64,000 bases of DNA, taken from positions 8,258,001 through 8,322,000 of the forward strand of contig NZ_CP010407.1 in assembly GCF_000830005.1 (NCBI RefSeq). Reading direction: 5' to 3'. Source of the DNA: Streptomyces vietnamensis (GTDB lineage Bacteria; Actinomycetota; Actinomycetes; Streptomycetales; Streptomycetaceae). Shown here in pieces: positions 1 through 64,000 of this stretch. Below the pieces are notes generated by a model, which ran no database searches, was not told the origin of the DNA, and was given only the letters and a program-made list of their open reading frames with translations. Position 1 is the first letter of the stretch. Every line of letters begins with the position of its first letter. A program made the translations under genes and the position numbers.

Positions 1-692
1 GTCTGGCCGCCTCCGACCGGGGGCGCCGGCGCGTGGAGCAGCTCCTCCGGTCCAAGGGGGCCGACGGGGTGATGCTGATGGCGCTGCGCGAGGACGATCC
101 GCTGGCCCGTATGGCGGAAGAGGCGGAGATCCCCGTGGTGTTCGGCGGGCGACCGGTCGGTCTGGACCCGCGGTGGTACGTGGACGTCGACAACCTCGGA
201 GGGGCGCGCGCGGCGACGGAGCACCTGATCTCGCTCGGCCGGACCCGGGTCGCGACGATCTGCGGACGGCTGGACACCGAGGTGGGACGTGCCCGCTACC
301 GCGGTTACCAGGACGCCATGCTGGCGGCCGGACTCGAACCGTGTCCACCGGAGGCCGGTGACTTCACCGAGCCGAGCGGAGCGGCCGCCATGGCCGTACT
401 GCTGGCGCGGCACCCGGACCTGGACGGAGTGTTCGCCGCCAACGACAACATGGGGGCGGGAGCGTTGCGCACGCTGCGCGATGCCGGCCGGCGCGTCCCC
501 GCCGACGTCGCCGTGATCGGCTTCGACGACCTGGCCGTGGCCCGGATCGCCGATCCGCCGCTGACCACGGTGCACCAGCCCATAGAGGGTCTCGGTCGCG
601 AGATGGCGCGCATGCTCGTCGCGCTCGTCAACGGGCAGAACCCCACCCCATTGATCCTTCCCACGCGCCTGGTCACCCGCGCCAGCGCCTGA
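1..692 (+). CDS. LacI-family transcriptional regulator, C-terminal part (5' end outside window)
   Basis: The reading frame is open from the first bases of the window, so the DNA-binding N-terminus lies upstream. What remains is the periplasmic-binding-protein-like effector domain of LacI/GalR regulators. It has the typical 'GVFAANDNMGAGAL' dimer/ligand segment and the terminal 'VIGFDDLAVARI...PLTTVHQP' motif, in which the D-D pair and the PPLTTV strand are family hallmarks. LacI proteins of this kind normally respond to a sugar. The codons immediately after its stop encode a glycoside hydrolase family 1 tail, so it probably once regulated a beta-glucosidase gene. It could also read the two palindromic operators about 130-240 bases downstream, but the complete LacI gene at 11289 is an equally good candidate. 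Family assignment is secure; the inducer is unknown. Confidence 0.9.
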   Translation, partial: LAASDRGRRRVEQLLRSKGADGVMLMALREDDPLARMAEEAEIPVVFGGRPVGLDPRWYVDVDNLGGARAATEHLISLGRTRVATICGRLDTEVGRARYRGYQDAMLAAGLEPCPPEAGDFTEPSGAAAMAVLLARHPDLDGVFAANDNMGAGALRTLRDAGRRVPADVAVIGFDDLAVARIADPPLTTVHQPIEGLGREMARMLVALVNGQNPTPLILPTRLVTRASA

Positions 693-815
693 CGGGGCGA
701 CCTCGCCGCGGTCCACCGGGCCATCGCCGACGGCGCCGACGTGCGCGGCTACTTCCTCTGGTCCCTGCTCGACAACGAACTCCGCACGCGGTGGGGGTCA
801 TCGCGCACGGAATGA
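693..815 (+). pseudogene. Remnant of a GH1 beta-glucosidase C-terminus
   Basis: Directly after the LacI stop codon, and in the same frame, the sequence translates to a short peptide containing '[18 protein letters not shown]' and '[11 protein letters not shown]', ending at a TGA at 813-815. This matches the C-terminal signature of family 1 beta-glucosidases (…[22 protein letters not shown]…), but the aromatic E-W substrate-binding residues after LLDN are lost and only about 40 codons remain. There is no start codon or ribosome-binding site for it. I read it as the decayed end of a beta-glucosidase gene that once sat beside the LacI regulator; the rest was deleted. It is presumably non-functional. 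Confidence 0.75.
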
Positions 816-824
816 CGACCATGA

Positions 825-840
825 GTGTTAACGCTCACAA
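825..840. promoter_or_regulatory. LacI-type operator, copy 1
   Basis: GTGTTAACGCTCACAA matches 13 of 16 positions of TTGTTAGCGCTAACAA, the perfect palindrome seen at 26774. It lies about 240 bases upstream of the sugar-binding protein start, 89 bases centre to centre from copy 2, so the pair could support looping. The stretch 816-1080 contains only these two sites and presumably the transporter promoter. Confidence 0.65.
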
Positions 841-913
841 CCTTTAGGTCGATGTTCCCTGTCGGGTCGCATCAAGAACGGGTAACAACCGTACAGGCCC
901 TTGAGTTACAACT

Positions 914-929
914 CTGTTAGCGCTCACAA
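914..929. promoter_or_regulatory. LacI-type operator, copy 2
   Basis: CTGTTAGCGCTCACAA matches 14 of 16 positions of the palindrome. It lies about 150 bases upstream of the transporter start codon and overlaps an in-frame TTG at 901. That overlap argues against 901 as the true start, because an operator is expected in the untranslated leader. Confidence 0.7.
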
Positions 930-1080
930 TGTGTCGCATTCGCCGGCTCGCGATCGTCGGGGCCGACGCTTCGTCCTGCCCCACCCGGCCTCAACCACCC
1001 CTGCGCAGCCACGCCTTCACCGGGCCCATCTCCTTCAGGGCTCCGCCTGGTACGACGCACGTCCCGAGAGGAACCACGAC

Positions 1081-2082
1081 ATGGCCCACAGAGCCCTCCG
1101 CATCATCACCGCCGCCGTCCTGGCCGGCGGTGTGCTGACCGCCTGCACCACCGAGCCCGCGACCACCGGCACCACCGGCGGCACCGGCAAGGGCTCCTCC
1201 GACGGCAAGCTGGTGCTCGGGTTCGCCCAGGTGGGAGCCGAGAGCGGCTGGCGCACCGCCAACACCAAGTCCGTGCGCGACGCGGCCGAGAAGGCGGGCA
1301 TCGAGCTGAAGTTCTCCGACGCGCAGCAGAAGCAGGAGAACCAGATCAAGGCGATCCGCACCTTCATCCAGCAGAAGGTGGACGTCATCGCCTTCTCGCC
1401 GGTGGTGGAGTCCGGCTGGGACACCGTCCTGAAGGAGGCCAAGAACGCCGGCATCCCCGTGATCCTCACCGACCGGGCGGTCGACTCGCAGGACACCTCC
1501 CTCTACCGGACCTTCCTCGGCTCCGACTTCGTCAAGGAGGGGCAGGAGGCCGGCAAGTGGCTCGTGAAGGAGTACGGGGGAACCTCCGCGCCGGTCAACA
1601 TCGTCGAGCTCCAGGGCACGACCGGCTCCGCCCCCGCCAACGACCGCAAGGCGGGCTTCGCCGAGGCGATCAAGGGCGACCCCAAGTTCAAGGTCGTCGC
1701 CTCCCAGACGGGTGACTTCACCCGCGCCAAGGGCAAGGAGGTCATGCAGGCCTTCCTCAAGTCCCACGAGGACATCGACGTCCTGTACGCCCACAACGAC
1801 GACATGGCCCTGGGCGCCATCCAGGCCATCGAGGAGGCGGGCAAGAAGCCGGGCACCGACATCAAGGTGATCTCCGTCGACGGCATCAAGGACGCCTTCG
1901 TCGCCATGAAGGAGAAGAAGATCAACGTGGTGGTCGAGTGCAACCCGCTCCTCGGCGACCAGCTGATGGAACTCGCCAAGAAGGTCGCGGCCGGCGAGGA
2001 CGTGCCGCGACGGGTCGAGACCAAGGAGGGCGTCTTCACGCAGGACCAGGCCGCCGCCGCCCTGCCCGGCCGCCAGTACTGA
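1081..2082 (+). CDS. ytfQ: Sugar ABC transporter substrate-binding lipoprotein (YtfQ-type)
   Basis: 333 residues. The N-terminus is a lipoprotein signal peptide ending in the lipobox LTAC (Cys22), so the protein is anchored outside the membrane. The rest is a Peripla_BP_4 sugar-binding domain. The 'SPVVESGWDTVLKEAKNAGIPVILTDR' region and 'HNDDMALGAIQAIEEAG' are close to E. coli YtfQ, which binds galactofuranose. I chose ATG 1081 because GAGAGGA lies just upstream and the signal peptide begins there; the in-frame TTG at 901 would put an operator inside the gene. It is the first gene of a four-gene transporter operon (binding protein, ATPase, two permeases), the ytfQRT-yjfF order. Given the shared operators with araBAD, an L-arabinose(furanose) or galactofuranose substrate is my inference. 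Confidence 0.88.
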   Translation: MAHRALRIITAAVLAGGVLTACTTEPATTGTTGGTGKGSSDGKLVLGFAQVGAESGWRTANTKSVRDAAEKAGIELKFSDAQQKQENQIKAIRTFIQQKVDVIAFSPVVESGWDTVLKEAKNAGIPVILTDRAVDSQDTSLYRTFLGSDFVKEGQEAGKWLVKEYGGTSAPVNIVELQGTTGSAPANDRKAGFAEAIKGDPKFKVVASQTGDFTRAKGKEVMQAFLKSHEDIDVLYAHNDDMALGAIQAIEEAGKKPGTDIKVISVDGIKDAFVAMKEKKINVVVECNPLLGDQLMELAKKVAAGEDVPRRVETKEGVFTQDQAAAALPGRQY

Positions 2083-2149
2083 CCCACCGCCCGCACGCAC
2101 CGGGGGCGGCCCTCGCGCCGCCCCCGGACCCCTCAGGAGAGGAGGGCGG

Positions 2150-3727
2150 ATGGCAGCCCCACCCACCCCCCGCACACCCACCCCCGGCACACCGGCCTCC
2201 ACCGGCCGGCCCGTCCTGGAAGCCCGTGGCATCCGCAAGGCCTTCCCCGGCGTCCTCGCCCTCGACGGCGTGGACCTGCGCCTCCACCCCGGCGAGGTCC
2301 ACGCGCTGATGGGCGAGAACGGCGCCGGCAAGTCCACCCTCATCAAGGTGCTCACCGGGGTCCACCCGCCCGACGCGGGAACCGTCACCATCGACGGGGA
2401 CCAGCGGCGGTTCTCCGAACCCCTGGAGGCCCAGCACGCCGGAATCAGCACGGTCTACCAGGAGGTGAACCTGTGCCCCAACCTCTCCGTCGCCGAGAAC
2501 ATCCTCATCGGCCGTGAGCCCCGGCGCCTGGGACTCGTCCACTGGAAGGCCCTCCACGCGCGCGCCGAGCAGCTCATCACCGAGCTCGAACTCGACCTCG
2601 ACGTCCGCGCGCCGCTGAGCGCGCACTCGATCGCCGTGCAACAGCTCGTCGCGATCGTGCGCGCCGTGGACGTCCAGGCGAAGGTCCTCGTCCTCGACGA
2701 GCCCACCTCCAGCCTCGACCGCGACGAGGTCGCCCAGCTCTTCACGCTCGTACGCCGGCTCCGCGACCGGGGCGTCGCGATCCTCTTCGTGACCCACTTC
2801 CTCGACCAGGTCTTCGACCTGTGCGACCGGGTCACCGTCCTGCGCAACGGCCGCCTCGAAGGCGAGTACCGGATCGACGAGCTGACGCCCGTCACCCTCG
2901 TCCACCGCATGGTCGGCGGCGAACTCCGCACCCTGGACGAGCTCGCCGAGACCTCCCAGACCGGCACCGCCACCACCGGCGACCGGACGGACGTCCCCTT
3001 CCTGAGCGCCGCCGGACTCGGCAGGGCCGGGTCCATCCAGCCGTACGACCTCGACATCCACCGCGGCGAGGTCATCGGCCTCGCCGGACTCCTCGGCTCG
3101 GGACGCACGGAGGCGGCCCGGCTCCTCTTCGGCGCCGACCACGCCGACGAGGGCGAGCTGCGGATCCACGGCGAACCCACCGCGCTGCGCTCCCCGCGCA
3201 CCGCCATCGCCCACAAGATCGCCTTCTGTTCCGAGAACCGCAAGGCCGAGGGCCTCATCGGCGAACTCACCGTCCGCGAGAACATCGTGCTCGCCCTCCA
3301 GGCCGCGCGCGGCTGGACCAAACCCCTCTCCCGCGCCCGGCAGGACGAGATCGCCGCCCGGTGGATCGAGGTCCTCGACATCCGCCCGGCCGCCCCCGAG
3401 GCCCAGGTCCGCAACCTCAGCGGCGGCAACCAGCAGAAGGTGCTCCTCGCCCGGTGGCTGCTCACCGATCCCGAGCTGCTCATCCTGGACGAACCCACCC
3501 GGGGCATCGACATCGGCGCGAAGACGGAGATCCAGCGCCTGGTGACCCGACTCGCCGCGGAGGGCACGGCGGTCCTCTACATCTCCGCCGAGCTGGAGGA
3601 AGTCCTGCGGCTGAGCCACCGGGTCGGCGTCCTGCGCGACCACCGCCTCGTCGCCACCCTCCCCAACGACACGACCCTGACGCCCGACCGCATCCTGGGC
3701 ACCATCGCCACCGGAGCCACCTCATGA
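2150..3727 (+). CDS. ytfR: Sugar ABC transporter ATP-binding protein, double ATPase (YtfR/AraG/RbsA family)
   Basis: 525 residues with two fused nucleotide-binding domains, normal for the CUT2 monosaccharide importer family. The first domain has an intact Walker A (GENGAGKST, about residues 55-63) and 'VLVLDEPTSSLD'. In the second the Walker A is degenerate (GLLGSGRTEAAR), as usual for the family, but '[16 protein letters not shown]' and '[12 protein letters not shown]' are intact. It energises the two permeases that follow. A strong AGGAGAGGAGG ribosome-binding site precedes ATG 2150, and its stop overlaps the next start (ATGA). Confidence 0.93.
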   Translation: MAAPPTPRTPTPGTPASTGRPVLEARGIRKAFPGVLALDGVDLRLHPGEVHALMGENGAGKSTLIKVLTGVHPPDAGTVTIDGDQRRFSEPLEAQHAGISTVYQEVNLCPNLSVAENILIGREPRRLGLVHWKALHARAEQLITELELDLDVRAPLSAHSIAVQQLVAIVRAVDVQAKVLVLDEPTSSLDRDEVAQLFTLVRRLRDRGVAILFVTHFLDQVFDLCDRVTVLRNGRLEGEYRIDELTPVTLVHRMVGGELRTLDELAETSQTGTATTGDRTDVPFLSAAGLGRAGSIQPYDLDIHRGEVIGLAGLLGSGRTEAARLLFGADHADEGELRIHGEPTALRSPRTAIAHKIAFCSENRKAEGLIGELTVRENIVLALQAARGWTKPLSRARQDEIAARWIEVLDIRPAAPEAQVRNLSGGNQQKVLLARWLLTDPELLILDEPTRGIDIGAKTEIQRLVTRLAAEGTAVLYISAELEEVLRLSHRVGVLRDHRLVATLPNDTTLTPDRILGTIATGATS

Positions 3728-4848
3728 CCCCACCTGACGACACCGGCGCCGGTACGCGCCCGGCCCGGGCGCCCGGCACCCGGCGGCTCACCGGACACCC
3801 CCTGTTCTGGCCCGCCGCCGTCCTCGCCGCCCTGTTGCTCGGAAACGTCGCGCTCACCCACGACTTCCTCGCCGTCCGCGTCCAGAACGGGCACCTGTAC
3901 GGCAGCCTCGTCGACATCCTCCAGTTCGGCGCCCCGCTGATCCTCGTCTCGCTCGGCATGACGCTGGTCATCGCGACCCGGGGCATCGACCTCTCGGTCG
4001 GCTCGACGGTCGCCATCGCCGGAGCCCTCGCGTGCGAGCACATCGCCTCGGCGGCCGATCCCGGCAGCCTCTCCACCGTGTTCACCGCGATCGTGATCGC
4101 GCTCGGCGTCGCCGCCGCGATCGGCCTGCTCAACGGCTTCCTCGTCGCCCGCCTCGGCGTCCAGCCCATCGTCGCCACGCTGGTGCTCATGGTCGCCGGG
4201 CGGGGCGTGGCCCAGCTCATCACCGACGGTCAGATCATCAGCGTGTCCAGCCCCGCCTACAAGATGATCGGCGGCGGCTACTGGCTCACCCTCCCCTTCG
4301 CCGTCCTGCTCGCCGCCGCGCTCGTCGCCGTGACCTCCCTCGTCACCCGGCGGACCGCGCTCGGCATGCTCATCGAATCGGTGGGCGGCAACCCGGTGGC
4401 GAGCCGTCTCGTCGGCATCCGGGCGTCCGGACTCCTCGTCACCGTGTACGTGGTCAGCGCCCTGTGTGCCGCGGTGGCCGGCCTGATGATCAGCTCCAAC
4501 GTGTCCAGCGCCGACGGCAACAACGCGGGCCTCTGGATCGAACTCGACGCGATCCTCGCCGTCGTCGTCGGCGGCACCGCCCTCACCGGCGGCCGCTTCT
4601 CCCTCGGCGGCACGGTCCTCGGCGCGCTGATCATCCAGACCCTCTCGACCACGATCTACACCCTCGGCGTACCGCCGGAGACCACCCTCGTGTTCAAGGC
4701 GCTGGTCGTCATCGTCGTCTGTCTCGTCCAGTCGCCCGCGTTCCGCGCGCGGCTCTCCCGCAAGCGCGGCAGGCGCGGACCGGTCGCACCGGTGCCGGCC
4801 CCCACCGCCGCCGACGTGACGGCCCGCCGGCAGGAGGTCCACCCGTGA
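3724..4848 (+). CDS. ytfT: Sugar ABC transporter permease 1 (YtfT-type)
   Basis: 374 residues, about ten hydrophobic segments, BPD_transp_2 (CUT2) permease. The 'GMTLVIATRGIDLSVGS' segment and 'DAILAVVVGGTALTGGRFSLGGTVLGALIIQ' are the conserved permease motifs. The start is the ATG overlapping the ATPase stop (ATGA), which implies translational coupling. It has a roughly 35-residue polar N-terminal extension rich in Pro, Arg and Thr before the first membrane segment, and a basic C-terminal tail. It likely pairs with the next permease as a heterodimer, the YtfT/YjfF arrangement. Confidence 0.9.
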   Translation: MTPPDDTGAGTRPARAPGTRRLTGHPLFWPAAVLAALLLGNVALTHDFLAVRVQNGHLYGSLVDILQFGAPLILVSLGMTLVIATRGIDLSVGSTVAIAGALACEHIASAADPGSLSTVFTAIVIALGVAAAIGLLNGFLVARLGVQPIVATLVLMVAGRGVAQLITDGQIISVSSPAYKMIGGGYWLTLPFAVLLAAALVAVTSLVTRRTALGMLIESVGGNPVASRLVGIRASGLLVTVYVVSALCAAVAGLMISSNVSSADGNNAGLWIELDAILAVVVGGTALTGGRFSLGGTVLGALIIQTLSTTIYTLGVPPETTLVFKALVVIVVCLVQSPAFRARLSRKRGRRGPVAPVPAPTAADVTARRQEVHP

Positions 4849-5852
4849 GCACCACCCTCAGCTCCCTCACCAAGCCGCTCCAGCGGTTCTCGGTACGGCA
4901 CGCCACCCGCCTCCCGCTCATCGTGACGGCCACCCTGCTGGTCGCGATGTTCTCGGTCGGCTCCCTGAACTACGAAGGCTTCTTCTCCGCGCAGGTCCTG
5001 CTCAACGTACTGATCGACAACGGCTTCCTGCTCGTCGTGGCGATCGGCATGACCTTCGTCATCCTCACCGGCGGCATCGACCTGTCCGTCGGCTCCATGG
5101 TGGCCCTCTCCACCATGCTGACGGCCTGGCTCGTCGAACAGAACGGCCTGCCGCTCGCCCTCGCGGTGCCCGTGGTCCTGCTCGTCGGCGCCGGCGGCGG
5201 CGCCCTCATGGGCTGGGTCATCCACGCCTTCGAGATCCAGCCGTTCATCGTCACCCTCGCGGGCATGTTCCTCGCCCGCGGCCTCTGCTACATGATCAGC
5301 ACCGAGTCCATCTCCATCACGGACCCGACGACCACGCGGATCGCGCAGACCCGGGTGCTCCTGCCCGGCGGCCTGTTCGTCTCGCCCGCCGTGGTCATCG
5401 CCCTGGTGGTCCTGGCCGTCGCCTTCGTCGTCCTGCACCACACCCGCTTCGGCCGCACCGTCTACGCCCTGGGCGGCAACGAGTCCTCGACCCGCCTCAT
5501 GGGCCTGCCCGTCGGACGCACCAAGATCGCGGTCTACGCCGTGAGCGGTCTGTGCTCCGCCCTCGGCGGCCTGCTGCTCACCTTCTACATGCTGTCCGGC
5601 TACGCCCTGCACGCCGTCGGCATGGAACTCGACGCCATCGCCGCCGTCGTCATCGGCGGGACGCTGCTCACCGGAGGGTCCGGCTTCGTCCTGGGCACCG
5701 CGCTGGGCGTGACCGTCCTCGGCCTGATCCAGACCATCATCAGCTTCCAGGGCACGCTCAGCTCGTGGTGGACGCGCATCGTCATCGGCGGCCTGCTGTT
5801 CGTCTTCATCCTCCTTCAGCGCCTCTTCGGCGGAGCCCGTACGGCGGAATGA
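4845..5852 (+). CDS. yjfF: Sugar ABC transporter permease 2 (YjfF-type)
   Basis: 335 residues, starting at a GTG that overlaps the previous stop (GTGA). BPD_transp_2 permease with 'GMTFVILTGGIDLSVGSMVAL' and 'MELDAIAAVVIGGTLLTGGSGFVLGTALGV'. Two different CUT2 permeases after a double ATPase are characteristic of the YtfQRT-YjfF furanose importer, and distinguish this operon from the single-permease system at 7125-11061. Confidence 0.9.
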   Translation: MSTTLSSLTKPLQRFSVRHATRLPLIVTATLLVAMFSVGSLNYEGFFSAQVLLNVLIDNGFLLVVAIGMTFVILTGGIDLSVGSMVALSTMLTAWLVEQNGLPLALAVPVVLLVGAGGGALMGWVIHAFEIQPFIVTLAGMFLARGLCYMISTESISITDPTTTRIAQTRVLLPGGLFVSPAVVIALVVLAVAFVVLHHTRFGRTVYALGGNESSTRLMGLPVGRTKIAVYAVSGLCSALGGLLLTFYMLSGYALHAVGMELDAIAAVVIGGTLLTGGSGFVLGTALGVTVLGLIQTIISFQGTLSSWWTRIVIGGLLFVFILLQRLFGGARTAE

Positions 5853-5877
5853 CCCGCCCCGGCCACCCATCGACCGC

Positions 5878-5918
5878 GCCCGGAACGGGGGCAGGGACTC
5901 CCTGCCCCCGTTCCGGGC
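5878..5918 (+). terminator. Very stable hairpin between permease and aldose epimerase genes
   Basis: A perfect inverted repeat with 19-base arms (5878-5896 and 5900-5918) around a 3-base loop (ACT). It lies 25 bases after the permease stop and 28 bases before the epimerase start. There is no T-run, as usual in Streptomyces terminators. Because galM continues on the same strand, it may be a partial terminator or an mRNA-stability element that lowers galM expression. Confidence 0.75.
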
Positions 5919-5946
5919 TGCACCCCATTCCGGACAAGGAACTCCC

Positions 5947-7044
5947 ATGAACCCGTCAACGCCCGCACCCGCATCGCCCGCCTCCGCAGCGCCCGCCTTC
6001 ACCGGAGGACCGCCGGTCCGCGAACTCTGCCCGGACGCGGGGGAGCGCTGGACCTTCGGCTTCCCCGGCGGACTCACGGCGGAGGTGCACACCCGCGGCG
6101 CCCGCCTCCACGCACTGTGGGTGCCCGACCGCCACGGCACCCCGGCCGACGTCGTCCTCTCTCCCCGCGACCCGGCCCTCACGGCCACCACCGCCCGGTA
6201 CTTCGGCTCCACCGTCGGCCGCTACGCCAACCGCATCGCGCACGGCCGCTTCTCCCTGGGGACGGAGACGTACCAGCTGACCACGCAGGAGGGCGGCCAC
6301 AGCCTGCACGGCGGCACGGACGGCTTCGACACCCGGCTCTGGGAAGCCGAGAGCGTGCACACCCCCGAGTGGACCGGCGTGCTCCTGCACCTGCGCAGCC
6401 CCGACGGCGACCAGGGCTTCCCGGGCAACCTCGACGTCACCGTCAGCTGTCTCGTCGGCCGCGAGGACGAACTCGCCTTCTCGTACGCGGCGGTCACCGA
6501 CGCTCCCACCCCGGTCAACCTCACCAACCACGCCTACTTCAACCTGGAGGGAGAGGGCTCCGGCGACATCCTCGGCCACGAACTGGCCGTCGACGCCTCC
6601 CACTACACCCCGGTCGACGCGGATCTCATCCCCTCCGGCGACCATCTCCCCGTCGCCGGAACCGCGTTCGACCTCCGCCGACCGCTCGGGATCGCCGAGG
6701 CCCTCGCACGGCCCGGCGCGGACGGCGGGTACGACCACAACTTCGTCCTGAGCCCGCGCGCCGACGGCGCCCTCCGCCGCGCCGCCGTCCTCCACGCGCC
6801 GGCCACCGGCCGCCGCATGGAGGTGCTCACCACGGAGCCCGGCATCCAGGTCTACAGCGCGGGGCAGTTCGACGGCACGGTCCTCGGCAAGAGCGGTACG
6901 CCGTACCGCGCGGGCGCCGGGATCGCCCTGGAGACCCAGCACTTCCCCGACTCCCCGAACCGCCCCGACGACCCGTCGACGGTGCTGCTCCCCGGTGAGG
7001 AGTACCGGTCGAGGACGGTCCTGCGGTTCCGTACCAGCGCCTGA
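5947..7044 (+). CDS. galM: Aldose 1-epimerase (mutarotase)
   Basis: 365 residues, galactose mutarotase-like fold, interconverting alpha and beta anomers of aldoses in the cytoplasm. Family signatures are present: 'STVGRYANRIAHGRFSLG', 'GGHSLHGGTDGFD', 'NLTNHAYFNLEGEGSGDILGH' and the C-terminal 'GIALETQHFPDSPN'. A GGACAAGGA sequence precedes ATG 5947. Position after the importer suggests it equilibrates the incoming sugar for the next enzyme, for example arabinose before isomerisation by AraA (16 kb). No signal peptide is visible. Confidence 0.92.
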   Translation: MNPSTPAPASPASAAPAFTGGPPVRELCPDAGERWTFGFPGGLTAEVHTRGARLHALWVPDRHGTPADVVLSPRDPALTATTARYFGSTVGRYANRIAHGRFSLGTETYQLTTQEGGHSLHGGTDGFDTRLWEAESVHTPEWTGVLLHLRSPDGDQGFPGNLDVTVSCLVGREDELAFSYAAVTDAPTPVNLTNHAYFNLEGEGSGDILGHELAVDASHYTPVDADLIPSGDHLPVAGTAFDLRRPLGIAEALARPGADGGYDHNFVLSPRADGALRRAAVLHAPATGRRMEVLTTEPGIQVYSAGQFDGTVLGKSGTPYRAGAGIALETQHFPDSPNRPDDPSTVLLPGEEYRSRTVLRFRTSA

Positions 7045-7063
7045 ACCCTTGCCCCGTACACAC

Positions 7064-7113
7064 GACATGGCTGTGCCCGCCGGTGGGGAGGTACCGGCGG
7101 GGCCAGCCATGTC
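7064..7113. terminator. Bidirectional terminator hairpin between convergent genes
   Basis: Inverted repeat with 21-base arms (7064-7084 and 7093-7113, two mismatches) between the convergent galM and ABC permease genes, so it can end transcription from both sides. Confidence 0.8.
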
Positions 7114-7124
7114 CAGGGCGGCTG

Positions 7125-8369
7125 TCAGGCGCCCGCCCTGCGCTTGTTCCAGACGTCGAAGCCGACCGCCGCGAGCAGCACCAGGCCCTTGATGACCTGC
7201 TGCCAGTCGGTGCCCACCCCGACGAGGTTCATGCCGTTGTTGAGCACGCCGAGGACCAGGCCGCCGATGATCGCGCCCAGGACGGTCCCGACGCCACCGC
7301 TCATCGACGCCCCGCCGATGAACGCGGCGGCGATGGCCTCCAGTTCGAAGTTCACGCCCGCCTTCGGCGAGGCCGCGTTGAAGCGCGCCGCGAAGACGAG
7401 CCCGGCGAGCGCCGCGAGCATTCCCATGTTGAGGAACACCGCGAAGGTGACCTTCTTGTCCTTGACCCCGGACAGCTTCGCGGCGGGCAGGTTCCCCCCG
7501 ATCGCGTACACGTGGCGGCCGATGACCGCGTTGCGCATCACGTAGCCGAAGCCGACCAGCAGCGCGGCCAGGATCAGGAGGACCACGGGGGCGCCCTTGT
7601 AGCTGGCGAGCAGCAGGGTCGTGACCAGGACGGCGGCGACCAGCGCCGTCACCTTCAGCGCGAACAGGCCGGTGGGGAGCGTCTCCAGGGCGAACTCGCG
7701 CTGACGGCGGCGGTCCCGCACCTCCTGGAAGACCACGTAGGCGATCAGTCCCAGGCCGAGGAGCAGGGTCAGGTTGTGGTAGTTGGTCTGCGGTCCCATC
7801 TCCGGCAGGAAGCCGTTGGCGACCTTCTGTAGCCCGTTCGGGAACGGGCCGAGCGTCTGCCCCTTGAGGAAGATCTCCGTGAGCCCGCGGAACAGCAGCA
7901 TGCCGGCGAGGGTCACGATGAACGACGGTATGCCGACGTACGCGACGAAGAAGCCCTGCAGCGCGCCGGCGACGGCTCCGAGGAGCAGGGCGAGGAGCAC
8001 CGCGACGGGCCAGGAGACGTGGTGCTCGACCATGAGCACCGCCCCGATGCCACCCACCAGGGCCGCCAGCGAGCCCACCGACAGGTCGATGTGCCCGGAG
8101 ATGATGACGATCATCATGCCGATGGCCAGGATGAGGATGTAGCTGTTCTGCAGCACCAGGTTGGAGACGTTGCGCGGCAGCAGGAGGTCGCCGCCCGTCC
8201 AGACCTGGAACAGGAGCACGATCAGGCCGAGCGCGAAGAGCATCCCGTACTGGCGCATGTTCCGCCGGACGCCGTCCAGGAGCACCCGGGCCACCGATGC
8301 CCCGGCGGACGGGGACCCGCTGCCCGGGGGCGCCGGGACGGTCGTTTTCGTGCTGACGTCGGTGCTCAT
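7125..8369 (-). CDS. Sugar ABC transporter permease (XylH/GguB type)
   Basis: 414 residues, CUT2 permease with many hydrophobic segments, ending in 'WNKRRAGA'. Recognisable motifs are '[24 protein letters not shown]' and '[30 protein letters not shown]'. It is longer than the permeases at 3.7-5.9 kb because of an extra central segment around '[17 protein letters not shown]', typical of XylH/GguB proteins for xylose and multiple sugars. Its start overlaps the ATPase stop (ATGA on the minus strand). It is the third gene of a binding protein-ATPase-permease operon. Confidence 0.9.
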
Positions 8370-9955
8370 GCCTGGTGTCCTTCAGTGGAGGCGGCGCCTG
8401 CGGTGACCGCCGTCGGTGCGGGGGAGTCCTGCGTCATGTGCCGCATCAGCACTTCCTGGGTGGCGTCCTCGCGGGTGACTTCGCCGGTCAGCCGTCCGGC
8501 GGCCATGGTGTAGATGCGGTCGCACATGCCGAGCAGTTCGGGCAGCTCGGAGGAGATGAAGAGGATCGCCTTGCCCTCGGCGGCGAGCCGGTCGATCACG
8601 GTGTAGATCTCGAACTTGGCTCCCACGTCGACTCCGCGGGTGGGCTCGTCGAGGATGAGGACGTCCGGTCCGGCGAGGATCCACTTGCTGAGGACGACCT
8701 TCTGCTGGTTGCCGCCGGAAAGGCGGCCGACCGGTTCGAGGACGTTCGGCGCCTTGATGTTCATGGTCCGCCGGTACCGTTCGGCCACCTTGCGTTCCTC
8801 GTGCCCGTCGACGATCCCGCGGCGGGCGAGGGCGCCGAGGGACGCGAGCGAGATGTTCCGGCTCACGGAGTCCCCGAGGTCGAGACCGTAGTGCTTGCGG
8901 TCCTCGGTGACGTACGCGATGCCGTGGGCGACCGCCTCGGGAACCGTACGGGTCCGTACCTCACGGCCGTCCCTGAGCACCGTGCCCCGCTCGTAGTGGC
9001 CGTAGGAACGGCCGAAGACGCTCATGGCGAGTTCGGTCCGGCCGGCCCCCATGAGTCCCGCCACGCCGACGATCTCCCCGCGGCGGACCCGGAGCGAGAC
9101 GCCGTCGACGACCTTGCGGCCGCGGTCCAGCGGGTGACGTACGGTCCAGTCCCGGACCTCCAGGACGGGTTCGGCGCCGACCGGGCCCTCGTACGGCGTG
9201 CGGTCGGGGAAACGGCTGTCGAGGTCCCGGCCCACCATGCCGCGGATGATGCGTTCCTCGGTGGTGGCGGGGTCCCTGACGTCGAGGGTCTCGATGGAGC
9301 GCCCGTCGCGCAGGATGGTGACGGAGTCGGCGATCCCGGCGATCTCGTTCAGCTTGTGCGAGATGATGATCGAGGTGATGCCCTGGCTCTTCAGCTCCCG
9401 CATCAGCCGCAGCAGCTTCGCGCTGTCCTCGTCGTTGAGCGCCGCGGTGGGCTCGTCGAGGATCAGCAGGCGGACGTCCTTCGCCAGCGCCTTCGCGATC
9501 TCCACGAGCTGCTGCTTGCCGACACCGATGTCGGCGACCCGGGTCTCGGGGTGCTCGTCGAGCCCGACCCGCCTGAGCAGTTCGGAAGCACGGCGCAGCG
9601 CCTCGTGCCAGTCGATGATCCCCCGCCGGGAGGGCTCGTTGCCGAGGAAGATGTTCTCGGCGATCGACAGGTAGGGAACGAGCGCGAGCTCCTGGTGGAT
9701 GATGACGATGCCGCGCTGCTCACTGGCCCTGATGTCCTTGAACCGGCACGGCTCGCCGTCGAAGAGGATCTCGCCCTCGTAGGTCCCGTGCGGGTGGACG
9801 CCGGACAGGACCTTCATGAGCGTCGACTTGCCGGCACCGTTCTCCCCGCACAGGGCGTGCACCTCGCCGCGCTCCACGGACAGGGTCACCTCGGACAGCG
9901 CCCTGACTCCGGGGAAGGTCTTGACGATGGACCGCATCTGGAGGATGGGCGTCAT
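8366..9955 (-). CDS. Sugar ABC transporter double ATP-binding protein (XylG/GguA/MmsA type)
   Basis: 529 residues. First nucleotide-binding domain with Walker [10 protein letters not shown] (residues 37-45), '[15 protein letters not shown]' and '[13 protein letters not shown]'. Second domain with a degenerate Walker A ('[16 protein letters not shown]') but intact '[15 protein letters not shown]' and '[16 protein letters not shown]'. I chose ATG 9955 because it overlaps the binding-protein stop (ATGA) and starts the typical '[17 protein letters not shown]'. The much longer upstream open frame is only antisense or frame shadow of the binding protein. Confidence 0.93.
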
Positions 9956-11061
9956 CGCAGTTCCCCGGCGTCGATGTAGCCGGAGTCGACCAGGACCTTC
10001 TTGTAGTTGGACTTGTCGACGCTCACCGGGTCGAGCAGGAAGGCCGGGACGACCTTCTTGCCGTTGTCGTAGGTGGTGTCGTCGTTGATCTCGGGCTTCT
10101 TGCCGGCGAGGACGGCGGTCACCATGTCGGCGGCGACCTGCGCGAGTGCGCGGGTGTCCTTGTAGACGGTCTGCGTCTGCTGGCCCGCGATGATCGACTT
10201 CACGGAGGCGACCTCCGCGTCCTGGCCGGTGACGACCGGCAGCGGCTTGGCGGCGCTGCCGTAGTCGTCGGACTTCAGGGCGGAGAGGATGCCGATGGAG
10301 ATGCCGTCGTAGGGGGACAGCACGGCGTCGACCCGGGCGGTGGAGTACGAGGAGGTCAGCAGGTCGTCCATGCGCTTCTGCGCCGTTCCGCCGTCCCAGC
10401 GCAGCGTGGTGACCTGGTTGAGCCGGGTCTGACCGGAGCGCACGACCAGCTGCTTCTTGTCGAGGTAGGGCTTCAGCACCTTCATGGCGCCGTCGAAGAA
10501 GTACTTGGTGTTGTTGTCGTCGTTCGACCCGGCGAACAGCTCGATGTTGAAGGGGCCCTTCTTCGAGCCGGCCTTGAGTCCCAGCTTCTCGACGATGTAC
10601 GTGGCCTGGAGCTCGCCGACCTTCTCGTTGTCGAAGGAGGCGTAGTAGTCGACGTGCGGGGCGCCCAGGATGAGCCGGTCGTAGGAGATCACCGGGATGT
10701 GGGCGTCCGCCGCCTGCTGGAGGACGTTGGACAGCGCCTCGCCGTTGATCGGGGCCACGACCAGGGCGTCGACACCTTGGGTGATCATGTTCTCGATCTG
10801 GGCGACCTGCTGGTCGGCGTTGTCCTCCCCGTACTGCAGGGTCGTGGAGAAGCCGGCCTTCTTCAGGCTCGCGGTCATGTTCCGGCCGTCGGCGATCCAC
10901 CTCTCGGAGGACTTGGTGGGCATGGCGATGCCGATGGTGAGGTCCTTCTTGTCCTTCGACTCCTGGCTGCCGCCCTCGCTGTTCTGCCCGCAGGCGGTCA
11001 GGAGCAGGGCGCAGCCGGTGGTCACGGCCAGGAGGGCGGATACGGATCGGAACTTCTTCAT
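9952..11061 (-). CDS. Sugar-binding lipoprotein of ABC transporter (ChvE/XylF type)
   Basis: 369 residues, lipoprotein signal peptide with lipobox LTAC (Cys24). The mature part is a Peripla_BP_4 domain close to ChvE/XylF multiple-sugar binders: '[20 protein letters not shown]', '[24 protein letters not shown]', '[10 protein letters not shown]', '[16 protein letters not shown]'. ChvE-type proteins bind L-arabinose, D-xylose, D-galactose and D-glucose. It is the first gene of the minus-strand transporter operon, divergent from a LacI regulator with a LacI-type operator between them, so sugar-inducible expression is very likely. The substrate is inferred from context (arabinose or xylose). Confidence 0.88.
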
Positions 11062-11198
11062 GGGCGTTACCTGGCAATCCCGTCATCGAGGGCGGCTCCG
11101 ACCGGGGACGGGCTCGACGGCGGCGCGTGTCCTCGCACCACCGGGACGGCACCGTTCCGGCTGGGTGACCAGGGCGTCGGCGCCCCGGTCGAGCTAGA

Positions 11199-11214
11199 TT
11201 GTTAGCGCTCACAA
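11199..11214. promoter_or_regulatory. LacI-type operator in the divergent transporter/regulator promoter region
   Basis: TTGTTAGCGCTCACAA matches 15 of 16 positions of the perfect palindrome at 26774. It lies between the divergent ABC operon and the LacI gene, 75 bases before the regulator start, a classic autoregulation position. A second small palindrome, GTATCGATAC, is at 11248-11257. Confidence 0.8.
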
Positions 11215-11288
11215 CGGCGTGATACAAGAGGCGCTAAGGTTTTTCTCGTATCGATACACAGCCGTAAGCAGGGAGAAGGGAGGCGAAC

Positions 11289-12335
11289 GTGGCGCATCCC
11301 GCGGAAGACGTCCGCCCGCCGACGATGGCCGACGTCGCACGAGAGGCGGGGGTCTCCCATCAGACCGTCTCCCGGGTGCTGAGCGGTCACCCCAACGTGC
11401 GCGCGGCCACCCGCGAGCAGGTCACCCTGGCCATCGAGCGGCTCGGCTACCGCCGCAACTCCGCCGCACGCGCCCTGGTGACGCGCCGTACGAGGACGCT
11501 GGGCGTCATCGCCGTCAACACCGCCCTGTACGGCCCTGCCAGCACCCTGACCGGCCTGGAGGAGGCGGCCCGGGAGGAGGGCTACCTCGTCTCGACCGTC
11601 AGCCTGCGCACCGGATCGGGCCAGGGCCTCAAGGACGCCATCGACCACCTCGCGGCCTGGGGCGTGGAGGGCGTCGTCGCCATCACCCCGCAGCGCTCGC
11701 ACGTGCAGGCGCTCGCCGAACTGGACGCACCCTTCCCCGTGGTCACCGTGGAGGGCGGTCATCAGCTCGACCTGCCCGGCGTCTCCCTCGACCAGGAACT
11801 CGGCGCCCGCATGGTCACCGAGCACCTGCTCGCCGCCGGGCACAGCAACGTCTGGCACGTGGCGGGTCCCGACGACTGGCTGGAGAGCGAGGCCCGCACG
11901 GCGGGATGGCGCGCCGTCCTGGAGGAGAGCGGCATCCGGCCCCCGCGCGTACTGACGGGGGACTGGAGCCCGCTGTCCGGGTACCGGGCGGGACAGGAAC
12001 TCGCGGGGCTCGCCCTGGCCCGCCGCGGGGCGACACCGGTCACGGCGGTCTTCGTCGCCAACGACCAGATGGCGCTCGGCGTCCTGCGGGCGCTGCGCGA
12101 GGGCGGGATCCGCACCCCCGCGCAGGTGGCCGTCGCCGGCTTCGACGACATCCCGGAGGCCGAGTTCTTCCCTCCGCCGCTGACGACGGTCCGCCAGGAC
12201 TTCGCCGCCATCGGGCGCCGGAGCATCGGGCTCCTGGTGGACCACATCGAGGGTCGCGCCCGGAAGGCCGAGCACCTCCTGGTGGAGCCGCAGCTCATCA
12301 TGCGGGCGAGCACGCGCCCTCCGAGCGAAGCCTGA
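11289..12335 (+). CDS. LacI-family repressor, probable regulator of arabinose/pentose genes
   Basis: 348 residues. The N-terminal lambda-repressor-like helix-turn-helix is at about residues 13-35 ('MADVAREAGVSHQTVSRVLSG'), with the hinge helix near 'RRNSAARALVTRRT'. The effector domain ends with 'VAVAGFDDIPEAEFFPPPLTTVRQDF'. GTG 11289 is preceded by GGGAGAAGGGAGG. The operator at 11199-11214 and matching sites at 825, 914, 12711 and 26774 suggest this protein represses both transporters, araBAD and the GH30 gene, relieved by arabinose or a related sugar. The regulon is inference from the shared palindrome; the family call is certain. Confidence 0.92.
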   Translation: MAHPAEDVRPPTMADVAREAGVSHQTVSRVLSGHPNVRAATREQVTLAIERLGYRRNSAARALVTRRTRTLGVIAVNTALYGPASTLTGLEEAAREEGYLVSTVSLRTGSGQGLKDAIDHLAAWGVEGVVAITPQRSHVQALAELDAPFPVVTVEGGHQLDLPGVSLDQELGARMVTEHLLAAGHSNVWHVAGPDDWLESEARTAGWRAVLEESGIRPPRVLTGDWSPLSGYRAGQELAGLALARRGATPVTAVFVANDQMALGVLRALREGGIRTPAQVAVAGFDDIPEAEFFPPPLTTVRQDFAAIGRRSIGLLVDHIEGRARKAEHLLVEPQLIMRASTRPPSEA

Positions 12336-12411
12336 CGGGCGGGGCGGCTCTCGCCCCCGCCTTCCGACCGCCGGTGGCGGGCCCCCTGTCGGCCGTCGGT
12401 GGGCTGGTGTC

Positions 12412-12495
12412 GGCCGGTGGCCGGTGGCCGGTGGCCGGTGGCCGGTAGCCGGTAGCCGGTAGCCGGCTGGTGTCTGGTGTCTGGTGTCTGGTGTC
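12412..12495. repeat. Tandem heptanucleotide repeat array (12 units of three types)
   Basis: Five GGCCGGT units (12412-12446) are followed by three AGCCGGY units (12447-12467) and four TGGTGTC units (12468-12495), all in a 7-base register. The array lies in the 436-base interval between the LacI gene and araB, in no convincing coding frame. It looks like slippage expansion from two seeds, since 'CTGGTGT-CGGCCGGT' also occurs just upstream. Copy number is likely to vary between strains. Confidence 0.9.
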
Positions 12496-12635
12496 CGGCG
12501 GCGCACGCGTGTCGGTGCGCCGCGCCGGACACCGGCCGGCCGACCGCTCCACCCCGCCGGTCGCCATGCCCCTCTCCGCGACCGTCCCACCTCATGCCGG
12601 ACCGGTCGCGGCTCCGGGGGCTGCGCGGCGTGTAG

Positions 12636-12647
12636 GTGAGCGCTCAC
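12636..12647. promoter_or_regulatory. Perfect 12-bp palindrome GTGAGCGCTCAC upstream of araB
   Basis: This shares the AGCGCT core of the LacI-type operators but differs in the outer positions (about 10 of 16 matches). It lies 77 bases upstream (centre to centre) of the better araB operator and may be an auxiliary site for the same or another LacI protein. Confidence 0.5.
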
Positions 12648-12697
12648 TTCAGGAGCTTGATTTCTTGCCGAATGTTCGACAGAACTACCCGCCACTC

Positions 12698-12726
12698 TTG
12701 TCCAACCCAATTGTGAGCGTTAACAA
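12698..12726 (+). promoter_or_regulatory. araB promoter with overlapping LacI-type operator
   Basis: TTGTCC (12698-12703), a 17-base spacer and TAACAA (12721-12726) resemble a sigma-70/HrdB promoter. TTGTGAGCGTTAACAA (12711-12726, 14 of 16 matches to the palindrome) covers the spacer and -10, so repressor binding would block RNA polymerase directly. The hexamer calls are tentative; the operator is stronger. Confidence 0.6.
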
Positions 12727-12771
12727 TCAGGGTGCTCCTCTGGCCCTGCTCATGACGAGAGAGACCGCATA

Positions 12772-14478
12772 GTGACCACACACGCCCTTTCCGACCCCGC
12801 AGCCCGTCACCATCCCGAGGCCTGCACCATCGGAGTCGACTTCGGCACCCTCTCCGGGCGCGCCGTCGTGGTCAGGGTCCGGGACGGCGCCGAACTCGGT
12901 TCGGCGGTCCACGAGTACCGCCACGCCGTCATCGAGGACCGCCTCCCCTCCACCGGCGCCCCCCTGCGCCCCGACTGGGCCCTGCAGCACCCCGAGGACT
13001 GGCGCGACGTCCTGCGTACCGCCGTTCCGGCGGCGGTCGCCGACGCCGGGGTCGACCCCGCCCGCGTCATCGGCATCGCCACCGACTTCACCGCCTGCAC
13101 GGTCCTGCCGACGACCCCGGACGGCACCCCGCTCGCCCTGATGCCCGAGTGGGCCGACCGCCCGCACGCCTGGCCCAAACTGTGGAAGCACCACGCGGCC
13201 CAGGAGCAGGCCGACCGCATCAACGCCCTCGCCCACGCCCGCGGCGAGAAGTGGATCGCACGGTACGGCGGCAAGATCTCCGCCGAGTGGCAGTACGCGA
13301 AGGCCCTGCAGGTCCTGGAGGAGGACCCCGCCGTCTACGACGCCTGCGCCCGCTGGATCGAGGCCGCCGACTGGATCGTCTGGCAGCTGACCGGCACCGA
13401 GTCCCGCAACACCTGCACCGCCGGCTACAAGGGCATCCACCAGGACGGTGCCTACCCCTCGCCCGACTTTCTGGCGGGGCTCCACCCGGACTTCGCCGAC
13501 TTCCCCGCCACGCGCCTGGAACACCCGCTTTCCCCCCTGGGCTCCCGGGCCGGTGGGCTGAGCTCCCAGGCCGCTCACTGGACCGGCCTCCCCGAGGGCA
13601 TCGCCGTCGCCGTCGGCAACGTCGACGCCCACGTGGCCGCGCCCGCGGCGGGCGCCGTCGAGAACGGGCGGATGCTCGCCATCATGGGCACCTCCACCTG
13701 CCACGTCCTCAACGGCGCCGCCCTCGCCGAAGTCCCCGGCATCTGCGGGGTCGTGGACGGAGGCATCGTCGAGGGCGCCTACGGCTACGAAGCCGGCCAG
13801 AGCGCGGTCGGTGACATCTTCGCCTGGTGGCTCCGGCAGGGCGTACCGGAGGGCTATCGCACCGAGGCGCGGGTCTCGGGCGAGGACCTCCACCAGCTCC
13901 TGACCCGCAAGGCCGCCGACCAGCCGGTCGGCGCGCACGGCCTGGTCGCCCTGGACTGGATGAACGGCAACCGTTCCCCCCTGGTCGACCACCACCTCTC
14001 CGGAGTCATCGCCGGCCTCACCCTCGACACCCGGCCCGAAGACGTCTACCGGGCCCTGCTCGAATCCACCGCCTACGGCACCCGGCTGATCGTCGAGGCC
14101 TTCGAGGAGGGCGGGATCCCCGTCGAGGAGTTCATCGTCACCGGAGGCCTGAAGAAGAACGCGCTGCTCATGCAGATCTACGCCGACGTGCTCCGCCGCC
14201 CCGTCTCCCTCGGCACCTCCGAACAGGGGCCGGCGCTCGGCTCGGCCATTCACGCCGCCGTCGCCGCGGGCGCCTACCCCGACGTCCGATCCGCCGCCTC
14301 CGTCATGGGAAGCGTCCAGCGCCAGGCGTACGTGCCCGACCCGGCACGGGCGGACGCCTACGACGCGCTGTTCGGCGAGTACCGCGCCCTGCACGAGCAC
14401 TTCGGCACCGGCGCGGACCTCCTCCTGCACCGCCTGCGACGGATCCGCAACACCGCGCGGGTTGCCGCCACCGACTGA
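12772..14478 (+). CDS. araB: L-ribulokinase
   Basis: 568 residues, FGGY carbohydrate-kinase family, phosphorylating L-ribulose to L-ribulose 5-phosphate in the cytoplasm. Signatures include the N-terminal nucleotide-binding '[17 protein letters not shown]', the ribulokinase-type '[20 protein letters not shown]', '[16 protein letters not shown]' and the C-terminal '[20 protein letters not shown]'. Length agrees with the roughly 560 residues of AraB. GTG 12772 is preceded by GAGAGA. It heads an araB-araA-araD operon under the operator at 12711. Confidence 0.95.
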
Positions 14479-14555
14479 CCAGGGCGCCTCCCCGCCCCCA
14501 GCCTCCCCATCGGCCCGACCTCTCCGCCCGAGCACCTCCGAGGAGCACACCCGAC

Positions 14556-16064
14556 ATGACGCTCGCCCAGCCCGACCGCGAGATCTGGTTTCTCACCGGC
14601 AGTCAGTCCCTCTACGGCGACGACACCCTGGCCCAGGTCGCCGACCAGTCCCGCGCCATCTGCGACACCCTCGCCGGCCAGCCCCAGATGACCGTCCGCC
14701 TGGTGTGGAAGCCGGTCCTCACCGACGCGGCCGCCATCCGCGCGGTCTGCCTGGAGGCCAACGCCGACGACCGCTGCATCGGCCTGATCGCCTGGATGCA
14801 CACCTTCTCGCCGGCCAAGATGTGGATCGCCGGCCTCGACGCCCTGAGCAAGCCCTTGCTGCACCTGCACACCCAGGCCAACCGCCAACTGCCCTGGTCC
14901 ACCATCGACATGGACTTCATGAACCTGAACCAGGCCGCCCACGGCGACCGCGAGTTCGGCTTCGTCCAGACCCGCCTCGGCGTCCCGCGCAAGACCGTGG
15001 CCGGCCACGTCTCCACCCCCGACGTCGTCGACCGCATCGCCGGATGGGCCCGCGCGGCCGTCGGCCGATCCGAACTCACCACCCTCAAACTCGCCCGGTT
15101 CGGCGACAACATGCGCGACGTCGCCGTCACCGAAGGCGACAAGGTCGAGGCACAGCTGCGGTTCGGGGTCTCGGTCAACACGTACGGCGTCAACGACCTC
15201 GTCGCCGCGGTCGACGCCACCCCCGACGACACCGTCAACGCCCTCGTCAAGGAGTACCAGGACCTCTACGCCCTCGCGCCCGAGCTGCGGCCCGGCGGCG
15301 AGCGCCACGAATCCCTGCGCTACGCCGCCCGCATCGAAGCCGGCCTGCGCACCTTCCTCACCGAAGGCGGGTTCCGCGCCTTCACCACCAACTTCGAGGA
15401 CCTCGGCGGCCTGCGCCAGCTGCCCGGCCTCGCCGTGCAGCGCCTGATGGCGGACGGTTACGGCTTCGGCGGCGAAGGAGACTGGAAGACCTCCACCCTG
15501 CTGCGCACACTGAAGGCGATGGCCCACGGCCTGCCCGGCGGCACCTCCTTCATGGAGGACTACACCTACGACCTCACGCCCGGTCAGGAACTCATCCTCG
15601 GCGCCCACATGCTCGAGGTCTGCCCCTCGCTCACGACGGCGACGCCCGCCTGCGAGATCCACCCGCTCGGCATCGGCGGACGCGAAGACCCGGTCCGCCT
15701 CGTCTTCGACGCGGACCCCGGTCCGGCCGTCGTCGTCGGTCTCGCCGACATGGGAGACCGGTTCCGCCTCGTCGCCAACCACATCGACGTCGTCGCCCCG
15801 CCCGAGCCGCTTCCCCGGCTCCCCGTCGCCCGCGCCGTCTGGCGCCCCCGCCCCGACCTCCGTACCTCGACCGAGGCCTGGCTGACGGCCGGAGCACCGC
15901 ACCACACCGTCCTGACCACCGCTCTCGGCGGCGAGGAGCTCGAAGACCTCGCCGAGATGCTCCGGACCGAACTCGCCGTCATCGACGAGGACACCACCAT
16001 CCGGCGCTTCACGCGCGAGCTGCGCTGGAACCAGGCCTACCACCGTCTGGCCCAGAGCCTGTGA
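14556..16064 (+). CDS. araA: L-arabinose isomerase
   Basis: 502 residues, converting L-arabinose to L-ribulose. Near-diagnostic stretches are '[17 protein letters not shown]', '[12 protein letters not shown]', '[20 protein letters not shown]', '[19 protein letters not shown]', '[10 protein letters not shown]', '[13 protein letters not shown]' and '[11 protein letters not shown]'. These carry the glutamate and histidine ligands for Mn2+ in this family. AGGAG lies before ATG 14556, 77 bases after araB. Length matches the usual 500 residues. Second gene of the arabinose operon. Confidence 0.96.
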
Positions 16065-16105
16065 ACACCCCCGCCGCCACCGCCTCCACCAGGACGGAGT
16101 CCTCC

Positions 16106-16819
16106 GTGAGCACGACCGTTTCCAAGGAGCTGCGCCGAGAGGTGCTGGAGGCCAACCTCCGCATCCCCCGAGCCGGCCTCGCCACCCTCACCTGGGGCAA
16201 CGTGAGCGGTGTGGACCGAGAAGCCGGCGTCTTCGTCATCAAGCCTTCGGGCGTGGCCTACGACGTGCTGAGCGAGGAGGACCTGGTTGTCGTCTCCCTG
16301 GCCGACGGGAGCGTCGTGGACGGCCACCTGCGCCCGTCCACCGACACGGAGACGCACCGCAGTCTCTATCTGGCCTTCCCCTCCATCGGCGGCGTGACCC
16401 ACACGCACTCCACCCACGCCGTCGCCTTCGCCCAGGCCCGTCGTCCCATACCGGTGCTCGGCACGACCCACGCGGACACGTTCAACGGTCCCGTACCCGT
16501 CACCGCGGCCCTCACCCCCCAGCAGTGCGCCACGGACTACGAGTACAACACCGGTCAGGTCATCGTGGACCTCCTCGACCGTGACGACACCCGGGCCCGG
16601 GAGGTCCCCGGCGCCCTGGTCGCCCACCACGGCCCCTTCACCTGGGGCGTCGACGCCACCGCGTCCCTGGAGCACGCCATCATCTGCGAGGCGGTGGCCG
16701 AGATGGCCCTGCACACCATCGCCCTGGGCACGGTCGAACCCCCGCAGCACGTCCTGGACCGCCACTTCACACGCAAGCACGGCCCCGACGCCTACTACGG
16801 CAACCCTCCCTCTGCCTGA
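16106..16819 (+). CDS. araD: L-ribulose-5-phosphate 4-epimerase
   Basis: 237 residues from GTG 16106; class II aldolase/epimerase family, converting L-ribulose 5-phosphate to D-xylulose 5-phosphate. The sequence follows AraD closely: 'LRREVLEANLRIPRAGLATLTWGNVSG', 'VFVIKPSGVAYDVLS', the zinc-binding 'VTHTHSTHAVAFAQA', 'LGTTHADTFNGPVP' and 'HHGPFTWG'. I prefer 16106 because a GGAG motif sits at ideal spacing and the protein then begins where E. coli AraD begins. An in-frame GTG at 16061 overlaps the araA stop (GTGA) and would add 15 low-complexity residues. Confidence 0.92.
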   Translation: MSTTVSKELRREVLEANLRIPRAGLATLTWGNVSGVDREAGVFVIKPSGVAYDVLSEEDLVVVSLADGSVVDGHLRPSTDTETHRSLYLAFPSIGGVTHTHSTHAVAFAQARRPIPVLGTTHADTFNGPVPVTAALTPQQCATDYEYNTGQVIVDLLDRDDTRAREVPGALVAHHGPFTWGVDATASLEHAIICEAVAEMALHTIALGTVEPPQHVLDRHFTRKHGPDAYYGNPPSA

Positions 16820-16836
16820 CCGCGCCGAGGAGCCGA

Positions 16837-16869
16837 GGAGGGGAGCCAGGATCGTCCTGGCTCCCCTCC
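16837..16869. terminator. Bidirectional terminator between araD and the xylanase gene
   Basis: Perfect inverted repeat, 15-base arms (16837-16851 and 16855-16869) with a 3-base loop, between convergent araD and the minus-strand xylanase gene. Confidence 0.85.
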
Positions 16870-16895
16870 GTGGTGCGGGTGTCACTGCAGGCAGG

Positions 16896-18503
<1,608 letters not shown>

Positions 18504-18505
18504 TC

Positions 18506-18558
18506 AGTCTGGAAAAAGGGCGTGACCATGTCAATGGTTTCGAAGATGTTTCGGAACC
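18506..18558 (-). promoter_or_regulatory. Xylanase promoter with TTTCGAA/TTTCGG-type operator
   Basis: On the minus strand, TTGACA (18534-18529), a 17-base spacer and CAGACT (18511-18506) form a good HrdB-like promoter. Directly upstream of the -35, 18536-18558 contains GGTTTCGAA followed by TGTTTCGGAACC, related to the CGAAA-N-TTTCG sites of the bxl locus. The interval 18339-18649 holds only this promoter, an untranslated leader of about 160 bases and the hairpin at 18585. Confidence 0.6.
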
Positions 18559-18584
18559 ACGGAATTCCGCCGACGTGACGGAAA

Positions 18585-18621
18585 AGCGGTCCCTGTCGAA
18601 AGTGTTTCGACAGGGACCGCT
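18585..18621. terminator. Terminator hairpin of the bxl minus-strand operon, with an embedded operator-like core
   Basis: Perfect 17-base arms (18585-18601 and 18605-18621) with a GTG loop, starting 29 bases beyond the stop of the GH43 gene. The apex reads CGAAA-GTG-TTTCG, nearly the bxl operator (CGAAA-N-TTTCG), so the same DNA may also bind the BxlR-type repressor near the xylanase promoter. Confidence 0.8.
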
Positions 18622-18649
18622 CACCTCGTCAACGAATAAATGCCTCGGG

Positions 18650-20128
18650 TCACCTTTCCGGATCGTCGATTTCGTTCGCCCCGGAGGGCTGGTGCGGATA
18701 CGTGAGGGCGAACCACGGGAAATGGGCCTGGTTCGTGGACGCGCGGCCGTGGGAGGTGGCGTAGAGGCCGAGCTGGACGCTGGTGAACAGCGGGGTGAGG
18801 AAGGTGGCTTCGACGGTGCTCAGGTCCTGCCAGGCGCCGTCGGGTGCCGCGTAGGAGAACGTGTGGCTGAAGCCGCGGATGCGGACCCCCAGGCGAACGG
18901 GGCCCGGGGGGACGGAAACGCGGGCCAGGACGTCAGGCCCGCGGCGGAGGCTGAGGCCGTCCGTGGTGCGAAGGAGGAGGACATGGGTGTCGTCGTCGAT
19001 GACGACGGCGAGGCCGGCCTGTTCGTCCGGTGCGGCGGGGACGAAGTGCAGTTCGGTGGAGACGTCGCAGTCGGGCTGTTCCTGGGGGCGGACCAGGAGG
19101 GACGGGGTGGCGCGCTCGCCGAGGCGTTCGGGGCGGAGCTGGAGGCGGAGCCCGTCGCCGGTGGTCCAGAACGGTGCGCGTGGGGTGCGCAGGGTGCTCC
19201 AGTCGGCGGAGAGGGTGGCGAAGTCGTCGTGGAGGGGGCGGGAGAGACCGGCGTGGGCGATGGGGGAGAAGGCCGGCAGGTCGTCGTGCCAGGTGACTCG
19301 GCTGAGGAAGGTCTCACGGCCCAGGGCGGAACCTGGTCGGACGCCCAGGAGGACGGCCCGCCAGTCTCCGTACGGCGTCTGCACGAGGTCGGCGTGTCCG
19401 GTGCAGGTGACCGGGCCCTTCGGGGCGGGAGGCAGAGCCGGGTTGCCGGGGACGCCCTCGTAGGGGCCGGTCACACGGTCGGCGCGGGCGGCGACCACGC
19501 TGTGGTCCTCGGCGGTGCCGCCCTCGGCGGTGAGCAGGAGATAGGTACCGTCGATCTTGTAGAGGTGCGGGGCCTCGGACCAGCGGGCGCCCGGCCGGCT
19601 TCCCGACCACAGGACGTACTCGGGTCCTGTGAGCCGTAGCTCGTGGGGAAGGTATGCGCGCATCCAGATCTCGGTGTGGCCGGCGGCCTCGTCCACCACA
19701 CGGGAGGCGGTGAACCAGGCCCGGCCGTCGCCGTCCGGCCCGTCGTCGAAGAAGAGCGACGGGTCGAAGCCCTCGCCCTCCAGCCAGTGCGGCTCCGACC
19801 ACGGTCCCGCCGGGTCGGTCGCCGTGACGACGAAGTGGCCGGGGCCGTCCATCAGCGTGCAGACGAGGTGGAAGACCCCGTCATGGTGCCGGATCGTCGG
19901 TGCGAACAGGCCGCGTGAGGGCTCGCACCCGTCGAGGTCGAGCTGGGACGGCCGGTCGAGCGCGGAGCCGAGGCGCCGCCAGTTCACGAGATCGCGGCTG
20001 TGGAACACCGGAAGGCCCGGGAACCACTCGAAGCTGGACGTCACCAGGTAGTAGTCCGCCCCCACCCGGCAGACGGACGGGTCGGGCCGGAACCCGGGCA
20101 GTACGGGATCACCGAACGGCGTGCTCAT
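18650..20128 (-). CDS. Intracellular GH43 beta-xylosidase/alpha-L-arabinofuranosidase
   Basis: 492 residues without signal peptide. The N-terminal five-bladed GH43 propeller (about 5-300) has the general-base Asp16 in 'GFRPDPSVCRVGADYYLV' and typical 'EGFDPSLFFDD' and 'SEAPHLYKIDGTYLLLTAEGG'. The C-terminal half is a beta-sandwich (GH43_C2/DUF1349-like, about 315-480), as in GH43_11/12 beta-xylosidases. It probably trims xylose or arabinose from oligosaccharides imported by BxlEFG. The ATG overlaps the GH3 stop (ATGA), so the two enzymes are co-translated. Exact specificity cannot be fixed from sequence. Confidence 0.88.
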   Translation of the reverse strand: MSTPFGDPVLPGFRPDPSVCRVGADYYLVTSSFEWFPGLPVFHSRDLVNWRRLGSALDRPSQLDLDGCEPSRGLFAPTIRHHDGVFHLVCTLMDGPGHFVVTATDPAGPWSEPHWLEGEGFDPSLFFDDGPDGDGRAWFTASRVVDEAAGHTEIWMRAYLPHELRLTGPEYVLWSGSRPGARWSEAPHLYKIDGTYLLLTAEGGTAEDHSVVAARADRVTGPYEGVPGNPALPPAPKGPVTCTGHADLVQTPYGDWRAVLLGVRPGSALGRETFLSRVTWHDDLPAFSPIAHAGLSRPLHDDFATLSADWSTLRTPRAPFWTTGDGLRLQLRPERLGERATPSLLVRPQEQPDCDVSTELHFVPAAPDEQAGLAVVIDDDTHVLLLRTTDGLSLRRGPDVLARVSVPPGPVRLGVRIRGFSHTFSYAAPDGAWQDLSTVEATFLTPLFTSVQLGLYATSHGRASTNQAHFPWFALTYPHQPSGANEIDDPER

Positions 20129-22347
20129 GAGATCACCGGGCCGATCTCGACCGGCACGGACAGCACCCGGTCGGCCGCCGGGTGGCGTACGGGGCCGTGC
20201 AGGGTGAAGGAGCCCTGGAGCGGAAGATCGCCGCTGGACCGTCCGACGGCCACGCCGATCTCCCCGGGTTCCACTCTTCTGCGCAGGTCGAGCCCGGTGA
20301 ACGAGGTCCGGTCGGCATGGACGGAGAAGGTGACCCGGGCGGCCGCGCCCGGCTGCAGCTCGACCCTGCCGAATCCGGCGAGCCACCGCAGCGGCCGGAC
20401 GACGGACGCCTCGGGGTCGGAGAGGTACAGCTGCACCACCTCGGTCCCGGCCACCTCGCCGACGTTGCGCACGGTCACCCCGACGGACACGGATCCGTCC
20501 GTCGGGGCGGAGGGGTCCACGGTCAGATCCGTGTACGCGAAGCTGGTCCAGGTCAGCCCGTGTCCGAACGGGAACAGCGGCGTCGGGTCCACCGAGCTCC
20601 AGTCGGTGCGGCCGCCCAGCGTGGAGTGCAGGTAGGTGCCGGGCTGTCCGCCGACCTGGCGGGGGAGGGAGACGGGGAGCCGGCCGCCCGGCTCCGCGGC
20701 CCCGCTGATGATCCGGGCCAGCGCCGTCCCGCCCTCCTCGCCGGGGAAGAAGGCCTGGACGACGGCCGCCGCGCGCTCGGCGAGCGAGCCGAGGGCGTAC
20801 GGCCGTCCGGAGACGAGGACCAGGACGGTCGGCACCCCGGAGTCGAGGGCCGCGGCGGCGATCGCGGCCTGGTCGCCGGGCAGGTCGAGGGTCGCGGCGT
20901 CGCAGCCCTCTCCCGAGGTGCCCCGGCCGAACATGCCGGCCCGGTCGCCGAGGACGAGCACGTTCACGTCCGGTGCGTCGTCGGTGACCGTGAACCCGGC
21001 GGCGGTGAGCGCCTCGCCGAGCGTCGGGATCTCCACGCCGGGATCGCCGGGCAGCGCGATGTGGTTGGGGAAGGAGTAGCAGCCGAGGAAGGAGTGGGGG
21101 TCGTCCACGTACGGCCCGGTGACCGAGACCCGGCACGGCCGCAGCGGCAGGATGCCGTCGTTGGCGAGCAGGACGGTGGACCGTTCGGCGATGAGTCGGG
21201 CGAGGTCCCGGTTCTCCGGCGGATCGAGGTCGATCGGCCCGGGCTTGAGGGGTTCCCATCCGGGGTCGAGCAGGCCGAGTTCGGCCTTCTGCAGGAGCAC
21301 CCGTTCCGCCGCCCGGTCGACGAGTTCCTCGGACACGTCTCCCGACCGTACGAGTGCGGTCAGCGGCTCGCCGTAGCAGCGGGCCGTGGGCAGTTCGACG
21401 TCGATTCCGGCGGTCAGCGCCAGCGCGCCGGCCGCGCCACGCGATCCGGCGACGCCGTGCCGGGACTCCAGGAAGGAGACCGAGTAGTAGTCGGCGACGA
21501 CGGTGCCGTCGAAGCCGAGCTCGTCCCTGAGCAGTCCGGTGAGGAGGCGTTCGTCGGCGGCGACGGGGACGCCGTCCACGTCGGTGTAACTGTTCATCAC
21601 CGACCGGGCGCCGCCCTCGCGCAGCGCCCGGACGAAGGGCTCGACCAGCACGTCGGCGAACTCGCGCGGCCCCACGGCGACCGGAGCCATGTTCCGGCCG
21701 CCGCGCGAGGACGAGTACCCGGCGAAGTGCTTGAGCGTCGCCACGACGCCCGCGCCTTCCAGGCCCTGGACGTAAGCGGTCCCCATCGCGCCGACGAGGT
21801 AGGGGTCCTCGCCCATGCACTCCTCGGTCCTGCCCCACCGGTGGTCGCGGACCACGTCGAGCACCGGAGCGAGGCCCTGGTGGACGCCGACCCGCCGCAT
21901 CCCGTCGCCGATGGCCGCGGCCATCCGCCGTACGAGTTCGGGGTCGAAGGACGCGCCCCAGGCGAGCGGCCCGGGGAAGACGGTGGCGCCGAGCGTCATG
22001 AACCCGGTCAGGCACTCCTCGTGGGCCAGCGCCGGGATGCCGAACCGGCCGGCCTCCGTCACCTGCCGCTGGAGCGCGGCGAGCCGCTCCATCCCGGCCT
22101 CCGCGGCGATCGGCGCGGTGCCGTACACCCGGGTGAGCTGGCCGAGACCGTGCCCGACGATGTCGTCGAGACCCGGCGCCGGCTCGCCGGAGTCGTCCTC
22201 CATGGGCGCCACGGGCGCACCGGGATCGGAGGGCAGGGCCCAGAAGCCGGCGAGTTGTCCCGCCTTCTCCTCCAGCGTCATCCGACTCAGCAGATCGGCG
22301 ACGCGCACGGAAGCGGGCAGGAGGGGGTCACGCCAGGGCTCACTCAC
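20125..22347 (-). CDS. bxlA: Intracellular GH3 beta-xylosidase (BxlA-like)
   Basis: 740 residues, no signal peptide. N-terminal (alpha/beta)8 domain with 'KHFAGYSSSRGGRN' and nucleophile Asp286 in 'VVADYYSVSFLE'. A C-terminal alpha/beta sandwich follows ('GRPYALGSLAERAAAVVQAFFPGEEGG'), then a fibronectin III-like domain ('VTVRNVGEVAGTEVVQLYLSDPEASVVRPLRWLAGF'). The Y-Y-S after the nucleophile is typical of the xylosidase/glucosidase branch. GTG 22347 is preceded by AGGAGAAG. It follows the repressor gene by 15 bases. In Streptomyces bxl loci the GH3 BxlA is the intracellular beta-xylosidase, and the locus context here supports that; glucosidase activity is the alternative. Confidence 0.87.
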   Translation of the reverse strand: MSEPWRDPLLPASVRVADLLSRMTLEEKAGQLAGFWALPSDPGAPVAPMEDDSGEPAPGLDDIVGHGLGQLTRVYGTAPIAAEAGMERLAALQRQVTEAGRFGIPALAHEECLTGFMTLGATVFPGPLAWGASFDPELVRRMAAAIGDGMRRVGVHQGLAPVLDVVRDHRWGRTEECMGEDPYLVGAMGTAYVQGLEGAGVVATLKHFAGYSSSRGGRNMAPVAVGPREFADVLVEPFVRALREGGARSVMNSYTDVDGVPVAADERLLTGLLRDELGFDGTVVADYYSVSFLESRHGVAGSRGAAGALALTAGIDVELPTARCYGEPLTALVRSGDVSEELVDRAAERVLLQKAELGLLDPGWEPLKPGPIDLDPPENRDLARLIAERSTVLLANDGILPLRPCRVSVTGPYVDDPHSFLGCYSFPNHIALPGDPGVEIPTLGEALTAAGFTVTDDAPDVNVLVLGDRAGMFGRGTSGEGCDAATLDLPGDQAAIAAAALDSGVPTVLVLVSGRPYALGSLAERAAAVVQAFFPGEEGGTALARIISGAAEPGGRLPVSLPRQVGGQPGTYLHSTLGGRTDWSSVDPTPLFPFGHGLTWTSFAYTDLTVDPSAPTDGSVSVGVTVRNVGEVAGTEVVQLYLSDPEASVVRPLRWLAGFGRVELQPGAAARVTFSVHADRTSFTGLDLRRRVEPGEIGVAVGRSSGDLPLQGSFTLHGPVRHPAADRVLSVPVEIGPVIS

Positions 22348-22362
22348 GGGGTTCTTCTTCTC

Positions 22363-23376
22363 CTAGAGACGGGGCGGGGCGGTGGAGACGCGGACCTTCA
22401 GTTCGGTCGAGAGCTCCATCCGGGGGCTGACCAGGGGCTGGTCCTCCAGAAGCTGGAACAGGGCGCGGGCGGCGAGCCGGCCCATCTCCTCCAGCGGCTG
22501 ACGCACCGTCGTCAGCGGCGGTGACAGCCAATCGCACATCGGCAGGTCGTCGAAGCCGACCACGCTGAGGTCCCGCGGGATGCTCAGTCCGCTCTGCCGG
22601 GCGGCCTCGTAGACACCCATCGCCTGTTGGTCGCTGCCCGCGAAGATGGCGGTCGGCGGCTCGGGCAGGGCGAGGAGCTCCTGCGCGCACCGGAATCCGC
22701 CCTCGTGCTGGAAGTCGCCGAAGCGGATGAGGTCGCGGTCGACCTCGATCCCGGCCCGCTCCAGGGCGGCCCGGTAGCCGTCGATGCGGGCCTGGCTGCA
22801 GAGCATCTCCTTGCGCCCGCCGATCGCGGCGATACGGCGATGCCCCAGCTCCAGCAGGTGTTCGGTGGCGGCGAGGCCGCCGGCCCAGTTGGTCGCGCCG
22901 ATGCTCGGGACACCGTTGTCCGGCAGGTCGATCGGGTCGATGACGACCAGCGCCACCCCGCCCCGCTCGACCTGGGCGCGCTGCGCCTCGGTGACCGAGG
23001 CGGTGACGAGGATGACGCCGTCGCTGTGGTGCTGGACCGGCAGCGCGGACCAGCTCGACGGGGTGGCCTCGCCGGGCGGGACGAGCGACACGACGGTGCC
23101 GACGCCCCGCTGGGCGCACTCGGCCTCGACGCCGCGCAGGATCTCGACCGCCCAGGCGCTGTCCAGGCCGCCGATGATCAGGTCGACGAGGCCCGATCTG
23201 CGGGCCCGGTTCTGCCGGCCGGGCTGGAGGTAGTTGTGCGACCGAAGCAGGCCCTCGATCCGCTCGCGGGTCGAGGGCGCGACGTCGGAGCGGCCGTTGA
23301 TCACCTTGGAGACGGTGGCCTGGGAGACCCCCGCCTCCGCGGCGATGACGGCCAGAGTCGCACGCTGCTCGCTCAA
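22363..23376 (-). CDS. bxlR: LacI-family repressor of the bxl locus
   Basis: 337 residues. Helix-turn-helix at residues 7-27 ('LAVIAAEAGVSQATVSKVING'), then a sugar-binding effector domain ending 'LSVVGFDDLPMCDWLSPPLTTVRQPLEEMGR'. The start is TTG 23376, preceded by AAGGAGA. It is divergent from bxlE and first in an operon with the GH3 and GH43 genes. Known BxlR proteins bind CGAA-N-TTCG repeats and release DNA with xylobiose; matching palindromes sit on both sides of the divergent promoter region (23411-23430 and 23561-23573), which supports this identity. Confidence 0.9.
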   Translation of the reverse strand: MSEQRATLAVIAAEAGVSQATVSKVINGRSDVAPSTRERIEGLLRSHNYLQPGRQNRARRSGLVDLIIGGLDSAWAVEILRGVEAECAQRGVGTVVSLVPPGEATPSSWSALPVQHHSDGVILVTASVTEAQRAQVERGGVALVVIDPIDLPDNGVPSIGATNWAGGLAATEHLLELGHRRIAAIGGRKEMLCSQARIDGYRAALERAGIEVDRDLIRFGDFQHEGGFRCAQELLALPEPPTAIFAGSDQQAMGVYEAARQSGLSIPRDLSVVGFDDLPMCDWLSPPLTTVRQPLEEMGRLAARALFQLLEDQPLVSPRMELSTELKVRVSTAPPRL

Positions 23377-23410
23377 CTTCTCTCCTTTTCGACGCCGTCG
23401 GTCGACGACA

Positions 23411-23459
23411 TGTTTCGCAAACTTTCGAAGAGTTTCTGGGCGGCGTGACGACTTGTCAA
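23411..23459 (-). promoter_or_regulatory. bxlR operon promoter and operator
   Basis: On the minus strand TTGACA (23459-23454) is followed after 17 bases by GAAACT (23436-23431), a weak -10. CTTCGAAAG and the imperfect palindrome CGAAAGTTTGCG (23427-23416) follow at the expected start of transcription, suggesting autorepression. Confidence 0.55.
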
Positions 23460-23504
23460 GACCTGTATTGCGGCCAGGTTTCCGAGATAAATCGGTGAGA
23501 AGTC

Positions 23505-23573
23505 TTGACCGTGGTGTCTGTCGTTCCTAGGTTGTGGCACCACGTAATTCGAGAGAGTTTCGAAAAGTTTTCG
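23505..23573 (+). promoter_or_regulatory. bxlE promoter and perfect BxlR-type operator
   Basis: TTGACC (23505-23510), a 17-base spacer and TAGGTT (23528-23533) form a convincing HrdB-type promoter. Downstream, CGAAAAGTTTTCG (23561-23573) is a perfect 6+1+6 palindrome fitting CGAAA-N-TTTCG, placed roughly 20-35 bases after the predicted start of transcription where a repressor would block elongation or open-complex formation. Confidence 0.75.
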
Positions 23574-23598
23574 AGCGTATCCCCCTCACGGAGGTCCC

Positions 23599-24891
23599 AT
23601 GGCCAGCACCACCCCGAGCCGACGCAGCTTCCTGGCGCTCGCGGGCTTGACCGCACTGTCCGTCCCCCTGACGGCGGCCTGCGGGTCCGGCGGATCGGGC
23701 GGCGGGGCGGCGACCGACGGCAAGGTGACGTTCGACTGGTGGAACATCGCCACCACGGAGCCGGGCAAGTCCCTCTTCCCGGAGATCTCCACGGCGTTCA
23801 CGAAGGCGCACCCGAAGATCGCGATCAACACGACCTCGCTGGAGAACGAGGCGTTCAAGTCCAAGCTGACCGCCACCACCTCCTCGGGCAAGCTCCCCGA
23901 CGTCTACCAGACCTGGGGCGGCGGCGTGCTCCAGCAGCAGGTCGACGCGGGCCTCGTCGAGGACATCACCGACCTCGCGGACTGGTCGTCGCAGTTCACC
24001 CCGGTCTCGCTCTCGGCCTACCAGATCGAGGGCCGCCTCTACGCCATCCCGTACGACATCGGCATGGTCGGCTTCTGGTACAACAAGAAGCTCTTCGCGA
24101 AGGCCGGGATCACCACGCCGCCGGCCACCTGGGCCGAGTACCTCGCCTCCGTGAAGAAGCTCAAGGCCGCGGGCATCACCCCGATCGCCCTTGCCGGCAA
24201 GGAGAAGTGGCCCGGCCACTACTACTGGGCCTACCTCGCGATGCGCGTCGCCGGCCTCCCCGCCCTGCAGAAGGTCGCGGCCACCAAGGACTTCACCGAC
24301 CCCGGCTTCGTCAAGGCGGGCGCCCTTCTCAAGGAGCTCGTCGACCTCCAGCCGTTCCAGCCGGGCTTCCTCGGTGCCGGCTACTCCACCCCCGGCGGCC
24401 AGGCCGCGACCATGGGCAACGGCAAGGCCGCCATGGAGCTCATGGGCCAGTGGGCACCGTCCGTGGAGAAGGATGCGGGTGCCGACCTCGGAGCGGACCT
24501 GGGCTTCTTCGCCTTCCCGACCGTCGAGGGCGGAGTGGGGCAGGCCACCGAGGTGTTCGGCGGCGGCAGCGGCTTCGCGCTCCGCAAGGGCGCCCCGAAG
24601 GAGGCCCTGGACTTCCTGAAGTTCTTCGCCGTGGACAACGAGCCCAAGCTCCTCGCCTCCAACGGCTACCTGCCGGTGGTCAAGGGTGCGGAGAGCCAGC
24701 TCAAGGACGCCAACAAGAAGGTCGTGGCCGAGAGTCTGGTCAAGGCCACCGGCTTCCAGCTCTTCCTGGACCAGGCCTACCCGCCGGCGGTCGGCCAGGA
24801 GGTCAACGACAGCGTCGCCGACCTCATAGCGGGCAAGAAGACCCCCGAGCAGGTCACCGAGTCGATCACCGAGGCTGCGAAGAGTGCCTAG
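23599..24891 (+). CDS. bxlE: Xylo-oligosaccharide-binding lipoprotein of ABC transporter
   Basis: 430 residues, SBP_bac_1 family (CUT1 oligosaccharide binders). The N-terminus combines a twin-arginine motif (SRRSFLALAG, from residue 7) with a lipobox (LTAAC), so it is probably Tat-exported and lipidated, which is common in Streptomyces. 'YAIPYDIGMVGFWYNKKLFAKAGI' is typical of the family. It starts the plus-strand bxlEFG operon opposite bxlR. GGAGG lies before ATG 23599. The xylobiose/xylo-oligosaccharide substrate is inferred from the surrounding xylosidases and xylanases. Confidence 0.9.
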   Translation: MASTTPSRRSFLALAGLTALSVPLTAACGSGGSGGGAATDGKVTFDWWNIATTEPGKSLFPEISTAFTKAHPKIAINTTSLENEAFKSKLTATTSSGKLPDVYQTWGGGVLQQQVDAGLVEDITDLADWSSQFTPVSLSAYQIEGRLYAIPYDIGMVGFWYNKKLFAKAGITTPPATWAEYLASVKKLKAAGITPIALAGKEKWPGHYYWAYLAMRVAGLPALQKVAATKDFTDPGFVKAGALLKELVDLQPFQPGFLGAGYSTPGGQAATMGNGKAAMELMGQWAPSVEKDAGADLGADLGFFAFPTVEGGVGQATEVFGGGSGFALRKGAPKEALDFLKFFAVDNEPKLLASNGYLPVVKGAESQLKDANKKVVAESLVKATGFQLFLDQAYPPAVGQEVNDSVADLIAGKKTPEQVTESITEAAKSA

Positions 24892-25873
24892 CTCCGTGTC
24901 CACCCTGACCAAGGAACGGACGGAGGAGTCCGTGGCGACGCCCACGCCGCCTCCGGCCCGTTCGCTCCTGAGCCGGTGGGGCTCCTGGGCCTCGGTCGCC
25001 TGGTTCCTCGTCCCGGCCCTGGTGCTCTTCCTCGTCTTCGTCGTCGCCCCGATGGTCGTCGCCGTCTGGACAGGCTTCTTCAAGTGGGGCGGCATCGGCC
25101 CCATGGACAATTTCGTCGGACTCGCGAACTACACCAAGCTGTTCGACGACGAGGTCTTCATCGGGGACCTGTGGCGCGGGCTGTACCTGATCCTCATGTC
25201 GGTCCTGGTGCAGCTGCCGTTCGCCCTGTTCACCGCGGTTCTACTGAACCAGAAGCTCCGCGGCCGGGCCGTCTACCGGATGCTGTTCTTCGCGCCGTAC
25301 ATCCTCTCCGAGGTCGTCACGGCGGTTCTGTTCACGATGATCTTCCTGCCCGGCGCGGGCATGGCCGATCACATGGCCGGCTTCTTCGGGCTCGAGGACC
25401 TGCAGGGCAAGTGGCTCGCCGACCCCTCGACGGTCCTGCCGACCCTGTTCCTCGTGATGATCTGGAAGTACTTCGGCTTCCACATGATGCTGTTCCTCGC
25501 CGGGCTGCAGAGCATCCCGTCCGAGATCCTCGAAGCCGCCTCCATCGACGGCGCCGGCGCCTGGCAGCGCTTCCGGTACATCACGCTGCCGCTGCTCGGA
25601 CCGACGATCCGGATCAGCGTCTTCCTGTCGATCATCGGGTCCATCCAGCTCTTCGACCTCGTCTGGGTCATGACCGCCGGCGGGCCCAACCACTCCTCCG
25701 AGACGATGGCCATCGCGATGTTCCAGTTCGGGTTCAAGCGGTACCAGGTCGGCTACGCCAGCGCGATCAGCGTCGTGCTGTTCATGATCAGCCTCGTCTT
25801 CTCCCTCTTCTACCAGCGGTACGTGCTCCGCCGTGACCTGAGCGGCGCCGTCACCTCGGGAGGTGACCGATGA
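24884..25873 (+). CDS. bxlF: Oligosaccharide ABC transporter permease (BxlF)
   Basis: 329 residues, MalF-type CUT1 permease with six predicted membrane segments and the cytoplasmic loop 'EILEAASIDGAGAWQRFRYITLPLLGPT', the EAA motif that contacts the ATPase. It overlaps the bxlE stop by 8 bases if GTG 24884 is used; GTG 24896 is an alternative. No ATPase gene is present in this operon, so a shared ATPase (MsiK in Streptomyces) must energise it. Confidence 0.9.
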   Translation: MPSSVSTLTKERTEESVATPTPPPARSLLSRWGSWASVAWFLVPALVLFLVFVVAPMVVAVWTGFFKWGGIGPMDNFVGLANYTKLFDDEVFIGDLWRGLYLILMSVLVQLPFALFTAVLLNQKLRGRAVYRMLFFAPYILSEVVTAVLFTMIFLPGAGMADHMAGFFGLEDLQGKWLADPSTVLPTLFLVMIWKYFGFHMMLFLAGLQSIPSEILEAASIDGAGAWQRFRYITLPLLGPTIRISVFLSIIGSIQLFDLVWVMTAGGPNHSSETMAIAMFQFGFKRYQVGYASAISVVLFMISLVFSLFYQRYVLRRDLSGAVTSGGDR

Positions 25874-26700
25874 ACGCCCGCAGGACCGTACGCGGCCTCT
25901 CGCTGCACGCCGTGGTCTGGCTGATCGCCGCGTTCGTCGCCGTGCCTCTGCTCTACGCCGTGATCTCCGGTTTCAAGAGCACGGCGGAACTGACGAACAA
26001 CCCGTTCGGACTTCCGGAGCATTGGAAGATCGGCAATTACCTCGGAATTCTCGGCGACGGCATGTTCTGGCGGCAGATCGCCAACAGCGCGGGCATCGCC
26101 ATCGGCACGACGGTCGTGACGGTCGTGGCCTCGGCCATGGCGGCCTTCGTTCTCGCGCGCTATGCCTTCCGGGGAAGGGAGTTGTTCTATACGCTCTTCA
26201 CCATCGGGCTGATGTTCCCGTTCGCCGTGGCCGTCCTGCCGCTCTTCCTGATGCTGCGCACCTTCGGCCTGCTCGACAATCCGCTCGGAGTGATCCTCCC
26301 GCAGGCGGCTTTCGGGCTCCCCATGACGATCGTGATCCTGCGCGGTTTCTTCCGGACCGTCCCGGCGGAGATCGAGGAGGCCGCGACCATGGACGGCTGC
26401 GGCAAGTTCCGCTTCTTCTGGCAGATCCTGCTGCCGATGGCGCGTCCGGCGCTCGGCACGGTCTCCGTCCTCGCGGTCGTCGCGAGCTGGAACAACTTCT
26501 TCCTGCCGCTGCTGGTGTTCAACGACCCGAAATGGCAGACGATCCCGGTCGGCGTCCAACAGTTCCAGGGCCAGTACTCGACCGACTACGCGCTCGTCCT
26601 CGCCTACATCGTGCTCGCCATGGTCCCCGCCCTCGCCTTCTACGCCGTCGCCGAGCGCCAGCTGATCGGCGGCCTCACCGCCGGCGCCACCAAGGGCTGA
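25870..26700 (+). CDS. bxlG: Oligosaccharide ABC transporter permease (BxlG)
   Basis: 276 residues, MalG-type CUT1 permease. The EAA loop reads 'EIEEAATMDGCGKFRFFWQILLPMARPALG'. The ATG overlaps the bxlF stop (ATGA), so the two permeases are translationally coupled and likely form the heterodimeric channel. The stop is 40 bases before the GH30 start with no terminator between, so transcription can run into the hydrolase genes. Confidence 0.9.
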   Translation: MNARRTVRGLSLHAVVWLIAAFVAVPLLYAVISGFKSTAELTNNPFGLPEHWKIGNYLGILGDGMFWRQIANSAGIAIGTTVVTVVASAMAAFVLARYAFRGRELFYTLFTIGLMFPFAVAVLPLFLMLRTFGLLDNPLGVILPQAAFGLPMTIVILRGFFRTVPAEIEEAATMDGCGKFRFFWQILLPMARPALGTVSVLAVVASWNNFFLPLLVFNDPKWQTIPVGVQQFQGQYSTDYALVLAYIVLAMVPALAFYAVAERQLIGGLTAGATKG

Positions 26701-30247
<3,547 letters not shown>

Positions 30248-30251
<4 letters not shown>

Positions 30252-31108
30252 CGTTCGAACTCCACGAGAACGAGGACTCGCTGACCGTCCGGGCCCGCGA
30301 CGTCGACCTCTTCCGCTATGTGCACCGGCCGGTCATGAACCCCTTCGAGGCACCGAAGCCCTACCTGCATCCGGTGCGCACGCTCGCCGGCGACGTGGTC
30401 ACCGGATACCGGCCGCACGACCACCGCTGGCACAAGGGCATCCAGTTCACGGCGTCATGGGTGTCGGGCCAGAACTTCTGGGGCGGCGGCACCTACCTGC
30501 GCGACCGGGGCTACGTCGACCTGCCGAACCTCGGCACGATGCGCAGCCTCGCCGTGTCCGCCGAAACGGACCACGACCGCGCCGTCGTCACCGAGGACCT
30601 CGCCTGGCACACGATGGCGGGGGAGCACTGGATCGACGAACGCCGCACGCTGACCGCCCGCGACGTCGAGACCGACTCCTGGACGCTGGAGGTCACCACC
30701 GCGCTCACCAACGTCCTCGACACCCCCCTGATGTTCGGGAGCCCCGGCACCCAGGGCAGGGAACTCGCCGGATACTCCGGCCTCTTCTGGCGCGGCCCGC
30801 GCGACTTCACCGGCGGCGAGGCGATCGGCCCCGCGATGGGTGAGCAGGGTGACTGGCTGGCCTTCATCGGCACGCACGACGAGGTCGACCGCTCCTCCAC
30901 GCTGCTGTTCCTCGATGATCCGGAAGCCCCCTGTCACTGGTTCGTCCGCAGCGAGCCCATCCCCGCCGTCAACCCGTCCCTGGCATTCGACAAGGAACTG
31001 CCGCTGCCCCCGGGCGACACCCTGTCGCGCCGCTACCGGATCGTCGTGGCCGACGGCGCGTGGACCCCCGCGCGCCTGGCCCGCCACGTGGAGGAACACC
31101 CGTGGTGA
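30248..31108 (+). CDS. DUF6807 (PmoA-like) protein
   Basis: 286 residues, cytoplasmic, no signal peptide. It has the family features 'NPFEAPKPYLHPVRTLAGDVVTGYRPHDHRWHKGIQF' and 'GGGTYLRDRGYVDLPNLG', with several conserved His and Asp residues. The family is widespread next to Gfo/Idh dehydrogenases in sugar-degradation loci and has been annotated 'PmoA' without biochemical support; it is not a methane monooxygenase subunit. It overlaps both neighbours, so the three genes act as a unit. Function unknown, perhaps processing of a modified sugar. Confidence 0.8.
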
Positions 31109-31806
31109 CCCCGCTCCCCGGCAGCGTGGGCGTCTCCAGCCTGACCGTGTACGACTGGGAGGCCGCCGACGGGCTGTGCGGGGGAACGCCCCACATGCAC
31201 CTCGTCTGCTCCGAGGCGTACGTCGTCATCGACGGCGAGGGCAGCGTCCAGACCCTCACCACCACCGGCTTCGCCGACACCCCGCTGCGCCCCGGCGACG
31301 TCGTGTGGTTCACCCCCGGCACGATCCACCGTCTCGTCAACGCCGGCGGCCTGCGCCTCGTGGTGCTCATGCAGAACAGCGGACTCCCCGAGGCAGGCGA
31401 CGCCGTCTTCACCTTTCCCGCCCCCGTGCTGGCCGATCCTGACGCCTACCGGGCGGTGGCCGAGCTGACCGGCGACCGCGCGGCGGCGGCGCGCCGCCGC
31501 CGCGACCTGGCACTCGAGGGCTTCCTGGCCCTGCGCGAAGGCGGGCTGCGGGAGTTCCACATCGCGGCCCACCGCCTGAAGAGCGAGCTGCTCGACGCCT
31601 GGTGGATCCGCTGGCGCGACGGCCCGCTGGCGGCGACCCTCACGACCGGCTGCCAACTGGACGCGCTGAAGAGCGGGGACCTCTCCCACCTCGATCACGG
31701 CGAAGTGTCGCGACTGGAGCGCCCGGAGGAACCGCTCTTCGGCATGTGCGGCCTCCTCCACCCCTATCCCGTCCCCGTCCCCGTCCCCCCGAAGGAGCTC
31801 TCCTGA
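31102..31806 (+). CDS. Cupin-domain protein, possible sugar-modifying enzyme
   Basis: 234 residues from GTG 31102; an adjacent GTG at 31105 overlapping the previous stop is equally good. The N-terminal half is a cupin barrel with '[24 protein letters not shown]' (metal-ligand His and Glu) and '[22 protein letters not shown]'. The C-terminal half (about 120-234) is mostly helical and carries no motif I recognise. A His-x-His...Glu...His metal site is plausible. Third gene of a coupled Gfo/Idh-DUF6807-cupin set, so it probably acts in the same unknown sugar step. Confidence 0.75.
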
Positions 31807-33278
31807 TGAGATTTCGCCATCCACCCCTGGTCCTGAGTCTCGTCCTCGCGGTCCTGTCCTCCTTGCTGCTCGGAGCCACTCTCCTCAGTGCCCCGCCCGC
31901 CGCAGCGGCGACCGTCGACACCAACGCCTGGTACGTGCTGGTCAACCGCAGCAGCGGCAAGGCCCTGGACGTCTACAACCTGGCGACCGGTGACGGCGCC
32001 CGCATCACCCAGTGGACCAGGAACGACCAGAACCAGCAGCAGTGGCAGTTCGTCGCCTCCGGCGACGGCTACTACCGCGTCAAGTCCCGCCACTCCGGCA
32101 AGGTCCTGGACGTCCAGAACAGGTCCACCGCCAACGGCGCCCCGGTCGTCCAGTGGACCGACCTGAACGGCACCAACCAGCAGTGGCGGCTGGCCGACAG
32201 CGCGGACGGCTACGTGCGGTTCATCGCCCGCCACAGCGACAAGGCCCTCGAAGTACAGGGCGCCTCCACCGCCGACGGCGCGAACATCGTCCAGTACGAC
32301 GACTGGGGCGGTGCCAACCAGCAGTGGCAGCTCGTCAAGGTCGCCGGCGGCACCCCCGGCACCTGTGCCCTTCCCTCGACGTACCGCTGGTCGTCGACGG
32401 GCGCGCTGGCGCAGCCCAAGGCGGGATGGGCCTCGCTCAAGGACTTCACCGTCGCCCCCTACAACGGCAAGCAGCTCGTCTACGCGACGACGCACGGCAC
32501 CACGGGAACGGGAGCCGGCTGGGGTTCGATGAACTTCACCCCGTTCACCGACTGGTCGGAGATGGCCTCGGCCGGCCAGAACACGATGGCGAACTCCGCC
32601 GTCGCGCCCACGCTCTTCTACTTCGCGCCGAAGAACATCTGGGTGCTCGCCTACCAGTGGGGCAGGACCGCCTTCTCCTACCGGACGTCGACCGACCCCA
32701 CCAACCCGAACGGCTGGTCGGCGGAGCAGGAACTCTTCTCCGGAAGCATCGCCGACTCCGGAACCGGACCCATCGACCAGACGCTCATCGCCGACGGCAC
32801 GAACATGTACCTGTTCTTCGCCGGCGACAACGGCAAGATCTACCGGGCCAGCATGCCGATCGGGAACTTCCCGGGCAGTTTCGGCTCGTCGTACACGACG
32901 GTCATGAGCGACACGGTGAAGAACCTGTTCGAAGCCCCGCAGGTCTACAAGCTCCAGGGCCAGGACCGCTACCTCATGATCGTCGAGGCGGACGGTGCGC
33001 AGGGCCGGTACTTCCGCTCGTTCACGGCCACCAGCCTGAACGGTTCCTGGACGCCCCAGGCCGCGACCGAGAGCAACCCCTTCGCCGGAAAGGCCAACAG
33101 CGGCGCCACCTGGACCAACGACATCAGCCACGGCGAACTGATCCGCACCGGCGCCGACCAGACCTTCACGGTCGATCCCTGCAACCTGCGGTTCCTCTAC
33201 CAGGGACGCGATCCCAACTCCGGCGGCGACTACGGCCAGTGGCCCTACCGGCCGGGTCTGCTGACGCTGCAGCGCTGA
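31806..33278 (+). CDS. Secreted CBM13-GH62 alpha-L-arabinofuranosidase
   Basis: 490 residues, signal peptide about 1-36. An N-terminal ricin-type CBM13 with three repeats (about 38-175; 'NQQQWQF', 'NQQWRLA', 'NQQWQLV') is followed by a GH62 propeller (about 190-490) with '[25 protein letters not shown]', 'FEAPQVYKL' and '[10 protein letters not shown]'. This order matches the characterised S. coelicolor CBM13-GH62 arabinofuranosidase. It removes arabinose side chains from arabinoxylan, exposing the backbone to the GH10 and GH30 enzymes and supplying arabinose to the ara genes. The ATG overlaps the cupin stop (TGATG), unusual for a secreted enzyme placed after three cytoplasmic ones. Confidence 0.93.
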
Positions 33279-33313
33279 CGAGGTGACACCGGTCCGGCTC
33301 CGGGCGGGGCCGA

Positions 33314-33348
33314 CGTGGCGGGCCCGGCGGACGACCGGGCCCGCCACG
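33314..33348 (+). terminator. Terminator of the bxl-xylanase-GH62 operon
   Basis: Perfect 14-base arms (33314-33327 and 33335-33348) with a 7-base loop, 36 bases after the GH62 stop. It is the first strong hairpin I noticed downstream of bxlE on this strand, consistent with one long transcript. Confidence 0.8.
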
Positions 33349-33436
33349 GCCGCGTCCCGCCCCGCCCACCAGCCGGCCTTCCCGCCGTCGGGGCCGATCG
33401 GTCTGGTGCGGGGTGTCGTGTGGGAGTCTGGCGTCC

Positions 33437-33799
33437 ATGTCGATTTTCGCAAACGTCGTGGTGCTGCTCATCGCCGCTCTCCACGTGTACATCCTGGTCC
33501 TGGAGATGTTCCTGTGGACCGGTCCGCGAGCCCGGGCCGCGTTCGGGACCAGTGCCGGGTTCGCCGCCGAGACGAAGGCGCTCGCGGCCAATCAAGGGCT
33601 GTACAACGGCTTTCTCGCCGCCGGGCTGGTGTGGGGCGTGGTGGCGTCCGACCCGGTGGGCTTCCAGGCGAAGGTGTTCTTCCTGGTGTGCGTGGCCGTG
33701 GCCGGTGCGTACGGCGCCGCCACGGCCAGCCGGAAGATCCTCTTCGTGCAGACCGTCCCGGCGCTCATCGGTCTGGCACTGGTGCTGGCCGCCCACTGA
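33437..33799 (+). CDS. DUF1304 small membrane protein
   Basis: 120 residues with four hydrophobic segments. It matches the DUF1304 family: 'ALHVYILVLEMFLW', 'NQGLYNGFLAAGLVWG', and a C-terminal 'RKILFVQTVPALIGLALVL'. Function of the family is unknown. I chose ATG 33437 because it begins the first membrane helix. It lies alone between the hemicellulase operon and a pseudogene. Confidence 0.85.
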   Translation: MSIFANVVVLLIAALHVYILVLEMFLWTGPRARAAFGTSAGFAAETKALAANQGLYNGFLAAGLVWGVVASDPVGFQAKVFFLVCVAVAGAYGAATASRKILFVQTVPALIGLALVLAAH

Positions 33800-33831
33800 G
33801 CGATGCCGGCCGACCGGCCGGACCGGACAGG

Positions 33832-33853
33832 CCCGCAGGCTCACGCCTGCGGG
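33832..33853. terminator. Terminator between DUF1304 gene and convergent pseudogene
   Basis: CCCGCAGGC (33832-33840), loop TCAC, GCCTGCGGG (33845-33853): a perfect 9-base stem between converging reading frames. Confidence 0.65.
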
Positions 33854-34150
33854 TCAGGCGTCGGCCGCGCAGCGGAATCCGGTGTGGCCGCTGGTGCCGT
33901 CGGGGGTGCCTGCGGTGCGCGCGGCGACGCGGTAGCGGTGGCAGTAGGAGCGGTGGCACATGTGGGACCCGCCGCGCATGACCTTGGCCGTTCCGGTGGC
34001 CGGCCCGCTGGGGTCGACGAGCGGGCGGGCGGTGGCGTGGTCGGTGGTCCACCAGTCGGCGCACCACTCTCCACGTTGCCCGCCATGTTGTGGAGACCGT
34101 GGCCGTTGGGCTCGAAGGCGTCGACGGGGGCGGTACCCCGGTATCCGTCA
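33854..34150 (-). pseudogene. Frameshifted C-terminal fragment of a formylglycine-generating (SUMF1/FGE-sulfatase) protein
   Basis: Read on the minus strand, one frame gives 'GYRGTAPVDAFEPNGHGL' then 'HNMAGNV'. After a one-base deletion near 34070 the neighbouring frame continues with 'WCADWWTTDHATARPLVDP', 'GPATGTAKVMRGGSH', 'CHRSYCHRYRVAAR' and 'TGFRCAADA' to a stop at 33854. That is the unmistakable end of an SUMF1/FGE-sulfatase domain (NVWEWCADW, RGGS, GFRC). The N-terminal two thirds are missing, so this is a decayed fragment, not a sequencing slip alone. Confidence 0.8.
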
Positions 34151-34430
34151 GTTGCGGTACCGGGTCGGTCATCAGGGCCCGCATCGGGGTGTGCAGGGAC
34201 AGCCGTCCGACCGGGAACTCCTCCGGGCGCGGCAAGGGTTCCAGTGCCTTGTCCCCCTGTGCGCGCTGGGCGCGTACCAGCAGGTGTTCGTCGGTGACCT
34301 GCACTTTCACCTATGTGCTAAGTGCTGTAGGGGCGGTCGCGAGTGGGGGTCAATGGATCCGGCGCGCATCTAGCACGGCCGTACGAATCCCTTCACGATC
34401 AGCCGCTTGGCGCGCGTCGGCCGGCCGGCA
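34151..34430. other. Stretch without recognised gene
   Basis: The minus strand from about 34310 to 34150 encodes an open peptide containing 'EHLLVRAQRAQGDKALEPL' and 'VGRLSLHTPMRALMTDPV', with typical codon usage but no family I recognise; it fuses into the broken FGE frame. It may be the end of another deleted gene. 34311-34430 shows nothing I can support. Confidence 0.4.
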
Positions 34431-35027
34431 TCAGCCCAGGTCGTGCCCGGTCACCGCACGGGCGTAGGAGCGCAGGGCGGTGATGACCTCGTTGCGTGTG
34501 CGGCGGCCGGCCAGGATTTCCATCTGGTAGCCGTCCTCCATGGCGACGAAGTTCGCCGCGAGGAGCCGGGACGGGTCGGTCAGGGTGAAGTGGCCCTGGG
34601 CCTGCCCCAGCACCAGGACGGCGTGGTAGACGGAGATCTGGCGTTCCGTCAGCGCGCTGTCGAGGGCGGCCGCCCTGGCGTCGCGCAGGCAGCGGGGCCA
34701 GTACTCGTAGAGCAGCCGGGTCAGCGCGTCGTCCGGGCCGGTGGCCGGGCCGCGGTCGATGCAGGCGCGCAGTTGGTCCCGGGCGTCGGTGAACTGTTCC
34801 GCGGCGCGTTCGCGTTCCTGGCTGTAGCGCTCGATCGCCTGCTGGTAGGTCTCGTGGACGAGGGCGTCGAGGTCGCCGTAGTAGAGCACGGCCGCGGGTG
34901 TCACCCCGGCCTCGTCGGCGACGTCGCGCAGGCGCAGCCCGTCCAGGCCGCGTGCGAGCAGCGCCCGCTGTACGGCCGCGTTGAGCTCGGCCCGCCGGTT
35001 CGCCTTGCCCCGCTTCGCCGACGTCAT
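34431..35027 (-). CDS. TetR-family transcriptional regulator
   Basis: 198 residues. N-terminal TetR helix-turn-helix about residues 30-52 ('GLRLRDVADEAGVTPAAVLYYGDLDALVHET'), with a C-terminal ligand-binding helical domain. It is divergent from an amino-acid permease/nitrilase pair, and the 207-base gap contains the palindrome CGTTTTAACAAAACG just after a good promoter, so it most likely represses that operon. The effector is presumably an amino acid, amine or nitrile/amide transported by the permease; unknown. Confidence 0.88.
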   Translation of the reverse strand: MTSAKRGKANRRAELNAAVQRALLARGLDGLRLRDVADEAGVTPAAVLYYGDLDALVHETYQQAIERYSQERERAAEQFTDARDQLRACIDRGPATGPDDALTRLLYEYWPRCLRDARAAALDSALTERQISVYHAVLVLGQAQGHFTLTDPSRLLAANFVAMEDGYQMEILAGRRTRNEVITALRSYARAVTGHDLG

Positions 35028-35164
35028 GTCTCACCCCTCGGTCGTGGTCCGGTCGGATCGCGTCCGCCGTCTGCCGGGAGCAGGGGTGGCATCGGAGCCG
35101 TGCAGCGCTCGTGCAGTGACTCGGTCGCGTTCCATATTTGTATTTAACTACAGAGGTCCAAGCC

Positions 35165-35210
35165 TTGACGAGGGAGATGGTCAGTTCTTAAATCTCGTTT
35201 TAACAAAACG
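35165..35210 (+). promoter_or_regulatory. Promoter of the permease-nitrilase operon with TetR-type operator
   Basis: TTGACG (35165-35170), 17-base spacer, TTAAAT (35188-35193) then the perfect palindrome CGTTTT-AAC-AAAACG (35196-35210) covering the expected start of transcription. The AT-rich leader is unusual for this DNA. Confidence 0.6.
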
Positions 35211-35234
35211 CGTCCCACGTGAGGAGCCTCCGCC

Positions 35235-36761
35235 GTGACGCTCGACTCGAATGACACCGCTGCCGGACCGAGAGCCGGCGCATCCCCCAGCCCCGTCGAC
35301 AAGGGGCTGCGCAGCGGCAGCGTGGGCCTGCTCGGTGTGGTCGCCCTCGGGCTCTCCTCCACCGCACCGGCCTACTCCATAGCCGTCACGCTCGGTCTGG
35401 TCACGATGACCGTGGGGCACCTCGCTCCCGCGGCGCTGCTGATCGGCTTCGTGCCGATCCTGCTGACGGCGTTCGCCTTCCGTGAGCTCAACCGGGACAT
35501 GCCGGACTGCGGCACCACCTTCGTGTGGAACACCCGGGCCTACGGCCCCTGGACGGGCTGGCTCGTCGGAAGCTGGGTGCCCACCGTGGCCACCCTCTTC
35601 GCCATGACCGCGCTCGCCCAGGTCAGCGCCACCTACCTGCTCTCCGTCCTCGGCCTCGACGACCTGGCCGGCAACGACGCCGCCGTGACCGTCACGGGTC
35701 TGCTCCTGCTCGCCGGCGCGACCGCACTGGCCCGCCGGGGACTGCAGATCGCCACCGGCATCCAGTACGCGCTGCTCGGACTGCAGCTCGTGGCGCTGTT
35801 CGGGCTCGGCTTCGCGGCCTTCACCCGGCCCGGCGCCGCCACGCCCTCGCTGTCCTGGCTCAACCCCTTCGCCTTCGACGGCGCCGGTCCGTTCGCCGAG
35901 GCGGTGCTGCTGTGCCTCTTCATCTACTGGGGCTGGGACGCGCTGATCACCGTGAACGAGGAGAGCAGCGACGCCGACCGCGTCCCCGGTCGCGCCGTGC
36001 TGATCTCCACCTTCGTCCTCCTCGTCACCTACCTGTTCACCGCGTTCGCCGCCGTCGGATATGCGGGAACCGGAACCACCGGCATCGGCCTCGGCAACCC
36101 CGACAACGCCACGGACTTCCTGGCGGCCCTCGCTCCGCCGCTGCTCGGAAAGGCGCTGGCGACCGTCGTCCAGCTCGCCGTCTGCGTCAGCGCCCTGTCC
36201 GCGATGCTCACCAGTCTGGTCGGCAGCGGCCGCGGTTTTCTGTCGATGACCACCCACGGGGCCCTGCCGAGGATGTTCGCCCGCATCCACCCCCGCTACC
36301 GGACACCCACCGTCGGCACCGTCTCCTTCGGCATCGCCACCGCCGTGACCCTGGTGGTTCTCAAGCTCGCCTCGCCGCGCTTCCTGGGCGATGCCATCCT
36401 GTGCATCGGTCTCCTGATCGCCTGCTACTACGGTGCCACCGCCTTCGCCTGCGTCTGGCACTTCCGTCACCGCCTGCGCGACTCCGTACGCGACCTGCTG
36501 TTCAAGGGCGTGTTGCCGGCGCTCGGCGGCCTGATGATGCTCGCCGCGCTCGCCCGCAGCGCCTACGACACGATCGCGCCCGACTACGGCAGCACCTCCT
36601 TCCACGGCATCGGCGGCGTCTTCCTCCTCGGCATCGGCGCCGTGGCCCTCGGGGGCCTCGTCGTCCTGCTCGTCCGTGCCGAATTCCCCCGCTTCTTCCG
36701 CGAGGGCAAAGAATCCGTCGCCCCGCCGACCCTCACCGAATCCACCCGGAACGAAAGCTGA
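35235..36761 (+). CDS. APC-superfamily amino acid/amine permease
   Basis: 508 residues, about twelve membrane segments. Typical APC features are 'LGVVALGLSSTAPAYSIAVTLG' in helix 1, 'RELNRDMPDCGTTFVWNTRAYGPWTGWLVGSW', and 'SSDADRVPGRAVLIST'. GTG 35235 follows GAGGAG. It is the first gene of an operon with a carbon-nitrogen hydrolase (8-base gap), suggesting uptake of an amino-acid- or amine-like compound that the hydrolase then cleaves. Substrate cannot be told from sequence. Confidence 0.88.
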   Translation: MTLDSNDTAAGPRAGASPSPVDKGLRSGSVGLLGVVALGLSSTAPAYSIAVTLGLVTMTVGHLAPAALLIGFVPILLTAFAFRELNRDMPDCGTTFVWNTRAYGPWTGWLVGSWVPTVATLFAMTALAQVSATYLLSVLGLDDLAGNDAAVTVTGLLLLAGATALARRGLQIATGIQYALLGLQLVALFGLGFAAFTRPGAATPSLSWLNPFAFDGAGPFAEAVLLCLFIYWGWDALITVNEESSDADRVPGRAVLISTFVLLVTYLFTAFAAVGYAGTGTTGIGLGNPDNATDFLAALAPPLLGKALATVVQLAVCVSALSAMLTSLVGSGRGFLSMTTHGALPRMFARIHPRYRTPTVGTVSFGIATAVTLVVLKLASPRFLGDAILCIGLLIACYYGATAFACVWHFRHRLRDSVRDLLFKGVLPALGGLMMLAALARSAYDTIAPDYGSTSFHGIGGVFLLGIGAVALGGLVVLLVRAEFPRFFREGKESVAPPTLTESTRNES

Positions 36762-36769
36762 TCCCGCCG

Positions 36770-37651
36770 ATGCGTACCCTGGCCATCGCCGCCGTCCAGA
36801 CCGCCCCCGTGCCGTACGACCTGGAAGCCACCTGGTCCCGGTTCGCCCACCAGGTGAGGACCGTCCGCGAACTCTTTCCGCACGTCCAACTCGTCGTCGT
36901 GCCCGAACTGTTCCTCGCCGCGGAGGGACCGCTGCTCGGCGAACACCCCGAGAACTGGATGGAGAAGGCCGCGGTCTCCATCCCCGGGCCGCTCACCGAC
37001 CGCCTCGCGGGATTGGCGATGGAGACCGGACTGTGGCTCGTACCGGGCACGGTGTTCGAGCGCACGGCCGACGGCACGATCCACAACACCGCGCTCGCGA
37101 TCTCACCCGAGGGGGACATCGCCGCCGGCTACCGGAAGGTCTTCCCCTGGCAGCCGTACGAACAGGCCACGCCCGGGAACCGCTTCACCGTCTTCGAGAT
37201 TCCCGGGGTCGGCCGTGTGGGCCTGGCCATCTGTTACGACGGGTCCTTCCCCGAGACCATGCGCCAGCTGGCCTGGCTCGGCGCCGAGGTCGTCATCCAG
37301 CCCACCCTGACCACCACCCGCGACCGGGAGATGGAGCTGGTCTGCGCCCGCGCCAACGCCTGGACCAACCAGCTCTACGTCGTCAACGTCAACGCCTCCG
37401 ACCCGGCCGGCGTCGGTACCAGCGTCATCGTCGACCCCGAGGGCACCGTCCGCCAGCAGGCGGGAGGGGGAGAGGAGGTCCTCGTCGACGTCCTCGACCT
37501 GGACGCCGTCACCCGCGTCCGCACGTACGGCTCAGCCGGCATCAACCGCCCCTGGAGCCAGCTCGCCCGCTACGGATCGGCCATCGAACTGCCCATGTAC
37601 GGCGGTACGTTCCGCACACCCGACTGGCTCAAGGAGACAGAAGGGCACTGA
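36770..37651 (+). CDS. Carbon-nitrogen hydrolase (nitrilase superfamily)
   Basis: 293 residues with the Glu-Lys-Cys catalytic triad visible: Glu46 in 'VVVPELFLA', Lys123 in 'AAGYRKVFPWQPYE' and Cys155 in 'GLAICYDGSFPETMRQLAW'. Members hydrolyse nitriles, amides or carbamoyl groups; the 'ICYDGSFPE' form is closer to aliphatic amidase or carbamoylase branches than to true nitrilases, but I cannot be sure. It has a poor ribosome-binding site and lies 8 bases after the permease gene, so it is probably co-translated. No signal peptide. Confidence 0.87.
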   Translation: MRTLAIAAVQTAPVPYDLEATWSRFAHQVRTVRELFPHVQLVVVPELFLAAEGPLLGEHPENWMEKAAVSIPGPLTDRLAGLAMETGLWLVPGTVFERTADGTIHNTALAISPEGDIAAGYRKVFPWQPYEQATPGNRFTVFEIPGVGRVGLAICYDGSFPETMRQLAWLGAEVVIQPTLTTTRDREMELVCARANAWTNQLYVVNVNASDPAGVGTSVIVDPEGTVRQQAGGGEEVLVDVLDLDAVTRVRTYGSAGINRPWSQLARYGSAIELPMYGGTFRTPDWLKETEGH

Positions 37652-37691
37652 GCCGGGAATCCACCGGGTGCGGTCCCAGGTGGGCCTCCCG

Positions 37692-37736
37692 CCGGTGTCG
37701 CCTGCCCCGCCTCTGCCCTGGGGCGGGCGGCACCGG
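37692..37736 (+). terminator. Terminator after the nitrilase gene
   Basis: 17-base stem (37692-37708 with 37720-37736, two G-T pairs) and an 11-base loop, 40 bases after the stop. It can also serve the opposing hydrolase remnant. Confidence 0.65.
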
Positions 37737-37753
37737 ACCCCGCGCGGTCGTCT

Positions 37754-38041
37754 TCATCTCTTCGGCCCGGTCCCGATGTGCCGGTCGACCGTCCGGGTGA
37801 AGAAGGCGCCGAAGCGTTCGGCCACGGCACCGGGCCGTTCCAGGTGGGCCCAGTGACCGGCGCCGGCGATCGCGACGCACTCGGCCGCCGTGAACCTCGG
37901 CGTGACGGCCCCGGCGACCAGTTCCTCGGTGATGAACGGGTCTTCGGCCCCGCGCAGGACCAGGACGGGGCCCGTGTACCGGCTGGGCCGAGCGCCGTCG
38001 GGGTGGCCGGTGTTCCAGCAAGTCATGGATGCCCTGCTCAC
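37754..38041 (-). pseudogene. C-terminal remnant of an alpha/beta-hydrolase
   Basis: 95 residues. 'GPVLVLRGAEDPFITEELV' and 'AGAGHWAHLERPGAVAERFGAFF' are the end of the alpha/beta-hydrolase fold, with the acid (Asp in GAEDPF) and the catalytic His (GHWAHLE). The nucleophile elbow and all of the N-terminal two thirds are absent. The first 20 or so residues before 'SRYTGPVLVL' do not look like the family, so a deletion joins unrelated sequence there. Probably inactive. Confidence 0.65.
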
Positions 38042-38083
38042 GCGGCCCGGAGCCTGATGTACAGGCGATGCGAAACCGGACTC

Positions 38084-40927
38084 TCAGGGCGAATCGCCTT
38101 CGGACGAGGGCTCGGCGTCCTCGGCCCGCAGGGATTCAAAAGTCGGCCTGTCGGTCTCGACCCGGTAGGACTTGACGAGCGCGCTGATCCATTCGTCGCC
38201 GTGTTCCGGAGCCGTGTCCAGGTACGCGGCGATCTCCTCGCCCCGTTCGCCGCTCGTGAAGGCGTCCCAGCCGGCCGGGAGCGTGGCCTCCCGCCCCACC
38301 GCCACAGAGGTGAAATCCTGGACGTCGTCCTCGGTCAGCGAATCGCCGAGGGTCGTTCCCGCCCAGCCTTCCACCGCGACGCCCAGGAGGCGGGCCGTGT
38401 CCGACACGAGCTCGGGCATCTCCTCGCCGACCTCGGCCGCGAGATCCCGCACGAGCGTGGGGTGGAACACGCGCTCGCGGTGACTCAGCCCGTCCGCCGC
38501 CTCCAGGACGGCCCTGCGCAGAGCGGTGGCCTCCGGGGACCGCCCCGCACCGGAACGGCGGTACGCCCGGAGCCGTGCGACATCGACCCGCAGCAGCGGG
38601 ACGGGAGTGGGCAGTGCTCGTGCCGCCCTGCGTGCCAGGTCCAGGATCCCGAGCGCTTCGGCGAACTGCGCGAGATCCTCGGCGATCCTGGCCCCGAGGA
38701 GAGCTATCTCCACGAATCCGGACGCGTCGCCCGTCCGCAGAACCTGCCTCCGGGCCAGCGCCTCACGATGCCGCGCTTCATCCATCCGTCCGAGCATGGC
38801 CAGGGCCTCGATCTCCAGGACGGCGATCTCGGCGCGTCCCCCTTCCTCCGGCCTGCCCCGGAGCAGCGACAAGGCCTCCGCGGGCTTTCCCGCGTCCAGG
38901 AGGTCGCGGCCTCTGCGCACCGTCTGCCGGGCCCAGACCGTGGAGTCCGCAGCCCCCAGCGTGTCCCGGTCGACCGCGAAGCGGAGCCGGTCGGCGAGGT
39001 ACACGCGGCTGGACGCCGGCAGTTCGTCGAGCGCGCCGTCGAGCAGCACACCCGCCTCCGGCGTCCAGCGTGCGTCGAGGATGCCGGCGTCCTGCCCGAG
39101 GGCCAGCCGGTGGTACAGCTCTTCCGCCCGCGCCTCCACACCGTCGAGGGCGCCGTAGTATTCCACGGCCCGGCGGTGGATGTCGCGCGTGCCCTCGGGG
39201 CTGTCCCGGCGGAGCAGGGGCAGAGTCGTCCGCCGTACATCGGCACGGTGTACGAGGGCCTCCCGTCCGGGCACCGGATCCATCAGCGTCCCCTCCTCCG
39301 CCAAGAGCCGGAAGAGCTGCCGGGCACGGGCGTCGTCCACTTCCCCGAGCCGGCAGGGGACGGCGAGCACCTGCCGGATCAGGTCCGGAGTGATCAGGCG
39401 CAGGGTGAGACCAGGGCTGGCGATCCTTTTGAGGTCCGGGTCGTCGAGGTGGTCCAGGACCCGCCGGTACAGCACGGCCTGGACCTCCTCGTCCTCGAGG
39501 GTGGACAGGATTCGGCGGAGGTCCTCGTCCGCGCGGAGCCCTTCCTCGCCCTCGCGCCGGATCACTTCCGCGGCGAGCCGGAGGCTGAGCGGGTTCTCTC
39601 CTATCCGCTCGGTGACGCTGCGCAGGAACTCCTTGTCCACCCGGATCCCTGCCGCTCCGAGCTGGTGCCGAAGGAACTCCACGGCGAGTGCCGGTTCGAG
39701 CCCGGGAAGGGCGAGCGTGCGGCTGGGCGGCCCCAGCGGGGACCGGCCGGCGAACACGAGGCGAAGCAGGGGGTGGGCGCGCTGGAGCCGGTCCAGGAAG
39801 TCCCACAGCCGCGCCATGGCGTCGGGGCCGTGTCGCTGCGCGCGCTCCATGGTGTCCAGAACCATGATCAGCGGGACGGGCGGACGGCCGGAGGCCGCGT
39901 CGGCCACCAGCCCGAACCGCCGGATGAGCTCGTCCTCGTCGTCACGCAGGTGGTCGGGCAGCGTGCCCGCGTTCCCCTCGTCGATGACCCCGCGTGCGTT
40001 GGCCAGGGTGCGGTGCACCGCTCTCTCCAGCCGGCGTGCGTCGTCCGCGGCCTCCGGAGACAGCAGACCGAGTTGGTGCGCCGCCTCGGCGAGGAGCGTG
40101 AGCGGCAGTTGGGGGAGCAGGTCGGCCCGGTCGAAGGTCAGGTAGCAGAGCGGAAGGCTCCGGTGGTCCACGGTCCACACGTGGTCCAGGAGGAGGCGGG
40201 AGACCAGGGCGGACTTGCCGACGCCTCCGGGGCCGTACACGGCGACCGGTTGGCAGGCGGCCAGGCCGGGGAAGGACGTGCGGTCCTCGACGTACTCGGA
40301 GAGGAGGCCCAACTCCGCCCGTCGGCCCACGAAATGGTCGTCCGCCAGGAGGCGAAGCGGCTGGAGGATCGCGGTCACCTCGATCGCGCGACGGACGGCG
40401 CCGACGTCGGGGAGGTGGACACCCTGCTTCGTCAGTGTCGCGGTGGTGCGGGGCGCCGCCGCGAGCCATTCGGCGAAGCGCAGGGTTCCGGACAGCTGGT
40501 CCATGCTCTGCCCCTCGACGTCGCGGGCGGAACCGCGAAGGTAGGCCTCGGCCATGACGCGTCCGGTGTCGGCCGCTCGGGGGCGGGTGGCCGCCAGGGT
40601 TCCGAGCAACTCGTCGCGGCCGCGGAGCGTCTCGAGAGTGGCGCTCCGAACACGGGGTGCCAGACACCACCGGGTGCCGACCGGTGTGCTCACGCGTTCG
40701 CAGTCCCGCACCACGAAGTCGCGGAGCGCCTGGTCGTACGGCGGCTCTCCGAGCCCGACCAGGTCGGCCGCGTCGAAGAAGCCGAGGAGCACGGCTGCCT
40801 CCCGGTAGACGGTGGAGGATCCGGCGTTCGGCGGCGAGGAAGGGGCAGGGGTGTGCTCGTCCTCGGTACGGCGGGCTCGCAGGCGAGCCCTGACCTCCGC
40901 GGACGTGACGGTCCTGCGCTCGGGCAT
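38084..40927 (-). CDS. STAND-like P-loop NTPase with C-terminal helical repeats
   Basis: 947 residues. Residues 1-195 are a helical, partly disordered region with no recognised domain. At 199-206 'FVGRRAEL' begins an AAA_16/NACHT-type NTPase with Walker A GPGGVGKS (232-239) and Walker B 'LIMVLDTMER' (Asp358), followed by 'LRLVFAGRS' (sensor) and winged-helix-like sequence. The rest (about 530-947) is alpha-helical with TPR-like pairs such as 'AEALSLLRGRPEEGGRAEIAVLEIEALAMLGRMDEARH'. STAND proteins act as ATP-switched receptors in bacterial defence and signalling. It is the last gene of a three-gene minus-strand operon; only one base separates its ATG from the stop of the EAD1-like-AAA gene. 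Target unknown. Confidence 0.82.
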   Translation of the reverse strand: MPERRTVTSAEVRARLRARRTEDEHTPAPSSPPNAGSSTVYREAAVLLGFFDAADLVGLGEPPYDQALRDFVVRDCERVSTPVGTRWCLAPRVRSATLETLRGRDELLGTLAATRPRAADTGRVMAEAYLRGSARDVEGQSMDQLSGTLRFAEWLAAAPRTTATLTKQGVHLPDVGAVRRAIEVTAILQPLRLLADDHFVGRRAELGLLSEYVEDRTSFPGLAACQPVAVYGPGGVGKSALVSRLLLDHVWTVDHRSLPLCYLTFDRADLLPQLPLTLLAEAAHQLGLLSPEAADDARRLERAVHRTLANARGVIDEGNAGTLPDHLRDDEDELIRRFGLVADAASGRPPVPLIMVLDTMERAQRHGPDAMARLWDFLDRLQRAHPLLRLVFAGRSPLGPPSRTLALPGLEPALAVEFLRHQLGAAGIRVDKEFLRSVTERIGENPLSLRLAAEVIRREGEEGLRADEDLRRILSTLEDEEVQAVLYRRVLDHLDDPDLKRIASPGLTLRLITPDLIRQVLAVPCRLGEVDDARARQLFRLLAEEGTLMDPVPGREALVHRADVRRTTLPLLRRDSPEGTRDIHRRAVEYYGALDGVEARAEELYHRLALGQDAGILDARWTPEAGVLLDGALDELPASSRVYLADRLRFAVDRDTLGAADSTVWARQTVRRGRDLLDAGKPAEALSLLRGRPEEGGRAEIAVLEIEALAMLGRMDEARHREALARRQVLRTGDASGFVEIALLGARIAEDLAQFAEALGILDLARRAARALPTPVPLLRVDVARLRAYRRSGAGRSPEATALRRAVLEAADGLSHRERVFHPTLVRDLAAEVGEEMPELVSDTARLLGVAVEGWAGTTLGDSLTEDDVQDFTSVAVGREATLPAGWDAFTSGERGEEIAAYLDTAPEHGDEWISALVKSYRVETDRPTFESLRAEDAEPSSEGDSP

Positions 40928-40928
40928 G

Positions 40929-41987
40929 TCACACGTCCAAGGGGAAGGCCGCGAGGGCGATGTCGGCGGCACTCAGCGACAGCTCGCGCAGCGGCAGGGG
41001 AGTGGGCAGGGGGCCGTTTCCCAGAAGTTCGCCGATCAGTACGGCGATGGCGTCCTGGTCGGGCTCTTCTCCCGCCTCGGCCGCCACCGCGCGGAAGAAG
41101 GCCTCCAGCTGAGGCACCCCGATGGGCTTGATGCGCTCGCGGAGCACGGTGCGGTCGACATCGGGCAGCGTGTCCTCGAAGTCCGCGAGGACCACGCGCA
41201 GCTCCGTGACCTCCGTGCGCCGTTCGGCTGCGACGGCGATGTCCTTGACCATACGCAGGGCCGGGGGAGTGAGCCGGTCCGCGTGCGGGCCGTCGAAGCA
41301 CACCCATACGTCCTCCGGGCTCTCGCGCACGTTCTCGAGGAACCAGCTCAGCAGCATGCGGGCCTGGGTGTCCTCGGTCTCGCCGACCACGGTGGTCCGC
41401 AGCGTCCAGTCGAGCTGATGGGCGAGGTCCCGCATGATGCCGGCCGGGGTGGCCAGGGAACCGGCCCACTTCCGGAAGTCGACATGGCCGGTCGACACGC
41501 CCATCCGGCCGAGCGCGTAGATCACGAACTCCAGGGAGTAGCTCTTTCCGCACCCGGAGTCGCCGGTGAGGACGAGTACGCGGGCATCCCCGGAGGACAG
41601 CTCTCGGAGGTGGCCGCGGAGCTCATCCCGGTCGAAAACGGCCTGGGGGGCCTTCTTCCCGATCAGACTGAGGCCGAACGATTCCCGACCGCTGTCGGCC
41701 CGCTCCGCGAGCAGCGCCTTGATGATCTCCTGGGCCGCGCTCTCGGGGTCGTGGTCCACCGCCTCGACCAAGGCGCGCAGCTTCCCCTGTGCGGCCGCCC
41801 GCCGGAGGATCTCGGGCCAGACGTCCGACATCGGAGCGTTCCAGGAGAAGTCCGCCCGTCGGAGCCCCGCCCTCTCGACGAGGCTGCTGGTCGGAGGCTC
41901 CTTCCAGTACAGGGTGACAAGGACGTCGAGGAGGTCCTCGGCGTCCTTGTGGGCCCGGGGGAAGCGTCGCAGGTCCAAGATGCTCAT
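40929..41987 (-). CDS. EAD1-like domain fused to AAA/P-loop ATPase
   Basis: 352 residues. The N-terminal 80 residues ('AEDLLDVLVTLYWKEPPTSS…AGLRRADFSW…WPEILRRAAAQGKLRALV') fit effector-associated domain 1 (EAD1), a small helical domain proposed from comparative genomics to recruit partners by like-like contact. An ATPase follows with Walker A GDSGCGKS (142-149) and Walker B 'DVWVCFDGPH' (226-235). The neighbouring protease carries the same kind of N-terminal domain, so the two proteins probably assemble through it. Lies 7 bases after the protease gene and 1 base before the STAND gene. Function inferred: regulator or activator of the protease. Confidence 0.78.
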   Translation of the reverse strand: MSILDLRRFPRAHKDAEDLLDVLVTLYWKEPPTSSLVERAGLRRADFSWNAPMSDVWPEILRRAAAQGKLRALVEAVDHDPESAAQEIIKALLAERADSGRESFGLSLIGKKAPQAVFDRDELRGHLRELSSGDARVLVLTGDSGCGKSYSLEFVIYALGRMGVSTGHVDFRKWAGSLATPAGIMRDLAHQLDWTLRTTVVGETEDTQARMLLSWFLENVRESPEDVWVCFDGPHADRLTPPALRMVKDIAVAAERRTEVTELRVVLADFEDTLPDVDRTVLRERIKPIGVPQLEAFFRAVAAEAGEEPDQDAIAVLIGELLGNGPLPTPLPLRELSLSAADIALAAFPLDV

Positions 41988-41994
41988 GGCGCCC

Positions 41995-43029
41995 TCACAG
42001 CACCCCCGCCGCCGTCAGGTCCGCCCGCACCCGCTCGATCCTGATGCCTTGGTTCCGATACTCGCGGGTGTCGCCCTCCCCCTGGCACACCCAGCGGTGG
42101 TGCAGCCCGACCAACCGCCAGCGCTCGTCGAAGACGGGCGACCCGGAAGACCCCGCCTCGGTGTCCGTCCAGTACTGGAGCACTTCGTCGTCCACGTGGC
42201 GTACCAGATTGTGGTGCACACCCACCTTCTTGGCTCCGCCGTTGGGGTGCTGAATGATGTACACCCGGTCCCCGACGGCGACAGGTGCCGCGCCGTCCAG
42301 TGCCACGGTCGGGGTGCCCTCGGGGAGGCCGGGACGGGCCCTGACGACCGCCCAGTCGTGCTCCTCCCCTCCCACGATGGTGTCCGGCAGGCCCATGACG
42401 ACGGTGTGGGCGAGGTGCTGTCCGTGGACGTCCTTCTCGTAACCGAACCAGGCTTCGACCCTCGTGGCCCGGGCGTTCCCGGGCCCCGGGTCGAACAGCA
42501 CGTGGTGGTTCGTGAGGAGCAGATCGTCGCCGATGTGGAAGGCCGTGCCGTGGAATCGTCCGGTCGGGCGGGTGACCAGCAGCCGTGCCACGGCGGGGGC
42601 CAACTCGAGGCCGCGACGCAAGAAGGCCACGTCCAACAGGGAGTGCTCGCGGAAGATCTGCCTCTCCAGGGCGTCCGGGGAGGAGAACTCCTTCCACTCC
42701 CCGGGCCCGGCGGGCGGTTCGGGCGCCTCCACCACAGGCGGACCGTGCGTCAGTTCCCGCAGGCGGACCGCGACGGCCGCATCGGCGCCGGCCTCGATCC
42801 GGGCGAGCAACTGCCGCAGCCGGTTCTGGTTCCGGGCGCTCTCGATGAGGTCGTGCCAGACCAGATGCGCCGGCTGCCCCCAGTTGATCCGCGCTCTGGG
42901 GATGCCCGCCTGCTGGGCGAGGGCGGCGACGGAATCGATCTTCCAGTAGGTCTCGCTCAGGAGATCGCACAGCTCCCGCGCGGCCGGTTCGGTCCAGTCG
43001 AAGGGAAGTCTGTCGAGGAAGTCTGACAT
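41995..43029 (-). CDS. EAD1-like domain fused to trypsin-like serine protease
   Basis: 344 residues, no signal peptide, so the protease is cytoplasmic. The EAD1-like domain spans about 14-80 ('CDLLSETYWKIDSVAALAQQ', 'AGIPRARINW', 'VWHDLIESARNQNRLRQLL'). The trypsin-like domain has the triad His176 ('LLTNHHVLF'), Asp225 ('GGEEHDWAVVR') and Ser295 in 'EAGSSGSPVFDERWRLVGLHH'. A trypsin-fold protease inside the cell must be tightly controlled; the adjacent EAD1-AAA and STAND ATPases and the divergent kinases are plausible controllers. It may cleave a partner to trigger dormancy or death. First gene of the minus-strand operon, 166 bases from the divergent kinase gene. Confidence 0.85.
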   Translation of the reverse strand: MSDFLDRLPFDWTEPAARELCDLLSETYWKIDSVAALAQQAGIPRARINWGQPAHLVWHDLIESARNQNRLRQLLARIEAGADAAVAVRLRELTHGPPVVEAPEPPAGPGEWKEFSSPDALERQIFREHSLLDVAFLRRGLELAPAVARLLVTRPTGRFHGTAFHIGDDLLLTNHHVLFDPGPGNARATRVEAWFGYEKDVHGQHLAHTVVMGLPDTIVGGEEHDWAVVRARPGLPEGTPTVALDGAAPVAVGDRVYIIQHPNGGAKKVGVHHNLVRHVDDEVLQYWTDTEAGSSGSPVFDERWRLVGLHHRWVCQGEGDTREYRNQGIRIERVRADLTAAGVL

Positions 43030-43195
43030 GGGCCCTCCCTCATGCCCAGCCCTCTGTAGGCCCCCCACGCCCACCCGCACGCCGACCCTGACTTCAGTAT
43101 GCGCTGCACGGCGCGTTCGGGCATGCCGTCCCTGCTGCGCGTGCGGTGTTCCCGACGGACCATGGAAGGAGAATCCGGACGATGAGACGACAGCC

Positions 43196-44059
43196 ATGGA
43201 CCTGCACACGGACGTACGGCACCGGAGGATCGGCGGCTGGATCCTGGGACAGGAGCTGGGGCGGGGCGGCATGGGAGTGGTGTATGCCGCCGTGCACGAG
43301 GAGAGCGGCCGGCGCCGGGCCCTGAAGGTGATCCGCTGCGAGGTCGATCCCTCGCCCGAGGAGGCGGCGCGATTCGACCGTGAGATCGAGATCGGCACGG
43401 CGCTGCGCCATCCTCACGTCGTGCGCATGGAAACCTCCGGGCGGCAGGGGCGACTCTGGTACCTGGTCATGGAACGGTGCACGGCCGGCTCCCTGGCGGA
43501 CCTGGTCCGCCGGCAGGGCCCCCTGCCCGCCGCGAGGGCGGTCCCGCTGTTCCTGGGAGCGCTCGACGGCCTCTCGTACGCGCACACCGAGGGCGGTACG
43601 GTGCACCGCGACATCAAACCCCAGAACCTCCTCCTGACGGCCGGTCCGGACGGCGCCGAGGTGGTCAAGATCGCCGACTTCGGACTGGCCAAGGCCTACG
43701 AGACGGCCGGCCTGAGCGGGCTCACCCGGACCGGAGGGTTCGGGGGAACCGCGGCGTTCATACCTCGCTCCCAGCTGGTCGACTTCAAGTACGCCAAGCC
43801 GTACGTCGACGTGTGGGCGGCCGCGGCTTCGCTCTACTACGCGCTCACCGGCCGGACGCCTCGCGACTTTCCGCCCGGTCGCGACCCGTGGCTGACCGTC
43901 GCGCACGCGCCCGTCGTGCCCGTCGCGGAACGGGAGGCGACCGTTCCCGAGCGTCTGGCCGCGGTGGTGGACCACGCACTCGACGACGATCCCGCCCGGG
44001 GCTTCGACACCGCCGACCGGCTCCGCGACGCGCTGCGGGAAGCGCTGCCCGACGCCTGA
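43196..44059 (+). CDS. Soluble Ser/Thr protein kinase with atypical activation segment
   Basis: 287 residues, a lone Hanks-type kinase domain with no membrane segment or PASTA repeats. Glycine loop 'LGRGGMGVVY' (21-30), ATP lysine Lys44 ('RALKVIR'), catalytic Asp139 ('VHRDIKPQN') and Asp161 (DFG) are all present, so it should be active. The usual APE region reads 'GTAAFIPRSQLVDFKYAKPYVDVWA' instead of GTP.YMAPEQ, a divergence likely to alter substrate docking. ATG 43196 has a weak ribosome-binding site. It is divergent from the protease/ATPase operon and 11 bases before the second kinase. Confidence 0.88.
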   Translation: MDLHTDVRHRRIGGWILGQELGRGGMGVVYAAVHEESGRRRALKVIRCEVDPSPEEAARFDREIEIGTALRHPHVVRMETSGRQGRLWYLVMERCTAGSLADLVRRQGPLPAARAVPLFLGALDGLSYAHTEGGTVHRDIKPQNLLLTAGPDGAEVVKIADFGLAKAYETAGLSGLTRTGGFGGTAAFIPRSQLVDFKYAKPYVDVWAAAASLYYALTGRTPRDFPPGRDPWLTVAHAPVVPVAEREATVPERLAAVVDHALDDDPARGFDTADRLRDALREALPDA

Positions 44060-44070
44060 GCGAGGTGGTC

Positions 44071-47000
44071 ATGACCGACGCATGGCAGCCCGGCACCACG
44101 GTGCTCGAGGAGTTCACCGTCGAACGGATCCTGGGATCGGGCGGCTTCGGAAGTGTCGCTCTGCTCCGTACGCTCCGCTCCGGTGAACGGTACGCGGCCA
44201 AACGACTGCACGAGACCGGCCCCTTGCAGCAGGGGCTGCTGATCGGCGAGGCGCGCCGGTGGATGGCGCTGCCCGCGCACCCCTACATCACCGAATGCCG
44301 CTTCACCCGGACCGTGCAGGACCGGCTGGTCGTCTTCAGCGAGTACGTGCCCGGCGGCTCTCTGGCGGACCGCATCCGGTCCGGAGAACTGTACGAAGGA
44401 GGCGGCCCGGAAGCCCTCCGACGGGCTCTCGGTGTTGCGGCACAGGTCGCGTACGGCCTCGACGCCGCCCACTCGGCCGGCCTCCTGCACCTGGACGTCA
44501 AGCCCGGCAACATCCTTTTCGACGGTGAGGGGGCCGCGAAGGTCACCGACTTCGGTCTGGCGGTCGCACAGCGGTCGGCGAACGGAGCCGGCACCGCCCT
44601 CGCGTTCACGGAAGGGGAGAACGACCCATGGCCGACCACCCGTGCACCGGGGCACACACAGGCCTACGCGTCACCCGAACAGGCCGAGGGCCGACCGGTC
44701 GGGCCGGCCGCCGACGTATGGAGCTGGGCCGTGACCCTCCTGGAGATGCTCGTCGGCGAACGGACCTGGCCGTCGGGCGCCGTGGCCGCCCTGGTCCTGG
44801 AATCAGCCCGGCACCAGCGGCTGACCGGCCGCTCGCTCGCGATACCGCCCCCTCTGGCCGAGCTGCTGGCGCGCTGCTTCCACGAAGATCCCGAGGCGAG
44901 GCCGAGTTCCCTGCGACAGTTGGCGGCCGCCCTGCGGGACATCGCCGAGGACGAGACGGGCGGTCCGCTCGCGGTGGAGACACCGCCTCGCGAGCCGACC
45001 GGGGGCTCACGGGAACGGGTGCACGGCCGCCGGTCGACCATCGGCTTCGAACGGGAGGACCCCTGGGAACTCCTCCGGGCTGCCTACGCGGCGGCGGGAA
45101 TCGACGAAGCGGAGGCCACGGGATTCCGGCCGCAGCTCACCGGCGGCCGTAGGACTCAGCTCCTCGAGGAGCTGCATGTGCTGAACGAGGCATGGCGGGT
45201 CTTGTGGCGTCCGACCACCGCTCCGAGTCCGCTGCTGCGGGCCCGATGTGCCGCCTCGATGGCGGAGGTGCAGACAGGTCTCGGTGACTTGAGCGGTGCG
45301 GTCGAGCGCTATCGCGGCTGTGTGCGTCTCCTCGAATCCCTGCCGACGGAGGAGTCCCGGGGCCGGCTGGCGCCGGCACTGAACAGCCTGGCCATTCTCC
45401 TGCGCAGGCAGGGGGCCGTCGAAGAGTCGCTACGGGTCGCGGACCGCGCGATTGCGATGGCGCTGGAGCTGGTCGACGCGTACCCGGGCAGCAACGCCGT
45501 GGGAAACGCGCTGCTGACGAAGGCGAACGCCTTGTTCGGGAAGGACGGCGCGGAGGAGCTGTATGCGGCTGCCGTGGTCGCGATGCGTTCGGCGGGGGAC
45601 GAGGTGGGCGAGGCCAAGGCCCTCGCGAGCCTCGCAGGGTGCCTGGCACGCAACGGCTCGCCGGAACGTGCCGACCGGCTCTGGGACGAGGCCGACCGCC
45701 TGCTGGCGAGACACGCCACTCCCGAGCACCACGACGTACAGGCGGCTCGGGGCGCCATGTGGCTGCAGCGGGCATCGGAGGCCGAACCCGGAAGCGACAT
45801 CGAACTGACGTGCGCGAGGAAGGCGGTGGGTGCGTACGCCCCACTGGTCCGTGATCACGGGGTTCACGAATACTCCGGGGACCTCGGCCGGGCGCTGTTC
45901 CGCATCGGCCGCTGCGAGGAACGGCGGGGGATGCCGCAGAGGGCCCTGGCGGCCTACGGATTGGCGTCCGAGTGCCTGGAGACAGCCGTACTGCGGGATG
46001 GACTCGCCGAGTTCACCGGGCACCTCGCCAGGGCTTACGACCACGAATCGAGGTTCGTGGCAGACCTCCAGGACCCGGAGCGTGCGGTGGGCATCGCCCG
46101 GCGCGCGGTGGACATGTGGCGTCGGGTCACGGACTTGGACGGCCTTCACCGCACGGGGGGCTTCCTGGCCGAGGCGCTGCGCAAGCTCGCCGACGCGCTG
46201 CAGGACGTGGGACGCACCGATGAGGCGGAGGAGGCGGTCGTGGAAGGGATCGCGGTGACCGAGGATCCCGCGTTCCGTCGCGACGGCACGGGGCGTTTGA
46301 TCGCAGCGGCGCTGCACCGTACCCGGGGGGTGGGGCATCGCCGCAGCGGCCGGTTCGACGAGGCCTGGCGTGAATGCGCCACAGCACTCGAGCTGCTGAG
46401 GGCGGAGAAGGGCGTGGAAGCGACGAAGAACCGCATCCTCGTCCTGGAGACGATGTCGGGCATCTGCACGGACTCCGGCCGCTACCGGCAGGCCCTGCTG
46501 ATCGCTCAGGACGTCATGGCCGAGACCTTCCGTCAGGGCAGGGCCGGATTCCTGCGCGACGCCGATCTCGCCGACGCCATGGACCGGCTCGCCCGTGCCC
46601 GCTTCCACTACGGAATCGCCGACCACGCCGCCGTCGCAGCGCGCGAGGCGCTGAAGGTCTACGACCGGCTCATCACCGAAGGGCGCGTCGACCTGGTTGC
46701 CGCAGCCTCCAGAGCCCGGGTGCTGCTCGGGCAGTGCCTGCTCGCGGACGGTGAACTCGACTCCGCCGCACAAGAGCTGGAGACGGGCCTGAGGGCGTAC
46801 GAGAACATCTCCGACCGGGATCTGGACCGCAGCATGGCGGGGCGCCGCGGTTCCTCCCCGGACGGGTTGCTGCGCACGGCACTGATCGAATCCATCGAGC
46901 TCTGGGTGGCGGAGGTGCGGGAGGCGCTGGGCGTCCGTCCCCAGACGCTGGCGCAGGAGCTCGACCGCCGCTGGGCGGACTACGAGGCGGGCCGGGAGTT

Positions 47001-47439
47001 GTTCCGGCACGGCGCTCCCCGGGAGGCGAGCCTGTTCCTCGAGCGCTCCGCCGGCATGCTCCGTTGGCTGGCCGAGGCGTATCCCGGAGAGCCCGTGGAA
47101 CGGATCCGGGCCGAGACGCTGCTCCTGCTGGCGACCTGCGCGACGAGCTGCGAACGCGCCGGCGTCGCACGGCATGCCTTCCGCCGGGCGGCGGAGTGCC
47201 TGAGGCGCCTCACGACGGACCTCGGACGGCCCGAGTACGCCGACCGCTGGTTCGAGGCCTGCATCGCCCGGCTGAGCTGGCTCGTGTGGGACGGCGACGA
47301 ACCCGAGGCACAGACCGTGCTCAAGGACCTGCGCCGAGAGGTGGGCGTCTTCCGCCCGGCGCAGCGGGAGACATGGGACCGGCGTGCCGAGGAGTCCATG
47401 GCCCAGGGGCGGAAACTACGTGAGCGCGCCCGCGCGTAG
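44071..47439 (+). CDS. Large Ser/Thr protein kinase with long TPR-like C-terminus
   Basis: 1122 residues. Kinase domain about 14-295: glycine loop 'LGSGGFGSVA', Lys44 ('YAAKR'), 'LLHLDVKPGNILF' (HLD in place of HRD, Asp142 kept), DFG Asp160, and 'QAYASPEQAEGRPVGPAADVWSWAVTLLEMLVGE'. A linker follows, then about 750 residues of alpha-helical repeats ('GDLSGAVERYRGCVRLLESL', 'GAVEESLRVADRAIAMALEL', 'GRTDEAEEAVVEGI', 'GRYRQALLIAQDVMAETF'), consistent with TPRs forming a large superhelix for binding partners. No membrane segment. Loss of the HRD arginine usually means activation without activation-loop phosphorylation. It probably senses or scaffolds other members of this cluster. Confidence 0.85.
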   Translation: MTDAWQPGTTVLEEFTVERILGSGGFGSVALLRTLRSGERYAAKRLHETGPLQQGLLIGEARRWMALPAHPYITECRFTRTVQDRLVVFSEYVPGGSLADRIRSGELYEGGGPEALRRALGVAAQVAYGLDAAHSAGLLHLDVKPGNILFDGEGAAKVTDFGLAVAQRSANGAGTALAFTEGENDPWPTTRAPGHTQAYASPEQAEGRPVGPAADVWSWAVTLLEMLVGERTWPSGAVAALVLESARHQRLTGRSLAIPPPLAELLARCFHEDPEARPSSLRQLAAALRDIAEDETGGPLAVETPPREPTGGSRERVHGRRSTIGFEREDPWELLRAAYAAAGIDEAEATGFRPQLTGGRRTQLLEELHVLNEAWRVLWRPTTAPSPLLRARCAASMAEVQTGLGDLSGAVERYRGCVRLLESLPTEESRGRLAPALNSLAILLRRQGAVEESLRVADRAIAMALELVDAYPGSNAVGNALLTKANALFGKDGAEELYAAAVVAMRSAGDEVGEAKALASLAGCLARNGSPERADRLWDEADRLLARHATPEHHDVQAARGAMWLQRASEAEPGSDIELTCARKAVGAYAPLVRDHGVHEYSGDLGRALFRIGRCEERRGMPQRALAAYGLASECLETAVLRDGLAEFTGHLARAYDHESRFVADLQDPERAVGIARRAVDMWRRVTDLDGLHRTGGFLAEALRKLADALQDVGRTDEAEEAVVEGIAVTEDPAFRRDGTGRLIAAALHRTRGVGHRRSGRFDEAWRECATALELLRAEKGVEATKNRILVLETMSGICTDSGRYRQALLIAQDVMAETFRQGRAGFLRDADLADAMDRLARARFHYGIADHAAVAAREALKVYDRLITEGRVDLVAAASRARVLLGQCLLADGELDSAAQELETGLRAYENISDRDLDRSMAGRRGSSPDGLLRTALIESIELWVAEVREALGVRPQTLAQELDRRWADYEAGRELFRHGAPREASLFLERSAGMLRWLAEAYPGEPVERIRAETLLLLATCATSCERAGVARHAFRRAAECLRRLTTDLGRPEYADRWFEACIARLSWLVWDGDEPEAQTVLKDLRREVGVFRPAQRETWDRRAEESMAQGRKLRERARA

Positions 47440-47675
47440 TTCCCTACGACTGGTCGTCGATTCGGCTTCACGAAAACTGTGTCTGAACCGAGGACCGGGA
47501 GCGGGGTGGTCAGCGGAAGTTCTGGCCGTACAGCCTCCAGTTGCGCTGGGCAACGCAACCAGTCGGGGGGCGTCCGCCGGAAAATTTTCGTTCAAGGCTG
47601 TTCTTCGCAGGCGTCAGGGCAGTCGATCGAACCTAGGGTTCACACGATCGACTTCCTTCGAAGAAAGGGCCTTTC

Positions 47676-49292
47676 ATGTCGATTCCGCGCAGAACATTAT
47701 TGGCTGGTTCGACGGCTGGTGCGGCCGCCGCCGCCGTAGGGAGTGCGGGAAGCGCCGAAGCCGCCGGGCGGCCGGCGGCCACGGCGTCGCCGTTGCTGCA
47801 ACGCACACCCAGTCGTATCGGGGTTCCGGGTGTGGCCGGCCTGCACCTGCAGTTCGGTGCCGATCCCGCCACCGAGATGACCGTCTCCTGGATCAGCCCC
47901 CAGTCCGTCCGGCGTCCGCGGGTCCACCTCGGGTCACCGGACGGTGGCGCCGGGCGGGTGGTCGACGCCGAGACCCGTACCTACCGTGACGGGTTCTCCC
48001 AGCAGGAGGTGTACGTCCACCACGCCCGCATCGCCGGGCTTCGGCCGGACACCACCTACCTGTACTCGGCCGGGCACGACGGCGCCGCGCAGGAGACCGG
48101 GTCCTTCACCACGGCACCGCGCGGTCGTGCCGCCTTCACCTTCACCAGCTTCGGCGACCAGGGCACGCCCAATCTGCGCCGGACCCTCAAGTGGCCCACG
48201 AAGGAGACACCGCCGCCCCTCGGTCCTTTCCCGCTCTACACCAGCACTCAGGGCGGCACCGAGGCGTCCGCCGACATCGTGGCCGCGGTGGAACGGGTCG
48301 GTCCGCTGTTCAACCTGATCAACGGCGACCTGTGTTACGCGGGCGTGGCCGGCGCCATCGGTGAGGACCGTGTCGCGACCTGGGCCGACTGGTTCATCAG
48401 CAACAGCCGCTCGGCGCGGCTGCGCCCCTGGATGCCCTGTGTCGGCAACGGCGAGACCGAGAAGGGCAACGGCCCCCTGGGCCTCACGGGTTACCAGACC
48501 TACTTCGATCTGCCGGGCGGGACGACTGCCACCGACCCCGAGACCGGTGGCCTGTGGTACGCCTTCACCGTCGGCGCGGTCCGTTTCATCAGTCTGGCCA
48601 ACGACGACGTGGCGATCGTGGACACCGGCGAAATCTATCTGCGCGGATACTCCGGCGGTGCGCAACGCCGCTGGCTGGAAAGGGAGTTGCAGGCGGCACG
48701 AGCAAGCACCGGCATCGACTGGATCGTCGTCTTCATGCACCACCCGATGATCTCCAGCCACCGCAGCGGCGGCAGCGACCTCGGAGTCCGCGAGGAGTGG
48801 GGCCCGCTCTTCGACGCGTACGGGGTCGACCTGGTGCTCTGCGGCCACGAGCACTACTACGAGCGCTCGCTGCCGCTCCGCGGAACCCTGCCGAACGAGG
48901 CCCGCACCCCGATCCCGGTCTCCACCAGCACCGATGTCGCCGACACCGCCAAGGGCACCGTGCACATGGTCATCGGTGGCGGCGGCAACTTCGCCACCAC
49001 CCAGGACGACCTGTTCGAGGAACCCAAGGGCCGCGTCGTCGTCGCCGTGGGCAAGGAGCCCGAGGGCCGCCACCGCAAGCCGGTCTACATCACCGAAGAC
49101 GCTCCCTGGCGCGCCGTCCAGGACCGCGTCCACCCCCATGGCTTCGCCGCTTTCGACGTCGACCCGGGCACCCGCGGCACCGGACGCACCCGGATGTCCG
49201 TCACGTACTACACCTTCGACGGCCCCTACGGAGAGCTGACCCCGGTCGACGCCTTCACCCTGGAACGCCCCCGCGCGGACGCCCGGCACTGA
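47676..49292 (+). CDS. Tat-exported purple acid phosphatase-like metallophosphoesterase
   Basis: 538 residues. N-terminal Tat signal ('SIPRRTLLAGSTAGAAAAAVGS'). A fibronectin-like purple acid phosphatase N-domain ('GLHLQFGADPATEMTVSWISP') leads into the metallophosphoesterase domain with metal-ligand motifs 'FGDQG', 'LINGDLCYAG', 'GNGE', 'VVFMHHPMIS' and 'LCGHEHYYERS'. It releases phosphate from organic phosphates outside the cell. Codon 8 is TTA (47697-47699), which in Streptomyces makes expression dependent on the bldA tRNA; AGA at codon 6 is also rare. GAAAGG-G-CCTTTC (47663-47675) directly abuts the ATG and may mask the ribosome-binding site. Confidence 0.9.
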   Translation: MSIPRRTLLAGSTAGAAAAAVGSAGSAEAAGRPAATASPLLQRTPSRIGVPGVAGLHLQFGADPATEMTVSWISPQSVRRPRVHLGSPDGGAGRVVDAETRTYRDGFSQQEVYVHHARIAGLRPDTTYLYSAGHDGAAQETGSFTTAPRGRAAFTFTSFGDQGTPNLRRTLKWPTKETPPPLGPFPLYTSTQGGTEASADIVAAVERVGPLFNLINGDLCYAGVAGAIGEDRVATWADWFISNSRSARLRPWMPCVGNGETEKGNGPLGLTGYQTYFDLPGGTTATDPETGGLWYAFTVGAVRFISLANDDVAIVDTGEIYLRGYSGGAQRRWLERELQAARASTGIDWIVVFMHHPMISSHRSGGSDLGVREEWGPLFDAYGVDLVLCGHEHYYERSLPLRGTLPNEARTPIPVSTSTDVADTAKGTVHMVIGGGGNFATTQDDLFEEPKGRVVVAVGKEPEGRHRKPVYITEDAPWRAVQDRVHPHGFAAFDVDPGTRGTGRTRMSVTYYTFDGPYGELTPVDAFTLERPRADARH

Positions 49293-49318
49293 CGCAGGCC
49301 CGTGCCGGGAATCGGCGA

Positions 49319-49350
49319 GAGGGTCTTGGCCGGCTGGTGCCAAGACCCTC
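49319..49350 (+). terminator. Terminator after the phosphatase gene
   Basis: Perfect 12-base arms (49319-49330 and 49339-49350), 8-base loop, 26 bases after the stop. The remaining 49351-49562 contains a possible -10 (TAGACT at 49466-49471) for the NRPS gene but no clear -35. Confidence 0.8.
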
Positions 49351-49562
49351 GTGCCGTGATGGAGCACCACGCTGTGGCGGCGGCCACCGGACGCGCGCCG
49401 CCGCATTACCGGATTTCCTCGGCAACGCGCAAGGGATTCGACGAGGAAATCCCGGTCGGCGCACTAGACTGACGGGCTGTTTGGCGGCCGGATCGGAACA
49501 ACCCGGGCAGACCCGGGCTCCACCGGCGACCCGGACGTTCCGGGAGCGAGACGCGAGGGCCG

Positions 49563-52500
49563 ATGTCAGCCACATCTGAGCGCGGTGAACTCACTCTGCT
49601 CGACGACGGGGGGACGCACGAAGAGTCCGGCAAAGCGGCCCGGTTCTCCGCCGGGCCCGCCGCCCCGCCCCGTACGCTCGTCGACATCCTCGATGCGACC
49701 GTCCTGGCGTACCCCGACGAACTCGCCCTCGACGACGGCTCCGCCCAGCTGACCTATCGCGCGCTGGCAGCCGAGGTCGAGCGGCTGCGGCGCACCCTCG
49801 CCGCGGCCGGGGTCGGGCTCGGCGACCGGGTCGGCGTACGCGTGCCCTCCGGGACCAACGACCTGTACGTGGCCGTCCTCGCCGTGCTCGCCGCAGGCGC
49901 CGCCTACGTGCCGGTCGACGCCGAGGACCCGGACGAGCGGGCCGAGCTGGTCTTCGGCGAAGCCGGGGTGCGCGCGGTGCTCGGCGCCGGACGGTCCGTC
50001 GAGATCACCGGGGATCCCGCGCCCGGCCACGCCCCCGCGGCACGCCCCGGGCCCGAGCACGACGCGTGGATCATCTTCACCTCCGGCTCCACCGGCATGC
50101 CCAAGGGCGTCGCCGTCGGCCACCGCAGCGCCGCCGCCTTCGTGGACGCCGAGGCCGCGCTCTTCCTCACCGAGGAACCGATCGGACCCGGCGACCGGGT
50201 CATGGCCGGACTGTCGGTCGCGTTCGACGCCTCCTGCGAGGAGATGTGGCTGGCCTGGCGCCACGGCGCCTGCCTCGTGCCCGTCCCGCGCTCCCAGGTG
50301 CGCAGCGGTGCCGACCTCGGTCCCTGGCTGGTGGAACAGGAGATCACGGTGGTCTCCACCGTGCCGACCCTGGCCGCGCTCTGGGACCCCGCGGACCTGG
50401 GCGAGGTCCGGTTGCTGATCTTCGGCGGGGAGGCCTGCCCGCCCGAACTGACCCAGCGCCTGGTGACCGAGGGCCGCGAGGTCTGGAACACGTACGGTCC
50501 CACCGAGGCCACCGTCGTCGCCTGCGCCTCGCTCCTGACCGGTGAGGAACCGATCCGCATCGGTCTCCCGCTGAACGGATGGGAACTGGCCGTCGTCGAC
50601 GAGTCCGGCGAGCCGGTGCCCATGGGCGGCAGCGGCCAGCTCGTGATCGGCGGCGTCGGCCTGGCCCGCTACCTCGACCCCGCGAAGGACGCCGAGAAGT
50701 ACGCCCCGCTCGCCTCCCTCGGCTGGCAGCGCGCCTACCGCAGCGGCGACCTCGTCCGCGCGGAGCCGGAGGGTCTCGTCTTCCTCGGCCGCGGCGACGA
50801 GCAGATCAAGCTCGGCGGCCGCCGCATCGAACTGGGCGAGGTGGACGCCGCGCTCCAGGCCCTACCCGGCGTCGCCGGAGCGGCCGCCGCCGTCCGCACC
50901 GCGCGCAGCGGCAACCAGCTCCTCGTCGGCTACCTCGTCACCCAGGAGGGATGGGACCGTCCCGCGGCGGTCGAGCGGCTGCGCGCCGAACTGCCCGCGG
51001 CCCTCGTGCCGCTCCTCGCACCGGTCGACGAGCTGCCGACCCGTACCTCCGGGAAGGTGGACCGCGACGCGCTGCCCTGGCCCCTGCCCGAACTGGAATC
51101 CACCGGCCTCGTCGAGCAGCTCTACGGCACCGAGGCCTGGCTCGCCGAGCAGTGGAGCGAGACCCTGGGCGTGGCCGTCACCGGTGCCGCCGACGACTTC
51201 TTCGCGATCGGCGGCAACAGCCTCGCCGCCGCCCGGCTCACCACCCGGCTGCGCGCCCGCTACCCGAGCGCGGCCGTGGTCGACATCTACCAGCGACCCA
51301 CCCTGCGCGAGCTCGCCCGCCACCTGGAGCAGTCCGTACACGATGGCGGCGCGGCCCGGACCGTCGCTCCCGTCCCGCTCCGGTCCCAGGTGACGCAGTC
51401 GCTGCTCCTGCTCCCGCTGTTCACCCTGGTCGGACTGCGCTGGACGGTGGCGCTCCTCGCCCTGGGCAACGTCCTGCACCGGTTCGGGGCCTACCCCTGG
51501 GCGCCCACCGCCTCGTGGTGGCTCGTCGCCGCCGGCGCCGCCCTGTTCCACAGCCCGCCGGGCCGGCTGGCCCTCGCGGCCGGCGGCGCACGCATCCTGC
51601 TGCGTGGGGTCGAGCCGGGACGCCACCCGCGCGGCGGTAGCGTGCACCTGCGGCTGTGGACGGCCGAACGACTGGCCGACCTCGTCGGCGCGACCTCCCT
51701 CACCGGCTCCTGGCTGGAGAGCTACGCACGCGCCCTCGGAGCCAAGGTCGGCCCCGACGTCGACCTGCACTCCCTGCCTCCCGTGACCGGCATGCTCAAG
51801 CTCGGACGCGGCTGCGCCGTGGAGTCCGAGGTGGACCTCTCCGGGCACTGGCTGGACGGCGACCGGCTGGAGATCGGCCCGGTCAAGGTCGGTGCGGGCG
51901 CGGTCGTCGGCACCCGCAGCGTGCTCTTCCCGGGCGCGCGGGTCGGCAAGCGGGCCGAGGTGGCCCCCGGTTCCGCCGTGACCGGGCAGATCCCGACCGG
52001 TCAGCGCTGGGCCGGAGTACCCGCCGTCAAGCTCGGCAAGGCCAAGCGGAACTGGCCCAAGGAGCGCCCGCCGCGCGCCGCCCACTGGCGCGCCCTGTAC
52101 GGAGCGAGCGGCTTCTGTCTCACCCTCCTCCCCGTGCTCGCCGCCCTGCCGGCGCTGCTCGTCGTCAGCCGGTTCGTACCCGCCGACGCCGGGCTCGCCG
52201 AGGCCCTGCGCGGCGCGCTGACGGCCGTGGTGCCGGGAGCGCTCGCCTTCGGGTTCGCGTACGCGCTGCTGCTGCTCGTCCCGGTGCGTCTGCTCAGCAT
52301 CGGGCTGCGGACCGGGACCCACCCGACGCACAGCCGGGTCGGCTGGCAGGCCTGGACCGTCACGCAGTTGATGGACCTCTCCCGGGAGACCCTGTTCCCG
52401 CTGTACGCCGGGCTGGTCACCCCCGTGTGGCTACGGCTGCTCGGTATGAAGATCGGCCGGGGCGCCGAGGTGTCCACGGTTCTCGCGCTCCCGAGCCTGA

Positions 52501-53471
52501 CGACCGTGGGCGACGGTGCGTTCCTCGCCGACGACACCCTGACCGCTCCTTGTGAACTGGGCGGAGGCTGGGTCCGCATCGGACACTCCGAGATCGGGCG
52601 CCGGGCGTTCCTCGGCAACTCCGGAATGACCGCGCCGGGCCGCAGCGTGCCCGACGACGGGCTCGTCGGCGTCCTGTCGGCCACTCCGAAGAAGGCCAAG
52701 AAGGGCAGCTCCTACCTGGGCCTGCCGCCGGTCAAGCTGCCGCGATCCGCGGCCGACGCGGACCGGAGCCGTACCTACGACCCGCCCGCGCACCTGTTGT
52801 GGGCCCGGGGCCTGGTGGAACTGTGCAGGCTCGTCCCGGTGTTCTGCTCGGCCGCGCTCTCCGTCCTGACCGCGGCCGCGCTGTGCGCCCTGATCGCGAC
52901 GAGCGGGATCGGGTCCGTGGGGGCCGCGCTGCTGTCCGGAGCGGTCCTGCTCGCCGCCGGGGCGACCGCCGCGGTGGTCTCCGTGGCCGCGAAATGGCTG
53001 CTTGTGGGCCGGCACCGGACGGGGGAGCACCCGCTGTGGAGCGGCTTCGTGTGGCGCAACGAACTGTCCGACACGTTCGTCGAGGTCCTGGCCGTGCCCT
53101 GGCTCGCCGGATCGGTGCCGGGGACCCCGCTCCACACGCTGTGGCTGCGGGGTCTGGGGGCCCGGATCGGCCGGGGCGTGTGGTGCGAGAGCTACTGGCT
53201 TCCCGAGACGGACCTGGTGACCCTTGGCGACGCCGTCACCGTGAACCGCGGCTGTGTGTTGCAGACGCATCTCTTCCACGACCGGATCTTGAGGACGGAT
53301 ACTGTGGTCCTCCGCGAGGGCGCCACCCTGGGTCCGAACGGAATCGTCCTGCCCGGAAGCACGGTCGGGGCCCGCAGCACACTGGGACCCGCCTCTCTCG
53401 TGATGGCCGGGGAATCCGTCCCCGCCGACACCCGCTGGCTGGGCAATCCGATCGAGGCGTGGCGGGCCTGA
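49563..53471 (+). CDS. Pls/PosA-type membrane-bound nonribosomal peptide synthetase
   Basis: 1302 residues with the architecture of epsilon-poly-L-lysine synthetase (about 1320 residues). An adenylation domain (about 40-500; 'FTSGSTGMPKG', 'AFDASCEEMW', 'NTYGPTEATV', 'YRSGDLVR') is followed by a carrier domain with phosphopantetheine Ser553 ('FFAIGGNSLAAAR'). Then come six membrane segments in three pairs, alternating with three soluble domains that resemble hexapeptide-repeat (left-handed beta-helix) acyltransferases ('GAVVGTRSVLFPGARVG', 'GEGATLGPNG'-like). There is no classical condensation or thioesterase domain; in Pls the tandem C-terminal domains perform iterative amide formation. The product is probably a short cationic homopoly-amino acid, but the monomer is not determined by me; two acidic residues after FDASC could contact a basic side chain. 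Confidence 0.88.
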   Translation: MSATSERGELTLLDDGGTHEESGKAARFSAGPAAPPRTLVDILDATVLAYPDELALDDGSAQLTYRALAAEVERLRRTLAAAGVGLGDRVGVRVPSGTNDLYVAVLAVLAAGAAYVPVDAEDPDERAELVFGEAGVRAVLGAGRSVEITGDPAPGHAPAARPGPEHDAWIIFTSGSTGMPKGVAVGHRSAAAFVDAEAALFLTEEPIGPGDRVMAGLSVAFDASCEEMWLAWRHGACLVPVPRSQVRSGADLGPWLVEQEITVVSTVPTLAALWDPADLGEVRLLIFGGEACPPELTQRLVTEGREVWNTYGPTEATVVACASLLTGEEPIRIGLPLNGWELAVVDESGEPVPMGGSGQLVIGGVGLARYLDPAKDAEKYAPLASLGWQRAYRSGDLVRAEPEGLVFLGRGDEQIKLGGRRIELGEVDAALQALPGVAGAAAAVRTARSGNQLLVGYLVTQEGWDRPAAVERLRAELPAALVPLLAPVDELPTRTSGKVDRDALPWPLPELESTGLVEQLYGTEAWLAEQWSETLGVAVTGAADDFFAIGGNSLAAARLTTRLRARYPSAAVVDIYQRPTLRELARHLEQSVHDGGAARTVAPVPLRSQVTQSLLLLPLFTLVGLRWTVALLALGNVLHRFGAYPWAPTASWWLVAAGAALFHSPPGRLALAAGGARILLRGVEPGRHPRGGSVHLRLWTAERLADLVGATSLTGSWLESYARALGAKVGPDVDLHSLPPVTGMLKLGRGCAVESEVDLSGHWLDGDRLEIGPVKVGAGAVVGTRSVLFPGARVGKRAEVAPGSAVTGQIPTGQRWAGVPAVKLGKAKRNWPKERPPRAAHWRALYGASGFCLTLLPVLAALPALLVVSRFVPADAGLAEALRGALTAVVPGALAFGFAYALLLLVPVRLLSIGLRTGTHPTHSRVGWQAWTVTQLMDLSRETLFPLYAGLVTPVWLRLLGMKIGRGAEVSTVLALPSLTTVGDGAFLADDTLTAPCELGGGWVRIGHSEIGRRAFLGNSGMTAPGRSVPDDGLVGVLSATPKKAKKGSSYLGLPPVKLPRSAADADRSRTYDPPAHLLWARGLVELCRLVPVFCSAALSVLTAAALCALIATSGIGSVGAALLSGAVLLAAGATAAVVSVAAKWLLVGRHRTGEHPLWSGFVWRNELSDTFVEVLAVPWLAGSVPGTPLHTLWLRGLGARIGRGVWCESYWLPETDLVTLGDAVTVNRGCVLQTHLFHDRILRTDTVVLREGATLGPNGIVLPGSTVGARSTLGPASLVMAGESVPADTRWLGNPIEAWRA

Positions 53472-53514
53472 AGGGCTGCGGCGTACGAGCACAGGGCAGG
53501 GAGCGGAAGCGGCA

Positions 53515-54846
53515 GTGAGCGGCCAGAGGACAACGGCGTCGGACCCGTACTTTCCGGCCAACGGCGATTCCCGGTACCGCGTGCACCGGTACGAGATCAC
53601 CCTGGACTACCGCCCCGGCCCCAACCGGCTGGCCGGGACGGCCCGGCTCAGCGCGATCGTCGGCCGGGCGCAGCTCACCGAGTTCGCCCTCGACCTGGCC
53701 GAGTTCAAGATCGGCCGGGTCCAGGTGGACGGCCGGACGCCCCACTACAGCCACCGGGGCGGCAAACTGCGCGTCCGGCCGGCCAAGCCCCTCCCCGCGG
53801 GAGCCGCCTTCACCGTGGAGGTGCACTGGTCGGGCAACCCCAAGCCGGTACGCAGCCCCTGGGGCGGCCTCGGCTGGGAGGAACTGACCGACGGCGCGCT
53901 CGTCGCGAGCCAGCCGGTCGGCGCGCCTTCCTGGTACCCCTGCAACGACCGGCCCGCCGACAAGGCTTCCTACCTGCTCTCGGTCAACACCCCTTCCTCG
54001 TACGCGGTGGTGGCCGGCGGCCGCCTCCTCACCCGGACGACCAAGGCCTCCACGACCACCTGGGTGTACGAGCAGACCGCCCCGACCTCCAGCTACCTGG
54101 TCGGCCTGTCCATCGGCATGTACCAGACCGTGCTGCTCGGCGACCCCGGACTCGGCGGTGTTCCGCAGAGCGCCCACGTACCGGCGCATCTGCTGCCGAA
54201 CTTCTCCCGGGACTTCGCCCGGCAGCCCGCGATGATGCGGCTCTTCGAGGAACTGTTCGGCCCCTACCCCCTGGGCGAGTACGCGGTCGTCGTCGCCGAC
54301 GAGGAGCTGGACGTGCCGGTGGAGGCCCAGGGGCTGTCCCTCTTCGGCGCCAACCACGTGGACGGCGTACGGGGTTCGGAGCGGCTCATCGCCCATGAGC
54401 TCGCTCACCAGTGGTTCGGCAACAGCGTGACCATCGCCGACTGGCGGCACATCTGGCTGAACGAGGGCTTCGCGAAGTACGCCGAATGGCTCTGGTCGGA
54501 GCGCTCCGGCGGCCGCACCGCACAGGAACTGGCGCTCGCCGCACACCGGTTGCTCGCCTCGCAGCCGCAGGACCTGGTCCTCGCCGACCCCGGCCGCAAG
54601 CTGATGTTCGACGACCGCCTGTACCAGCGTGGGGGCCTCGCGGTGCACGCGATCCGCTGCGCGCTGGGTGACGGGGCGTTCTTCCGCATGCTGCGCGACT
54701 GGGCCGGCGTGAACCGCCACGGCGTCGTGACCACCGCGAGCTTCGCCGCCCATGCGGCCCGCTACGCGACCGAGCCGCTGGACGGCCTGCTCGGGTCCTG
54801 GCTCCACGAGCCCTCCCTTCCCCCGCTGCCCGCCCCGCCGCTCTAG
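53515..54846 (+). CDS. M1-family zinc metallopeptidase, possible polymer-degrading enzyme of the Pls/PosA locus
   Basis: 443 residues, no signal peptide. M1 aminopeptidase fold with the zinc motif His294-Glu295-x-x-His298 and Glu317 ('HELAHQWFGNSVTIADW…NEGFAKY'). The family GAMEN motif is replaced by 'VEAQGLSLF', and the C-terminal ERAP-like domain is absent, making it half the usual 850 residues. It starts 43 bases after the synthetase stop and is likely in the same operon. In epsilon-polylysine producers an M1-type Pld peptidase degrades the polymer and protects the producer, so the same role is a reasonable inference here. Confidence 0.85.
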   Translation: MSGQRTTASDPYFPANGDSRYRVHRYEITLDYRPGPNRLAGTARLSAIVGRAQLTEFALDLAEFKIGRVQVDGRTPHYSHRGGKLRVRPAKPLPAGAAFTVEVHWSGNPKPVRSPWGGLGWEELTDGALVASQPVGAPSWYPCNDRPADKASYLLSVNTPSSYAVVAGGRLLTRTTKASTTTWVYEQTAPTSSYLVGLSIGMYQTVLLGDPGLGGVPQSAHVPAHLLPNFSRDFARQPAMMRLFEELFGPYPLGEYAVVVADEELDVPVEAQGLSLFGANHVDGVRGSERLIAHELAHQWFGNSVTIADWRHIWLNEGFAKYAEWLWSERSGGRTAQELALAAHRLLASQPQDLVLADPGRKLMFDDRLYQRGGLAVHAIRCALGDGAFFRMLRDWAGVNRHGVVTTASFAAHAARYATEPLDGLLGSWLHEPSLPPLPAPPL

Positions 54847-54938
54847 GGCCTGTCGACGCCGAGGCGTCCCGTACGTCCCCACCCGTTCGGCGTGGCCGGT
54901 GCCTCTGCGCCCGACATGGCGCGGTGCGCGTCGACTCC

Positions 54939-54980
54939 TTGACCTCCCGTGGGCGCTCAACCATGCTTTGTTGCGGCACG
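54939..54980 (+). promoter_or_regulatory. Probable promoter of the formaldehyde dehydrogenase operon with half operator
   Basis: TTGACC (54939-54944), 17-base spacer, CATGCT (54962-54967), then GTTGCGGCACG (54970-54980), which matches the left half of the IclR-type palindrome at 58132. Weak on its own; supported by the same promoter-operator spacing at 58101-58148. Confidence 0.45.
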
Positions 54981-55040
54981 TGAGATGCGTGTCGTAATGA
55001 GCAACGTCTGCTCAGGTCTCGTATCAGCCGAGGAGTGGTC

Positions 55041-56129
55041 ATGACGCACCAGGTTCGTGCTGTCGTCGCGCGGGGCAAGGGCGCCCCCGTCAGCCTGGAG
55101 ACGATCATCGTGCCGGATCCCGGCCCGGGCGAGGCGCTGGTGAAGATCGAGGCCTGCGGGGTCTGCCACACCGACCTGCACTATCGCGAGGGCGGCATCA
55201 ACGACGACTTCCCCTTCCTGCTGGGTCACGAAGCCGCGGGCGTCGTGGAGTCGGTGGGGGAGGGCGTCACCGATGTCGCGCCCGGCGACTTCGTCGTCCT
55301 CAACTGGCGGGCGGTGTGCGGCCAGTGCCGCGCCTGTCTGCGGGGACGGCCCTGGTACTGCTTCGCCACCCACAACGCCAAGCAGAAGATGACCCTCGCC
55401 TCGACCGGGCAGGAGCTGTCACCGGCGCTGGGCATCGGCGCGTTCGCGGAGAAGACGCTGGTGGCGGCCGGGCAGTGCACGAAGGTCGACCGGGCCGCGT
55501 CGGCCGCCGCCGTGGGCCTGCTCGGGTGCGGGGTGATGGCCGGCATCGGCGCCGCGATCAACACCGGGAACGTCGGCCGCGGCGACTCGGTCGCCGTCAT
55601 CGGCTGCGGTGGGGTCGGGGCCGCGGCGGTCGCCGGGGCGAAGCTGGCGGGCGCCGCGAAGGTCATCGCGGTCGACATCGACGACCGCAAGCTGGCGACC
55701 GCCGGCCGGCTGGGCGCCACCCACACCGTCAACTCCCGCACCTCCGACGCCGTCGAGGCGATCCGCGAGCTCACCGGAGGCTTCGGCGCCGACGTCGTCA
55801 TCGAGGCCGTCGGCCGCCCCGAGACGTACCAGCAGGCCTTCTACGCCCGCGACCTCGCCGGCACGGTCGTCCTGGTCGGTGTGCCCACGCCGGAGATGAA
55901 GCTGGAGCTGCCGCTGATCGACGTCTTCGGCCGCGGCGGCTCGCTGAAGTCCTCCTGGTACGGCGACTGCCTGCCGTCCCGCGACTTCCCGATGCTCGTC
56001 GACCTCTACCTCCAGGGCCGCCTCGACCTGGACGCCTTCGTCACCGAGACCATCGCGCTGGACGAGGTCGAGAAGGCCTTCGAGCGGATGCACCACGGCG
56101 ACGTGCTGCGCTCGGTGGTGGTCCTCTGA
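55041..56129 (+). CDS. mscR: S-(hydroxymethyl)mycothiol dehydrogenase
   Basis: 362 residues, zinc-dependent medium-chain alcohol dehydrogenase. Catalytic zinc ligands Cys42 ('[10 protein letters not shown]') and His63 ('LLGHEAAG'); structural zinc cysteines in '[16 protein letters not shown]'; NAD-binding '[20 protein letters not shown]'. It resembles the mycothiol-dependent formaldehyde dehydrogenase (MscR) of actinobacteria, which oxidises the formaldehyde-mycothiol adduct. ATG 55041 follows GAGGAG. It is coupled (TGATG) to an MBL-fold hydrolase, the usual MscR partner. Formaldehyde would be produced by the betaine demethylase encoded at 59738. A nitroso-mycothiol reductase activity is also known for MscR. 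Confidence 0.88.
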
Positions 56130-56758
56130 TGGCGGCCCGCATCGAACGCCTCGTCACCTCCGGCACCTTCAGCCTCGACGGCGGCACCTGGGACGTCGAC
56201 AACAACGTGTGGATCGTCGGCGACGACACCGAGGCGATCGTCATCGACGCGGCGCACGACGCCGAGGCGATCGTCCGGGCCCTCGGCGGACGCACCCTGC
56301 GCGCCATCGTCTGCACCCACGCCCACAACGACCACATCGACGCCGCCCCCGAACTCGCCGACCGGACCGGCGCGCCGATCCTGCTCCACGCGGACGATCT
56401 GCCGCTGTGGAAGCAGACCCACCCCGAGCGGTCGCCGGACGGCGAACTGGCTGACGGCCAGGCGCTGTCGGTGGCGGGCACCGAGCTCACCGTGCTGCAC
56501 ACACCGGGACACGCACCGGGAGCGGTCTGTCTGTACGCGCCGGGGCTTGACACGCTCTTCTCCGGGGACACGCTGTTCGCCGGGGGACCGGGCGCGACCG
56601 GCCGGTCGTTCTCCCACTTCCCGACGATCATCGACTCCATCCGGGACCGGCTGCTGAGCCTGCCGGCGGCGACGGTGGTGCGTACGGGACACGGCGACCC
56701 GACGACGATCGGCGCCGAGGCGCCCCACCTGGACGAGTGGATCGCGCGCGGCCACTAG
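56129..56758 (+). CDS. MBL-fold hydrolase partner of MscR
   Basis: 209 residues, glyoxalase II-like metallo-beta-lactamase fold with the metal motif His64-x-His66-x-Asp68-His69 ('CTHAHNDH') plus 'LHTPGHAPGAVCLY' and 'FSGDTLF'. Its ATG overlaps the mscR stop. The likely role is hydrolysis of S-formylmycothiol to formate and mycothiol, completing formaldehyde detoxification; this is inferred from the conserved pairing. Confidence 0.85.
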   Translation: MAARIERLVTSGTFSLDGGTWDVDNNVWIVGDDTEAIVIDAAHDAEAIVRALGGRTLRAIVCTHAHNDHIDAAPELADRTGAPILLHADDLPLWKQTHPERSPDGELADGQALSVAGTELTVLHTPGHAPGAVCLYAPGLDTLFSGDTLFAGGPGATGRSFSHFPTIIDSIRDRLLSLPAATVVRTGHGDPTTIGAEAPHLDEWIARGH

Positions 56759-56764
56759 GAACCC

Positions 56765-56814
56765 GCGGGTGGAGGGGGGCGGGGAGCCGCGGCTCCCCAC
56801 CCCCCTCCACCCGC
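56765..56814. terminator. Strong bidirectional terminator
   Basis: 24-base arms (56765-56788 and 56791-56814, one mismatch) almost without loop, between convergent MBL hydrolase and phosphatase genes. Confidence 0.88.
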
Positions 56815-56822
56815 CTCGCCCG

Positions 56823-57950
56823 TCAGCCGCCGATCTCCGCCGGCTTGACCGTCACCCACTCCCGGCCCGCGTCGACGGTCTCGCCCGCCGCCTTCTGCTC
56901 GGCGGACCGCTTCTCCTTCTCCGCCTCCAGCCGGTCGGTGTACGCCTGCTTGCGGTTGACCCACAGGCGGGCGCCGCCCGCCCTGGCGTCGGAGTAGAAG
57001 AGCATCCACCAGTCGCTGGGGGAGTCGCCGGCGACGAGGACCGGCCGTTCGTACTCCGCGATGTAGTCGTGGATGCCGGCGAGCTTTCCGACGTACCAGG
57101 TTCCCGGGGTCCACAGATAGGGCGTGACGACCTGCCGCCGGTAGCGCTCGGTGCCGTACTCCGCGCCGAACGTGCCCTGCTCGATCTGCTTGCGCGCGGT
57201 GGTGAGGCGGCCGGTCTCGGGATCCTTGAGCAGCGTCGTGACGCCGATGACGTTTTCCGGCGGGACGCCGAGGCCGTACTTCGGGTCCGACACGACCATG
57301 CGCACGAGTTCCTCGTGGGCGGCGGTCATCACGTAGACGCGGATGCCGTGTTCCCGAAGGCTGCGGATCAGCTCGCGCTGACCCGCGTAGATGTGCGGCG
57401 GGTTCACGGTGCTGTGCACCGTCCTGCCGGCGTCGTCGTAGCTGACCGGGATCGGCTTGCCGTAGGCGTACAGCTCGTCGACGTACCGCTTCAGCTCGCC
57501 GAGCGTCAGGCCCGAGAACACCTGGGCGATCCACGGGTAGCAGACCTTGTCGTCGATCTCGCAGAGCCGGTTGTAGTAGCCGTAGAGGCTCTCGCCCGCC
57601 CGGAACGGTACGAGGCGCAGCGAGGGGTCGACGGTGTCCGGTGTGAGCACGCCCTTCATTTCGAGGAAGGGCAGCAGCGACTCCTCGAGGTCGTACCGCC
57701 AGATGGTGTTGTCGGCGTCGAAGACGGCGTAGCGGCCCTGGTCTTCGAACCTGCCGATGAGCTTTCCGAGCTGTTTTCCCTGGGCCTGGGGCCAGTTGGC
57801 CAGCTCGACGGTGGGCCGGCCGGAGGTGTCGGCCGCGGCCGTGACGGGTGGGACCGCGGTGGTGCGGGCAGCCGTGGCCGTGGCGCCGGTGAGGACCACC
57901 GACAGGACGGCCGCGGTCACGGCGAGGAGGGGACGGGCAGGTACGCGCAT
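56823..57950 (-). CDS. Secreted HAD-family phosphatase, phosphorylcholine phosphatase-like
   Basis: 375 residues, signal peptide about 1-28. HAD motif I is 'VFDADNTIWRYDLEESLLPF' (Asp78 nucleophile, Asp80 acid), motif II 'VYVMTAAHEELVR' and motif IV 'VLVAGDSPSDWWML'. The D-x-D-N-T-I-[WY]-R-[YF]-D-L-E pattern is that of secreted phosphorylcholine phosphatase (PchP). It would liberate choline and phosphate outside the cell, feeding the choline oxidation genes nearby. Divergent from the Rieske gene set with IclR-type operators between. Substrate is inferred from motif and context. Confidence 0.8.
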   Translation of the reverse strand: MRVPARPLLAVTAAVLSVVLTGATATAARTTAVPPVTAAADTSGRPTVELANWPQAQGKQLGKLIGRFEDQGRYAVFDADNTIWRYDLEESLLPFLEMKGVLTPDTVDPSLRLVPFRAGESLYGYYNRLCEIDDKVCYPWIAQVFSGLTLGELKRYVDELYAYGKPIPVSYDDAGRTVHSTVNPPHIYAGQRELIRSLREHGIRVYVMTAAHEELVRMVVSDPKYGLGVPPENVIGVTTLLKDPETGRLTTARKQIEQGTFGAEYGTERYRRQVVTPYLWTPGTWYVGKLAGIHDYIAEYERPVLVAGDSPSDWWMLFYSDARAGGARLWVNRKQAYTDRLEAEKEKRSAEQKAAGETVDAGREWVTVKPAEIGG

Positions 57951-57983
57951 GCGGCATCGGCTCCGGGAGTCGGGGGGAGGTGA

Positions 57984-58000
57984 GTTGTGCGATACGCAAC
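57984..58000. promoter_or_regulatory. IclR-type operator upstream of the phosphatase gene
   Basis: GTTGTGCGATACGCAAC resembles the GTTGCGT-N3-ACGCAAC palindrome at 58132. It lies 34 bases upstream of the phosphatase start codon in the divergent region. Confidence 0.6.
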
Positions 58001-58100
58001 GCAGTGCACTGTTTGATCCCCAGAGTGAAGTGGTGGCGGGCCTGTCGCGTCAAGGCTCGCGACCGCCTTCTTCCCCTGCCCCGCCGCCGCGTTCGACTCC

Positions 58101-58167
58101 TTGACAAGGTATGGGGCCACCTCCAGACTGAGTTGCGTAAAACGCAATCCGTTTCGCTATACGCTAC
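58101..58167 (+). promoter_or_regulatory. Promoter of the Rieske operon with tandem IclR-type operators
   Basis: TTGACA (58101-58106), 17-base spacer and CAGACT (58124-58129) form a good promoter. GTTGCGTAAAACGCAAT (58132-58148; TTGCGT-AAA-ACGCAA is perfect) covers the start of transcription, and a degenerate copy GTTTCGCTATACGCTAC follows at 58151-58167. The position implies repression. Confidence 0.75.
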
Positions 58168-58185
58168 GCACGCGACCGAGGTGTC

Positions 58186-58551
58186 ATGATGATTCCCGTG
58201 TGCCGACTCGCGGATCTGCCGCGCGGCGAGGCCTATCGGCTCGACATCGAGCCGCCTGTCGCGGTGTTCCACACCGAGGATGGCGAGGTCCTCGCCATCG
58301 ACGACACCTGTACCCACCAGGACGCCTCGCTCGCGGACGGCTGGCTGGAAGGGTGCGAGGTCGAATGTCCGCTGCACGCCTCCAAGTTCGACCTGCGGAC
58401 CGGGGCGGTCGACGCTCCGCCGGCCAAACTGCCCGTCCGGACCCATCAGGTGGTCGTCGACGACGGCATGATCTACGTGCGGCCCTCCGAGGCCGCGCCC
58501 AACCTGCCCCCCTGTGTCGCGGCCCGGCTCGGCGCCGGAGGCCCGGCGTGA
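58186..58551 (+). CDS. Rieske-type [2Fe-2S] ferredoxin
   Basis: 121 residues, one Rieske fold with cluster ligands in 'DTCTHQDASL' (Cys, His) and 'VECPLHASKFDLRTG' (Cys, His). Such small ferredoxins shuttle electrons from a flavin reductase to a Rieske oxygenase, both of which follow here. Start at ATG 58186 or the adjacent ATG 58189. Its stop overlaps the reductase GTG (GTGA). Confidence 0.9.
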   Translation: MMIPVCRLADLPRGEAYRLDIEPPVAVFHTEDGEVLAIDDTCTHQDASLADGWLEGCEVECPLHASKFDLRTGAVDAPPAKLPVRTHQVVVDDGMIYVRPSEAAPNLPPCVAARLGAGGPA

Positions 58552-59702
58552 GGACCGTGGCCGTCGTGGGCGCCTCCCTGGCCGGACTGTCGGCCGCGCG
58601 AGCGCTGCGGAAGCAGGGCTACGACGGACGGCTGGTCCTCATCGGGGACGAACCGCACCGCCCGTACGACCGGCCGCCGTTGTCGAAGGAGTTCCTCGCC
58701 GGCCGCGTCGGCGAGGCCGACCTCGCCCTCGAGGCGGACGGAGAGGATCTCGGCGCCGAGTGGCTGCTGGGCGTCCGGGCCACCGGGCTCGACCGCGCCG
58801 ACCGGTCGGTGCGGCTCGCGGACGGGCGTACCCTGCGGGCCGACGGCATCGTCATCGCCACCGGAGCGGCGGCGCGCACCCTGCCCGGGAGCGAGGGCCT
58901 CGCCGGGGTCCACACCCTGCGCACCCTGGACGACGCCCGTGCCCTGCGGGACGAACTGGCCCGCGGCGGACGGCTGGTGGTGATCGGCGGCGGCTTCATC
59001 GGCGCCGAGGTCGCCTCCACCGCGTACGCCCTCGGCCTCGACGTCACCGTGATCGAGGCGGCCCCCACCCCGCTGGCCGGTCCGCTCGGCGAGGCCATGG
59101 GCGGCATCGTCTCCGCGCTGCACGCCGACCACGGCGTACGGCTGCTGTGCGGCGTGGGCGTCAAGGGGCTGAGCGGGGAGCGCCGGGTGGACGCCGTCCT
59201 GCTGGAGGACGGCCGCAGCGTGCCCGCGGACACCGTCGTCGTCGGCGTGGGCGCCCGCCCCTGCGTCGAATGGCTGGAAGGTTCCGGCGTCGCGCTCGAC
59301 AACGGCGTGACGTGCGGCGCCGACGGCCGCACCAGCCTGGCCGGGGTGGTCGCCGTCGGCGACTGCGCCAACTGGTACGACCCGCACACCGGAAGCCACC
59401 GCAGGGTCGAGCACTGGACCGGCGCGCTGGAACGGCCCGCCGCCGCCGTGGCCACGCTGCTCGCGCACGGTGCGACGGAACCGGGCGTGCCCCGGCCGCC
59501 GTACTTCTGGTCCGACCAGTACGGCGTGAAGATCCAGTTCGTCGGCCACGCCGCCGGGGCCGACAGCGTCACGGTCGAGGAAGGCGCCACCGACGAGCGC
59601 AGCTTCCTGGCCGTCTACCGGCGGGCCGGCACGCCGGTCGCCGTGCTCGGGATGAACCAGCCGCGGCTGTTCACCCGCTGGCGCAAGCAGTTCACCGCGT
59701 GA
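58548..59702 (+). CDS. NAD(P)H-dependent ferredoxin reductase (FAD)
   Basis: 384 residues, pyridine nucleotide-disulfide oxidoreductase fold with reductase C-terminal domain. FAD-binding 'TVAVVGASLAGLSAARAL', NAD-binding 'VVIGGGFIGAEVASTAYALG', FAD contact 'GVVAVGDCANWYDP', C-terminal 'PPYFWSDQYGVKIQFVG'. It passes electrons to the Rieske ferredoxin. GTG 58548 overlaps the ferredoxin stop. Part of a three-component oxygenase system with the gene at 59738. Confidence 0.92.
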   Translation: MRTVAVVGASLAGLSAARALRKQGYDGRLVLIGDEPHRPYDRPPLSKEFLAGRVGEADLALEADGEDLGAEWLLGVRATGLDRADRSVRLADGRTLRADGIVIATGAAARTLPGSEGLAGVHTLRTLDDARALRDELARGGRLVVIGGGFIGAEVASTAYALGLDVTVIEAAPTPLAGPLGEAMGGIVSALHADHGVRLLCGVGVKGLSGERRVDAVLLEDGRSVPADTVVVGVGARPCVEWLEGSGVALDNGVTCGADGRTSLAGVVAVGDCANWYDPHTGSHRRVEHWTGALERPAAAVATLLAHGATEPGVPRPPYFWSDQYGVKIQFVGHAAGADSVTVEEGATDERSFLAVYRRAGTPVAVLGMNQPRLFTRWRKQFTA

Positions 59703-59737
59703 ATGACCCCTCCACGACGTATCCAGAGGAGTGCACC

Positions 59738-60868
59738 GTGACATCGACCGGTCTGCCGGACAGCCTGATCGCCACCCTCCCCGGCTCCTCCTACACGGAT
59801 CCGGCGATCTTCGCCCAGGAGCAGGAGCGCATATTCGAGACCATGTGGTTCTGCGTCGCGCGCGCCTCGGAACTGGCGAAGCCCGGCGCCTTCCGCACCG
59901 TCGACGTGGGCCGCGAGAGCATCCTCGTCACCCGCGCGAGGGACAACTCCATCCGCGCCTACTTCAATGTGTGCCGGCATCGCGGAGCCAAGCTCTGCAC
60001 CGAGGAGACCGGCGAGGTCAAGCGGGCCTTCCAATGCCCGTACCACGCCTGGACCTACGACCTGAACGGCAAGCTCGTCGCCGCGCCCAACCTCACCAAG
60101 ATGCCCGACGTCGGCCGCACCGAGTACGGCCTGGTGGGCGTGGCCGTCCGTGAATGGCTCGGATACGTCTGGGTCTGTCTGGCGGAGAACCCGCCCTCCT
60201 TCGAGGAGGACGTCATCGGCGCGGCCGTCACCCGCCTCGGCGACGTGGAGTCGATCGAGCGCTACGGCGTCGAGAACCTCTCGGTCGGCAGGCGGATCGT
60301 CTACGACGTCAAGGCCAACTGGAAGCTCATCATCGAGAACTTCATGGAGTGCTACCACTGCGCCACGATCCACCCCGAACTCACCGAGGTGCTCCCCGAG
60401 TTCGCGGACGGCTACGCGGCCCAGTACTACGTCGGCCACGGCGCCGAGTTCGGCGAGGACATCCAGGGCTTCACCGTCGACGGCTCCGAGGGTCTCGACC
60501 GCATCCCCGGGGTGACGGAGGAACAGGACCGCCGCTACTACGCGATCACCGTCAAGCCGCAGGTCTTCATCAACCTCATCCCCGACCACGTCATCTTCCA
60601 CCGGATGTACCCGGTGGCCGCCGACCGCACGATCGTCGAGTGCGACTGGCTCTATCTCCCGCACGTCGTCGAGAGCGGCAAGGACGTCAGCCGTTCCGTG
60701 GAACTCTTCGACCGGGTCAACCGCCAGGACTTCGACGCATGCGAGCGCACGCAGCCCGGCATGAGCTCCCGCATGTACGCCAAGGGCGGCGTGCTTGTGC
60801 CCAGTGAGCACCACATCGGGGCCTTCCACGACTGGGTGAACGAGCGCCTGGGCACTCCCCAGGCGTGA
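59738..60868 (+). CDS. gbcA: Rieske non-heme iron oxygenase, glycine betaine demethylase-like
   Basis: 376 residues. Rieske cluster ligands Cys79/His81 ('NVCRHRGAKLC') and Cys100/His103 ('FQCPYHAWTYDL'); mononuclear iron histidines His207 and His212 in 'ENFMECYHCATIHPEL'. The protein belongs to the GbcA/carnitine-oxygenase-like branch acting on quaternary amines rather than to aromatic dioxygenases, judged from its length and from the adjacent choline dehydrogenase, phosphorylcholine phosphatase and formaldehyde detoxification genes. The reaction would be glycine betaine to dimethylglycine plus formaldehyde. GTG 59738 is preceded by AGAGGAG. Its stop is one base from the stop of the convergent IclR gene. 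Confidence 0.78.
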   Translation: MTSTGLPDSLIATLPGSSYTDPAIFAQEQERIFETMWFCVARASELAKPGAFRTVDVGRESILVTRARDNSIRAYFNVCRHRGAKLCTEETGEVKRAFQCPYHAWTYDLNGKLVAAPNLTKMPDVGRTEYGLVGVAVREWLGYVWVCLAENPPSFEEDVIGAAVTRLGDVESIERYGVENLSVGRRIVYDVKANWKLIIENFMECYHCATIHPELTEVLPEFADGYAAQYYVGHGAEFGEDIQGFTVDGSEGLDRIPGVTEEQDRRYYAITVKPQVFINLIPDHVIFHRMYPVAADRTIVECDWLYLPHVVESGKDVSRSVELFDRVNRQDFDACERTQPGMSSRMYAKGGVLVPSEHHIGAFHDWVNERLGTPQA

Positions 60869-60869
60869 C

Positions 60870-61667
60870 TCAGCCCATGTAGCCCATCCGGTGGCTGATC
60901 TCCTCCGCCCCCTTGAGCAGCACCGGGGAGAGCTCGTGCAGGCGCTCCTCGGTGAAGCGGTACGAGGGCCCGGAGGCGCTGAGCGCGGCGATGACCGTGC
61001 CGTCCCGGCCGCGGATCGGGGCGGCCATCGCGTGCAGGCCGATCTCCAGCTCCTCCAGGGTCCACGCGTAGCCGCGCTCGCGGGCCTCGGCGAGGTTCTT
61101 CTCCAGCTTCGTCCTCGAGGTGAGGGTGTGCGGAGTGGACTTCTTCAGGCCCGCCTCGGCCAGCAGCGCGGCCCGCTCCTCGGCGGGCAGGTGGGCCAGC
61201 AGGATCTTGCCGCTGGAGGTGGCGTGCAACGGGGTCAGCTGGCCGACCCAGTTGTGCGCGGTGACGGCCCCGGGGCCGCGCACCTGGCAGAGGTTGATCG
61301 CGTAGTGCTCCTGCATGACGGCGATGTTGACCGTCTCGCCGATCTCCTCGGCGAGACGCTCGCAGACCGGGCGGCCCTGCTGGGTGATGTCGATGCGTCC
61401 GGTGACCGCACCGGCCAGACGGACGATCCCGAAGCCGAGCCGGTACTTGCCCCGATCGCCCGCCTGCTCCACCAGGCCGCGCGCCTCCAGGGCGCCGAGC
61501 AGGCGGAACGCGGTGGACTTGTGGACGTCGATCTCGGCGGCCACCTCGCTGACGCCCGCCTCGCCGCGCTGGGCCAGGATCTCGAGGACGCTGATGGCGC
61601 GGTCGACCGACTGCACTCCACCGGCCGGCGAGTTCGACGCTTCGCTGTCTTGGCTGTGGTTGCTCAT
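60870..61667 (-). CDS. IclR-family transcriptional regulator of the choline/betaine genes
   Basis: 265 residues. Winged helix-turn-helix about 20-80 ('AISVLEILAQRGEAGVSEVAAEIDVHKSTAFRLLGALEARGLVEQ'), with the IclR effector domain after it ('HATSSGKILLAHLPAEERAALL', 'GLHAMAAPIRGRDGTVIAALSASGPS'). I use ATG 61667; the long open frame beyond it is a shadow of the betA gene. Divergent from betA, with the perfect palindrome GTTGCGTTGTTCGCAAC between. The same motif at 57984 and 58132 suggests it represses the whole cluster, relieved by choline, betaine or a related effector. Confidence 0.9.
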   Translation of the reverse strand: MSNHSQDSEASNSPAGGVQSVDRAISVLEILAQRGEAGVSEVAAEIDVHKSTAFRLLGALEARGLVEQAGDRGKYRLGFGIVRLAGAVTGRIDITQQGRPVCERLAEEIGETVNIAVMQEHYAINLCQVRGPGAVTAHNWVGQLTPLHATSSGKILLAHLPAEERAALLAEAGLKKSTPHTLTSRTKLEKNLAEARERGYAWTLEELEIGLHAMAAPIRGRDGTVIAALSASGPSYRFTEERLHELSPVLLKGAEEISHRMGYMG

Positions 61668-61733
61668 GGCGAAACTATACGCGCGGTAAACAACGTCGCC
61701 GCAAGCTTCGAAGCCGAATAAAAAACCCTGCAA

Positions 61734-61750
61734 GTTGCGTTGTTCGCAAC
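61734..61750. promoter_or_regulatory. IclR-type operator between the IclR regulator and betA
   Basis: GTTGCG-TTGTT-CGCAAC, perfect 6+5+6 palindrome in the divergent promoter region. GTGCGCATTGCGATAC (61754-61769) next to it shares TGCGATAC with the site at 57984. A possible betA -10 is TAGCAT at 61775. Confidence 0.75.
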
Positions 61751-61817
61751 CTGGTGCGCATTGCGATACCGGATTAGCATGCCCCGCATATCTACGGCGC
61801 GAGCGAGACGAGGCACT

Positions 61818-63488
61818 ATGGCTCCCCTGCAATACGACTTCGTCATTGTCGGCGGCGGATCGGCCGGCAGCGCACTGGCGAACAGGCTCTCCGCGGACCC
61901 GGCGAACCGGGTGCTGGTACTGGAGGCCGGCCGCTCCGACTACCCGTGGGACGTCTTCATCCACATGCCCGCGGCGCTGACCTACCCGATCGGCAGCCGC
62001 TTCTACGACTGGAAGTACGAGTCCGAGCCCGAGCCCCACATGGGCGGCCGGCGCATCTACCACGCGCGCGGCAAGGTGCTCGGCGGCTCCAGCAGCATCA
62101 ACGGCATGATCTTCCAGCGCGGCAACCCCATGGACTACGAGCGCTGGGCCGCCGACCCCGGCATGGAGACCTGGGACTACGCCCACTGCCTGCCGTACTT
62201 CCGGCGGATGGAGAACTGTCTCGCCGCCGACCCGGACGACGAGTTCCGCGGCCACGACGGCCCCCTCGTCCTCGAACGCGGTCCCGCGACCAGCCCGCTC
62301 TTCGACGCCTTCTTCAAGGCCACCCAGGAGGCGGGCTACGCCCCCACCGACGACGTCAACGGGTACCGGCAGGAAGGCTTCGCCAAGTTCGACCGCAACG
62401 TCCACCGGGGCCGCCGCCTGTCGGCCTCCAAGGCGTACCTCAAGCCGGTCATGAAGCGGCCCAACCTCACCGTCAGGACCCGCTCGCTCGTGACCCGCGT
62501 GCTCTTCGAGGGCAAGAAGGCCGTCGGCGTCGAGTACCAGCGCGGCAAGGGCGCCCTCCAGCAGGTCCGCGCCAAGGAGGTCATCCTGTGCGGCGGCGCG
62601 ATCAACTCCCCGCAGCTGCTCCAGCTCTCCGGCGTCGGCAACGCTCAGGAGCTGAGCGCCCTCGGCATCGACGTCGTCCACGACCTGCCGGGCGTCGGCG
62701 AGAACATGCAGGACCACCTCGAGGTCTACGTCCAGTACGCCTGCAAGCAGCCGGTCTCCATGCAGCCGTACATGGCGAAGTGGCGGGCCCCCTTCATCGG
62801 CCTGCAGTGGCTGTTCCGCAAGGGCCCGGCCGCCACCAACCACTTCGAGGGCGGCGGCTTCGCCCGCAGCAACGAGGACGTGGACTACCCCAACCTGATG
62901 TTCCACTTCCTGCCGGTCGCGGTCCGCTACGACGGCTCCTCGCCGGCCGGCGGCCACGGCTACCAGGTGCACGTGGGGCCCATGTACTCCGACGCCATCG
63001 GCTCGGTGAAGATCAGGAGCAAGGACCCGCGCGAGCACCCGGCGCTGCGCTTCAACTACCTCTCCACCGAGCAGGACCGCCGGGAGTGGGTCGAGGCCAT
63101 CCGCGTCTCCCGCAGGATCCTCGGCCAGCCCGCGATGTCCCCGTACAACGACGGGGAGATCTCGCCCGGCCCGGAGGTCGAGACGGACGAGGAGATCCTC
63201 GCCTGGGTCGCCAAGGAGGGCGAGACCGCCCTGCACCCGTCCTGCACCTGCAAGATGGGCACCGACGAGATGTCCGTCGTCGACCCCACCAGCATGCGCG
63301 TGCACGGCCTGGAAGGCATCCGCGTGGTCGACGCGTCGGTGATGCCGTACGTCACCAACGGCAACATCTACGCACCGGTGATGATGATCGCCGAGAAGGC
63401 CGCCGACCTGATCCTCGGCAAGGAGCCGCAGGCGCCGTCGAAGGCCGCGTACTACCGCCTCCGTGACGCCCGGAAGCAGGTCGGGTAG
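61818..63488 (+). CDS. betA: Choline dehydrogenase (GMC oxidoreductase)
   Basis: 556 residues, the same length as E. coli BetA. FAD-binding '[21 protein letters not shown]', GMC signature '[27 protein letters not shown]', second signature '[17 protein letters not shown]', and C-terminal active-site 'HPSCTCKMG' and '[22 protein letters not shown]'. It oxidises choline to betaine aldehyde and often further to glycine betaine, which may explain why I see no betaine aldehyde dehydrogenase here. ATG 61818 follows GACGAGG. Under the operator at 61734. Confidence 0.92.
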
Positions 63489-63491
63489 ACC

Positions 63492-64000
63492 TTGGCCACC
63501 GCCGGACTGAGGGCGCTCCTCGACAGTGTCCGCTACGAGGTGCTGCCCGCGAAGACGACCGAGGACAAGGTCCTCGCCCATGTCCCGCGCGACGTCGTCG
63601 TCACCGTGACGGCGTCGCCGGTCAAGGGCCTGGAACCGACCCTCGACCTCGCCGGGCGGCTCGCGGCGAACGGCTACCGCGTCGTCCCGCACGTGCCCGC
63701 GCGGCTGCTGCGGGACGAGGCGCACCTGAAGGACGTCGTCGACCGGCTGCGCGAGGCGGGCGTGGACGACGTCTTCGTCCCCGCGGGCGACGCCGATCCG
63801 CCGGCCGGGGCCTACGACGGGGCGCTGCCGGTGCTGCGCGGGCTGAGCGAGCTGGGCAGGCCCTTCGCCCGCGTCGGCGTCACCGGTTATCCCGAGAGCC
63901 ATCCGCTCATCCACGACGACGTCACCATCCAGGCCATGTGGGACAAGCGCGAGCACGCCACGTACATCGTGAGCAACCTCTGCTTCGACCCGCGGGTGCT
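63492..64000 (+). CDS. Methylenetetrahydrofolate reductase-like protein (3' end outside window)
   Basis: About 170 residues from TTG 63492 to the window edge. Features are 'DVVVTVTASPVKGLEPTLDLAGRLAANGYRVVPHVPARL', 'VDDVFVPAGDADPPAGAYDGALPVLRGL' and 'RVGVTGYPESHPLI', the flavin-dependent barrel of the MTHFR family. It starts 3 bases after betA, so is co-transcribed. In betaine catabolism such enzymes handle one-carbon units carried on tetrahydrofolate. The start codon is uncertain because no clear ribosome-binding site is seen. Confidence 0.78.
   Translation, partial: MATAGLRALLDSVRYEVLPAKTTEDKVLAHVPRDVVVTVTASPVKGLEPTLDLAGRLAANGYRVVPHVPARLLRDEAHLKDVVDRLREAGVDDVFVPAGDADPPAGAYDGALPVLRGLSELGRPFARVGVTGYPESHPLIHDDVTIQAMWDKREHATYIVSNLCFDPRV

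What the first reader, a model, noticed from the sequence alone, without database searches (positions are those of the whole stretch)
38084..47439. Five-gene NTPase-protease-kinase cluster that looks like an uncharacterised biological-conflict system
A minus-strand operon (EAD1-like-trypsin protease, EAD1-like-AAA ATPase, STAND-like NTPase) is divergent from two soluble Ser/Thr kinases, one with about 750 residues of helical repeats. The region is flanked by gene remnants (33854-34150 and 37754-38041), as in variable islands. Known families: STAND NTPases, EADs and caspase/trypsin-type effectors are combined in bacterial defence and programmed-death systems. This particular set with two kinases is, to my knowledge, not described. 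The model that STAND and kinases sense, AAA and EAD recruit, and the cytoplasmic protease executes is inference.
Basis: partly seen in the sequence, partly recalled or inferred. Interest (0 to 1): 0.87.

Follow-up and report, generated by a model that had tools for sequence, protein, structure and literature searches.

The report
CARD-NLR-like immune cluster with kinases
A Streptomyces gene cluster that looks like a bacterial version of animal inflammasome-type immunity (an NLR-like sensor, a CARD-like adaptor and a protease) carries two protein kinases in the place where its relatives carry membrane-lipid- or DNA-attacking enzymes.

Summary
The five genes are real, at the stated coordinates, and form one unit. 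Against S. wedmorensis (L003) one collinear 9.4-kb DNA match (79%) covers 38097-47439 and stops at the outer ends of the two outermost genes; L048 has the same five genes at 46-71% identity; flanks differ. The unit has two modules. The minus-strand trio (EAD1-trypsin, EAD1-ATPase, STAND) is related, domain by domain, to proteobacterial operons with the architecture published for CARD-NLR/LypABC immune systems. The predicted EAD1 fold matches CARD and death domains best. LypA's CARD-protease-ATPase chain is here split into two EAD1 proteins. The kinase pair is a second, separable module. Of nine EAD1-trio loci read, three carry the kinases and no matching hydrolase; six carry DUF900 and/or lipase-like hydrolases and no kinases. 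Best reading: a CARD-NLR-like abortive-infection system whose output slot is taken by two Ser/Thr kinases. The core is fairly secure; the kinases' role is inferred. New variant of a known kind.

The parts
38084..40927 (-). STAND/NLR-like ATPase, about 947 aa: N-terminal domain, NTPase with Walker A GPGGVGKS and Walker B MVLD, C-terminal helical/TPR-like region (LypB-like)
   Evidence: Pfam AAA_16; A3 profile against LypB-like profile E 1.1e-66, query columns 36-648; start ATG 40927 inferred from its place just after the upstream stop, longest frame starts 40972
40929..41987 (-). EAD1-AAA ATPase, 352 aa, canonical P-loop GDSGCGKS (corresponds to the ATPase half of LypA)
   Evidence: Pfam EAD1 and AAA_22; A1 HMM matches residues 368-600 of a trypsin-ATPase protein, E 3e-11; hhalign 95.7%
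41995..43029 (-). EAD1-trypsin protease, 344 aa, triad H175/H176, D225, S295 (corresponds to CARD-protease half of LypA)
43030..43195 (.). 166-bp divergent intergenic region, presumed promoters of both arms
   Evidence: lies inside the continuous DNA match to L003
43196..44059 (+). KIN1, soluble Ser/Thr kinase, 287 aa; K, HRD and DFG intact; APE-region motif is FIPRSQ/FMPRxQ
   Evidence: Pfam Pkinase; alignment of 6
44071..47439 (+). KIN2, Ser/Thr kinase (HLD-type catalytic loop) with about 780-residue TPR/helical C-terminus, 1122 aa
   Evidence: Pfam Pkinase and TPR_12; alignment of 8

Best explanation
A mobile, five-gene CARD-NLR-like immune module. Core (supported by homology): the STAND protein is the NLR-like sensor. 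On activation it oligomerises and, through its N-terminal domain, engages CARD-like EAD1 domains that recruit the trypsin-like protease and a partner ATPase; this is the LypA-LypB arrangement, with LypA split in two and held together by EAD1. Output (inferred): activated protease, or the assembled complex, switches on the divergently encoded kinase pair KIN1/KIN2, which replaces the hydrolase, second protease/endonuclease or gasdermin found in relatives and shuts the cell down by phosphorylating host or invader proteins. Shown here: homology of every core part, catalytic motifs, co-inheritance of all five genes, complementary distribution of kinases and hydrolases. Inferred: the trigger, EAD1-STAND binding, protease substrates, kinase targets, and that the result is abortive infection.
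Confidence: 0.52

Rival explanations
1. The kinases are upstream regulators: KIN1/KIN2 (TPR domain as sensor) phosphorylate the STAND or EAD1 proteins and either license or restrain the protease; the true death effector is the protease itself.
For: Divergent transcription from a separate promoter region; KIN1-KIN2 occur as a pair elsewhere without the trio; KIN2 has a long TPR region that could bind a ligand; LypC's nuclease activity is dispensable in LypABC.
Against: The kinase pair is absent from 6 of 9 EAD1-trio loci and from 21 of 21 EAD5-type loci read (one, L107, has a kinase-like hit, 33% over 155 residues, about 2.5 kb from the nearest system gene), so the core does not need it; the EAD1 loci that lack it have hydrolases instead, which look like outputs, not regulators.
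Confidence: 0.25
2. Two independent defence or signalling modules sit side by side: a complete CARD-NLR-like protease system and a self-sufficient kinase pair.
For: Each half occurs alone: trio without kinases in 6 of 9 loci, kinase pair without trio in 5 loci, three of them (L076-L078) in one shared chromosomal neighbourhood.
Against: Against L003 the two halves share exact outer boundaries and a 166-bp divergent region; in L003 and L048 the five genes stay together down to 46% protein identity with congruent trees while the flanking genes differ; hydrolase matches are missing exactly where kinases are present.
Confidence: 0.15
3. Not defence but a developmental or lysis control switch (as LypABC was co-opted for gene-transfer-agent release), for example timed hyphal death. 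Overlaps with the readings above.
For: LypABC serves GTA release in Caulobacter (PMC13236601, abstract); Streptomyces hyphae undergo programmed death (recalled).
Against: Sporadic distribution (trio in 7 of 392 genomes of the genus) and differing flanks do not suit a conserved developmental role.
Confidence: 0.1

Closest known systems
CARD-NLR systems / LypABC (Caulobacter, PMC13236601; Lysobacter system of Wein et al. 2025, cited there, not held)
   Same: NLR-like STAND with N-terminal domain, Gx4GKS and MVLD motifs and TPR region; CARD-like domain on a trypsin-like protease; a second ATPase domain tied to the protease; swappable third component.
   Different: LypA is split into EAD1-protease and EAD1-ATPase; the ATPase keeps a canonical Walker A, which LypA lacks; no gasdermin, phospholipase, endonuclease or LypC-like second protease found in the cluster; two Ser/Thr kinases instead, divergently transcribed.
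NucA-trypsin 'System 3' of Kaur et al. 2020 (PMC7159879)
   Same: Trypsin-like peptidase, EAD1 on a trypsin, STAND component.
   Different: No NucA endonuclease and no S8 subtilisin in the five genes; actinobacterial; kinases present.
Streptomyces EAD5-trypsin/STAND operons, such as own-genome paralogue L081
   Same: ATPase, STAND and EAD-linked trypsin together; STAND 31-36% identical.
   Different: EAD5 rather than EAD1, parts often fused in one chain of about 1,800 aa, second trypsin (LypC-like) present in 20 of 21 read, no kinase pair.
AVAST type I (Avs1) and Hachiman nuclease-protease pairs (PMC12799240)
   Same: STAND or helicase sensor acting through a trypsin-like protease that activates an effector by cleavage.
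   Different: MBL-fold pro-nuclease absent here; no EAD/CARD adaptors described in the passages read; protease fused to the core enzyme.

Membership tests
CARD-NLR / LypABC-type system | NLR-like STAND ATPase with N-terminal domain, Walker A/B and TPR-like repeats (LypB) | tested here: met
   (E 1.1e-66 to LypB-like plasmid homologues); motifs Gx4GKS and MVLD as described in PMC13236601. TPR region of the window protein itself has no Pfam hit over cut-off; relatives have weak TPR_12
CARD-NLR / LypABC-type system | Trypsin-like protease with N-terminal CARD-like domain | tested here: met
CARD-NLR / LypABC-type system | ATPase domain on the same chain as the CARD-protease | tested here: not met
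   The homologous ATPase is a separate EAD1 protein; Paracoccus L115 and Caulobacter L118 are also split
CARD-NLR / LypABC-type system | Co-encoded gasdermin, phospholipase or endonuclease effector, or LypC | tested here: not met
   Pfam finds none in the five genes; DUF900, lipase and second-trypsin queries do not match the window at 1e-10
CARD-NLR / LypABC-type system | CARD binds the N-terminal domain of the NLR | not testable with these tools
   No complex prediction available
CARD-NLR / LypABC-type system | Falls in the CARD-NLR clade of DefenseFinder ATPase domains | not tested
NucA-trypsin System 3 (Kaur et al. 2020) | NucA-type endonuclease plus trypsin-like peptidase | tested here: not met
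   Trypsin present, no Endonuclease_NS in the five genes; nuclease present in relatives L116 (record annotation) and L119 (Pfam)
PD-T4-6 kinase defence (PADLOC) | Specific match to PD-T4-6 kinase models | tested here: inconclusive
   KIN1 1.9e-75, but a kinase from another locus, L045, scores 3.6e-54 with the same model, so the label is not specific

The most novel reading that the evidence does not exclude
A bacterial CARD-NLR pathway that signals through Ser/Thr kinases: the NLR-CARD-protease complex activates KIN1, which phosphorylates the TPR-kinase KIN2 (or both act in a cascade) to halt the infected hypha, a bacterial counterpart in logic of animal CARD/death-domain to RIP-type kinase signalling.
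Probability: 0.27. Interest if true: 0.88.

Novelty: new variant of a known kind. Interest (0 to 1): 0.64.

Why it matters
CARD-NLR systems are known with gasdermin, phospholipase or nuclease outputs. A natural variant with kinases would show that the CARD-NLR-protease core is a plug-in platform, and would make testable whether bacteria link CARD-type adaptors to kinase signalling. It also ties three descriptions together: EAD1/EAD5 'effector-associated domains', bacterial CARDs, and the trypsin/NucA/STAND conflict systems.

Tried and rejected
Rejected: PADLOC's PD-T4-6 label for the kinases (a control kinase scores similarly). Rejected: rarity claims from the protein searches; two searches found only 2 and 5 homologues, but scored only 8,000 candidates each and missed L048's AAA (46%). 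Rejected: the idea that EAD1 copies of one operon pair by being most alike. Rejected: the flanking alpha/beta-hydrolase remnant as part of the system; the DNA match to L003 stops before it, and no matching N-terminal half was recognised by eye in the right flank in six frames. Considered: a conserved RR between kinase and TPR parts of KIN2 as protease cut site; it is also present in KIN2 proteins without the trio, so it is not evidence.

Inconclusive: empty-site test. 17 of 61 genomes had the right-flank gene; I fetched one (L098), and there no other window gene of my list matched. The full-length EAD1-trypsin model was poor (pLDDT 57.6); only its protease fold was usable. No model of STAND or ATPase was obtained. 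No match of the trypsin in 50,697 phage records. Plasmids: KIN2 C-terminus only as an 8% fragment. Solved-structure sequence searches of STAND and ATPase gave only designed or TPR helical proteins, GTPases or a chance row; the trypsin matched glutamyl endopeptidases and other serine proteases.

Selection told: EAD1 hit 28 of 392 genomes; regions were fetched from 17 of the 27 other genomes; the 10 not fetched have no STAND match. Of 19 plasmid records with a STAND match I read 8 regions. Of 45 genomes with the STAND family I fetched a STAND region from 28 (the window's own included). EAD5 counts are for 21 fetched loci; two further fetched loci, L113 and L114, are a different type and left out; L109 is only 6.1 kb long. 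Changed on recheck: that genome number (29 to 28), and the confidence of the best explanation (0.57 to 0.52), because LypC's dispensable nuclease and the unread P0005-P0008 loci had been left out. Rival odds overlap and were kept.
Full report
What is there. Catalytic residues are intact: protease H175/H176, D225, S295 invariant in 7 of 7 aligned homologues; kinase K, HxD and DFG present in 6 of 6 KIN1 and 8 of 8 KIN2. An acidic residue six before the catalytic Ser (D289) is also invariant, the place of trypsin's Asp189 (recalled), which would suggest cleavage after Arg/Lys.

One unit. The S. wedmorensis locus L003 has all five genes in the same arrangement. Nucleotide comparison gives a single match, 38097-47439, 79% over 9,418 bp, ending at the outer ends of the STAND and KIN2 genes, with no similarity in the flanks. 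In L048 (genome G299) the five genes are present at 71, 46, 56, 64 and 51% protein identity (trypsin, AAA, STAND, KIN1, KIN2), again with unrelated flanks. STAND and KIN2 trees agree on the order window + close relative, then wedmorensis, then L048; in the STAND tree four homologues whose neighbours I could not read (P0005-P0008) fall beside L048. Protein hits P0091 (AAA) and P0094 (KIN2), both named Streptomyces sp. NPDC097704 and both with contig length 110,101, hint at a fourth case, not read.

Two modules. In 392 genomes of the genus EAD1 occurs in 28, the STAND family in 45, the EAD1 trio in 7 (G000, G099, G112, G131, G254, G299, G361), and the KIN2 C-terminus in 8, two of these being short matches. 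(294 genomes) added one more trio locus (G814, L143). Across the 9 EAD1-trio loci read (window, L003, L048, L041, L042, L143, L043, L044, L047), KIN1+KIN2 stand beside the trio in 3. The other 6 lack them and have a DUF900 alpha/beta-hydrolase next to the trypsin and/or a PGAP1/LCAT-like lipase region at the STAND C-terminus: both in L041, L042 and L143, lipase in L043 and L044, DUF900 in L047. The lipase call is over Pfam's cut-off in L042 and L043, just below it in L044, and by similarity to L042 in L041 (where it lies in two frames) and L143. L044's contig ends next to its trypsin, so a gene beyond it cannot be seen. None of the 3 kinase loci matches the hydrolase queries at 1e-10. Conversely KIN1+KIN2 occur as a pair without trio genes within the fetched 20 kb in 5 of 5 further loci (L076-L080), three in one shared neighbourhood.

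What the trio is. Searching plasmids with the STAND found 19 records, Pseudomonadota and one Bacteroidota. In 8 of 8 regions read, a trypsin-like or serine protease gene lies one or two genes upstream in the same direction. Paracoccus L115 has EAD1-trypsin, EAD1-ATPase and STAND in the same order as the window. Polaromonas L116 has a 601-aa trypsin-ATPase, a STAND and an annotated DNA/RNA non-specific endonuclease; Paraburkholderia L119 has a 603-aa protease, 1031-aa STAND and 662-aa trypsin-endonuclease. The last is the architecture published for LypABC of Caulobacter: LypA CARD-trypsin-ATPase of about 592 aa, LypB NLR-like, LypC trypsin-endonuclease of about 662 aa (PMC13236601, section 9 read). 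Profile comparisons connect every part: STAND to LypB-like E 1.1e-66 including the N-terminal domain; EAD1-trypsin to the LypA-like protease E 4.7e-13; EAD1-AAA to the LypA-like C-terminal ATPase E 1e-8, and by hmmsearch to L116 residues 368-600 at 3e-11 (the same HMM gives only 4e-4 with L119 and 3e-3 with L121).

Rosetta-stone evidence. In other relatives the same STAND shares a chain with EAD1 and trypsin (such as P0057, from a metagenome, and P0074, Thalassiella azotivora) or with lipase domains (precomputed Pfam). A sister group uses EAD5: L081 in the own genome and L083 join ATPase, STAND, EAD5 and trypsin in about 1,800 aa. 20 of 21 EAD5-type loci read carry a second trypsin; its L082 representative is 36% identical over 274 residues to the LypC-like protease of L119. 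None of the 21 carries the kinase pair; one, L107, has an isolated kinase-like hit about 2.5 kb away. So a conserved NLR-CARD-protease core is accompanied by one of several third components: second protease, nuclease, hydrolases or, here, kinases.

Mechanism. Most likely: the STAND senses infection, oligomerises, and clusters the EAD1-protease and EAD1-ATPase; LypB and LypA bind through CARD and N-terminal domain in two-hybrid tests, and their ATP-site and protease residues are needed for lysis. In Hachiman and AVAST trypsin-like partners then cut a pro-nuclease (PMC12799240, abstract and passages). Here the pro-effector would be the kinase pair. That last step is inference. The divergent orientation, the free-living kinase pairs and the dispensable nuclease of LypC argue for caution; a regulatory role is the main rival (0.25) and simple neighbourhood the next (0.15).

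Known or new. I found no report of kinases with a CARD-NLR-type or EAD1-trypsin/STAND core (searches, some with only part of the hits listed; the Nature 2025 CARD paper itself is not held, so variants shown only there would be missed). Kaur et al. 2020 describe the EAD principle, S/T kinases as effectors of other ternary systems, and the NucA-trypsin systems (passages; section 32); their 2021 paper lists S/T kinases among effectors fused to bacterial death-like domains (passages). I therefore file this as a new variant of a known kind, not as a plain member: two features of the published system, ATPase on the protease chain and a gasdermin/phospholipase/endonuclease/LypC component, were tested and not met.

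Noticed in passing
L081:5057-11560 (own genome, G000:C1 about 7097056-7103559): The same genome carries a second, fused system: ATPase-STAND-EAD5-trypsin in one 1,807-aa protein plus a second trypsin, LypABC-like; related loci recur across the genus.
   Followed up: partly
L115:9467-16022 (Paracoccus plasmid pNSM5TCa): Downstream of an EAD1-trypsin/EAD1-ATPase/STAND trio lie three large hypothetical proteins; the one scanned (745 aa) has no Pfam match: candidate unknown effectors.
   Followed up: no
L076-L080: KIN1-KIN2 kinase pair as a free-standing module; in L080 it sits near an open frame of at least 2,414 aa with an SpvB domain near its N-terminus.
   Followed up: partly
L117:4776-5252 (Streptomyces sp. 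NBC_01001 plasmid): A short piece of KIN2 (61% over 62 residues) in a 158-aa hypothetical protein, close to a 1,439-aa ATP-binding protein.
   Followed up: no
G254:C1:531868-533128 and 11007702-11008962: An EAD1-trypsin/ATPase pair is present at mirror positions near both ends of one chromosome contig, presumably in terminal inverted repeats.
   Followed up: no
L041 and L042 ATPase proteins: In two hydrolase-type loci the ATPase P-loop lysine is replaced by arginine (GQRRSGRT, GRRRSGRT), while the three kinase-type loci keep a GK pair; LypA's ATPase is also reported as degenerate.
   Followed up: no
window 37754-38041: C-terminal fragment of an alpha/beta hydrolase 42 bp from the STAND stop, possibly left by the insertion of the unit.
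   Followed up: partly
L003:1248-3333 and L076:4393-6382: A two-gene pair (77-78% identical) lies near the kinases both in the five-gene locus L003 and in the free-standing kinase locus L076, on different sides; not identified.
   Followed up: no
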